Of a DNA stretch of 33,601 nucleotides, positions 1 through 33,601 are shown piece after piece (within the stretch, counting starts at the first letter, position 1; each line of letters starts with the position of its first letter). The translations under genes and the position numbers were made by a program. The notes under the pieces are model-generated. The model was not told the origin of the DNA. It searched no databases and worked only from the letters and a program-made list of their open reading frames with translations. Origin of the DNA: Tissierellaceae bacterium. GTDB taxonomy: Bacteria > Bacillota > Clostridia > Tissierellales > Tissierellaceae. Location: positions 1 through 33,601 of the forward strand of contig JARIDA010000020.1 in NCBI GenBank assembly GCA_029257065.1. Reading direction: 5' to 3'.

Positions 1-594
1 AGAGTAGATCCATATAAAAATAAAATATTTTTTAATGGTCAGGATGTTAATTATAGAGAACATATATACCTACTGATGAATAAACCTCAAGGATTTGTTT
101 CATCCACTGAGGATCCATCTTCAAGAACAGTAATAGAAATACTAGAATATGAGCATCAAATATTTGATCCATTTCCAGTAGGAAGACTTGATAAGGATAC
201 AGAAGGTTTGTTGCTTATAAGTAATGATGGAAAATTAGCTCATGAATTATTAGCACCTAAAAATAAGGTAGATAAAGTTTATTTTGCAGAAGTGCTTGGT
301 AAAGTAGAAGAAGAACATATAGAAAAGTTTAAAGAAGGAGTTATTTTAGATGATGGCTATGAAACACTACCTGCAGATCTAGAAATAATTGAAAGTGGAA
401 CTGTTTCTAAAATCAACCTTACCATTCACGAAGGTAAGTTCCATCAGGTGAAGAGAATGTTTGAAAGTATAGATATGGAGGTAATATATTTACAGAGAAT
501 TAGAATGGGTCCTTTAGAATTAGAAGGCTTTTTAGAACCAGGAGAATATAGAGAATTAACAGAAGAAGAGATTGAAACTTTAAAAAACTTTTAA
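1..594 (+). CDS. rsuA: 16S rRNA pseudouridine synthase, RsuA type (5' end cut by window edge)
   Basis: The frame is open from base 1, so the N-terminal S4 RNA-binding domain lies mostly outside the window; the first Met codon at 76 is internal, inside LLMNKPQGFVSS, a conserved family motif. The enzyme isomerises a uridine in 16S rRNA to pseudouridine (U516 for RsuA). The catalytic motif GRLDKDTEGLL puts the nucleophilic Asp at 190-192. The later segment HEGKFHQVKRMFE has the KFHQVKRMF form typical of RsuA rather than the NRQVRRMF form of RluB, which is why I prefer RsuA. The C-terminus is complete and ends in an acidic tail. No terminator is visible before the next gene, so co-transcription is possible. 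The family is certain; the exact target uridine is inferred. Confidence 0.9.
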   Translation, partial: RVDPYKNKIFFNGQDVNYREHIYLLMNKPQGFVSSTEDPSSRTVIEILEYEHQIFDPFPVGRLDKDTEGLLLISNDGKLAHELLAPKNKVDKVYFAEVLGKVEEEHIEKFKEGVILDDGYETLPADLEIIESGTVSKINLTIHEGKFHQVKRMFESIDMEVIYLQRIRMGPLELEGFLEPGEYRELTEEEIETLKNF

Positions 595-642
595 AATAAA
601 AAGAATAAAGAATAAAATTAATATATAGATAGGGTGTATGAA

Positions 643-1197
643 TTGGGTTTTTATAATAAAAAAGATGGAATTTTTGATAGGTTTTTCAACAGAAGAAGTG
701 AGTTAATTATTCAGTTAGCAAATGGAGAATTAAGTAAAAAAGAATTTTTAGAATATAATTATGACTTGGTAAGAAGGGCAAATATGTCTCCCTTTTTAAG
801 AATAGATAATTATGAAATGGGAATGTATAATTATCAGTATTATAATGTATTAGCAAAATATTTTAATATGTTGGCTGGAGAAGCTAAGGATATGGGGAAG
901 AACCATAGACAGATAAATGATTATGCTAATAGAAGCAATAATTATTATAATGAGAAAGATAAAGCAACTGTATCTTTACTGGAATATCTAGATTTCAAGG
1001 GAATAGATGCCTATTATATAGAAATGGAATCAAAGTCATTAAATGGTAAACTTTATGAAATTGTTTTATTGGATTATGATAAAGCAATCTTCCATTCTAA
1101 ATCTGAATGGCTATTAGATATATTAAAAGAAAAAGGTGTATTTAAGAATAAGAAAAAGAGGTCAATAATAGATAATTATATAAATGAAACTTATTAA
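643..1197 (+). CDS. conserved hypothetical protein, about 184 aa
   Basis: I do not recognise a function. The best start is TTG at 643: an SD-like AGGGTG at 631-636 lies six bases upstream. The GTG at 634 sits inside that SD and is a poorer start. The protein is soluble in appearance, with no signal peptide or membrane segment. It is rich in Tyr and Asn, with an N-terminal block (IFDRFFNRRSELI) and a stretch around MYNYQYYNVLAKYFNML. The C-terminus is basic (KNKKKRS). It resembles the uncharacterised DUF6648-like proteins of Clostridia as I remember them, but I could not check this. It lies 48 bases after the RsuA gene and ends at a bidirectional terminator, so it is the last gene of that unit. 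Confidence 0.75.
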   Translation: MGFYNKKDGIFDRFFNRRSELIIQLANGELSKKEFLEYNYDLVRRANMSPFLRIDNYEMGMYNYQYYNVLAKYFNMLAGEAKDMGKNHRQINDYANRSNNYYNEKDKATVSLLEYLDFKGIDAYYIEMESKSLNGKLYEIVLLDYDKAIFHSKSEWLLDILKEKGVFKNKKKRSIIDNYINETY

Positions 1198-1212
1198 ATT
1201 CAAATTAGATAA

Positions 1213-1248
1213 GATAAAACACTATTATTTAAATAATGGTGTTTTATC
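1213..1248. terminator. bidirectional intrinsic terminator between convergent genes
   Basis: An 18-bp inverted repeat (arms 1213-1230 and 1231-1248) has one G-T wobble, centred on ATTATTTAAATAAT, with GATAAAAC and GTTTTATC ends. The outer A/T tracts provide U-runs in both directions. It lies between the stop of the + gene at 1197 and the stop of the - gene at 1265 and can serve both. Confidence 0.8.
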
Positions 1249-1264
1249 TATTTATCAGTTAAAT

Positions 1265-1720
1265 CTATCTTGTTAAGATATGTATAATTTCCTCTAAATT
1301 ATCATTAGTGCTTAACTCAAAGTCTCCAGATTTTAATTTTGTACTAAGATCCATCTCTTCAGTTTTCAAAATAAATTCCGAAGAATTATCTATAAGTCCC
1401 TTATCTTCTAGTATTTCAGCAATGGAAGTAGAGTTAGATCCAGGTGGAACTGAAATTTTTATGGAGGAATCCTTTATAGGATTATTAGAATCCTCTTCAT
1501 TTTTATTTTCATAGGATTCGGAAATTTTATCTTTAGCATTAACCTCTTGTATCTTATCTTCTACATTAGCCTGAGTTAATAAAGAATTATCTGATTCAGT
1601 AAATAAAAGGTCTAATCTCCATCCAATAATACCAGTAACTAAAACAATGATTCCTATTATCATAAAGTAGTCTATAGCTTCATATAAAAAATCTCTTAAT
1701 CTTTCAAACTTATTATTCAT
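1265..1720 (-). CDS. short membrane-anchored MltG/YceG-like N-terminal domain protein
   Basis: This 151-residue protein has a cytoplasmic N-terminus, one membrane segment (about residues 17-37, IIGIIVLVTGIIGW) and an Asn/Asp/Glu-rich linker. Its C-terminal half carries ISVPPGSNSTSIAEILEDKG, then KLKSGDFELS and a final LEEIIHIL helix. That is the pattern of the LysM-like N-terminal subdomain of endolytic transglycosylase MltG. Full MltG is about 330-390 residues and its catalytic domain, with the essential Glu, is absent here. It is therefore unlikely to cleave glycans and may be a regulatory or binding form. SD AGAGGTGA lies four bases upstream of the ATG. It is transcribed alone, convergent with its neighbour on the 3' side and divergent from the RluA-type gene. 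Confidence 0.75.
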   Translation of the reverse strand: MNNKFERLRDFLYEAIDYFMIIGIIVLVTGIIGWRLDLLFTESDNSLLTQANVEDKIQEVNAKDKISESYENKNEEDSNNPIKDSSIKISVPPGSNSTSIAEILEDKGLIDNSSEFILKTEEMDLSTKLKSGDFELSTNDNLEEIIHILTR

Positions 1721-1809
1721 TATGTCACCTCTTGTATTCTATATTATGTTTTTTTGTAAGTATACTATATAATATGAGTATAACATAGTAATAGGGAAAG
1801 GTGAATAAA

Positions 1810-2778
1810 GTGCAAGAAATAATTATAGGAGAAAATGATGGTGGGCAAAGAATTGATAGATTTCTAATGAAGTATTTATCTGAAGCTCCAAGAAGTTTTA
1901 TATTTAGAATGATAAGAAAGAAGAATATAGAATTAAATAGGTCTAGGACAAAACCTGAAGAAATGCTAAAAGAAGGTGATAAGATTCAATTGTTCTTAGC
2001 AGATGATACCATAGAAAAATTTAGAGGTGAAATTGAAATAAATAAATCTGAATTTAAAATAGATATTATTTATGAAGATGAGAATATTATTTTGATAAAT
2101 AAACCTATAGGTGTTCTCTCTCATTCTGATGAAGATGGAGAAGCGGATAATATAGTGGATGGAATGATTTCATATTTAATCGAAACAGAAGCATATAATC
2201 CAGATGATGAACATAATTTTATACCAGGAATATGCAATAGATTAGATAGAAATACATCTGGAATAATAATTGGTGGAAAAACTTATGAAGCATTAAGAGA
2301 GCTTAATAAGGCAATTAAAGAGGACAATATAGAAAGATATTATAAAACTATTGTAAGTGGCAAAATAGAAGAAGAATTGTTATTAGAGGATTATTTAATA
2401 AAGGATAATAATGAAAACAAAGTGGAAATTATGGAAGAAAATCTAGTAGGCTCTAAAAAAATAAAGACTAAAATAAAACCAATTAAATATATGAATGGTT
2501 ATACACTTTTAGAGGTGAATTTAATAACAGGTAGAACACATCAAATTAGAGCACATCTTCAGTCTATAGGAAGACCAATAATAGGTGATAGAAAATACGG
2601 AGATAAGGCAATTAATAGTGAGTTTCAAAGATATGGATTAAAAGACCAATATTTACAAGCATATAAAATAGTGTTTAAAAATATTGGTGGACAATTATCT
2701 TATTTAGATAAAAATATATATAAAGCCCATTCAGTTGGAATATTAGAAAAAATAGAGACAGATTTATTTAATCTTTAG
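1810..2778 (+). CDS. 23S rRNA pseudouridine synthase, RluA family (RluC/RluD type)
   Basis: Converts uridines of 23S rRNA to pseudouridine. The N-terminal S4 domain is at about residues 10-65 (GQRIDRFLMKYL...ELN...KEGDKI). The catalytic motif is NRLDRNTSGI with Asp146; the usual His before Arg-Leu-Asp is Asn here. The RluA signature LITGRTHQIRAHL follows, with GRPIIGDRKYG after it. Start choice: SD AGGTGA at 1799-1804 with five bases to GTG 1810. An upstream GTG at 1801 overlaps that SD and would add three residues. It opens a run with the nucleoside kinase, which begins nine bases after its stop behind AGGAGG. The target uridines cannot be read from sequence; RluC-like (955/2504/2580) is a family guess. 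Confidence 0.92.
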   Translation: MQEIIIGENDGGQRIDRFLMKYLSEAPRSFIFRMIRKKNIELNRSRTKPEEMLKEGDKIQLFLADDTIEKFRGEIEINKSEFKIDIIYEDENIILINKPIGVLSHSDEDGEADNIVDGMISYLIETEAYNPDDEHNFIPGICNRLDRNTSGIIIGGKTYEALRELNKAIKEDNIERYYKTIVSGKIEEELLLEDYLIKDNNENKVEIMEENLVGSKKIKTKIKPIKYMNGYTLLEVNLITGRTHQIRAHLQSIGRPIIGDRKYGDKAINSEFQRYGLKDQYLQAYKIVFKNIGGQLSYLDKNIYKAHSVGILEKIETDLFNL

Positions 2779-2787
2779 GAGGTCAGA

Positions 2788-4464
2788 ATGTCAAAAAAAA
2801 ATGTATTTATAAGAAATAAGGATATAGGAGAAGTATCAATAGATGAATTAGGACCAAAGGCTAATCTAAAAGATTTATCTGTAAAAATATTTGGAGAAGA
2901 ATATAAAAAGTATTTTGGAGCCAGAATAAATAATAGTATTAAAAATTTAAATAAAAAAATAGAAGCTGGATCAGATATAGAATTCATAGATGTGCAAAAT
3001 CCAGATGGATATAAAATATTTACAAGAACTGTAACAGCTGTATTTATAAAAGCATGCAAAGAGTTATTCCCTGAAAGAACAGTTAGAATAGAACATTTTA
3101 TAGATTCAGGTCTATATACTAGTTTTGAAGGAGATTATAAGATTGGTTTTAAAGATATATGCGTTATAAAAGAAAAAATGCAGGAAATAATAGATAAAGA
3201 TTATCCAATTTATAGAGAAAAATATTTAACAGCAGAAGCTATAAAATTGTTTCAAGAATTAGGAATAGATAGTAAAGTTAGACTATTAAAAACATTGGAT
3301 AAAAAAAGAGTAGATGTATACACAATCGGTGATTACAAGGATACATATCATGGTTATTTAGCTGCATCTACAGGATATATAAAGGATTTTGAATTAAAAT
3401 ATTACTATCCTGGAATATTAATACTTTTTCCTAATAAAAAGAATCCAGAAGAAATACCAGAATTCAATGAACAAAAACAGTTAGCAAAAGTCTTTGGTGA
3501 TTCAAAAAGATGGGCTGAAATATTAGATTTAGAATATTTGGCATCATTAAATGAAAAAATAGAAGATAATAGTATAAAAGAAGTTATAAGAATATCAGAA
3601 GCACTTCAAGAAAAGAGAATAGCTGAAATAGCTGACAAGATATGTGAAGAGAAAAATATGGATATGATATTAATAGCAGGTCCATCTTCATCAGGCAAGA
3701 CAACTTTTGCCAATAGATTATCAGTACATCTAAAGGTAAATGGCAAGAAACCAATTATAATTTCAGTAGATGATTATTTTGTTAATAGAGAAAATACACC
3801 TAGAAATGAAGATGGTAGCTATGACTTTGAGGCTGTAGAAGCAATTAATTTAGAACTTTTAAATAGAGATATGATTAATTTATTAGAAGGTAAAGAAATA
3901 GAGCTACCAAAATTCAATTTTTTAACAGGTAAAAGAGAAAAATCTGGTGATTTTGTGAAATTAGACGAAGATCACCCAATAATATTAGAGGGTATACATT
4001 GCTTGAACCCAATATTAACAAAACAAATTCCAGAAAAAAATAAATTTAAAATATATATATCAGCTTTAACTCAATTAAATATAGACGCTCATAATAGGAT
4101 ATCTACGAGAGATGTTAGACTTATAAGAAGAATAGTTAGAGATAACAAATATAGAGGATATAGTCCAATAAAAACCTTTGAATTATGGGAAGGAGTAATA
4201 AAAGGTGAGGAAAAACATATTTTCCCTTTTCAAGAGGAAGCAGATATTATGTTTGATTCAGCATTAGTATATGAAATATCCCTATTAAAGAAATATATAG
4301 CGCCTTTGTTAGAAGAAATAAAAGAAGAGGAAAAATATTTTAGTGAAGCTAGAAAACTACTAAGCTTTTTACAATATTTTAGGAGTATAGAAGAAGATGA
4401 TTCTGTTCCTGTAAATTCAATACTTAGAGAATTTATTGGGGGAATGGACATGGATGTACATTAA
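2788..4464 (+). CDS. nucleoside (uridine) kinase with threonyl-tRNA-synthetase-like N-terminus
   Basis: This 558-residue protein has two parts. The N-terminal ~270 residues resemble the TGS and second additional (SAD) domains of ThrRS: a start like DIGEVSIDELGPKANL, then RTVTAVFIKACKELFPERTV and IEHFIDSGLYTSFEG, which matches the ThrRS block around IEDGFYYDF. The ThrRS HxxxH zinc/editing histidines are not obvious, so editing is unlikely. The C-terminal part is a uridine-kinase-like P-loop domain: Walker A GPSSSGKTT at residues 298-306, then SVDDYFVNRENTPRNEDG and ILEGIHCLNP. It probably phosphorylates uridine or another nucleoside. Such fusions occur in Clostridia and Thermotoga; they are known as nucleoside kinases but substrates are poorly defined. 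SD AGGAGG overlaps the end of the upstream gene. Confidence 0.88.
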   Translation: MSKKNVFIRNKDIGEVSIDELGPKANLKDLSVKIFGEEYKKYFGARINNSIKNLNKKIEAGSDIEFIDVQNPDGYKIFTRTVTAVFIKACKELFPERTVRIEHFIDSGLYTSFEGDYKIGFKDICVIKEKMQEIIDKDYPIYREKYLTAEAIKLFQELGIDSKVRLLKTLDKKRVDVYTIGDYKDTYHGYLAASTGYIKDFELKYYYPGILILFPNKKNPEEIPEFNEQKQLAKVFGDSKRWAEILDLEYLASLNEKIEDNSIKEVIRISEALQEKRIAEIADKICEEKNMDMILIAGPSSSGKTTFANRLSVHLKVNGKKPIIISVDDYFVNRENTPRNEDGSYDFEAVEAINLELLNRDMINLLEGKEIELPKFNFLTGKREKSGDFVKLDEDHPIILEGIHCLNPILTKQIPEKNKFKIYISALTQLNIDAHNRISTRDVRLIRRIVRDNKYRGYSPIKTFELWEGVIKGEEKHIFPFQEEADIMFDSALVYEISLLKKYIAPLLEEIKEEEKYFSEARKLLSFLQYFRSIEEDDSVPVNSILREFIGGMDMDVH

Positions 4465-4477
4465 TAGGAGTGATTTT

Positions 4478-5401
4478 TTGGATAAAAAGAAAGAGTATTT
4501 AGAACATCTATTTGAAAAATATTCAAATCTAGAAGATAGAGGCACTGTAGCAGATTATATTCCAGAACTTAAAAAGGCTAATTATAAAGATTTAGCCTTT
4601 TCAATGGTTGATTTAGAGGGAGAAGAGATAAATTTAGGATTATATAAAAAGTTGTTTACTATGCAAAGTATTTCCAAGATAATTAGTCTAACCTTAGCTA
4701 TTATGGATAATGGTTTAAATTATGTTATGGATAGGGTTGGGTTTAAAGGTTCTGCAGATCCTTTTAATAGTCAATATAAATTAGATTTAGAATCCACAAA
4801 TAAACCTGATAATCCAATGTTAAATTCAGGAGCTATATTAACAACCTCTCTAATTAAAGGTAATGGAGATTTAAAACTAGATAGGATAATTCGATTTATT
4901 AGAATTATAACAGAGGATGAAAGTATAGATTTTAATAAAAAAGTTTATGAATCAGAAAAACAAACTGGAGATAAAAATAAATCAATAGCTTATCTATTGA
5001 AATCAAAGGATATCCTAAAACTAGATGTGGAGCAGGCTTTAAATACATATTTTAAACAATGTTCCATAGAAATAAACACTTCACACTTAGCCAAAATTGG
5101 AGCTTTTTATGCTAGTCATGGAAAGAGTTTGAAAAAAAATGATTTTAATATAGATGAGGATATAATAAAGTCAGTTAACTCAATTATGACTATGGCTGGA
5201 ATGTATGATTATAGTGGTGAATATGCAGCCTTAGTAGGAATACCATCTAAAAGTGGGGTTTCAGGAGGTATTTTAGGAGTTGTACCGGAAAAGTTAGGAA
5301 TAGCCATATATAGTCCAGGATTAGACTCATATGGCAATTCTTTCATAGGTTATGAAATGATAAAAGAAATTTCCAAAGAATTTAATTATAGTATATTTTA
5401 A
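4478..5401 (+). CDS. glsA: glutaminase A
   Basis: Hydrolyses L-glutamine to glutamate and ammonia; a cytosolic enzyme of the serine-dependent beta-lactamase-like fold. The catalytic Ser-x-x-Lys is QSISK (Ser64, Lys67). Other family blocks are NKPDNPMLNSGAI, TMAGMYDYSGEYAALVGIP, and KSGVSGGILGVVP near the C-terminus. The best start is TTG 4478, four bases after SD AGGAGTGA (4466-4473), giving 307 residues, the usual family length. A longer frame from 4436 would overlap the kinase gene and adds residues (GEWTWMYINRS) that are merely the kinase 3' end in another frame. The SD begins right after the kinase stop codon, so expression is probably coupled. A hairpin terminator follows at once. Confidence 0.93.
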   Translation: MDKKKEYLEHLFEKYSNLEDRGTVADYIPELKKANYKDLAFSMVDLEGEEINLGLYKKLFTMQSISKIISLTLAIMDNGLNYVMDRVGFKGSADPFNSQYKLDLESTNKPDNPMLNSGAILTTSLIKGNGDLKLDRIIRFIRIITEDESIDFNKKVYESEKQTGDKNKSIAYLLKSKDILKLDVEQALNTYFKQCSIEINTSHLAKIGAFYASHGKSLKKNDFNIDEDIIKSVNSIMTMAGMYDYSGEYAALVGIPSKSGVSGGILGVVPEKLGIAIYSPGLDSYGNSFIGYEMIKEISKEFNYSIF

Positions 5402-5424
5402 CCTGCCATATGGCAGGTTGTTTT
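5400..5424 (+). terminator. intrinsic terminator after glsA
   Basis: GC-rich hairpin AACCTGCCAT/ATGGCAGGTT at 5400-5419 overlaps the glutaminase stop codon and is followed by GTTTT. The T-run is short, so some readthrough into nagZ, 18 bases beyond, is possible. Confidence 0.7.
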
Positions 5425-5437
5425 ATAGGAGGATATA

Positions 5438-6643
5438 ATGAAGCGAAAATATATTTTATATTTCTTGGTATTATGTAATATAATTATTTTAGGATGTAAT
5501 GAGAAAGATATTAAGATAGAATCAGAAGAGATGGTTGGAAGTAATGGTTTAAAGATAGATCCTTTGAAAGAAAAAATAAAAGCAATGGGTTTGGATGAAA
5601 AAATAGGACAATTAATGATTCTAGGTTTTAATGGAAATAACTACAATATAGAAATCCAAAATAAAATTAATGAGTTAAAACCTTCAGGTTTTATATTGTT
5701 TTCTAAAAATATCAAAGATTATAATTCTACATTAGAATTATTAAATAAAATTAAGGTGGAAAATCAAAAGAATAGTGTTCCTTTATTTCTCTCTATAGAT
5801 GAAGAGGGAGGATTGGTTAGTAGAGTTCCAAAAGAAATAGAAAAACTGCCAAAAGCTGAAGAAATAGGTAAATTAGAAAGAATGATAAATTTATATGATT
5901 TAGGAGAACATTTAGGAGAAATGTTGAAATCAATGGGATTTAATATGAATTTTGCACCTGTTTTAGATGTAAATTCAAATGAAAATAATCCTGTAATAGG
6001 ATCTAGATCATATGGAGGTAATGGAGAAAAAGTTTTTCGAGTGGGAAGTGAAATACTATCAGGAATGAATAAAACTGGTGTAATAGGCTGTGTAAAACAT
6101 TTTCCAGGACATGGTGACACTGAATTAGATTCTCATAAATCCATGCCTGTAGTTACCAAAAGTATTGATGATCTTAAGCAAATAGAGTTATATCCTTTTG
6201 AAAAGATAATAGATAAAGGAGTGGATTCTATTATGATATCCCATATTTTATATACTGAATTGGACTTAGTTAATCCGGCAAGTCTATCTTTGGAGATTAA
6301 AGAAAATCTTTTAAGAGGAGAGTACGACTATAAAGGAGTAATACTGTCAGATGATATGACTATGGGTGCAATTTCTAAAAACTATAATATTGTCCAAGCA
6401 GCAACAAAATTTATAGAAACAGGTGGAGATTTAGTTTTACTGTGTCATGGTGATGAGCTAGGTTATGAATTTAAAAACAATATTATAAAAGAAATAGAAA
6501 ATAATAATATTTCAATTGAAGAAATAGATAAAAAAGTATATAGAATATTAAAATTGAAAGAAAAATATGAATTAAAAGATAAGAAAACTGAAAAGATAGA
6601 TATAAATATATTGAATGGAAATTTAGAAAGAATATTAGAATAG
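5438..6643 (+). CDS. nagZ: beta-N-acetylhexosaminidase (GH3), lipoprotein
   Basis: Removes terminal beta-linked N-acetylglucosamine from peptidoglycan fragments. An N-terminal signal with lipobox IILGC (Cys about residue 20) predicts a lipid-anchored protein on the outer face of the membrane. The GH3 TIM-barrel carries IGQLMILGFNG, FLSIDEEGGLVSRV, and KHFPGHGDTELDSHKSMPVV with the Asp231-Ser-His233 acid/base dyad of Gram-positive NagZ. The nucleophile region is ILSDDMTMGAI (Asp305). At 401 residues it has only the catalytic domain; the larger B. subtilis enzyme has an added C-terminal domain. SD AGGAGG at 5427-5432. It lies 12 bases before addB. External recycling of wall turnover products is inferred from the family. 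Confidence 0.92.
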   Translation: MKRKYILYFLVLCNIIILGCNEKDIKIESEEMVGSNGLKIDPLKEKIKAMGLDEKIGQLMILGFNGNNYNIEIQNKINELKPSGFILFSKNIKDYNSTLELLNKIKVENQKNSVPLFLSIDEEGGLVSRVPKEIEKLPKAEEIGKLERMINLYDLGEHLGEMLKSMGFNMNFAPVLDVNSNENNPVIGSRSYGGNGEKVFRVGSEILSGMNKTGVIGCVKHFPGHGDTELDSHKSMPVVTKSIDDLKQIELYPFEKIIDKGVDSIMISHILYTELDLVNPASLSLEIKENLLRGEYDYKGVILSDDMTMGAISKNYNIVQAATKFIETGGDLVLLCHGDELGYEFKNNIIKEIENNNISIEEIDKKVYRILKLKEKYELKDKKTEKIDINILNGNLERILE

Positions 6644-6655
6644 GAGCATATAGTT

Positions 6656-9600
6656 ATGGGGATAAAGAGAATTTATTATGGACCATTTAACAATTCAAAA
6701 TCAGAAGAATTTTATAGTACAGTGTTAGAAAAAATAAAGAATGGAAAAGAAGAAAACTTTTATTATATATTGCCAAATGGAAAACTTTTGACCACCTATC
6801 GTGAGAAGATTATAGAGTCATTAGGTGGTTTTTTAAATTTAAATCTATTTACTTTTGATGATGTTGTAAAAGAAATACTTAAAGATGAAAATCATATAGA
6901 AATAGACGAAAATACAAAAAAAATAATCTTGACGAAAATAGTTAGAGAATCCAAATTAGATTATTTTAAAAATGTATCGGATCTATCTGGATTTATAAAA
7001 ACTTTGGGAAATATTATAGGTGAAATAAAAAGATCTATAGTAATTCCAGAAGAATTTATAAAATTATCTCCTAAAAACATATTATATAAAGAAATAGGAT
7101 CTATTTATATGGAATATGAAAAATATTTAAAAGATAGAAAATTAGTGGATAGAGAAGGTCAGTATATTTTAGCAGTTAAGAAATTGAAAGAGAATGTGAG
7201 TTTCCTATCCAATATAGAAGAAATAATTATAGATCAATTTTATAATTTCAGACCTATTGAACTGGAGATATTAAAAGAGATTAGTAAAAGTAAGATTGAT
7301 GTGCATATAAATATTCCATTTAGGAAAGTAATTGATTTAGGAATAATAAAGAACACATTGGAAAGTTTAAAGGAAATAGGTTTTACCTTGGAGAAAATGG
7401 ATTTGGGTAAAGAGAATAAATTGGAAGAAGTATTTTTTTTAGAAGAAGAATACGAAGAGATAGAAAATATAAATTTAAATATAATTCAAGCAGCTACAAT
7501 GGATTTAGAAATAAAAAAGGTATTTGAAAAAATAAAAAATAAAATAAATGAAGGATATAAATACTCAGATATCCTTATAGTTCCAATGGATGATGAATAC
7601 AAAGAAAAGATAGGGAAGAGATCTATAGTTGAAAAGTTACCTATTAGTATTCAGATACAGGATAAGATGATTAATAATAATTTTATATTGGAAATATTAG
7701 AATTATTTCTTATGAAAATCAATAATAATAAAAACTCCATATTAAACAGATTTCAAAACAAATATTTTATTAATAATCAAGGTCCAAATTTAGAATATGA
7801 TATATATCCTTTTTTGAAAAAAATAGATTTTGACAATTTAGAAGAATTATTAGAAGAGATTAGTAAAAAAAAGGAATTTGAGTTAGAAACTGATTCTATA
7901 GATTATTTAATTTATGAATTAGAAGAAATAGAAAAAGAAGTATCAGATTTGAAATTAGAAAATACTATTAAAAATTACAATCAATATATAAGAAATCTTA
8001 TGGAAAGATACAGTATTGGAACAAAGATAAATTCTATAATGAGATATTCAGAAGAAAAATTTTATATAGAAATGAAAAGTTATATAAGATTATATGAAAT
8101 ATTAGAAGAGATAGAAATACTATCCGAAATATTGGGTCTAATATCTATAGATGATTATTATGAATTACTTTTATCAAAACTAGAAGAAGAGATCACTTTA
8201 ATCCCAGGGAATGCTAAAGGGATACAAATATTAGATTTAATTGATATAAGGGGTATAGATTATAAGATAGCATATATAATAGGTCTTTCCGAAAATAATT
8301 ATCCAAATATAGAAGAGGATAATTTCTTTATAAATGAAAGGAATTATAAAAATCTTAAGTCAATGAATATAGATGTTAAAAACTACACATATAAACTAGA
8401 AAATGAAATAATAAAGTTTTCAACACTGATTTCATGTGTAAAAGAAGAGTTGAATTTTACTTATAGCAAGGGAATAGATGATGAATCTATTGCATCTATG
8501 TTTTTAGATGAAATAATCAGGATATGTGAAAAAGATATTAAATATATTGATGTATCATTTGAATATATGATTAAAGAGAATATAGATGAAATAACTACTA
8601 ATAAAGAACTATCAGATTATATTTTAAAATTAAATTATAAAGATAATGAAGTAAACAAAGATTACATATCATATCACAATTCAATTTATCCTGAGAAATT
8701 CAAAAGAATACAGGATAAGATAGATTCGGATTATAATAGAAGTCTAAAGACATTTACTAAATATAGTGGAATATTATCTGAGAGTAGAGAAATAACTAGA
8801 GAATTAGAGAAGATGCATAAAAACAAAGTGTATTCCAGTAGTTATTTAGAGAGATATATTAATTGTCCATTTAGTTTTTTAATGGGAAGGATATTTAAAG
8901 TTGATGAATATATAGAAGAAATAAAAGAGTATGATCCAATGTTAATAGGAAATATTTATCATTCTGTTTTAAAAGATTTTTATGAATTATATAGGATAAA
9001 GATTAAAGAATATGTAATTTCAGATAAAGACTTGGAATTGGAGGATAAAAAAGATTTCATATTAGATTTAATATTGAAATATGGGTCAGAAGATGGATTA
9101 GATTTAAATAGTAGAAAAAGTCAATTGTTAGTAGAAGATATAAATAATAAGATTTTCAACTTTATAAAAAATGATATAGAAAGAATTAAAAATCATGGTC
9201 TAATACCAATTAAATTTGAACAAGAGTTTGGATATGAGCAAAAAATGGCTATATATGAGGATAATAAAGAGTTATTACTTAATGGCAAGATAGATAGAAT
9301 AGATAGGACAAAGGATAGTAAAAGCATAATAATGGACTACAAAAGTGGTTCTTCTGGTATAGCCAATTTGAATTCCATTGAGGAGGGTTATTCATTACAA
9401 ATACCTATATACTTATTAGCTGAAAAGGATAATAATCCAGTAGCAGCATTATATGGAATTATAAATCAGAATGAGTTTAGAATTACTCTTGGAGTTTTAG
9501 GAGAAACAAGTATTATAACAAATAGACATGGTGGAAAATTAGAATCTATGGAAGAATTAGAAAATATAACCAAAAATACAGAAAAAATTATATTTCAAAT

Positions 9601-9712
9601 AGAGAGAAAAATTCTAAATGGAGAATTTCCAATTGAGCCTTATAATTGTCCAGATTATTGTTTATATAAAGACATATGTAGATATAGAAAGCAGGTGGAA
9701 ATAGAGATATGA
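6656..9712 (+). CDS. addB: AddB-like helicase-nuclease subunit (PD-(D/E)XK nuclease with Fe-S cysteines)
   Basis: Subunit of the AddAB complex that resects double-strand breaks for RecA. It has 1018 residues, a little shorter than B. subtilis AddB. The N-terminal helicase-like half begins YYGPFNNSKSEEF where a Walker A would be expected; the GxxGxGKT consensus is lost, so ATP binding here is doubtful. The C-terminal nuclease domain starts at SSSYLERYINCPFSF and includes GNIYHSVLKDFYELY, LLNGKIDRIDR and IIMDYKSG (PD-(D/E)XK residues), then SLQIPIYLLA. Four cysteines, Cys737 and C-x3-C-x5-C at 998/1002/1008 (CPDYCLYKDIC), fit the AddB iron-sulfur staple. It overlaps addA by four bases (ATGA), implying translational coupling. 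Confidence 0.92.
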   Translation: MGIKRIYYGPFNNSKSEEFYSTVLEKIKNGKEENFYYILPNGKLLTTYREKIIESLGGFLNLNLFTFDDVVKEILKDENHIEIDENTKKIILTKIVRESKLDYFKNVSDLSGFIKTLGNIIGEIKRSIVIPEEFIKLSPKNILYKEIGSIYMEYEKYLKDRKLVDREGQYILAVKKLKENVSFLSNIEEIIIDQFYNFRPIELEILKEISKSKIDVHINIPFRKVIDLGIIKNTLESLKEIGFTLEKMDLGKENKLEEVFFLEEEYEEIENINLNIIQAATMDLEIKKVFEKIKNKINEGYKYSDILIVPMDDEYKEKIGKRSIVEKLPISIQIQDKMINNNFILEILELFLMKINNNKNSILNRFQNKYFINNQGPNLEYDIYPFLKKIDFDNLEELLEEISKKKEFELETDSIDYLIYELEEIEKEVSDLKLENTIKNYNQYIRNLMERYSIGTKINSIMRYSEEKFYIEMKSYIRLYEILEEIEILSEILGLISIDDYYELLLSKLEEEITLIPGNAKGIQILDLIDIRGIDYKIAYIIGLSENNYPNIEEDNFFINERNYKNLKSMNIDVKNYTYKLENEIIKFSTLISCVKEELNFTYSKGIDDESIASMFLDEIIRICEKDIKYIDVSFEYMIKENIDEITTNKELSDYILKLNYKDNEVNKDYISYHNSIYPEKFKRIQDKIDSDYNRSLKTFTKYSGILSESREITRELEKMHKNKVYSSSYLERYINCPFSFLMGRIFKVDEYIEEIKEYDPMLIGNIYHSVLKDFYELYRIKIKEYVISDKDLELEDKKDFILDLILKYGSEDGLDLNSRKSQLLVEDINNKIFNFIKNDIERIKNHGLIPIKFEQEFGYEQKMAIYEDNKELLLNGKIDRIDRTKDSKSIIMDYKSGSSGIANLNSIEEGYSLQIPIYLLAEKDNNPVAALYGIINQNEFRITLGVLGETSIITNRHGGKLESMEELENITKNTEKIIFQIERKILNGEFPIEPYNCPDYCLYKDICRYRKQVEIEI

Positions 9713-12700
9713 AGTTAAATAAGAATCAAAAACTAGCCATAGAGATAATAGATGAAAACTTATTGGTTAATGCAGGTGCAGGGACAGGTAAAACCATGGT
9801 CTTAGTTGAAAGGTATCTAAATATATTGGAAAATGGGAAATTAGAAAAAGGGAAAGAAATTGAATCAATAGTTGCCATAACATTTACTAAAAAAGCTGCT
9901 CAAGAAATGATAGAAAGAATAAGAGAGAAGTTACGAGAGAAATATACTGAAGATGAAAAATGGAGAAGTTTATATAGAGATATTGGAAAATCTAATATAT
10001 CTACTATACACAGTTTTTGTTCTCGAATATTAAGAGAAAATCCTATAGCTGCAAATATAGATCCTATGTTTGAAATACTTGAAGATATAGAAGCTGAAAA
10101 GATACTTAAAAGTTCAATTATGGATATTTTATCTAATAAGATAGAGAGTGAATTAGATTTATACAAATTATATTCGGAATTAGAGGCTAGTACAATATCT
10201 AGTTTAATAGATGATTTTTATTATCTATATAACAATATAAGAAATACAGGTGAAGATTTAGAAAAACTAAAAAATAAATATATGAAAAATATTAAACAAC
10301 TAGATATGGATCTAAATGATCTAGATGAAATTATAAAATTAGTAAACTATTTAATGGAAAGCTTAAGGTCAAATGCTAAGATAAATAATCTATTAAATGA
10401 AGAATTATGGATTGGCTTTTCAAAAGGTGATTATGAGAAAAAGGATTTAAAAGATATTTTAAATTTAATATTAAAAAACTTAGGAACATCTAAGCCATAT
10501 GCAGAAGCCATAGAAAAATTAAAAAACACTATAAATAAGGTGTTTAAGTCATTTGAAATGGAAAACATAAAATTATACAAACTAATAATGGACATAATAA
10601 TAGAGATAGACTTATCCTATAGCAAGAAAAAAAGAGAACTATCTGTTTTAGACTATGATGATTTACAATTAAAAGTATTGAGTTTATTGGATAATAAAGA
10701 TATTAAGAGGGAATATCAAAATAAATATAGATATATTATGATAGATGAATTTCAGGATATAAATAAAATACAAAAAGATATATTTTATAAATTAAGTAGT
10801 AAAAAAGAAGATTTGGATAGGAATAATTTATTTGTAGTAGGAGATCCAAAACAATCTATATATGGATTTAGAGGTTCAGATTTAAATGTTTTTTATCAGG
10901 TTCTAGAAGATATAAGAGAATTAAAAGATGAAAATATAATAACACTGGATGATAACTATAGAACCTCTAGTAATATTATGAAATTCATAAACAATATATT
11001 TACCAATCTTATGGGAGAGAGATATAATAAATTAAAGTCTAATATAGAATCTAAAAAAAATATATCAATTGAGGTGTTAGAATCTGATGAACTAGAAATA
11101 CCAAAGGATATTAGTCCTGCAGAATATTCAAGATCTTTTGAAGCGAATTTAATATCCACTAGAATAAGAGATTTAGTTGATTCGGGAAAATATAATTATG
11201 GTGATATAGCATTATTATTTAGATCTACAAAAAGAGACTATATATATGAAGAATCCTTTAAAAAATATAATATACCCTATTATAATACAGGGGGAAGAGG
11301 ATATTTTCAAAGACAGGAAATTCTGGATATTATAAATGCTTTCAAAGCAGTTGTAAGTCCAAAAGATCTTATATCAAATATAGGTTTTTTAAGATCACCC
11401 ATGATAGGTTTATCTGACATTCAAATATATAATATAATGAGAGAAGATGGTAGTATATATGAGAAATTAAAATCTAAATTATTAAAAAGCAAATCCGGAG
11501 AAGAGGAAATATTTAAGATATTTAAAATATATGAATATTTATATGATTATAAAAATTATCATACAAATTCTGATTTAATAGAAGAAATATTAAATATTAC
11601 TGATTATAGAGAATTATTATTATTGAAAAATGAAAGTAGACAATCTATAGCAAATTTGGATAAATTTATCCAACTAATTAAAGATTTTGAATTCATGAGA
11701 AAAGATGAGTCAATAGATATTTTAGAATATATAGAAGAATTGAAAAATCGAGATGAATCTCAAGCAAAAGTAGAATCTGAAAGAGAAAATGTTGTCAAAA
11801 TAATGACTATACATAAATCCAAGGGTCTTGAATATCCTGTAATAATAATACCAGAAATGTCTAGCGGGAGTTTTACAGATAATTCTAAAATAAACTTTCA
11901 CAAAGATATTGGGATTGGATTGAAATTGAGAGATTCCAGTGGTATATATGATGAAATCAAAGAATTACAAAAAGTAGAGGAATATGAAGAAGATAAGAGA
12001 ATTCTATATGTGGCTATGACAAGAGCAGAAGAATTGTTGATATTAGGTATGCAAGGTGCTAATAGAGGATTTAAAAAAATGTTGAATAAATATATAGAAG
12101 ATGAAGAGGTAAAAAAAATACAAAGAATTATTTCTAATGACGGAGAAAACTTACAGGTTAAAAAGATAAAAGAGGAATATTTTCTGGAAAATAGTATAAT
12201 AAAGAAACCAGGAAATATATTTGAAGATAAAAACTTTAGCAATCAAATAATAGATAAATTTAGCATAACACAATTTTTAACATTTAAGGAATGTGAAAGA
12301 AAATACTTTTTCAAATATTATAAAAAATTAGATAAAATGGAAAATCTATTAAAATCAGAAGATGGTGAAGAATTAATTCTAGATTCAAATGAATTAGAAA
12401 TAAATAAAAATTCTGAAATGGATCCTTTTACAAAAGGAAATATTGTTCATGAGTTTACTGAGCTTTATGAACCTGGAATGGACCATATTAAGCTCTTATC
12501 TGACATTGCCTATAAATATAATGTGGACTATATAAGAGAAAAATTTGAACTAGAAATATATATAAATAATTTTCTAGAGCAATACAGTGATTCTTATGAT
12601 AAAGTATATAAGGAAAAAAACTTTATGTTAAAATTAAATAATGGAATATTTACAGGTGCTATAGATAGAATAAATATAGAGAAGAATTATTTGGAGATAA

Positions 12701-13008
12701 TAGATTATAAAACTAATATACTCTTTGATAAGGAACATCTATTGGAAATATATTCTCCACAATTACAGTTTTATTCTTATGTGGTAAAAGTAATATTAAA
12801 TAAAAAAGTAGATAAAGCTAAATTAGTTTTTTTAAAAACAGGAGAAGTTTTAGAAGTGGATATTAGTGATTCAAAAATAGAGAAGTTGATAGATGAATTA
12901 GTCAGTTTTGTTAATTTTGTTCAAAATAATCATAATAGAATTGATTATCAGTGTAAAACAAATTGTGATAAAAAATGTCCATATGATACAATCTGTAAAC
13001 GAGAATAA
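9709..13008 (+). CDS. addA: AddA-like ATP-dependent helicase-nuclease subunit
   Basis: UvrD/RecB-type helicase plus nuclease, partner of AddB in break resection. It has 1099 residues, shorter than the usual 1200-1270. Walker A is NAGAGTGKT (21-29); motif Ia is AITFTKKAAQEM; motif II is IMIDEFQD near 346; then VVGDPKQSIYGFRGSD, VKIMTIHKSKGLEYPVII, and RILYVAMTRAEE (motif VI). The C-terminal nuclease has GNIVHEFTELYE, TGAIDRI and LEIIDYKTN. Unusually, it also has Cys862 in FKECERKYFF and a terminal C-x3-C-x3-C-x5-C (1082, 1086, 1090, 1096), the same layout as the Fe-S staple of AddB. I infer a second Fe-S cluster. SD AGGTGG lies within addB. Confidence 0.94.
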   Translation: MKLNKNQKLAIEIIDENLLVNAGAGTGKTMVLVERYLNILENGKLEKGKEIESIVAITFTKKAAQEMIERIREKLREKYTEDEKWRSLYRDIGKSNISTIHSFCSRILRENPIAANIDPMFEILEDIEAEKILKSSIMDILSNKIESELDLYKLYSELEASTISSLIDDFYYLYNNIRNTGEDLEKLKNKYMKNIKQLDMDLNDLDEIIKLVNYLMESLRSNAKINNLLNEELWIGFSKGDYEKKDLKDILNLILKNLGTSKPYAEAIEKLKNTINKVFKSFEMENIKLYKLIMDIIIEIDLSYSKKKRELSVLDYDDLQLKVLSLLDNKDIKREYQNKYRYIMIDEFQDINKIQKDIFYKLSSKKEDLDRNNLFVVGDPKQSIYGFRGSDLNVFYQVLEDIRELKDENIITLDDNYRTSSNIMKFINNIFTNLMGERYNKLKSNIESKKNISIEVLESDELEIPKDISPAEYSRSFEANLISTRIRDLVDSGKYNYGDIALLFRSTKRDYIYEESFKKYNIPYYNTGGRGYFQRQEILDIINAFKAVVSPKDLISNIGFLRSPMIGLSDIQIYNIMREDGSIYEKLKSKLLKSKSGEEEIFKIFKIYEYLYDYKNYHTNSDLIEEILNITDYRELLLLKNESRQSIANLDKFIQLIKDFEFMRKDESIDILEYIEELKNRDESQAKVESERENVVKIMTIHKSKGLEYPVIIIPEMSSGSFTDNSKINFHKDIGIGLKLRDSSGIYDEIKELQKVEEYEEDKRILYVAMTRAEELLILGMQGANRGFKKMLNKYIEDEEVKKIQRIISNDGENLQVKKIKEEYFLENSIIKKPGNIFEDKNFSNQIIDKFSITQFLTFKECERKYFFKYYKKLDKMENLLKSEDGEELILDSNELEINKNSEMDPFTKGNIVHEFTELYEPGMDHIKLLSDIAYKYNVDYIREKFELEIYINNFLEQYSDSYDKVYKEKNFMLKLNNGIFTGAIDRINIEKNYLEIIDYKTNILFDKEHLLEIYSPQLQFYSYVVKVILNKKVDKAKLVFLKTGEVLEVDISDSKIEKLIDELVSFVNFVQNNHNRIDYQCKTNCDKKCPYDTICKRE

Positions 13009-13033
13009 TATTAATTGTATAGAGAGGTATATT

Positions 13034-13237
13034 ATGAAAACAGGAATAGTATTTATAATTTTAGGTTTATTAATAATAGGGAAAGAAAATTTAAAAATGG
13101 AAGAAATAGATAATGAAAGGGTTTTCTCCATAAAGGAAAATCTGAAAAAGGATAATAATTATAAATATAAAAATCTAATAGGATTATTTTCTTTGGTATT
13201 AGGATTATTTAGAATATTAAATAAAATAATCTATTAA
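13034..13237 (+). CDS. small two-segment membrane protein, unknown
   Basis: 67 residues. The start is ATG 13034, preceded by SD GAGAGGT at about 13022-13028. The frame is open further upstream, but that part overlaps addA and lacks an SD. Segment 1 is residues 3-16 (TGIVFIILGLLIIG) and segment 2 is near the C-terminus (LIGLFSLVLGLFRIL), with a charged loop of about 35 residues between them. It sits 25 bases after addA and 11 bases before the next start, so it belongs to the same transcript. I do not recognise a family. It may work with the polytopic protein encoded next. Confidence 0.6.
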   Translation: MKTGIVFIILGLLIIGKENLKMEEIDNERVFSIKENLKKDNNYKYKNLIGLFSLVLGLFRILNKIIY

Positions 13238-13248
13238 GGATGTTAAAT

Positions 13249-15054
13249 ATGAAAAAAAATAAAATATTTATATTGGTACTAATAATTTTATTGTTAGCAC
13301 CAATATCTTCATTAGCAAAAAAAAATTCAAAAAAAGTTATAATTTTTTCTATAGATTCTATTTCAATGGAAAATATTAAGGAGTTAGAAATTGATAATTA
13401 TGGAATAGGATTATTCAATTCTAAAAGTAGAAAACCTTATAATGAAAAAAACCTGTATACAAGTATTAATATAGGAAGAAAGATATCTAGAGAAAAATTA
13501 GTAGAAGAGGCAAAACTTGAATATATGGGAGATATTTTAAAAGAAGAAAATCCTGTCTATATAGGAGATCAAAATAGCAATATAAAACTATTAATTAGTG
13601 ACAAAAATGATAAGGCAAATGGTATAAATCATATAGAATATGATTATGAATGGTTGGATAAAAATATAAAGAAATTATTATTAGAATCAAAATTAGTGGC
13701 TTTAGATTATAGAATATTAGATCAAAAAAATAGACTTGAAATATTAAAAAAGTTAATATATCAAAATAGAGATAATTTAATATATATAATACCTAGAACA
13801 GTTCACAAATCTGATAAAATGTATGTAAATCAGTATCTATTGCCAATATTGAAAATAGATAAAACTAATGGTGTCTTAATGAGCAGTTCTACAAAAAGAG
13901 AAAGTTTAATAGCCTTAGAAGATATATCTTTTGATATTAAAGAGAATTTTAAAAAAGAAAATAAATTTAGCATTGGGAAAAGTATAGAAATAGAAAACAA
14001 ATCTAATAATTTAAAGGATATTGAGCAGATTTATAAAAAGAGTATAAATATGTTATATATATCCTATATATTTCATGGAATATTATACTTGTCCCAAGGA
14101 TTAATTCTAATCTATTTATTGACAAATAGATTGAGAAAAATAGCTATAAGTACTTTTATATTTACTACTAATAATATTTGGATAACTTTAATAATGTCAC
14201 TAATAGATATCCAATATAATTTATTATTGTATTTAATATTAATAATTATAATAAATACTCTTATCACAAAAGAAATGATAAAAAATAATAAATATGTAGA
14301 AAAATCAATAGTTTTAACCTACTTTTTAATTGTATTAGGTATATTGTTTAAAACGGAATTAATATATAACTCTTATATTGGATATAATAATTTAATATAT
14401 GGAGCAAGATATTATGGATTTAATAATGGTATAGCAGCAGTTCTATTAGCATCTTCAATATTTACAATTATAAAAGTGGATGATTATATTAATAGTGAAA
14501 AGCTTAAAAAAATTCTTATTGCTACAATTCCAATAATTAATTTAATATGTTTATCCACAAATTTTGGTGCAAATACTGGAGCTTTCATATCTGCCATAAT
14601 ATTATTAATATTAATATATTATAACTATTTGTTTTCAAGTAAAATAAATATAAAAACTTTAATAATTTTTATTATAATTGGAATTACTATTTTTGCAATA
14701 AATATTTATTATGATAGTATAAGCTTGAATAAGAGTCATGCTATTCAATTTTTTGAAAGAATAAAATTGAATGGATTTGGAGAAATATACTATATGGTTA
14801 CTTTTAAGTTGAAAGAGCTTATTAAACTTACTATTATGCCACCATTTTCAATAGTCTTAATATGCCAATTTATTATATTGAAAAAATTGTTTGTAAGAAA
14901 TCATATAGGTATTAAAATAATGCTTATTGTATCTTTAGTAGGATTTATTATAAATGATACAGGAAATATATTGTTAGTATATATGTTGAATTATTTAATA
15001 CTAGCTTTATTAATAAAAAATGAGTATATTAAGAATACAATTGTTAAGATTTAG
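13249..15054 (+). CDS. polytopic membrane protein with N-terminal alkaline-phosphatase-like ectodomain (degenerate), unknown role
   Basis: 601 residues from ATG 13249, eight bases after SD AAGGA that overlaps the previous stop. The first 23 residues form a signal peptide (FILVLIILLLAPISSLA). Residues about 25-260 form an extracellular domain beginning KKVIIFSIDSISMENI and containing GVLMSSSTKRESLIALEDIS. As I recall, this pattern matches a Firmicutes family whose N-terminus has the alkaline phosphatase/sulfatase fold (TSPSTRRPGLV-type block before the metal site). The metal-binding Asp/His set is not clearly preserved. About ten membrane segments follow, with the block YGARYYGFNNG corresponding to GARYYGIGNEYMG of that family, and GFIINDTGN near the end. 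The function is unknown; an envelope role is plausible. Confidence 0.7.
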   Translation: MKKNKIFILVLIILLLAPISSLAKKNSKKVIIFSIDSISMENIKELEIDNYGIGLFNSKSRKPYNEKNLYTSINIGRKISREKLVEEAKLEYMGDILKEENPVYIGDQNSNIKLLISDKNDKANGINHIEYDYEWLDKNIKKLLLESKLVALDYRILDQKNRLEILKKLIYQNRDNLIYIIPRTVHKSDKMYVNQYLLPILKIDKTNGVLMSSSTKRESLIALEDISFDIKENFKKENKFSIGKSIEIENKSNNLKDIEQIYKKSINMLYISYIFHGILYLSQGLILIYLLTNRLRKIAISTFIFTTNNIWITLIMSLIDIQYNLLLYLILIIIINTLITKEMIKNNKYVEKSIVLTYFLIVLGILFKTELIYNSYIGYNNLIYGARYYGFNNGIAAVLLASSIFTIIKVDDYINSEKLKKILIATIPIINLICLSTNFGANTGAFISAIILLILIYYNYLFSSKINIKTLIIFIIIGITIFAINIYYDSISLNKSHAIQFFERIKLNGFGEIYYMVTFKLKELIKLTIMPPFSIVLICQFIILKKLFVRNHIGIKIMLIVSLVGFIINDTGNILLVYMLNYLILALLIKNEYIKNTIVKI

Positions 15055-15082
15055 AAGAAAATTATTAAATAGGAGGAAAAGT

Positions 15083-16807
15083 ATGATTAAACGTTTTATA
15101 GAGTATTATAAACCCCATAAAAAACTGTTCTATATAGATATGTTTTTTGCTTTATTAATATCAATATTTGATTTGATATTTCCAATGTTCACTAGAAGAA
15201 TGATAAATGAGATAATACCCAATGGTAGAATGGATTTATTAATTCGTTGGAGTATAGTTATGATTTTTCTGTTTATAATAAGATATATAAGTACCTATAT
15301 AGTAGCTTATTGGGGACATTTATTAGGAGTAAGAATAGAACATGATATGAGAAGGGATATATTCACACATTTACAAAAATTACCTTTTAGTTACTATGAT
15401 GATAATGAAACAGGACATATTATGTCTAGGATAGTCAATGACCTAAGAGATATAACGGAATTAGCTCATCATGGGCCAGAAGATATTTTTATATCTGCAA
15501 TAATGTTAATAGGATCTTTCTTTTTACTACTGAGAATAGAATGGAGACTTACTTTAATAATATTTGCATTTATACCTTTAATAATATTATTTGCTGCTAG
15601 AAGAAGACATAAGATGTCGGATGCATTTAGTGCTGTTAGAAAAGAAATATCAAATGTAAATGCGCAATTAGAAAACAGTATATCAGGAGTGAGAGTAGCA
15701 AAATCTTTTACAAATGAAGAACATGAAATAGAAAAGTTCAATAGAGGTAATGATAAGTTTAGTGAATCTAGAGGTGAAAGTTATAAGGTTATGGCAGAGT
15801 TCGCATCTGGAGTGGGTATAATGTCTAGCTTTTTAAATTTAATGGTAATATCTATTGGTGGTTACTTTGTATATACAGATATAATTGTAGTAGGAGATTT
15901 ATTTGCATACACTCTATATGTTAATTTCTTTATGCAGCCTATTAGGAGATTAGTAGATTTTGCTGAACAATACCAACAGGGTATGACTGGTTTTGCCAGA
16001 TTTTTAGAAATAATAGATATAGAACCAGAAATAGTTGATAGTATAAATGCAAAAGAATTGACCAATGTTAAAGGAGATATAGAATTTGATGAAGTATCTT
16101 TTAGATATAAGGATGGAGAAGAGTCTGTTTTAAAAGATTTAAATTTAGAAATTGAAGCAGGAAAAACAGTAGCTTTAGTTGGACCATCAGGTGCAGGAAA
16201 AACTACTCTTTGTCATTTGATTCCAAGATTTTATGAAGTTGATAGTGGGGAAATATTTATAGATGGATACAATATAAAGGATTTCACTATTGAAAGTTTA
16301 AGACAAAATATAGGAATAGTGCAACAGGATGTATTTTTATTTACAGGCACTATAAAAGAAAACATATTATATGGTAGACCTGGAGCAACTAATTCAGAAG
16401 TTGTAGAAGCTGCAAAACAGTCAAGTATTCATGATTTTATAATAGGATTACCAGAGGGATATGATACTTTTATAGGAGAAAAAGGGGTTAAGTTATCTGG
16501 GGGTCAGAAACAAAGAATTTCAATATCTAGATTATTTCTAAAAAATCCATCAATATTAATATTGGATGAAGCAACCTCAGCTCTTGACAATGAAACTGAA
16601 ATTGCAATACAGAGATCCTTAGAAAAACTATCAGAAGATAGAACTACACTTATAATAGCTCATAGATTATCCACTATAAAAAATGCAGATACTATATTTG
16701 TATTGACACCAGAAGGTCTTGAAGAAAGCGGAACTCATGATGAATTATTAGATAAGGACGGATTATACTCAAGTTTATATAAATCACAATTTGATAGATT
16801 AGACTAA
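15083..16807 (+). CDS. ABC exporter, fused permease and ATPase (MsbA/BmrA type)
   Basis: 574 residues from ATG 15083, six bases after SD AGGAGG at 15071-15076. A longer frame starting at 15020 would overlap the previous gene and has no SD. The N-terminal ~310 residues are a six-helix type I exporter domain with the coupling region LPFSYYDDNETGHIMSRIVNDL. The nucleotide-binding domain has Walker A GPSGAGKTT (367-375), Q-loop NIGIVQQDVFLFTGTI, signature LSGGQKQR (about 471), Walker B ILILDEATSALD (Asp495) and H-loop IIAHRLSTI, all intact. It probably works as a homodimer exporting a lipid, drug or peptide; the substrate cannot be read. A terminator overlaps the stop. Confidence 0.93.
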   Translation: MIKRFIEYYKPHKKLFYIDMFFALLISIFDLIFPMFTRRMINEIIPNGRMDLLIRWSIVMIFLFIIRYISTYIVAYWGHLLGVRIEHDMRRDIFTHLQKLPFSYYDDNETGHIMSRIVNDLRDITELAHHGPEDIFISAIMLIGSFFLLLRIEWRLTLIIFAFIPLIILFAARRRHKMSDAFSAVRKEISNVNAQLENSISGVRVAKSFTNEEHEIEKFNRGNDKFSESRGESYKVMAEFASGVGIMSSFLNLMVISIGGYFVYTDIIVVGDLFAYTLYVNFFMQPIRRLVDFAEQYQQGMTGFARFLEIIDIEPEIVDSINAKELTNVKGDIEFDEVSFRYKDGEESVLKDLNLEIEAGKTVALVGPSGAGKTTLCHLIPRFYEVDSGEIFIDGYNIKDFTIESLRQNIGIVQQDVFLFTGTIKENILYGRPGATNSEVVEAAKQSSIHDFIIGLPEGYDTFIGEKGVKLSGGQKQRISISRLFLKNPSILILDEATSALDNETEIAIQRSLEKLSEDRTTLIIAHRLSTIKNADTIFVLTPEGLEESGTHDELLDKDGLYSSLYKSQFDRLD

Positions 16808-16834
16808 AGAAATCTTTTAAAGATTTCTTTTCTA
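16806..16834 (+). terminator. intrinsic terminator after the ABC exporter gene
   Basis: Inverted repeat AAAGAAATCTTT (16806-16817) and AAAGATTTCTTT (16819-16830), followed by TTTCT. It ends the long run that starts at 1810. Confidence 0.8.
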
Positions 16835-16863
16835 TTATAAATCATTTTAAAGGGTATATATAT

Positions 16864-16898
16864 TGTAAGAGATTTGTAACAAATAGAGACGATATAAA
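16864..16898 (+). promoter_or_regulatory. WalR/PhoB-like direct repeat and -10 upstream of the deacetylase/two-component operon
   Basis: TGTAAG (16864-16869) and TGTAAC (16875-16880) are separated by five bases, an 11-bp period. The published WalR (YycF) consensus is TGTWAH-N5-TGTWAH; here only the sixth base of the first half (G) departs. A -10-like TATAAA follows at 16893-16898, twelve bases after the repeat, while no good -35 hexamer is present. This is the geometry of a promoter activated by an OmpR-family regulator bound over the -35 region. The regulator encoded at 17815 is of that family, so autoregulation is a natural inference. A perfect inverted repeat ATTTGT-A-ACAAAT (16872-16884) overlaps the second half-site. 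Confidence 0.5.
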
Positions 16899-16900
16899 TG

Positions 16901-16920
16901 ATATTCTGTATATAGAATAT
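16901..16920 (+). repeat. inverted repeat in the predicted 5' leader
   Basis: ATATTCT (16901-16907) and AGAATAT (16914-16920) with a six-base spacer. It lies just after the candidate -10, so it would form a small hairpin at the mRNA 5' end or act as an operator. The SD of the deacetylase (AGAGGTGA) comes about 15 bases later. Confidence 0.45.
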
Positions 16921-16946
16921 TAGTAAATATCTTAAGAGGTGATTTT

Positions 16947-17804
16947 ATGAGTAGAGGAGAAAAAGAAAAAATGAAAAGAATGAGAAAACGCATAGGAATA
17001 GTGGTATTAATAATATTAGCTTTTGGAATTTTTAATTTAATACCCAGTTTTTCAAAATACTCAAATTCAGCTGCTATTACAGCAAATGAGATGGAGTTAA
17101 TAGATGGTATGATTTTTAAGAGTCCTGTAATAAAAAGGCTAGAGATTGACTTGGATAATCGAGCAAAGGAAATAGAAGCAGAGAAGCAGAGACAATTAGA
17201 ACTGGATAAAAATAAAAAAATAGCTTATTTAACATTTGATGATGGACCATCATTAAAGTCAACTCCTAAAATTCTAGATATATTAAAGGAGAATGATGTA
17301 CCCGCAACTTTCTTTGTTTTAGGAAGTATGGCAGAAAGAAATCCAGAAACTTTAAAAAGAGTGCATGAAGAAGGTCATTCAATAGGTCATCACTCATATA
17401 GTCATAATTATAATTATATATATGGTAATCCTAATAACTTTATGGCTGAATTAAAAAAAACAGATGATCTTTTCAAAAGAATATTAGGAGAAGATTTTAA
17501 TACGAATCTATTAAGATTTCCTGGTGGTCAGTTCGGTGCAAAGAAAAATGAGTATGCTAGAATAGCAAAAAAAGAAGGATATATTAGTCATAATTGGAAT
17601 GCCCTAAATGGAGATTCTGAAGGACATAATATGTCGACGAATTTTCTTTTAAATAGATTAAAGTCCACAGTTGGAAATCAAAAGGAAGTTGTAATACTTA
17701 TGCATGATACGGATGCAAAGGCTACAACTGTTAAGTCTCTACAATCATCCATTGATTTCTTGAGAAATAATGGATATGAATTTAGAAGATTACCAGAAAA
17801 TTAA
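16947..17804 (+). CDS. membrane-anchored polysaccharide deacetylase (NodB domain)
   Basis: 285 residues. A basic N-terminus and one membrane segment (about 16-34) anchor it with the catalytic domain outside. A charged helical linker (about 60-90) precedes the NodB domain. The motifs are present: TFDDGP with Asp98-Asp99, zinc ligands His149 and His153 in GHHSYSH, the RFPGG block in place of the common RxPxG, and the C-terminal VILMHDT His. It likely removes acetyl groups from peptidoglycan GlcNAc or MurNAc, or from another wall glycan. SD AGAGGTGA upstream. It is first in a tight unit with the response regulator (10 bases later), kinase and lipoprotein, so its expression is probably tied to that signalling system. 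Confidence 0.92.
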   Translation: MSRGEKEKMKRMRKRIGIVVLIILAFGIFNLIPSFSKYSNSAAITANEMELIDGMIFKSPVIKRLEIDLDNRAKEIEAEKQRQLELDKNKKIAYLTFDDGPSLKSTPKILDILKENDVPATFFVLGSMAERNPETLKRVHEEGHSIGHHSYSHNYNYIYGNPNNFMAELKKTDDLFKRILGEDFNTNLLRFPGGQFGAKKNEYARIAKKEGYISHNWNALNGDSEGHNMSTNFLLNRLKSTVGNQKEVVILMHDTDAKATTVKSLQSSIDFLRNNGYEFRRLPEN

Positions 17805-17814
17805 GGATGATAAA

Positions 17815-18504
17815 ATGTCAGAATCAATATTAGTTGTAGAAGATGAAAAAGCAATAAGAAAATTTATTAAAATCAATCTAGAGAGAGAAGGATATAATGT
17901 ATTAGAATCAGAAACAGGAGAATTTGCTCTAGATATAATTGATAAAGAAAAGATAGATTTAATAGTATTAGATTTGATGTTACCAGGAATTAATGGAAAT
18001 GAAATATGTAAAAAGGTAAGGGGAAAATATAAAGATATAGGAATCATAATGTTAACAGCAAAAAGTCAGGATATAGATAAAATAAAAGGATTAGAAGATG
18101 GAGCAGATGACTATATTACTAAACCATTTAATCCAAAAGAATTAATTTTAAGAATTAAATCAATTTTAAGAAGAACAAATGTGGATGAAAAGATAGATGA
18201 CAATTTATCTTTTCATCCATTTAGTATGGATATATATTCCAAGAAATTCAGAAAAAATAATATTGAAATAAAACTTACCCCTATAGAGTTTGAAATAATT
18301 AAATTGTTTATAGAAAATCCAGGAAAAGCATTTTCTAGAGATGAGATATTAAACAAGGTGTGGGGATATGAATTTATAGGTGATACAAAAATTGTAGATG
18401 TGAATATTAGAAGAATAAGATCTAAAATAGAAGAGGATCCTGGAAAACCATTATACATACAGACTATTTGGGGAATGGGATATAGATGGAAAAATGATGA
18501 ATGA
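17815..18504 (+). CDS. OmpR/PhoB-family response regulator
   Basis: 229 residues from ATG 17815, with SD AAGGATGA overlapping the deacetylase stop. The receiver domain (4-118) has the acidic pair in VVEDE, phospho-acceptor Asp53 in VLDLMLPG, Thr81 and Lys103. The C-terminal winged helix (about 130-229) contains LTPIEFEIIKLF, VWGYEF, DVNIRRIRSKIE and a final IWGMGYRW. It is a DNA-binding activator or repressor controlled by the adjacent kinase. WalR, PhoP and ResD are close relatives in form; sequence alone does not decide which. The direct repeat at 16864-16880 is a candidate target. Confidence 0.95.
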   Translation: MSESILVVEDEKAIRKFIKINLEREGYNVLESETGEFALDIIDKEKIDLIVLDLMLPGINGNEICKKVRGKYKDIGIIMLTAKSQDIDKIKGLEDGADDYITKPFNPKELILRIKSILRRTNVDEKIDDNLSFHPFSMDIYSKKFRKNNIEIKLTPIEFEIIKLFIENPGKAFSRDEILNKVWGYEFIGDTKIVDVNIRRIRSKIEEDPGKPLYIQTIWGMGYRWKNDE

Positions 18505-19915
18505 AAAAATAAATAAAAATAAAAGTATAAGATTAAGACTTGTAAAGAGTTTTATGCTTATTATTATAATAACTGTATTAATATTAGAAATAGCCTTAAT
18601 AAGTGGAATAAAAAAATATTATTATAATAATATAGAAGATATCTTAACCAATCAGTTAGATTTCTCTATTAACTATTTGAGTAGATATCTAAGAAGTACT
18701 AATTTAGAAGATATAATAATTGATGATATAGATTTGTTTTGGAATCAGACAGCAGCACAAATACAAGTCTTTGATGGAGAGGGTAAATTAATATTAGATT
18801 CATTAGGCTCAGAGATAAATTCAATAGTTGAATTTTCAGATGTGAAAAAGGCTTTAGAAGGAAGAAAGGGAGTAGAAACTTCAAGTTCTAATTTATATGG
18901 TGAGCCGGTTATGAGTATATCCAAAGCTATAGAGATGGATAATAAATTAATAGGGGTTTTAAGATTTAGCACTTCCATGGATGAAACTAATAGCATAATT
19001 AGATTTATTAGTATGCTTTTAATCTCAATGGGATTTATAGTTGTTTTAATCTCAGGATTTGTTAGCTTGTTTTTAGCAAATTCAATAATAAAGCCTTTAA
19101 AAGAAGTTACTGAAACTGCAGAGCAGATGGCAGATGGAAGAATGGATGTTAGAAGTGAGATTGAACTGGAAGATGAAATTGGACAATTATCTAGAACTTT
19201 AAATTTTATGGCAGATGAAATATTAAAGAAAGAAGAGATAAAAAATGAATTTATATCTTCAATATCTCATGAACTAAAAACTCCATTAACTTCTATTAAA
19301 GGATGGTCAATTACTCTACAATCAGAAGATTTAGGTGGAAATGAAATCTTATCAGAAGGATTAGATATAATAGAAGAGGAAAGTGATAGATTAACTGATA
19401 TGCTAGAAGAATTATTAGATTTTTCTAGATTTGCTTCTGGTGGTATAGTTTTAAGAAAAGAAAAGATTAATATTAAAAAATATTTAAATAAAATATATAA
19501 ACAGTTGTATCCGAGAGCTAAATTAAATGGATTGAACTTTGAACTAGAGTTAGATGAAAATTTGGAATACTTCATAGTGGATAGTGATAGATTAAAGCAA
19601 GTTCTTATTAATCTTATAGATAATTCTATAAAATTTTCTAAAGAAAAAGGAAATATAAAATTAAAAGCCTATATAGAGGAGAATAATATAATATTTAAAC
19701 TAAGTGATGATGGCATAGGTATTGCAAAAGATCAATTACCATATATTAAAGATAGATTTTATAAAGGGGATGATAGTAAATCTAATACTGGAATAGGTCT
19801 ATCAATTGTAGATGAAATAATAAAACTACATTCTGGTGAAATAATAATAGAATCTGATTTAGGTGAGGGAACTGTTATAACCATTATTCTTCCAAAGGGT
19901 GAAATAGATTTATGA
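18494..19915 (+). CDS. membrane sensor histidine kinase
   Basis: 473 residues; ATG 18494 or the adjacent ATG 18497 may be used, both overlapping the regulator gene. Membrane segment 1 (about 14-34) and segment 2 (about 171-195) flank an extracellular sensor region of about 135 residues. A HAMP domain follows (SIIKPLKEVTETAEQMADG), then HisKA with EFISSISHELKTPLTS (His259) and a complete ATPase: N box LINLIDNSIKFS, G1 DDGIGI, F box KDRFYKG, G2 TGIGLSIV. No PAS domain is seen between HAMP and HisKA, unlike WalK, so identity with WalK is not supported. The signal is unknown; the neighbours suggest envelope state. The next gene starts on the last four bases (ATGA). Confidence 0.95.
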   Translation: MMNEKINKNKSIRLRLVKSFMLIIIITVLILEIALISGIKKYYYNNIEDILTNQLDFSINYLSRYLRSTNLEDIIIDDIDLFWNQTAAQIQVFDGEGKLILDSLGSEINSIVEFSDVKKALEGRKGVETSSSNLYGEPVMSISKAIEMDNKLIGVLRFSTSMDETNSIIRFISMLLISMGFIVVLISGFVSLFLANSIIKPLKEVTETAEQMADGRMDVRSEIELEDEIGQLSRTLNFMADEILKKEEIKNEFISSISHELKTPLTSIKGWSITLQSEDLGGNEILSEGLDIIEEESDRLTDMLEELLDFSRFASGGIVLRKEKINIKKYLNKIYKQLYPRAKLNGLNFELELDENLEYFIVDSDRLKQVLINLIDNSIKFSKEKGNIKLKAYIEENNIIFKLSDDGIGIAKDQLPYIKDRFYKGDDSKSNTGIGLSIVDEIIKLHSGEIIIESDLGEGTVITIILPKGEIDL

Positions 19916-21318
19916 ATAAGAAAAGTTTGATGTTTATATTGATAATAATGAGTTTAATATTATCTTCCTGCAAATTTGAAAAGTATAAAGTTAGTAATAC
20001 AATTAATAGTCCAAAGCTTTTAAAGAATCCCTTGGAGGGGGAATGGTTAATAGAGGATCAGAAGATAATACCTACTATAAATTTAGAAGAAGAGGAGGAT
20101 TTAGTAGGCAAAAGTGTTTATATTAAAGATAAAGCTATTTTAATAGGAGATTACTTTATTGAAGATATAAATTATAGTACTAAAAATGTTAAGGCTGAAG
20201 ATTATTTATTATATAAATATAAATTAGAACCAGATTTTTTAAAAATCAATAATGGTAGGATAAGTATATTAACAATAAAATCAGATGATCAATTTGTTCT
20301 AGACATTATAATTATAGATAAAAACAAAGCTATTATATATAGAAATAATAAGTTTATATATATAAATAAGATATCAGATCAAATTGACTCCAAGAAAATG
20401 GACATTAAGAATAATAATAGAATGACTAGGCTGGAGGACCCAAAAGATTTTAGTGAAAAATCCTCTAGTTCAGGAATATTGTTAGGTTTAAAGGAAAGGA
20501 TAATAGAAGGAAATATAGAAAGATGGGAATATAGAACTGTATATATAAAAATAGATGATTTGAAAGATATAAAAATATATGAAAAAGAAGACATACTTTT
20601 ACCTAGAAAAAACGGATTTTATGATGTTGAAATAGATAGGAAAACAAAAGAATTAATACCATTTGATAATATAAGTATAAAATCAAAAGATAATATTGAA
20701 GACTTACAAATACATGATTCAAAATTCTTTAAAGAAATATTATATATAGGAAATGATTATATATCCTTAGAAAATACAAATAATATGGGAGAAAAAACCT
20801 TAAGAGTATATCCACTGGATTATTTAACTGAAGATAAAAACTTATTGTTATCAGAGGCATTGGATAAAGAAACTATTAATCGAATATGGAAGGATATAAA
20901 AATAAAGGAAACTGAGAAAACTAAAATTTATTTTGATGAAAAAGATTTTGGACTTATGAGAAGAAATGGATATTGGATATTAGTAGGCAATGTTAAATAT
21001 AAATCAAATGGTGAAAAGAAAAAAGAAGATTATAATATAAGAGCTGTAACACCTAATTCTATTGTGAATTATGATGAACTTAGCATACCTTGGAGCTATA
21101 TAAAAACTAAAGTTCCTGATTTAGTTGATGCTTTTACATCTCCAAATGGTGATATATTAATAGTCCAAACTTATAATAAAATAAAGGGATATCATATATC
21201 AAATAATATAATAATAGATAAAGAAATTTTTAGTATAGAAATAGATACTAGAGAATCCATAATAATGAATGAATGGGCTATAGGTATATATACAGATTTA
21301 TGGGAAGATGAATTTTAA
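19912..21318 (+). CDS. lipoprotein of unknown function linked to the two-component system
   Basis: 468 residues. A signal peptide with lipobox ILSSC predicts lipid attachment at about Cys20 on the outer membrane face. The mature part is beta-rich by appearance, highly charged, and rich in Ile/Lys/Asp. Two regions look like separate folds: about 35-160, starting LEGEWLIEDQKI and alternating short strands, and about 270-465, including MRRNGYWILVGNV and AFTSPNGDILIVQ. I recognise no family. It overlaps the kinase stop codon by four bases and has an SD-like AAGGGTGA inside the kinase gene, so it is translated with the kinase. It may modulate the sensor or be an output of the pathway; both are guesses. 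Confidence 0.8.
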   Translation: MNKKSLMFILIIMSLILSSCKFEKYKVSNTINSPKLLKNPLEGEWLIEDQKIIPTINLEEEEDLVGKSVYIKDKAILIGDYFIEDINYSTKNVKAEDYLLYKYKLEPDFLKINNGRISILTIKSDDQFVLDIIIIDKNKAIIYRNNKFIYINKISDQIDSKKMDIKNNNRMTRLEDPKDFSEKSSSSGILLGLKERIIEGNIERWEYRTVYIKIDDLKDIKIYEKEDILLPRKNGFYDVEIDRKTKELIPFDNISIKSKDNIEDLQIHDSKFFKEILYIGNDYISLENTNNMGEKTLRVYPLDYLTEDKNLLLSEALDKETINRIWKDIKIKETEKTKIYFDEKDFGLMRRNGYWILVGNVKYKSNGEKKKEDYNIRAVTPNSIVNYDELSIPWSYIKTKVPDLVDAFTSPNGDILIVQTYNKIKGYHISNNIIIDKEIFSIEIDTRESIIMNEWAIGIYTDLWEDEF

Positions 21319-21319
21319 A

Positions 21320-21349
21320 TTGAGAAAAAAATTAAGAATTAGATATAAG
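21320..21349 (+). promoter_or_regulatory. candidate sigma-A promoter of the ClpP-like gene
   Basis: TTGAGA (21320-21325), then ATATAA (21343-21348) after 17 bases or TATAAG (21344-21349) after 18. It lies directly after the lipoprotein stop and about 47 bases upstream of the ClpP-like start, suggesting separate transcription. Confidence 0.5.
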
Positions 21350-21396
21350 GGTATAGTATATAGTGTGGATAAATATTTAATTAGAGGAGAGATAAG

Positions 21397-21972
21397 ATGG
21401 TAGATAAAAAAGTAGATAAAAATTCAAAGGACAGATTGGAAAATAGGTTGTTTGATTCTAGAATAATTCTTATATATGGTGAGATTAATCAAGAAGTAGC
21501 GGAAAGAGTTAGTAAGGAATTATTAGCTCTTCAAGAGGTAAGTGATGACCCGATAAAAATATTTATAAATAGCCAAGGAGGACATGTTGAAGCAGGAGAT
21601 ACAATACATGATATGATTAAATTTATAACTCCAGAAGTTCATATGATAGGAACAGGATGGGTTGCCAGTGCAGGAGTTTCCATATATCTTGCTGCAGATA
21701 AAGATAGAAGGTATATGTTACCAAATACTAGATTTATGATTCATCAACCACTTGGAGGAGTTCAAGGTTCAGCAAGTGATATTATAATAGAAATGGAAGA
21801 GTTACAGAGAATTAGATTAAGGATAAATAAACTTATAAGTGATTCAACAGGTCAGCCTTTAGAAAAGGTTAAGGAAGATACGGATAGAAATTACTGGATG
21901 AATCCTGAAGAAACTATAGAGTATGGAATAGCTAGTAAAATAATTACAAATAATAAAGAATTAGAACTATAA
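21397..21972 (+). CDS. ClpP-family peptidase paralogue with Ser-His-Asn triad
   Basis: 191 residues, the normal ClpP length, with SD AGGAGAGA. The fold markers are clear: IKIFINSQGGHVEAG (the usual SPGG is SQGG), GTGWVASAGVSIYLAA with Ser91, RYMLPNTRFMIHQPLGG with His116, and the C-terminal EYGIASKIIT. Aligning from the His without gaps, the catalytic Asp position (D171 of E. coli) falls on Asn165 in DTDRNYWM. Listeria monocytogenes ClpP1 also has Asn here, has low activity alone and works with ClpP2. No ClpX or ClpA lies nearby. I therefore call it a ClpP paralogue likely to form mixed rings with a main ClpP encoded elsewhere; that partnership is inference. Confidence 0.9.
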   Translation: MVDKKVDKNSKDRLENRLFDSRIILIYGEINQEVAERVSKELLALQEVSDDPIKIFINSQGGHVEAGDTIHDMIKFITPEVHMIGTGWVASAGVSIYLAADKDRRYMLPNTRFMIHQPLGGVQGSASDIIIEMEELQRIRLRINKLISDSTGQPLEKVKEDTDRNYWMNPEETIEYGIASKIITNNKELEL

Positions 21973-22008
21973 AAAGAAGGACCTATTTAGAGTTAGGTCC
22001 TTCTTTTT
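21971..22008. terminator. bidirectional terminator shared by the ClpP-like gene and the opposing operon
   Basis: A perfect 15-bp stem: 21971-21985 (AAAAAGAAGGACCTA) and 21994-22008, with an eight-base loop. A/T tracts at both ends give U-runs on either strand. It overlaps the last bases of the GIY-YIG gene (stop at 21983). Confidence 0.9.
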
Positions 22009-22258
22009 TATGTTTTTCTATCAAACTAAGTTTTTTGAGACGAGTTAATTTCTTGATGGCAGCTTCTCTTTTCATAGCCTCACTTTTGCTAGATAAGACC
22101 TCATAATAAACTAATTCAACAGGTCTTCTAGCTCTAGTGTATTTAGCACCCTTACCTGAATTATGAGCCTTAATCCTATTTTTCAAACTCACAGTCCAAC
22201 CTGTATATAGAGTATCATCACTACATTTAACTATATAAGTGTATTTTTCTTTAGTCAT
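21983..22258 (-). CDS. small GIY-YIG domain protein (YhbQ/YazA type, UPF0213)
   Basis: 91 residues. The single GIY-YIG domain is YTYIVKCSDDTLYTGWT (the YIV/YTG pair), then the Arg in LKNRIKAHNSGKGAKYTRARRP, the ELVYYE strand, and a C-terminal Glu-containing helix EAMKREAAIKKL. E. coli YhbQ, a member of this group, has been reported to cleave DNA; the cellular role is unclear. Its ATG overlaps the 3' end of recX by eight bases, so it is translated as the last gene of the hydrolase-recX operon. Confidence 0.9.
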   Translation of the reverse strand: MTKEKYTYIVKCSDDTLYTGWTVSLKNRIKAHNSGKGAKYTRARRPVELVYYEVLSSKSEAMKREAAIKKLTRLKKLSLIEKHKKEGPNSK

Positions 22259-22880
22259 CTAAAACTTCACTCAGAACCTTAGATACTACTGGAAAAGGAA
22301 AACCCCTTCTTTGTAAGTATCCACCTAATTTTCTGTATTTAGAATTTCTATCATCATTTCGATAAGAATAAATTTTCTTTTCAGCTAATTTAAGAGCTCT
22401 TTCATATTCTTCCTTAGAATCCAAATCTACAACCTTATCAATTATATCTCTTGAAACTCCTTTTTTTTGAAGATCATATTTTATCCTATAAGATCCATGT
22501 TTATTAAGATTAACCCTATCTCTAACATAGCTTTTAGCAAAAGATAGATCATCAATATAACCTTTATCCTTACAATAATTAATGGCTAAATCAATTAAAT
22601 CCTCATCATATTCTTTTCTTGTAAGATGATCCCTAATCTCTTTTTCACTTCTGGCCCTATAGGAGAGATAGTTCAAAGTAAAATTTCTAACCTTGTTTTT
22701 CTCTTCTTCTAGTAAAATATCATCTATAAATTCTTTTGTTATTTCCATATTACTTTTTAATCCATATTTATATCTTATTTCATCATAAAGTCCAAAAGCA
22801 AAAGAATCATCTATATAAATATTAACTCTATCTAAATTTCTTTTTTGTGTTTCTATTTTTGTTATTTTAATAAAAATCAT
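22251..22880 (-). CDS. recX: RecX, regulator of RecA
   Basis: Binds RecA filaments and limits their activity. Tandem three-helix repeats are visible, including LNYLSYRARSEKEIRDHLTRK, CKDKGYIDDLSFAKSYVRDRV and GSYRIKYDLQKKGV, with total length 209, as usual for Firmicutes. Start problem: ATG 22880 has the SD-like AAGG directly against it. The sequence AAGGATGA looks like an SD itself, exactly as at 17803 and overlapping the upstream stop in the same way, and the next in-frame codon at proper distance is ATT at 22871. Homologues typically begin about at the ITKIE segment, which agrees with a start near 22871. I give the ATG as the conservative boundary. Confidence 0.92.
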   Translation of the reverse strand: MIFIKITKIETQKRNLDRVNIYIDDSFAFGLYDEIRYKYGLKSNMEITKEFIDDILLEEEKNKVRNFTLNYLSYRARSEKEIRDHLTRKEYDEDLIDLAINYCKDKGYIDDLSFAKSYVRDRVNLNKHGSYRIKYDLQKKGVSRDIIDKVVDLDSKEEYERALKLAEKKIYSYRNDDRNSKYRKLGGYLQRRGFPFPVVSKVLSEVLDD

Positions 22881-22882
22881 CC

Positions 22883-23869
22883 TTAATATTTTTTTATGAA
22901 ACGAGCTGTCTTTTCTAATATATTAATTGTAGTGTAATCTTTTAATTTAGTGTCAAAGGAATGATCACCTTTTTTGTGAATTAAAAATTCACAAGGAATA
23001 TCTAATTCAATTGATTTTTTAGCAAATTTAACTGAGGAGTTAAAAGGAACTACATTATCTTCTTTACCATGTGCCAATAATACAGGTACCATATTTTCTG
23101 TAAGATAATCAATAGGTGAATAGTAATCATAAACATCATCTATTTCTACAGAACTACCTTTTAATGTTTGTCTTAAAGCTAATTTTGCGAAGATTGACTT
23201 ATTATCATCTATTAAAATATCTTTTAAATCTGTTGGTGAGTAATAACCAACTACAGATTTTATACCTTCCATATATTCTTTGCCTTCATTTTTATCAAGA
23301 GAACTATAATATGTGGAATATAATAGTGATAAATGGCCACCTGCGGATAAACCCATAAGGGTTATATTGGAAGTATCTAATTTTAATTTATTTTTATTTA
23401 GCTTTAAAAAATCTAAACCATCTATATAGTCAGAGAATATATCTGTCATCGTATTTTTAAATCCATATCTATAGTCAATACTAGCAACTACAAAACCTTT
23501 TCCTGCTAAATATTTACACCAAGAAACATTATTAGGTTGATTCCTAAAACCGGATACCCAACCACCACCATGACAAAAATAAACTAGAGGATAACTTTCT
23601 AAAATAGGTGAATTAGGATACCATATATCAACTTTAAGATCTATGTTTTCTGTAGATTTGTATATATGTGTTTTCAATGTAAAGTCTTCTTCAGTAGATA
23701 TAGGAACTTTAGAATTTAAGATTTTCCATATATATATAATTAAAGACATAAGGAAGTAAAAAACACCTAGAGCAAAATCAGCTACAGATAGCCATATGAA
23801 AATAACAAAGATATATAATTTATTTACTATAAAATACGAATTTTTTAATTTTTCTTTCCAATCTTTCAT
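22883..23869 (-). CDS. membrane-anchored alpha/beta hydrolase (esterase/lipase, HGGGW type)
   Basis: 328 residues from ATG 23869, with SD GAGGTG close upstream; a GTG at 23875 overlaps the SD. One or two hydrophobic segments (about 17-50) precede a catalytic domain outside or at the membrane. Motifs of the hormone-sensitive-lipase/carboxylesterase group are HGGGWVSG (oxyanion hole, 100-107), nucleophile Ser175 in GLSAGGH, then HGKEDNVVPF (Asp) and KKGDHSFD (His). All three catalytic residues are present. The substrate is unknown. It lies 15 bases after the upstream hydrolase gene and two bases before recX. Confidence 0.88.
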   Translation of the reverse strand: MKDWKEKLKNSYFIVNKLYIFVIFIWLSVADFALGVFYFLMSLIIYIWKILNSKVPISTEEDFTLKTHIYKSTENIDLKVDIWYPNSPILESYPLVYFCHGGGWVSGFRNQPNNVSWCKYLAGKGFVVASIDYRYGFKNTMTDIFSDYIDGLDFLKLNKNKLKLDTSNITLMGLSAGGHLSLLYSTYYSSLDKNEGKEYMEGIKSVVGYYSPTDLKDILIDDNKSIFAKLALRQTLKGSSVEIDDVYDYYSPIDYLTENMVPVLLAHGKEDNVVPFNSSVKFAKKSIELDIPCEFLIHKKGDHSFDTKLKDYTTINILEKTARFIKKY

Positions 23870-23884
23870 AAACACCTCATAATA

Positions 23885-24892
23885 TTATTTTTCTAATGGA
23901 TTTTCAGTCTTTTCCATTTTAAGCAAAGCTTTTTGTGACTCTTTGTCAGTAATATTAACCTTATGAAGAATATATTTAGCTAAAAAATATGCAAAAGGCA
24001 GCCAATTTACATGACTAATAGGTAATGTACGCTTTTTAGCACCCTTCATTTCGCTATATAATAGTTTTCTAGAAATCTTTGGTAATGTTCTATCAAAAAT
24101 AGCATCAATAAAAGTTAATTTACTACTATCCAAAAAATGAGCATAGCTTATGGGATCTATCTTGAATAAGGGATGTATTTCCTTAGAGTTAACCAATTCA
24201 TCAAAACCCATTTGTCTAACTAAATTAAATTGTTTATCATATGTTTTGTAAAGATAATCTTTGTCATGTAGATTAAACTTTGCTGTATATCCTCTTTTAA
24301 CCATTTTAGGTATAAAAGACACGGCAGATGATTCATGCATAATACTTGGAATATGACCACCTGATGTCATGAAAATGGTATGAGAAATATCTTTTTCAAT
24401 GGCTGCAATCATTGTAGAAACCATTCCTCCTAAACAGTATCCTAATAGCAAATTGTTATCTTGCCAAGAATTAATCTGTTTAAGCAGATCAATAGTTGAA
24501 AGCACATCTACTACAGCATGTTCCCAAAATTGAAACATGGTATTTATCTCTGGATACAAGTATGATTTACCACTAACAGAAGCATCTTCTACTCTTGTAT
24601 AGTTTCCAGGTAAAATGACTAAAGTTGTATTTACACCTACTGATGCTAAATGTGGGCCTAACCATAACAGAAATTTAATATTTCTACTTCCCAATCCATG
24701 TAAAACTATTGTAGATGCTCTAATTTTTCCTTTAGGTGTGTAATTATATAAATGTACATTTTCTGTACCAGGGGCAGGATTATTATATAATGTTTTGTAT
24801 CTTATATAGTTACATCTATAATTTTTCCCTTTATAGATATCTCCTGATATATATTTAATTTCTTTTTTATCATAATTAAAATTTATTTTCAA
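23885..24892 (-). CDS. alpha/beta-hydrolase-fold protein with predicted Cys nucleophile
   Basis: 335 residues from TTG 24892, preceded by the SD-like GAAGGGA. The core shows STIVLHGLGSRN (oxyanion region), a later WEHAVVDVLSTIDLL helix, and the nucleophile elbow LLLGYCLGGMVSTM with Cys153 in place of Ser. A candidate Asp is in DAIFDRTLP and a candidate His in LPISHVNWLPFA near the C-terminus. The G-x-C-x-G-G elbow is typical of PHA synthases and dienelactone hydrolases; the rest does not clearly match PhaC. No signal peptide. It is first in the operon with the second hydrolase, recX and the GIY-YIG gene. The activity is unknown. Confidence 0.85.
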   Translation of the reverse strand: MKINFNYDKKEIKYISGDIYKGKNYRCNYIRYKTLYNNPAPGTENVHLYNYTPKGKIRASTIVLHGLGSRNIKFLLWLGPHLASVGVNTTLVILPGNYTRVEDASVSGKSYLYPEINTMFQFWEHAVVDVLSTIDLLKQINSWQDNNLLLGYCLGGMVSTMIAAIEKDISHTIFMTSGGHIPSIMHESSAVSFIPKMVKRGYTAKFNLHDKDYLYKTYDKQFNLVRQMGFDELVNSKEIHPLFKIDPISYAHFLDSSKLTFIDAIFDRTLPKISRKLLYSEMKGAKKRTLPISHVNWLPFAYFLAKYILHKVNITDKESQKALLKMEKTENPLEK

Positions 24893-24942
24893 AATATCCC
24901 TTCTTTATTATAAAAATTTTTTAGAAACTCATATCATATTGT

Positions 24943-24970
24943 ATTATATATCAAAAATAGTTCTAGTCAT
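24943..24970 (-). promoter_or_regulatory. candidate sigma-A promoter of the hydrolase-recX operon
   Basis: On the minus strand, ATGACT (24970-24965) and a consensus TATAAT (24948-24943) are separated by 16 bases. It lies about 50 bases upstream of the TTG start at 24892. Confidence 0.5.
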
Positions 24971-25022
24971 AGGAGAGTAGGATTATTTAACAAGAAAAGT
25001 AGAATCTAAGTAAAATAAATAG

Positions 25023-25052
25023 ATTACTTTTGATCAAGTAATATGATAAAAT
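25023..25052 (+). promoter_or_regulatory. candidate promoter/operator of the FHA-rodA-PBP cluster
   Basis: Inverted repeat ATTACTT (25023-25029) and AAGTAAT (25036-25042) with a six-base centre. A weak -35 TTACTT (25024-25029) and a -10 TAAAAT (25047-25052) are 17 bases apart, so the repeat would cover the -35 and part of the spacer. The start codon follows 27 bases later. The promoter is weak by sequence; an activator or repressor at the repeat is only a suggestion. The rest of the 24893-25079 gap shows nothing else I can name. Confidence 0.35.
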
Positions 25053-25079
25053 TAAGAGAGAGTGAATGGAGGTATATAT

Positions 25080-25508
25080 ATGTATAATATTTTAGCATTA
25101 GTATTTAAATATATTTTTATAATAATAATCTACTTTTTTATATATAGTATTATAAGGCTTATATATTTAGATATAAGAGGTCTTAGTTTTATAACATCGG
25201 AGGACACTTCATATATTAGACTTTTAAATGATCCTGAAAGCCTACCCTTTTTAATAAAAGAATATTATGTCCTAAATAGAAAGCTAAATATAGGTAGAAG
25301 TATAAATAATGATATTATAATTCAAAATGAATATATATCTAAAAATCATGCTAGATTAGAAAAAAGAGAAGGGAAGTATTATATATCTGATTTAAATAGT
25401 TCAAATGGTACATTTCTAAATGGAAAACAAATATTAGGAACAGTAGAACTCAATAACAGGAATATAATAAAAATGGGTAATATAGAATTTGAATTTAAAA
25501 CAAGATGA
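25080..25508 (+). CDS. membrane-anchored FHA-domain protein
   Basis: 142 residues from ATG 25080, six bases after SD GGAGGT; an earlier GTG at 25062 lies upstream of that SD and is unlikely. One long hydrophobic segment (about 5-30) anchors it, with the FHA domain in the cytosol. The phosphothreonine-binding residues are intact: LNIGRSINNDI (Gly72-Arg73), ISKNHARL (Ser87, His90) and DLNSSNGTFLNG (107-115). FHA domains read Thr phosphorylation by Ser/Thr kinases. Its place before rodA and a class B PBP recalls the fhaB-rodA-pbpA cluster of Actinobacteria, suggesting phospho-control of wall elongation. No kinase or phosphatase gene is in this window. Confidence 0.9.
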   Translation: MYNILALVFKYIFIIIIYFFIYSIIRLIYLDIRGLSFITSEDTSYIRLLNDPESLPFLIKEYYVLNRKLNIGRSINNDIIIQNEYISKNHARLEKREGKYYISDLNSSNGTFLNGKQILGTVELNNRNIIKMGNIEFEFKTR

Positions 25509-25519
25509 TAGGTGATTAA

Positions 25520-26758
25520 ATGTTTATGAAAAAAATTAAATTAAAAACACCTAGAAGACTTCTATTTTTATTTATGATAATGGCTACCATATTATTAGTC
25601 TCATATGATAAAACAGTTTTAGAAAACTTTACAATAAAAACAGTTTTAGGCTTAATAATTTTAGTTTATATATCTAATTATTTATTAAATAAGATATCTT
25701 CAGGTGATAGATATATATTTTTAATAATATCTATGTTGTTTTCAATAGGATTGATAATGATATACAGAATCAATAGTTATTTAGGAACAAAACAATTAAT
25801 ATGGATTGTAGTAGGAGTAATAGCTTTTTTTATTACTTATATAATTATGAAAAAAAATAAAAATTGGGATAAATATATACTATTATATATAGTAGCTGGA
25901 TATTCATTGTTCTTTATGACTTTTTTATTTGGAAGTGCAACAAAGGGTGCAAAAAACTGGATAAATTTAGGATCCATTTCATTTCAGCCAGCAGAACTTA
26001 TAAAAATAATCTTGATCTTCATATTAGCATCATACTATTCTAAAAAAGAAAAGTATGATCAATATAAATATGCTTCATTAGGATTAATGGGAATAGTTTA
26101 TTCTTTTTTAATATTATTATTCTTACAAAGGGATTTAGGAATGGCAGTAGTTTTCTATGGTATATTTTTCTGTATTCAATATATATATGAAGATGATAGA
26201 AGGCTATTATTTCTAAATATTTTACTATTTTTATTAGGTGGACTCATAGGATATAATTTTTTTGGACATGTAAAAGTTAGAATGCAGTCTTGGATAAATC
26301 CATGGAAATATATAGAAAGACAAGGATATCAAATAACCCAATCTCTATTTGCAATAGCTGAAGGTGGCTTTTTTGGAACAGGAGTGGGTAAAGGTTATCC
26401 AGACTTTATACCTGAAGTACATACGGACTTTATATTTGCGGCCATATGTGAAGAAATGGGAACTTTAGTGGGTATAGGAATTATAATGTTGTTTTTAATA
26501 TTTGTCTATAGAGGATTTAAAATAGGAATAACACAAAAAGATAAATTTTATAGGATTTTAGCACTTGGAATAAGTATATCTTTCGGAATACAAATCTTTA
26601 TAATATTAGGGGGAGTACTAAAAATGATTCCACTTACAGGTATAACTTTACCATTTATTAGCTATGGAGGTAGCTCTATGCTAACAAGTTTTATAGCACT
26701 TGGAGTATTACAAAGAGCCTCCGAAGATATAGATGAAAATGGTGATAAAAATGGATAG
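25520..26758 (+). CDS. RodA/FtsW/SpoVE-family peptidoglycan glycosyltransferase
   Basis: SEDS polymerase that joins lipid II into glycan strands together with a class B PBP. 412 residues with about ten membrane segments. Family blocks are FGSATKGAKNWINLGSISFQPAEL, FLQRDLGMAVVFYG, VRMQSWINPWKY, FIFAAICEEMGTL and the C-terminal LPFISYGGSSML. Length and motifs are normal. SD AGGTGA lies four bases before ATG 25520. The gene overlaps the following PBP gene by eight bases, the usual pairing of a SEDS enzyme with its transpeptidase. RodA, FtsW and SpoVE cannot be separated with confidence here; a RodA-like elongation role is favoured by the FHA/PBP context. Confidence 0.93.
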   Translation: MFMKKIKLKTPRRLLFLFMIMATILLVSYDKTVLENFTIKTVLGLIILVYISNYLLNKISSGDRYIFLIISMLFSIGLIMIYRINSYLGTKQLIWIVVGVIAFFITYIIMKKNKNWDKYILLYIVAGYSLFFMTFLFGSATKGAKNWINLGSISFQPAELIKIILIFILASYYSKKEKYDQYKYASLGLMGIVYSFLILLFLQRDLGMAVVFYGIFFCIQYIYEDDRRLLFLNILLFLLGGLIGYNFFGHVKVRMQSWINPWKYIERQGYQITQSLFAIAEGGFFGTGVGKGYPDFIPEVHTDFIFAAICEEMGTLVGIGIIMLFLIFVYRGFKIGITQKDKFYRILALGISISFGIQIFIILGGVLKMIPLTGITLPFISYGGSSMLTSFIALGVLQRASEDIDENGDKNG

Positions 26759-28151
26759 GGAACCAAGGAAAATATTAGTTGTTCTGATTAGCATTATAGT
26801 ATTATTTTTAAGTTTGATTGTTTATTTAACCTGGTTTCAAATATTCCAATCTAAAGACATCAAACAAAACTCTTATAATAAGAGACTCTGGATTAATGAG
26901 GAAAAAATAATGGCAGGGACAATTTTTGATAGAAAGGATAATGTACTTGTTTACAATGAAAAAACTGAAGATAGTTCAAAGAGAATTTATAATTATGGAA
27001 ACCTATATAGCCATGTAATAGGATATAGTTATAGGGAGTACGGTAAAACAGGATTGGAACTTAAATATAACAGGGAACTTTTAGGTATAAATGAGAATTT
27101 AACTATAAATCAAATAAAAGAAATGGTTTTAGATGAAAAAAAAGGCAATTCATTAAAACTAACAATAGATCATGGTTTGCAAGAAAAATCAAGACAGTTA
27201 TTAAAAGGTAGAAAGGGTGCCATTATAAGTATGAATCCTAAAACTGGAGAAGTTTACTCAATGGTAAGTAGTCCAGATTACAATGTATCAAAATTAAGAG
27301 AAGAGTGGGGCGATATAAGTATTAGTGAAGAAAGACCTCTTCTCAATAGAGCAACTCAAGGACTATATGAGCCAGGTTCAGCATTTAAAATACTAACAGC
27401 AGCCTCAATACTAGAAAATGGAATTGATACTAGCTATAACTGTAAGGGCAGTGTAGTTATAGATGGTTATGAATTTAATGACTATAATAAGACTAAACAT
27501 GGGAAAATAGATCTTAAAGAAGCTTTAACAAAATCATGTAATACTTATTTTGTGAAAAAAGCAGATGAATTGGGTAAGGATAAATTAGGGCAAACAGCAG
27601 ATAAATTCATGATAAATAGAGAAATTCCCTTTGATTTACCAACAGAAAACTCAAGATTTAATTATAAAGAGGATTTAGAAAAAACAGAAATAGCAGCAAG
27701 TGGAATAGGACAAGGGAAGTTACTCCTAACACCCTTTAACATGACATTGATATCAGGGGCTATTGCAAATAATGGAATTATGATGGAGCCCATATTGGTT
27801 AAAGAAATCTTAGACCCTGAAGGAAAACAAATTAAAATTAATTCACCTAAAGAATTATCTATGAGTATGGATTCGAATAATGCTAATCAACTTACACAAA
27901 TGATGGTAAGTGTGGTGGAGAATGGAACAGGTAAAAATGCAAAGATAAATGGAGTATCTGTTGCAGGAAAAACTGGAACAGCAGAAAATCAATCAGGTAA
28001 AAATCATGCTTGGTTTACAGGTTTTGCCCCAGCAGAGAACCCAGAAATAGTAGTAACTGTTTTATTAGAATCTGATGGCGGATTTGGAGGAAGTGAGTCA
28101 GCACCAATAGCAAGAGAGTTAATTGACTATAGTTTAAGAAATATAAAGTAA
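26751..28151 (+). CDS. class B penicillin-binding protein (PbpA/PBP2-like transpeptidase)
   Basis: Cross-links peptide stems; partner of the SEDS protein encoded just upstream. The start is ATG 26751 with SD GGTGAT (26741-26746); a Met at 26733 would extend further into rodA. 466 residues: membrane anchor 7-30, a short pedestal region including GTIFDRKDNVLVY, then the transpeptidase domain. Active-site motifs are EPGSAFK (Ser210-x-x-Lys213), SCN in LTKSCNTYF, and KTGTAEN. No PASTA repeats. The small size is like PbpA of Actinobacteria and unlike the 600-700 residue SpoVD/FtsI forms. Overlaps rodA by eight bases. Confidence 0.93.
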   Translation: MDREPRKILVVLISIIVLFLSLIVYLTWFQIFQSKDIKQNSYNKRLWINEEKIMAGTIFDRKDNVLVYNEKTEDSSKRIYNYGNLYSHVIGYSYREYGKTGLELKYNRELLGINENLTINQIKEMVLDEKKGNSLKLTIDHGLQEKSRQLLKGRKGAIISMNPKTGEVYSMVSSPDYNVSKLREEWGDISISEERPLLNRATQGLYEPGSAFKILTAASILENGIDTSYNCKGSVVIDGYEFNDYNKTKHGKIDLKEALTKSCNTYFVKKADELGKDKLGQTADKFMINREIPFDLPTENSRFNYKEDLEKTEIAASGIGQGKLLLTPFNMTLISGAIANNGIMMEPILVKEILDPEGKQIKINSPKELSMSMDSNNANQLTQMMVSVVENGTGKNAKINGVSVAGKTGTAENQSGKNHAWFTGFAPAENPEIVVTVLLESDGGFGGSESAPIARELIDYSLRNIK

Positions 28152-28163
28152 ATAGGAGGAATT

Positions 28164-29966
28164 ATGAATAAAAAAGAAGAGTTATTGGAGAGAAATGAAA
28201 TATTAGACGAATATAAATGGGATGTGGAATCCATGTATTCAAATTTAGATGATTGGGAAAAAGATTCAATAAAATTAGAAGAATTATCAAAAGAACTTTT
28301 AAAGTTACAAGGTAGATTAAGTGAGAGTGCTGAAATACTCTATAAGGGCTTAGTTTTAAAGGATGAAGTATCTAGACTTGCTAATAAACTTTACACTTAT
28401 AGCTCTCTTAAATTAGATGAAGATACAAGAAAAGGAGAGTCTCAAGCTCTTTCAGATAGAGCATTTAGACTATATATAAAAGTTAGTGAAAAGGCTTCAT
28501 TTTTTGTACCAGAGTTATTAGAGATTAATGAGGAAAAAATAGAAGTTTTTTTGGAAGAGAAAAGAGAACTTGAAATATATGAACATTATTTAAAAGAAAT
28601 TTTAAGAAGAAAAAATCATGTACTATCATCAAGGGAAGAATCTATTATGACTAAAGTAAGTGAGATATCATCTTCTCCACAAAATGTATTTGGTATGCTA
28701 AACAATGCAGATTTAAAATTTCCAAAGATAAAAAATGAAAAGGGAATTGAAGTGGAATTAACACAAGGAAATTTCATACCATTTATGGAGTCTAAAGATA
28801 GAAGAGTTAGGAAAGACGCTTTTAAAGGCTTATATTCAACTTATAAGGGATTAGAAAATACATTTGCCTCTCTATTAGATGGAGAATTAAAGGGAAATAA
28901 GTTTCACGCTGAAATGAGAAATTATAATAATACAATGGAAGCATCCCTAGATAGAAATAATATACCTGTAAGTGTATATGATAATCTAATAAATTCAATA
29001 CATGATAATATGGATAGCATGTATGATTATATGAAAATTAGAAAGAAAGCTCTTAATTTAAAAGATCATCATATGTATGATATTTATACTCCGATAGTAG
29101 AAGATGTAGAATTTAAATTCGATTATGAAGAGGGTAAAGAGATAATAAAAAAAGCACTAAAGCCTTTAGGCAAAGAGTATCTAGATATCTTAAATGAAGG
29201 ATTTGAAACTGGCTGGGTTGATGTATATGAAAACAAAGGGAAAAGATCTGGAGGTTATTCAGGTGGGTCTTATGATTCAAAGCCATTTATACTATTAAAC
29301 TATAAGGATACATTGGACAGTGTCTCTACTTTAGCACATGAAATGGGACATTCCATCCACAGTTTTTTATCTAGAGAAAACCAACCTTTCGTATACTCGA
29401 ACTATGGTATTTTTGTAGCTGAAGTAGCTTCAACAGTTAATGAGATATTATTAATAAATTATTTAATGGAAAAATCCAAAACAAAGGATGAGAAGAAATA
29501 TCTATTAAATCACCAATTAGATAGTTTTAGAACAACAGTATATAGACAAACTATGTTTGCGGAATTTGAAAGAGATATAAATAAATATATATTGGAGGGT
29601 GGAGCATTAACAGCAGAATATTTAAATGAGAGTTATAAAGAGTTAAACAGAGTATATTATGGACCAGATATTATTATAGATGAAGATATATCCATTGAAT
29701 GGGCTAGAATACCGCATTTTTATTATGACTACTATGTATATCAATATGCAACTGGATACTCTGCAGCTGTATCAATTGTAGAAAAGATATTAAATAATGA
29801 AGATGGAATAATTGAAAATTATTTGAAGTTTTTAAAAAGTGGAAGCTCTAATTATCCTATAAATATATTAAAAGAAGTTGGAATAGATATGACAACTAGA
29901 GAACCTATTGATAAAGCTTTAGGAAAATTTACAGACTTAGTAGAAAATATGAAGGAAATGATATAA
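28164..29966 (+). CDS. pepF: oligoendopeptidase F (M3 metallopeptidase)
   Basis: Cytosolic zinc peptidase that trims oligopeptides. 600 residues, the standard PepF length. Zinc motif HEMGH (His392-His396) in TLAHEMGHSIHSFLS, third ligand region VAEVASTVNEILL, and the PepF block RSGGYSGGSYDSKPFILLNY before the zinc site. The N-terminal oligopeptidase F domain includes the block NNADLKFP. SD AGGAGG five bases before the ATG. It lies 12 bases after the PBP gene, so it may be read with the wall cluster, and a strong terminator follows. Confidence 0.95.
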   Translation: MNKKEELLERNEILDEYKWDVESMYSNLDDWEKDSIKLEELSKELLKLQGRLSESAEILYKGLVLKDEVSRLANKLYTYSSLKLDEDTRKGESQALSDRAFRLYIKVSEKASFFVPELLEINEEKIEVFLEEKRELEIYEHYLKEILRRKNHVLSSREESIMTKVSEISSSPQNVFGMLNNADLKFPKIKNEKGIEVELTQGNFIPFMESKDRRVRKDAFKGLYSTYKGLENTFASLLDGELKGNKFHAEMRNYNNTMEASLDRNNIPVSVYDNLINSIHDNMDSMYDYMKIRKKALNLKDHHMYDIYTPIVEDVEFKFDYEEGKEIIKKALKPLGKEYLDILNEGFETGWVDVYENKGKRSGGYSGGSYDSKPFILLNYKDTLDSVSTLAHEMGHSIHSFLSRENQPFVYSNYGIFVAEVASTVNEILLINYLMEKSKTKDEKKYLLNHQLDSFRTTVYRQTMFAEFERDINKYILEGGALTAEYLNESYKELNRVYYGPDIIIDEDISIEWARIPHFYYDYYVYQYATGYSAAVSIVEKILNNEDGIIENYLKFLKSGSSNYPINILKEVGIDMTTREPIDKALGKFTDLVENMKEMI

Positions 29967-30000
29967 GAAAAAGCACTTACTTAAGTAAGTACTTTTTCTT
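29965..30000. terminator. bidirectional terminator between pepF and nadK
   Basis: A near-perfect 36-base palindrome centred at 29982/29983: core ACTTACTTAAGTAAGT, one C-A mismatch, then outer AAGAAAAAG and CTTTTTCTT. It overlaps both stop codons (29966 on +, 29999 on -) and carries U-runs for both strands. Confidence 0.88.
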
Positions 30001-30817
30001 ATAAAAACTTGCCTTTTAAATGCTCCCAGTATCTACTTTTATTAAATATTATTCTATTTATTATCTTATTAGAAAAGCTTAGCTTTATGGAGTTTATATT
30101 TTTCAATAAAAGTTCATCTCCATCTACCAGTATAAGCGTTGAGTTTTTATATCTGAGAGTGGGAACCAATTTAATAACTAGATTTCCAGGAATTATGGAA
30201 CTATTAAGTAATGATCTGTAGGCTTGTGAGTTTATAGCAGCTATGGGTGTAAGCTGTAAAACATTTAAGCTAGGATAAACAACGCTACCTCCCGTAGAAA
30301 GATTATAGGCTGTACTACCTACAGGTGTAGAAACAATTAATCCATCACCTGCAAATGTCTCCAGATGATTATCGTCTATGTATACATCCAGATGGATAAC
30401 TTTGGATTCAGTGCCTTTTATGGAAATCTCATTTACCGCTGTAAGTGTATATTCTTTTTGATCAGTAAATATTTTAGCTTCAACAAGGGATATGGTATCA
30501 GTGGAATAATCATTATTTAAATATCTAAAAATAAAATCATCTATTTCTTTAGGACATATTTCTTGGAAAAATCCTAAGCTACCAGTATTTATTCCTACAA
30601 AGGGTATTTTAGGAAAGTTATTTTTTCTAACTGCTCTTAAAAAAGCTCCATCTCCTCCAATACAAATATTAAGCTCCGCATTATGATTATACTTATAAAA
30701 AGTTTGAAATCCTTTATCTATTAATTTAGATGTTAAAATTTGTGAAGTTTCTCTAGATTTAACATCATTATTAGATATTATGTTTATCATCCTGTTTTTT
30801 TTAAAAATAATTATCAC
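29999..30817 (-). CDS. nadK: NAD kinase
   Basis: Phosphorylates NAD to NADP; a cytosolic enzyme. 272 residues at most. Motifs are ICIGGDGAFLRA (GGDG), VGINTGSLGFFQE, the NE/D block TAVNEISIKG, and GDGLIVSTPVGSTAYNLSTGGSVV. Start problem: GTG 30817 lies inside the SD (AAGGTGAT, 30820-30813). The next codon at proper distance is ATT 30808. ATG 30790, which opens MINIISNN like many homologues, lacks an SD. The GTG is given as the outer boundary. It is a single gene between the pepF terminator and the 6S RNA region, transcribed towards pepF. Confidence 0.93.
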   Translation of the reverse strand: MIIIFKKNRMINIISNNDVKSRETSQILTSKLIDKGFQTFYKYNHNAELNICIGGDGAFLRAVRKNNFPKIPFVGINTGSLGFFQEICPKEIDDFIFRYLNNDYSTDTISLVEAKIFTDQKEYTLTAVNEISIKGTESKVIHLDVYIDDNHLETFAGDGLIVSTPVGSTAYNLSTGGSVVYPSLNVLQLTPIAAINSQAYRSLLNSSIIPGNLVIKLVPTLRYKNSTLILVDGDELLLKNINSIKLSFSNKIINRIIFNKSRYWEHLKGKFL

Positions 30818-30908
30818 CTTCCTAAATAAATTAAAAACTATGTGACTTACATTATATAATAAATTTTATAGAATATATAGGTAGAATACATAATAAGAAT
30901 CTTTAGGC

Positions 30909-30937
30909 TTGAAATTATTCTAAATAAGGGTTATAAT
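30909..30937 (+). promoter_or_regulatory. sigma-A promoter of the 6S RNA
   Basis: TTGAAA (30909-30914) and a perfect TATAAT (30932-30937) with a 17-base spacer. The predicted start is about 30944, just before the RNA described next. Confidence 0.75.
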
Positions 30938-30943
30938 GTAATT

Positions 30944-31177
30944 ACAAGAAAACTAAATAGTTAATAAAATATTTTCTGCAGTGTACGTTGTTTTATTATA
31001 ATTTAACCTACACAGTTGATACGGGAATCCGGAGTTCTATATCCAATGACATGCCTTAGATGGAAGTCAGAAGTTATAGACAGGATACCCACCTTTATAT
31101 AAAAGGGTCAGAATTATCTAAGACAACGACATTGCGGTTAATAAAATAAAACCATTTTAAATGGTTTTATTTTTTTA
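30944..31177 (+). ncRNA. ssrS: 6S RNA (SsrS), RNA polymerase regulator
   Basis: The gene-free interval 30818-31291 contains this RNA. Its ends pair: CTGCAGTGTACGTTGTTTT (30976-30994) with AAGACAACGACATTGCGG (31120-31137), a bulged closing stem. Inner segments match what I remember of clostridial 6S RNAs: AACCTACACAGTT, GGGAATCCGGAG, ATGACATGCC, GGAAGTCAGAAG and CCCACCTTTATATAAAAGGG; the last is equivalent to the CACCTTGAACCAAGGGTT arm of E. coli 6S. 6S RNA mimics an open promoter and binds housekeeping RNA polymerase. The consensus promoter upstream and intrinsic terminator downstream define a single-gene unit. The exact 5' end and the 3' end after processing are uncertain. An Rfam RF00013 covariance search would settle it. 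Confidence 0.85.
31148..31177 (+). terminator. intrinsic terminator of the 6S RNA
   Basis: Hairpin with arms AAAACCATTT (31148-31157) and AAATGGTTTT (31159-31168), followed by A and then eight T residues. Confidence 0.88.
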
Positions 31178-31183
31178 TCTAAT

Positions 31184-31211
31184 ATTAATTATTAATAATT
31201 AATTATTAATA
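31184..31211. repeat. 14-bp perfect tandem repeat, two copies
   Basis: ATTAATTATTAATA occurs at 31184-31197 and again at 31198-31211 with no gap. It is pure A/T and ends two bases before the -35 of the next promoter, the usual place of an UP element. Confidence 0.8.
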
Positions 31212-31213
31212 AA

Positions 31214-31243
31214 TTGATTGTATAAATTTTTATAGGGTATATT
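31214..31243 (+). promoter_or_regulatory. candidate promoter of the ytxH-ytxG pair
   Basis: TTGATT (31214-31219) and TATATT (31238-31243) with an 18-base spacer, preceded by the A/T tandem repeat. The start codon follows about 48 bases later, with SD AAAGGAGA. Confidence 0.45.
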
Positions 31244-31291
31244 AATTATAGGTGTAATTGAGAAACTAATAAATAAAAAGGAGATGTTCAT

Positions 31292-31711
31292 ATGCTAAGT
31301 GAATTTTTTAAAAACAAAAGAGAAGAACAAAAGAGAAAAGAAAGACAAGAATCAGCTAAGAAAATAGCAGCAGGTTCTGCAATAGGAGCTACAATAGGTA
31401 CCATTGCAGGAATATTATTAGCTCCTCAATCAGGAGAAGAGACAAGAAAAGATATAATTGAAAAAACAAGTGAAATTACAGAAGATGTTAAAAATGCAGT
31501 GGAAGATGGAGTAGAAGCTACAAAAGAAATGCAGGAAAAGATAGTAACAGACATAAAAGTTGTAATTGATGAATTTACAGAAAAAGTTAATAAGGAATAT
31601 GATGAAATAGTAGAGTTGGAAAATGAAATAGAAGAATGTGTTAAAGATGCAATTGAAGAAAAAATTGAAGAAGACGAATCAGATATTGAAGATAATAAAA
31701 CTAAGGAATAG
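31292..31711 (+). CDS. YtxH-domain protein
   Basis: 139 residues. A short basic N-terminus (KNKREEQKRKERQ) precedes the small hydrophobic glycine-rich segment AAGSAIGATIGTIAGILLAPQSGEETRKDI (residues about 26-55; the LLAPxSGxETR ending is diagnostic). A long acidic amphipathic helical tail, probably coiled coil, follows to the end. YtxH proteins are general-stress-associated and of unknown mechanism in B. subtilis. It lies 11 bases before a DUF948 protein, as ytxG and ytxH are neighbours in Bacillus. Confidence 0.88.
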   Translation: MLSEFFKNKREEQKRKERQESAKKIAAGSAIGATIGTIAGILLAPQSGEETRKDIIEKTSEITEDVKNAVEDGVEATKEMQEKIVTDIKVVIDEFTEKVNKEYDEIVELENEIEECVKDAIEEKIEEDESDIEDNKTKE

Positions 31712-31722
31712 GAGGGATTGAA

Positions 31723-32199
31723 TTGATGAATATCCCTATTACTATTCAAGATTTCTTCAAAATAATATTATATATACTTGGAATAGGAGCTTTAGCATAT
31801 TTAATCTTAATTTTTAAGAATATTGTAGAAATATTAAAAAGAGTAAATAAGCTAACAGAGGAAAATGAAGAAAATTTCAATACAACTATGAATGAAATTC
31901 CAAAAATAAGTAAGGGAGTTACATCAATAGTCGAGAATACGGAGAAAGCTATTGAATCTATAGTTCCTGAAGTAGATGGAATACTCCATAGTACAAATAA
32001 TATTACTGGGAAATTAGAATCTATTACTGAATTAGTAGATGGTGCTACTTATAAAGTTGCTGAGACAGTTGACTCTGTTACAAGTGATATTAGTGATACG
32101 GCGGACACTATAAAGACAAATTTAGAAAGCATTTCTGGGTATATAGCACTAATGAATGAAATATTAATTATAATAAAGAATATAATATTTAAAAAGTAA
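31723..32199 (+). CDS. DUF948 / YtxG-like membrane protein
   Basis: 158 residues from TTG 31723, seven bases after SD AGGAGG; ATG 31726, three bases later, is an equal candidate. One N-terminal membrane segment (about 10-30, IILYILGIGALAYLILIF) is followed by a long helical region with spaced Val/Ile/Thr and repeated Asp/Glu (VDGATYKVAETVDSVTSDIS), the pattern of DUF948 proteins. The role is unknown; with YtxH it may form a membrane-associated coiled-coil pair. Confidence 0.82.
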   Translation: MMNIPITIQDFFKIILYILGIGALAYLILIFKNIVEILKRVNKLTEENEENFNTTMNEIPKISKGVTSIVENTEKAIESIVPEVDGILHSTNNITGKLESITELVDGATYKVAETVDSVTSDISDTADTIKTNLESISGYIALMNEILIIIKNIIFKK

Positions 32200-32227
32200 G
32201 AGCTTGCTAGAGCAGGTTCTTATTTTT
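32198..32227 (+). terminator. intrinsic terminator after the ytxG-like gene
   Basis: Hairpin AAGAGCTTGCT (32198-32208) and AGCAGGTTCTT (32211-32221) with two G-T wobbles, then ATTTTT. It overlaps the stop codon. Confidence 0.78.
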
Positions 32228-32287
32228 CTGTTTAATGCTAAACTAATGTCTAAAAGACATTAAATAAATATTGAGAGAGGTGTTATT

Positions 32288-33178
32288 TTGAAAAAAATTA
32301 AAATTATTGAAAATCCTTCATCAGGTCGTCAATCTGTAGATAAAAGACTTGATAGAATAGTAAAGCTTTTATTGGATCAAGGATATACTATAAATAAATT
32401 TCTTACTAAAAAGAAAGATGATGCTATGAATGAAACAATAAAAACTTGTAAAGAAGATTGGGATCTTATCATAGTAAGTGGAGGAGATGGTACAGTAAAT
32501 GAGGTTGCTAAAGGTATAGTCTATGGAAAGAAAAAAATACCTGTAGCAGTATTATCTTCTGGTACAGTGAATGACTTTGCAAATCATATGAAATTACCTA
32601 AAAATCCTAATGATTTTGTAAAGATGATAAATAAGGGTTACTATATGGATGTTGACTTAGGAAAGATTAATGATAATTATTTTGTAAATGTAGCAGCTGG
32701 AGGATTATTATCAAATGTAGGCTATCAAGTCCTTCCAGAAACAAAGCTTGTATTGGGAAGATTAGCATATTATTTAGAAGGTGTTAAAGAGATAACCAGA
32801 GAAGGCTTTGATTCAATAAGATTAGATATTAAAAGTGATGAGTTTACAGGAACTGAAGATATATTGTTATTTTTGATTTCTAATAGTAGTTCAGTTGGAG
32901 GCTTTAAAAATATTGCTCCAAAGGCAAATGTGTCAGATGGTTATCTAGATGCTGTGTTAATTAAAAAATCTGGTTTGCCTGATATAGCTAATATTATAGT
33001 GAGTATATTCACTGGGGATCATATAAATCATCCAAATGTAATCTATTTTAAGTCAAAATCCATAGAAATTTCTAGTACTGAGGATGTACCCATAGATATA
33101 GATGGTGAATATGGTGGAAAATTACCAACGAAATTTGAAATAAAGAATAAGGCTTTTAGACTTTTAACACCAGAATAA
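32288..33178 (+). CDS. diacylglycerol/lipid kinase family protein (DagK/YegS/BmrU type)
   Basis: Phosphorylates diacylglycerol or a related membrane lipid. 296 residues from TTG 32288, behind the SD GAGAGGTG. The N-terminal nucleotide-binding domain has IENPSSGRQ, the signature VSGGDGTVNEVAKG (Gly65-Gly66-Asp67-Gly68-Thr69) and VLSSGTVNDFANHM, where the usual form is P-x-G-T-x-N-D-F. The C-terminal beta domain includes NVAAGGLLSNVGY and ends in IDIDGEYGGKLPTKFEI, the conserved DGE block. All key residues are present. It stands alone behind a terminator and ahead of the predicted stable-RNA promoters. DgkB and lipid exporter-linked forms cannot be told apart. Confidence 0.92.
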   Translation: MKKIKIIENPSSGRQSVDKRLDRIVKLLLDQGYTINKFLTKKKDDAMNETIKTCKEDWDLIIVSGGDGTVNEVAKGIVYGKKKIPVAVLSSGTVNDFANHMKLPKNPNDFVKMINKGYYMDVDLGKINDNYFVNVAAGGLLSNVGYQVLPETKLVLGRLAYYLEGVKEITREGFDSIRLDIKSDEFTGTEDILLFLISNSSSVGGFKNIAPKANVSDGYLDAVLIKKSGLPDIANIIVSIFTGDHINHPNVIYFKSKSIEISSTEDVPIDIDGEYGGKLPTKFEIKNKAFRLLTPE

Positions 33179-33314
33179 TATTATTGGAAATTGAATGGAA
33201 TTTTAAGTTGTTATATTTATTATTATAAGATCATTAATTAGCCCTATATATAATGTAGGGAAAAGGGAAAATAAAAAAGCATTGAAATAAGCAAAAAATA
33301 AAACTTAAAAAGCA
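33179..33314. other. gene-free spacer downstream of the lipid kinase
   Basis: No open frame of note. CCCTA (33242-33246) and TAGGG (33256-33260) can form a weak hairpin but have no T-run. AAAAAGCATTGA occurs at 33274-33285 and 33307-33318, exactly 33 bases apart; the second copy forms the -35 of P1, so the first may be a decayed promoter copy. Confidence 0.6.
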
Positions 33315-33343
33315 TTGACTTTTTATTTTTTAAATGTTAATAT
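33315..33343 (+). promoter_or_regulatory. promoter P1 of the downstream (probably rRNA) operon
   Basis: TTGACT (33315-33320), 17 bases, TAATAT (33338-33343). First of three strong promoters in tandem. Confidence 0.7.
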
Positions 33344-33408
33344 ATAAAAGGTCAGTGAGAGAGAAATAGAGCAGCAAAAAAGAATTATAAAAAAGCTCTC
33401 ATAAATAT

Positions 33409-33437
33409 TTGACAAAGCAAAACAAATATAGTATTAT
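33409..33437 (+). promoter_or_regulatory. promoter P2 of the downstream operon
   Basis: Perfect TTGACA (33409-33414), 17 bases, TATTAT (33432-33437). The predicted start near 33444 is followed by the hairpin GGTTG-GATAA-CAACC (33448-33462). Confidence 0.82.
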
Positions 33438-33511
33438 GTTTAAGCAAGGTTGGATAACAACCGGCAAGCAAAACAACTAAATAAGAGTCAAAAAGAATTA
33501 CAAAATACTTC

Positions 33512-33540
33512 TTGACAAAACTAATTAGCTGTTATATACT
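33512..33540 (+). promoter_or_regulatory. promoter P3 of the downstream operon
   Basis: Perfect TTGACA (33512-33517), 17 bases, TATACT (33535-33540). The predicted start near 33547 is followed by the hairpin GTCG-CTCAAAA-CGAC (33548-33562). Three such promoters with no open frame after them suggest a stable RNA operon beyond base 33601. Confidence 0.82.
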
Positions 33541-33601
33541 AATCAATGTCGCTCAAAACGACAGCAAATTTAAAACTGAAGCAACAAAAAAGAACTGAAA
33601 A

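Follow-up and report, generated by a model that had tools for sequence, protein, structure and literature searches.

Organisation of the locus

The window, by which we mean the whole stretch of 33,601 nucleotides analysed, carries on its forward strand two genes for an AddAB complex, the main break-resecting enzyme in many Gram-positive bacteria. AddB (1018 residues, 6656..9712) lies directly upstream of an AddA-like subunit (1099 residues, 9709..13008), and the AddB stop overlaps the AddA start at 9709-9712.

The only Pfam domains of AddB are ADDB_N and a C-terminal PDDEXK_1 iron-staple nuclease (PF21445, 66.8 bits, cut-off 26.6; PF12705, 102.1 bits, cut-off 22), with no match to a UvrD domain. 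Its cysteines are residues 594, 624, 737, 998, 1002 and 1008 of 1018. As the earlier note had described, Cys737 (8864..8866), the first staple cysteine, is joined by a C-terminal C-x3-C-x5-C made of Cys998, Cys1002 and Cys1008 (9647..9679), which correspond to C1121, C1124 and C1130 of Bacillus subtilis AddB as counted in the 3u44_B sequence.

AddA scores above the cut-offs of PF00580, PF13361 and PF12705, corresponding to a UvrD-type SF1 motor and a C-terminal RecB-family nuclease (residues 846-1099, 12244..13005), in which PF12705 is covered from 2 to 247 of 247 and the catalytic His, Glu, Asp and Asp-x-Lys are H914, E969, D986, D999 and K1001. Its six cysteines are residues 104, 862, 1082, 1086, 1090 and 1096 of 1099. 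Cys862 (12292..12294, in FKECERKYF) precedes the nuclease core, and the tail reads C-x3-C-x3-C-x5-C and ends three residues short of the stop, exactly as first noticed. Cys862 together with Cys1086 (12964..12966), Cys1090 (12976..12978) and Cys1096 (12994..12996) reproduces the staple layout of AddB, with one cysteine ahead of the nuclease core and the other three in a C-terminal C-x2/3-C-x5-C. When the six cysteines of AddA were placed at random, this motif arose anywhere in the protein in 39 of 200000 draws, conservation being left out of the calculation; the same draw for AddB gave 48 of 200000.

Both subunits score well below the B. subtilis-type NCBIfam models. AddB reaches 108.4 bits with TIGR02773 (cut-off 903.7), and AddA reaches 339.5 bits with TIGR02785 (addA_Gpos), under the curated cut-off of 707.65, and is therefore not filed under that equivalog. 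In the broad sense the protein is an AddA, having the motor and nuclease domains and being encoded beside AddB and co-inherited with it. An assembly error is unlikely to have produced this layout, because the isolates Tissierella pigra, Tissierella simiarum and Anaerosalibacter bizertensis share it.

Conservation of the AddA staple

Poor conservation in close relatives, a concern raised at the outset, was not seen. Cys862, Cys1090 and Cys1096 are present in 22 of 25 aligned sequences, the window counted in, and the remaining staple cysteine is found in the same 22, at column 1086 in 19 and shifted by one residue to give C-x2-C in three. None of the four is present in the other three sequences (L027, L030 and L032), which are classic AddA. 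The conservation in alignments A2 and A3 alone is a biased count, because their rows came from a scan keyed to the nuclease motif of staple AddA, although no cysteine was part of that pattern. Cys1082 (12952..12954), which the earlier note had included in the tail pattern, occurs only in the window (1/25); it was rejected as a ligand, while Cys862 and the other three tail cysteines stood.

The alignment is backed by a wider count, in which the first cysteine and the tail triad are concordant in 181 of 184 non-redundant AddA: both are present in 89 and neither in 92, and the three discordant proteins are frames that end early. This count uses a relaxed triad (C-x2-5-C-x3-7-C in AddA, C-x2-14-C-x4-7-C in AddB) and accepts the variant spacings C-x2-C-x3-C, found in five genomes of family f149, and C-x2-C-x4-C, found in three of family f55, in which the unusual tail may form a different site. 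Partial AddA (L025, L026, L037, L161) and copies with identical last 300 residues were left out beforehand, and L060-L074 and L076-L081 lie outside the set. The triad is missing in all 30 high-scoring classic Bacillus-type AddA, these being the 30 top-scoring loci among the matches listed and not a random draw.

The nuclease catalytic residues (H-E-D-D-K) are intact in 184/184 AddA. The several losses of the staple left no visible damage in these residues, as would be expected if the staple were a functionless relic, inherited and removable without effect. We regard such a relic as very improbable: the 181 concordant proteins span long evolutionary distances and have either the whole set of four cysteines or none of it, the triad is kept despite the shifted spacing of its first cysteine, and neutral decay should have given many partial sets.

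Predicted fold of the AddA nuclease

We modelled the AddA nuclease domain (pLDDT 86.8) and the full-length subunit. The domain model aligns end to end with AddB, AdnA, Cas4, ACE1, Exo5 and Dna2. The best match is AdnA (9np6_A, Z 17.2, rmsd 3.2, 220 residues; rows within 1 are tied), and the others include the Cas4-family protein ACE1 (9iac_B, Z 15.5, 219 residues), AddB (3u44_B, Z 15.0, rmsd 3.5, 226 residues, model 1-254 against 783-1133), Cas4 (8d3l_I, Z 13.3, 180 residues), Exo5 (7lwa_A, Z 12.9, 161 residues) and Dna2 (5eaw_A, Z 12.5, 218 residues). B. subtilis AddA (4cei_A, Z 16.2, 170 residues) covers the model only to residue 205, and Escherichia coli RecB only to residue 221. The PF12705 match behaves likewise, running from 1 or 2 to 247 of 247 in the window and L075, and from 27-29 to 186-188 in three classic AddA.

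The AddA chains of 3u44, 4cei and 4cej are the top four structural matches of the full-length model, and a second structure comparison places 3u44_A first (Z 32.7). Model residue 1050 aligns with 1232, the final residue of 3u44_A, leaving 49 window residues beyond it. This C-terminal extension (residues 1051-1099, 12859..13005) contains a helix and the cysteine triad and is absent in B. subtilis-type AddA. Its last 19 residues are modelled with modest confidence (blocks of 56 and 50 in the full-length model; 74 and 68 in the two final blocks of the domain model). As modelled, the AddA nuclease has a RecB-type fold whose C-terminal tail runs on to the staple.

These results suggest that the locus encodes a divergent AddAB helicase-nuclease with an iron-staple nuclease of the RecB family at the C-terminal end of both subunits. 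It is very likely that Cys862 and Cys1086/1090/1096 of AddA jointly hold one predicted metal cluster, most probably [4Fe-4S]. The cluster would pin the tail back onto the start of the domain and so keep the nuclease folded, as in AddB, its role being mainly structural. By analogy with B. subtilis, AddA would cut the 3' strand and AddB the 5' strand.

The nature of the metal deserves separate consideration. In some lineages the tail spacing departs from C-x2/3-C-x5-C, and 3L0A, a RecB-type nuclease whose four cysteines are arranged in the same way and which is a good structural match to the AddA nuclease (Z 14.0), was crystallised with zinc (PMC3466216). The AddA cysteines might accordingly bind zinc, or zinc or iron depending on the lineage, in a structural staple that is not Fe-S. 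We find this unlikely, since the literature treats AddB, Dna2, Cas4 and Bad, which share this layout, as Fe-S proteins (PMC7430649, PMC3466216) and the zinc of 3L0A is possibly artefactual according to its own authors (PMC3466216). An Fe-S cluster at the AddA site appears the better candidate; cluster type varies among relatives, the Cas4 protein Pcal_0546 being reported as [2Fe-2S] (PMC4176176).

Comparison with related helicase-nucleases

The window complex resembles B. subtilis AddAB (3u44, 4cei, 4cej) in the UvrD-type motor of AddA, in the C-terminal RecB-family nuclease of both subunits and in the cysteine triad of AddB, and differs from it in AddA, since the B. subtilis protein stops at window residue 1050 and classic AddA has no staple. 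With mycobacterial AdnAB (6ppr, 9np6) it shares the nuclease fold, AdnA being the best structural match noted above. AdnA carries an Fe-S cluster but corresponds to AddB rather than to AddA, and AdnAB has UvrD-type motor domains in both subunits, whereas the upstream subunit of the window combines ADDB_N with PDDEXK_1 and gives no match to a UvrD domain; the complex is not an AdnAB.

In its helicase-nuclease architecture AddA also recalls the UvrD-Cas4 fusions, in which a UvrD-like 3'-5' helicase is joined to a Cas4-like (pfam12705) nuclease (PMC5704561). These are described beside type III restriction-modification genes or Dcm, or as stand-alone genes, and the section devoted to them mentions no AddB partner (PMC5704561). 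In contrast, the window AddA is encoded straight after AddB and co-inherited with it. Dna2, Exo5, Cas4 and ACE1 have structures that align to the end of the AddA domain, and four-cysteine Fe-S nucleases have been described in Dna2, Bad and Cas4 (PMC7430649, PMC3466216). All five work with different helicases or partners, or with none.

Distribution of the dual staple

A profile search of the genome contigs with alignment A1 gave 49 loci; the same contigs gave no matches with a single AddA protein as query. Of the 299 genomes sampled from the window's phylum, at least 40, belonging to 21 families, encode a staple AddA. Of the 115 genomes with a match, the cysteines were read in 57; the matches in the other 58 end at profile positions 723 to 815, and some of these genomes are among the 30 classic AddA.

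Staple AddA is also found in Acidobacteriota, which are generally regarded as aerobic soil bacteria. Among 119 genomes of that phylum 35 had a match, and in the 20 loci listed and read the triad is present in 11 and absent in five, the tail lying outside the sequence in four. An AddB-like frame was seen at some of these loci only; in three Pyrinomonadaceae (L060, L065 and L067) staple AddA and staple AddB lie on the same strand. In the Chloroflexota sample (151 genomes) none of the 18 loci shows the AddA triad pattern. Seven are short UvrD-type proteins (718-835 residues), six have an AddB-like frame carrying the triad on the same strand, and one (L300, from the genome on which the sample was centred) has a motif like that of the first cysteine and tail cysteines of other spacing, which may represent a variant staple.

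The suggestion that the dual staple is common in anaerobes was not supported, given its presence in Acidobacteriota and its absence from 31 of 33 type-II AddA in family f4, which belongs to the window's own order. The distribution points to dual-staple AddAB as a widespread and little noticed type, distinct from the Bacillus form.

Co-inheritance and loss of the staple

Among 91 full-length AddB, 52 of the 53 partners of staple AddA carry the first cysteine and the triad (relaxed spacing), and the exception (L225) has its AddB tail covered by a run of N. No staple AddA was found beside a staple-less full-length AddB readable to its end in this set. Six candidates for that combination did not stand up on re-reading: the genomes of L014 and L017 encode a staple AddB that is seen in longer stretches (L047, L168), L255 has the AddB triad, the AddB tail of L225 is masked as stated, and two loci (L049, L095) show no AddB-like frame in the upstream sequence examined (about 5.4 and 1.5 kb), which means that AddB there either does not adjoin AddA or was missed. 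On the AddB tree (91 rows; frames of 780-1300 residues, L143 having been dropped as its upstream frame is not AddB) AddA type requires two changes; this and the other trees of the AddA/AddB comparison were made with FastTree and gave long-branch warnings. On this tree the two subunits of the dual-staple type are inherited together.

With 55 rows, and with groups named after the tree had been seen, a single clade of all staple rows was rejected (p-AU 0.010), as was a single clade of all staple-less type-II rows (p-AU 3e-5). On this evidence the staple of AddA has been lost repeatedly, four cysteines at once, on several branches. At equal cost of gain and loss, a staple-bearing root requires 11 changes on the motor tree against 13, so that parsimony favours an ancestral AddA staple, in an analysis whose 100-row tree consists of hand-chosen rows and has weakly supported deep forks.

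An exchange of domains, in which AddB, Cas4 or a UvrD-Cas4 protein supplied AddA with a new nuclease, would also produce a dual staple. The nuclease profile of staple AddA matches that of type-II AddB strongly (score 217, 240 columns), and UvrD-type proteins with staple-like nucleases exist that have no AddB match in the stretch examined. Per column, however, the profile is closer to classic AddA (197 over 165 columns) and to staple-less type-II AddA (304 over 221), several of the latter retain the sequence flanking the first cysteine that they have lost, and the staple-bearing root is the cheaper one, which makes an exchange quite unlikely.

The earlier note had proposed a distinct AddAB architecture with two Fe-S nucleases. 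A distinct dual-staple type, with an AddB-like staple nuclease conserved in relatives, holds up; the Bacillus form as its baseline does not, being probably derived. Mechanistic models of AddAB are built on the Bacillus complex with its single Fe-S cluster, and if many lineages carry two clusters, that form cannot represent all AddAB and the curated AddA model applied here places the dual-staple family below its cut-off. We put forward only tentatively, as a possible reading, that the dual-staple complex, found in at least two phyla, is ancestral and that the Bacillus complex has lost one of two Fe-S clusters; both nucleases of the dual-staple form would then depend on Fe-S supply, tying break repair on both strands to iron or redox state.

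In family f4, six full-length AddB have no staple and each lies beside a staple-less AddA, so that these pairs are apparently, by their sequences, cluster-free AddAB. Complexes carrying two staples, one or apparently none form a natural series for probing the role of the cluster, and could test its part in nuclease stability, strand choice and the Chi switch.

Cysteine layout and conservation

The AddB gene (6656-9712; ADDB_N domain and PDDEXK_1 nuclease) and the AddA gene (9709-13008; UvrD motor and PDDEXK_1 nuclease) overlap by four bases, and both products score far below the Bacillus-type NCBIfam cut-offs. The staple, one cysteine before the nuclease core (Cys1) plus a C-terminal triad, consists of Cys737 and Cys998/1002/1008 in AddB and of Cys862 and Cys1086/1090/1096 in AddA. 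The proposal of the earlier note that AddA repeats the four-cysteine pattern of AddB is therefore upheld, except for Cys1082, which is absent from every other sequence in an alignment of 25.

Conservation among relatives was also confirmed in an alignment of the window's protein and 26 other AddA, all taken from titled genome records. All 27 sequences keep Cys862 and Cys1090, and 26 keep Cys1096, the exception being locus L059, which ends early; column 1086 is a cysteine in 24, while L054, L055 and L058 have a C-x2-C rather than a C-x3-C tail. The window's own family, f1, includes Tissierella pigra and Soehngenia longivitae. Odd tail spacings (C-x2-C-x3-C and C-x2-C-x4-C) with Cys1 kept occur in families f149 (L208, L209, L210, L214, L215) and f55 (L162-L164).

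We then considered 184 non-redundant AddA sequences from the order, class and phylum. Cys862 and the triad (relaxed spacing, C-x2-5-C-x3-7-C) occur together in 89 and are both missing in 92, and the catalytic residues H914, E969, D986, D999 and K1001 were found in all 184. The three remaining sequences, with Cys862 and no triad (L040, L059, L247), are staple-type frames that stop early, either ahead of the triad or within it. For G102, the genome of locus L083, which has the same frame, an internal TAG is reported in the gene. The AddA staple is a genuine, well-conserved feature.

Classic Bacillus-type AddA, on the other hand, has no C-terminal staple tail: it ends directly after the nuclease core, whereas the window's AddA runs about 49 residues further and carries the triad. 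All 30 of the high-scoring classic AddA read lack the triad, the tail of the upstream frame carrying one. Against PF12705 (247 positions), the three classic domains scanned span 27-29 to 186-188, and the window's AddA, one of two staple domains scanned, spans 2 to 247.

Predicted structure and metal site

B. subtilis AddA (3u44_A) is the nearest match of the full-length AddA model (pLDDT 79.9), with Z 32.7 and an alignment that reaches model residue 1050. The model of the nuclease domain (pLDDT 86.8) aligns end to end with AdnA (Z 17.2), an ACE1 Cas4-family protein (Z 15.5), AddB (Z 15.0), 3L0A (Z 14.0), Exo5 (Z 12.9) and Dna2 (Z 12.5); alignment halts at residue 205 for B. subtilis AddA and at 221 for RecB. 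With AddB it ends at model residue 254 against 3u44_B 1133. Judged from the ends of the alignment ranges rather than from a superposition, Cys1090 and Cys1096 of AddA would lie in register with C1124 and C1130 of AddB, as counted along the 3u44_B sequence.

If the cysteines share a single metal site, they should be kept or lost as a set, and across many lineages their occurrence is indeed all-or-none. Zinc is a possible occupant of the AddA site, an Fe-S cluster the most likely one. Such a cluster would fasten the C-terminal tail of AddA to the point where the nuclease begins, and this fastening would keep the nuclease folded. A cluster tying the nuclease together is described for AddB, Bad and Dna2 (PMC7430649, PMC3466216, PMC7311471). 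Strand assignments for AddA and AddB, and a redox role of the cluster, if any, would be carried over by analogy with known complexes.

Distribution and the partner AddB

A staple-AddA profile matches 115 of 299 sampled genomes of the phylum (threshold 1e-80), and 167 of the 299 hold an AddA over the Bacillus-type cut-off. Of 57 matching genomes inspected for cysteines with relaxed spacing, 40, in 21 family codes, have the staple and 16 do not; in the last, G765, the frame ends early but contains Cys1. Some family codes, f4 and f110 for example, hold both AddAB types, which suggests that the gene pair has moved between lineages.

Three Acidobacteriota MAGs (Pyrinomonadaceae; L060, L065, L067) have staple-tailed AddA and AddB on the same strand; a script found the Cys1 pattern in L065 and L067 and not in L060. 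Among the 20 Acidobacteriota loci listed, 11 have the triad, five have none and four are unreadable. No triad was found in 18 Chloroflexota loci, seven of which are short UvrD-type proteins. A link with anaerobes was not borne out as stated, the staple being present in Acidobacteriota and missing from nearly all type-II rows of f4.

Partners were counted over 91 full-length AddB. Beside staple AddA, Cys1 and the triad are present in 52 of 53; in the remaining one, L225, the tail is masked. Two beside early-ending AddA frames keep both. Beside type-II AddA lacking the staple, 15 of 22 keep Cys1 and the triad, six have lost all and L230 retains Cys1 without the full triad. All 14 type-I AddB keep both. 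Thus, where both proteins are readable, the AddA staple never occurs without that of AddB, and AddA alone can lack it. At six f4 loci (L113, L118, L120, L122, L124, L148), AddB-sized frames with none of the four staple cysteines adjoin staple-less AddA; from their sequences these are apparently cluster-free AddAB.

For two staple AddA loci, L049 and L095, the adjoining stretch examined has no AddB-like frame; at L049, a [Clostridium] ultunense record, this covers about 5.4 kb upstream of position 5472, unlike most other loci.

Within the N-terminal 90 residues of AddB (6656-6925 in the window), a Walker A motif (GxxxxGK[ST]) was found in 7 of 14 type-I and 0 of 78 type-II sequences, the latter including the window's; some of the frames are truncated or extended 5'. 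The nucleotide site may have disappeared completely from type-II AddB.

Evolution and novelty

In a tree built from the motor domains alone, AddA separates into classic rows and a second type (type II). The latter has 133 rows and takes in all 92 that carry Cys862, in support of the suggestion that a dual-staple AddAB is a distinct architecture. It is a variant of AddAB, not a separate kind of machine. On the AddB tree (91 rows) AddA type needs two changes; AddA and AddB were therefore inherited together.

Type-II rows without the staple comprise 31 of 33 in f4 and the rows of f146 and of f104/f178/f193. With 55 rows, and groups named after the trees had been seen, a single clade was rejected both for all staple rows (p-AU 0.010) and for all staple-less type-II rows (p-AU 3e-5). 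At equal costs, a root with the staple takes 11 changes versus 13 (PcrA outgroup, 95 chosen rows). The count speaks for an AddA staple that was ancestral and would have been lost in the Bacillus lineage, although the deep forks are weak.

Iron-staple nuclease domains are termed rare, with AddB the first example, in PMC7430649. No mention of an AddA staple was found in the passages retrieved on AddAB/AdnAB iron-sulfur and iron staple, a search not covering Yeeles 2009 (the original AddB paper), the 2014 AddAB structure paper and the AdnAB papers. UvrD-Cas4 fusions share the architecture of the window's AddA but are not tied to an AddB partner in section 8 of PMC5704561.

Other genes

The genome, 1.73 Mb in 129 contigs, has the window as its contig C120. 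The same genome encodes a second UvrD-like protein of about 1000 aa (G000 C87; L004, L005), with no AddB-like match in the surrounding stretch examined. Downstream of AddA, the frame at 13240-15054 encodes a protein of 604 aa. Its start is signal-like, it is rich in hydrophobic stretches, and it has no Pfam match at E 0.5 and no NCBIfam match at 0.001.
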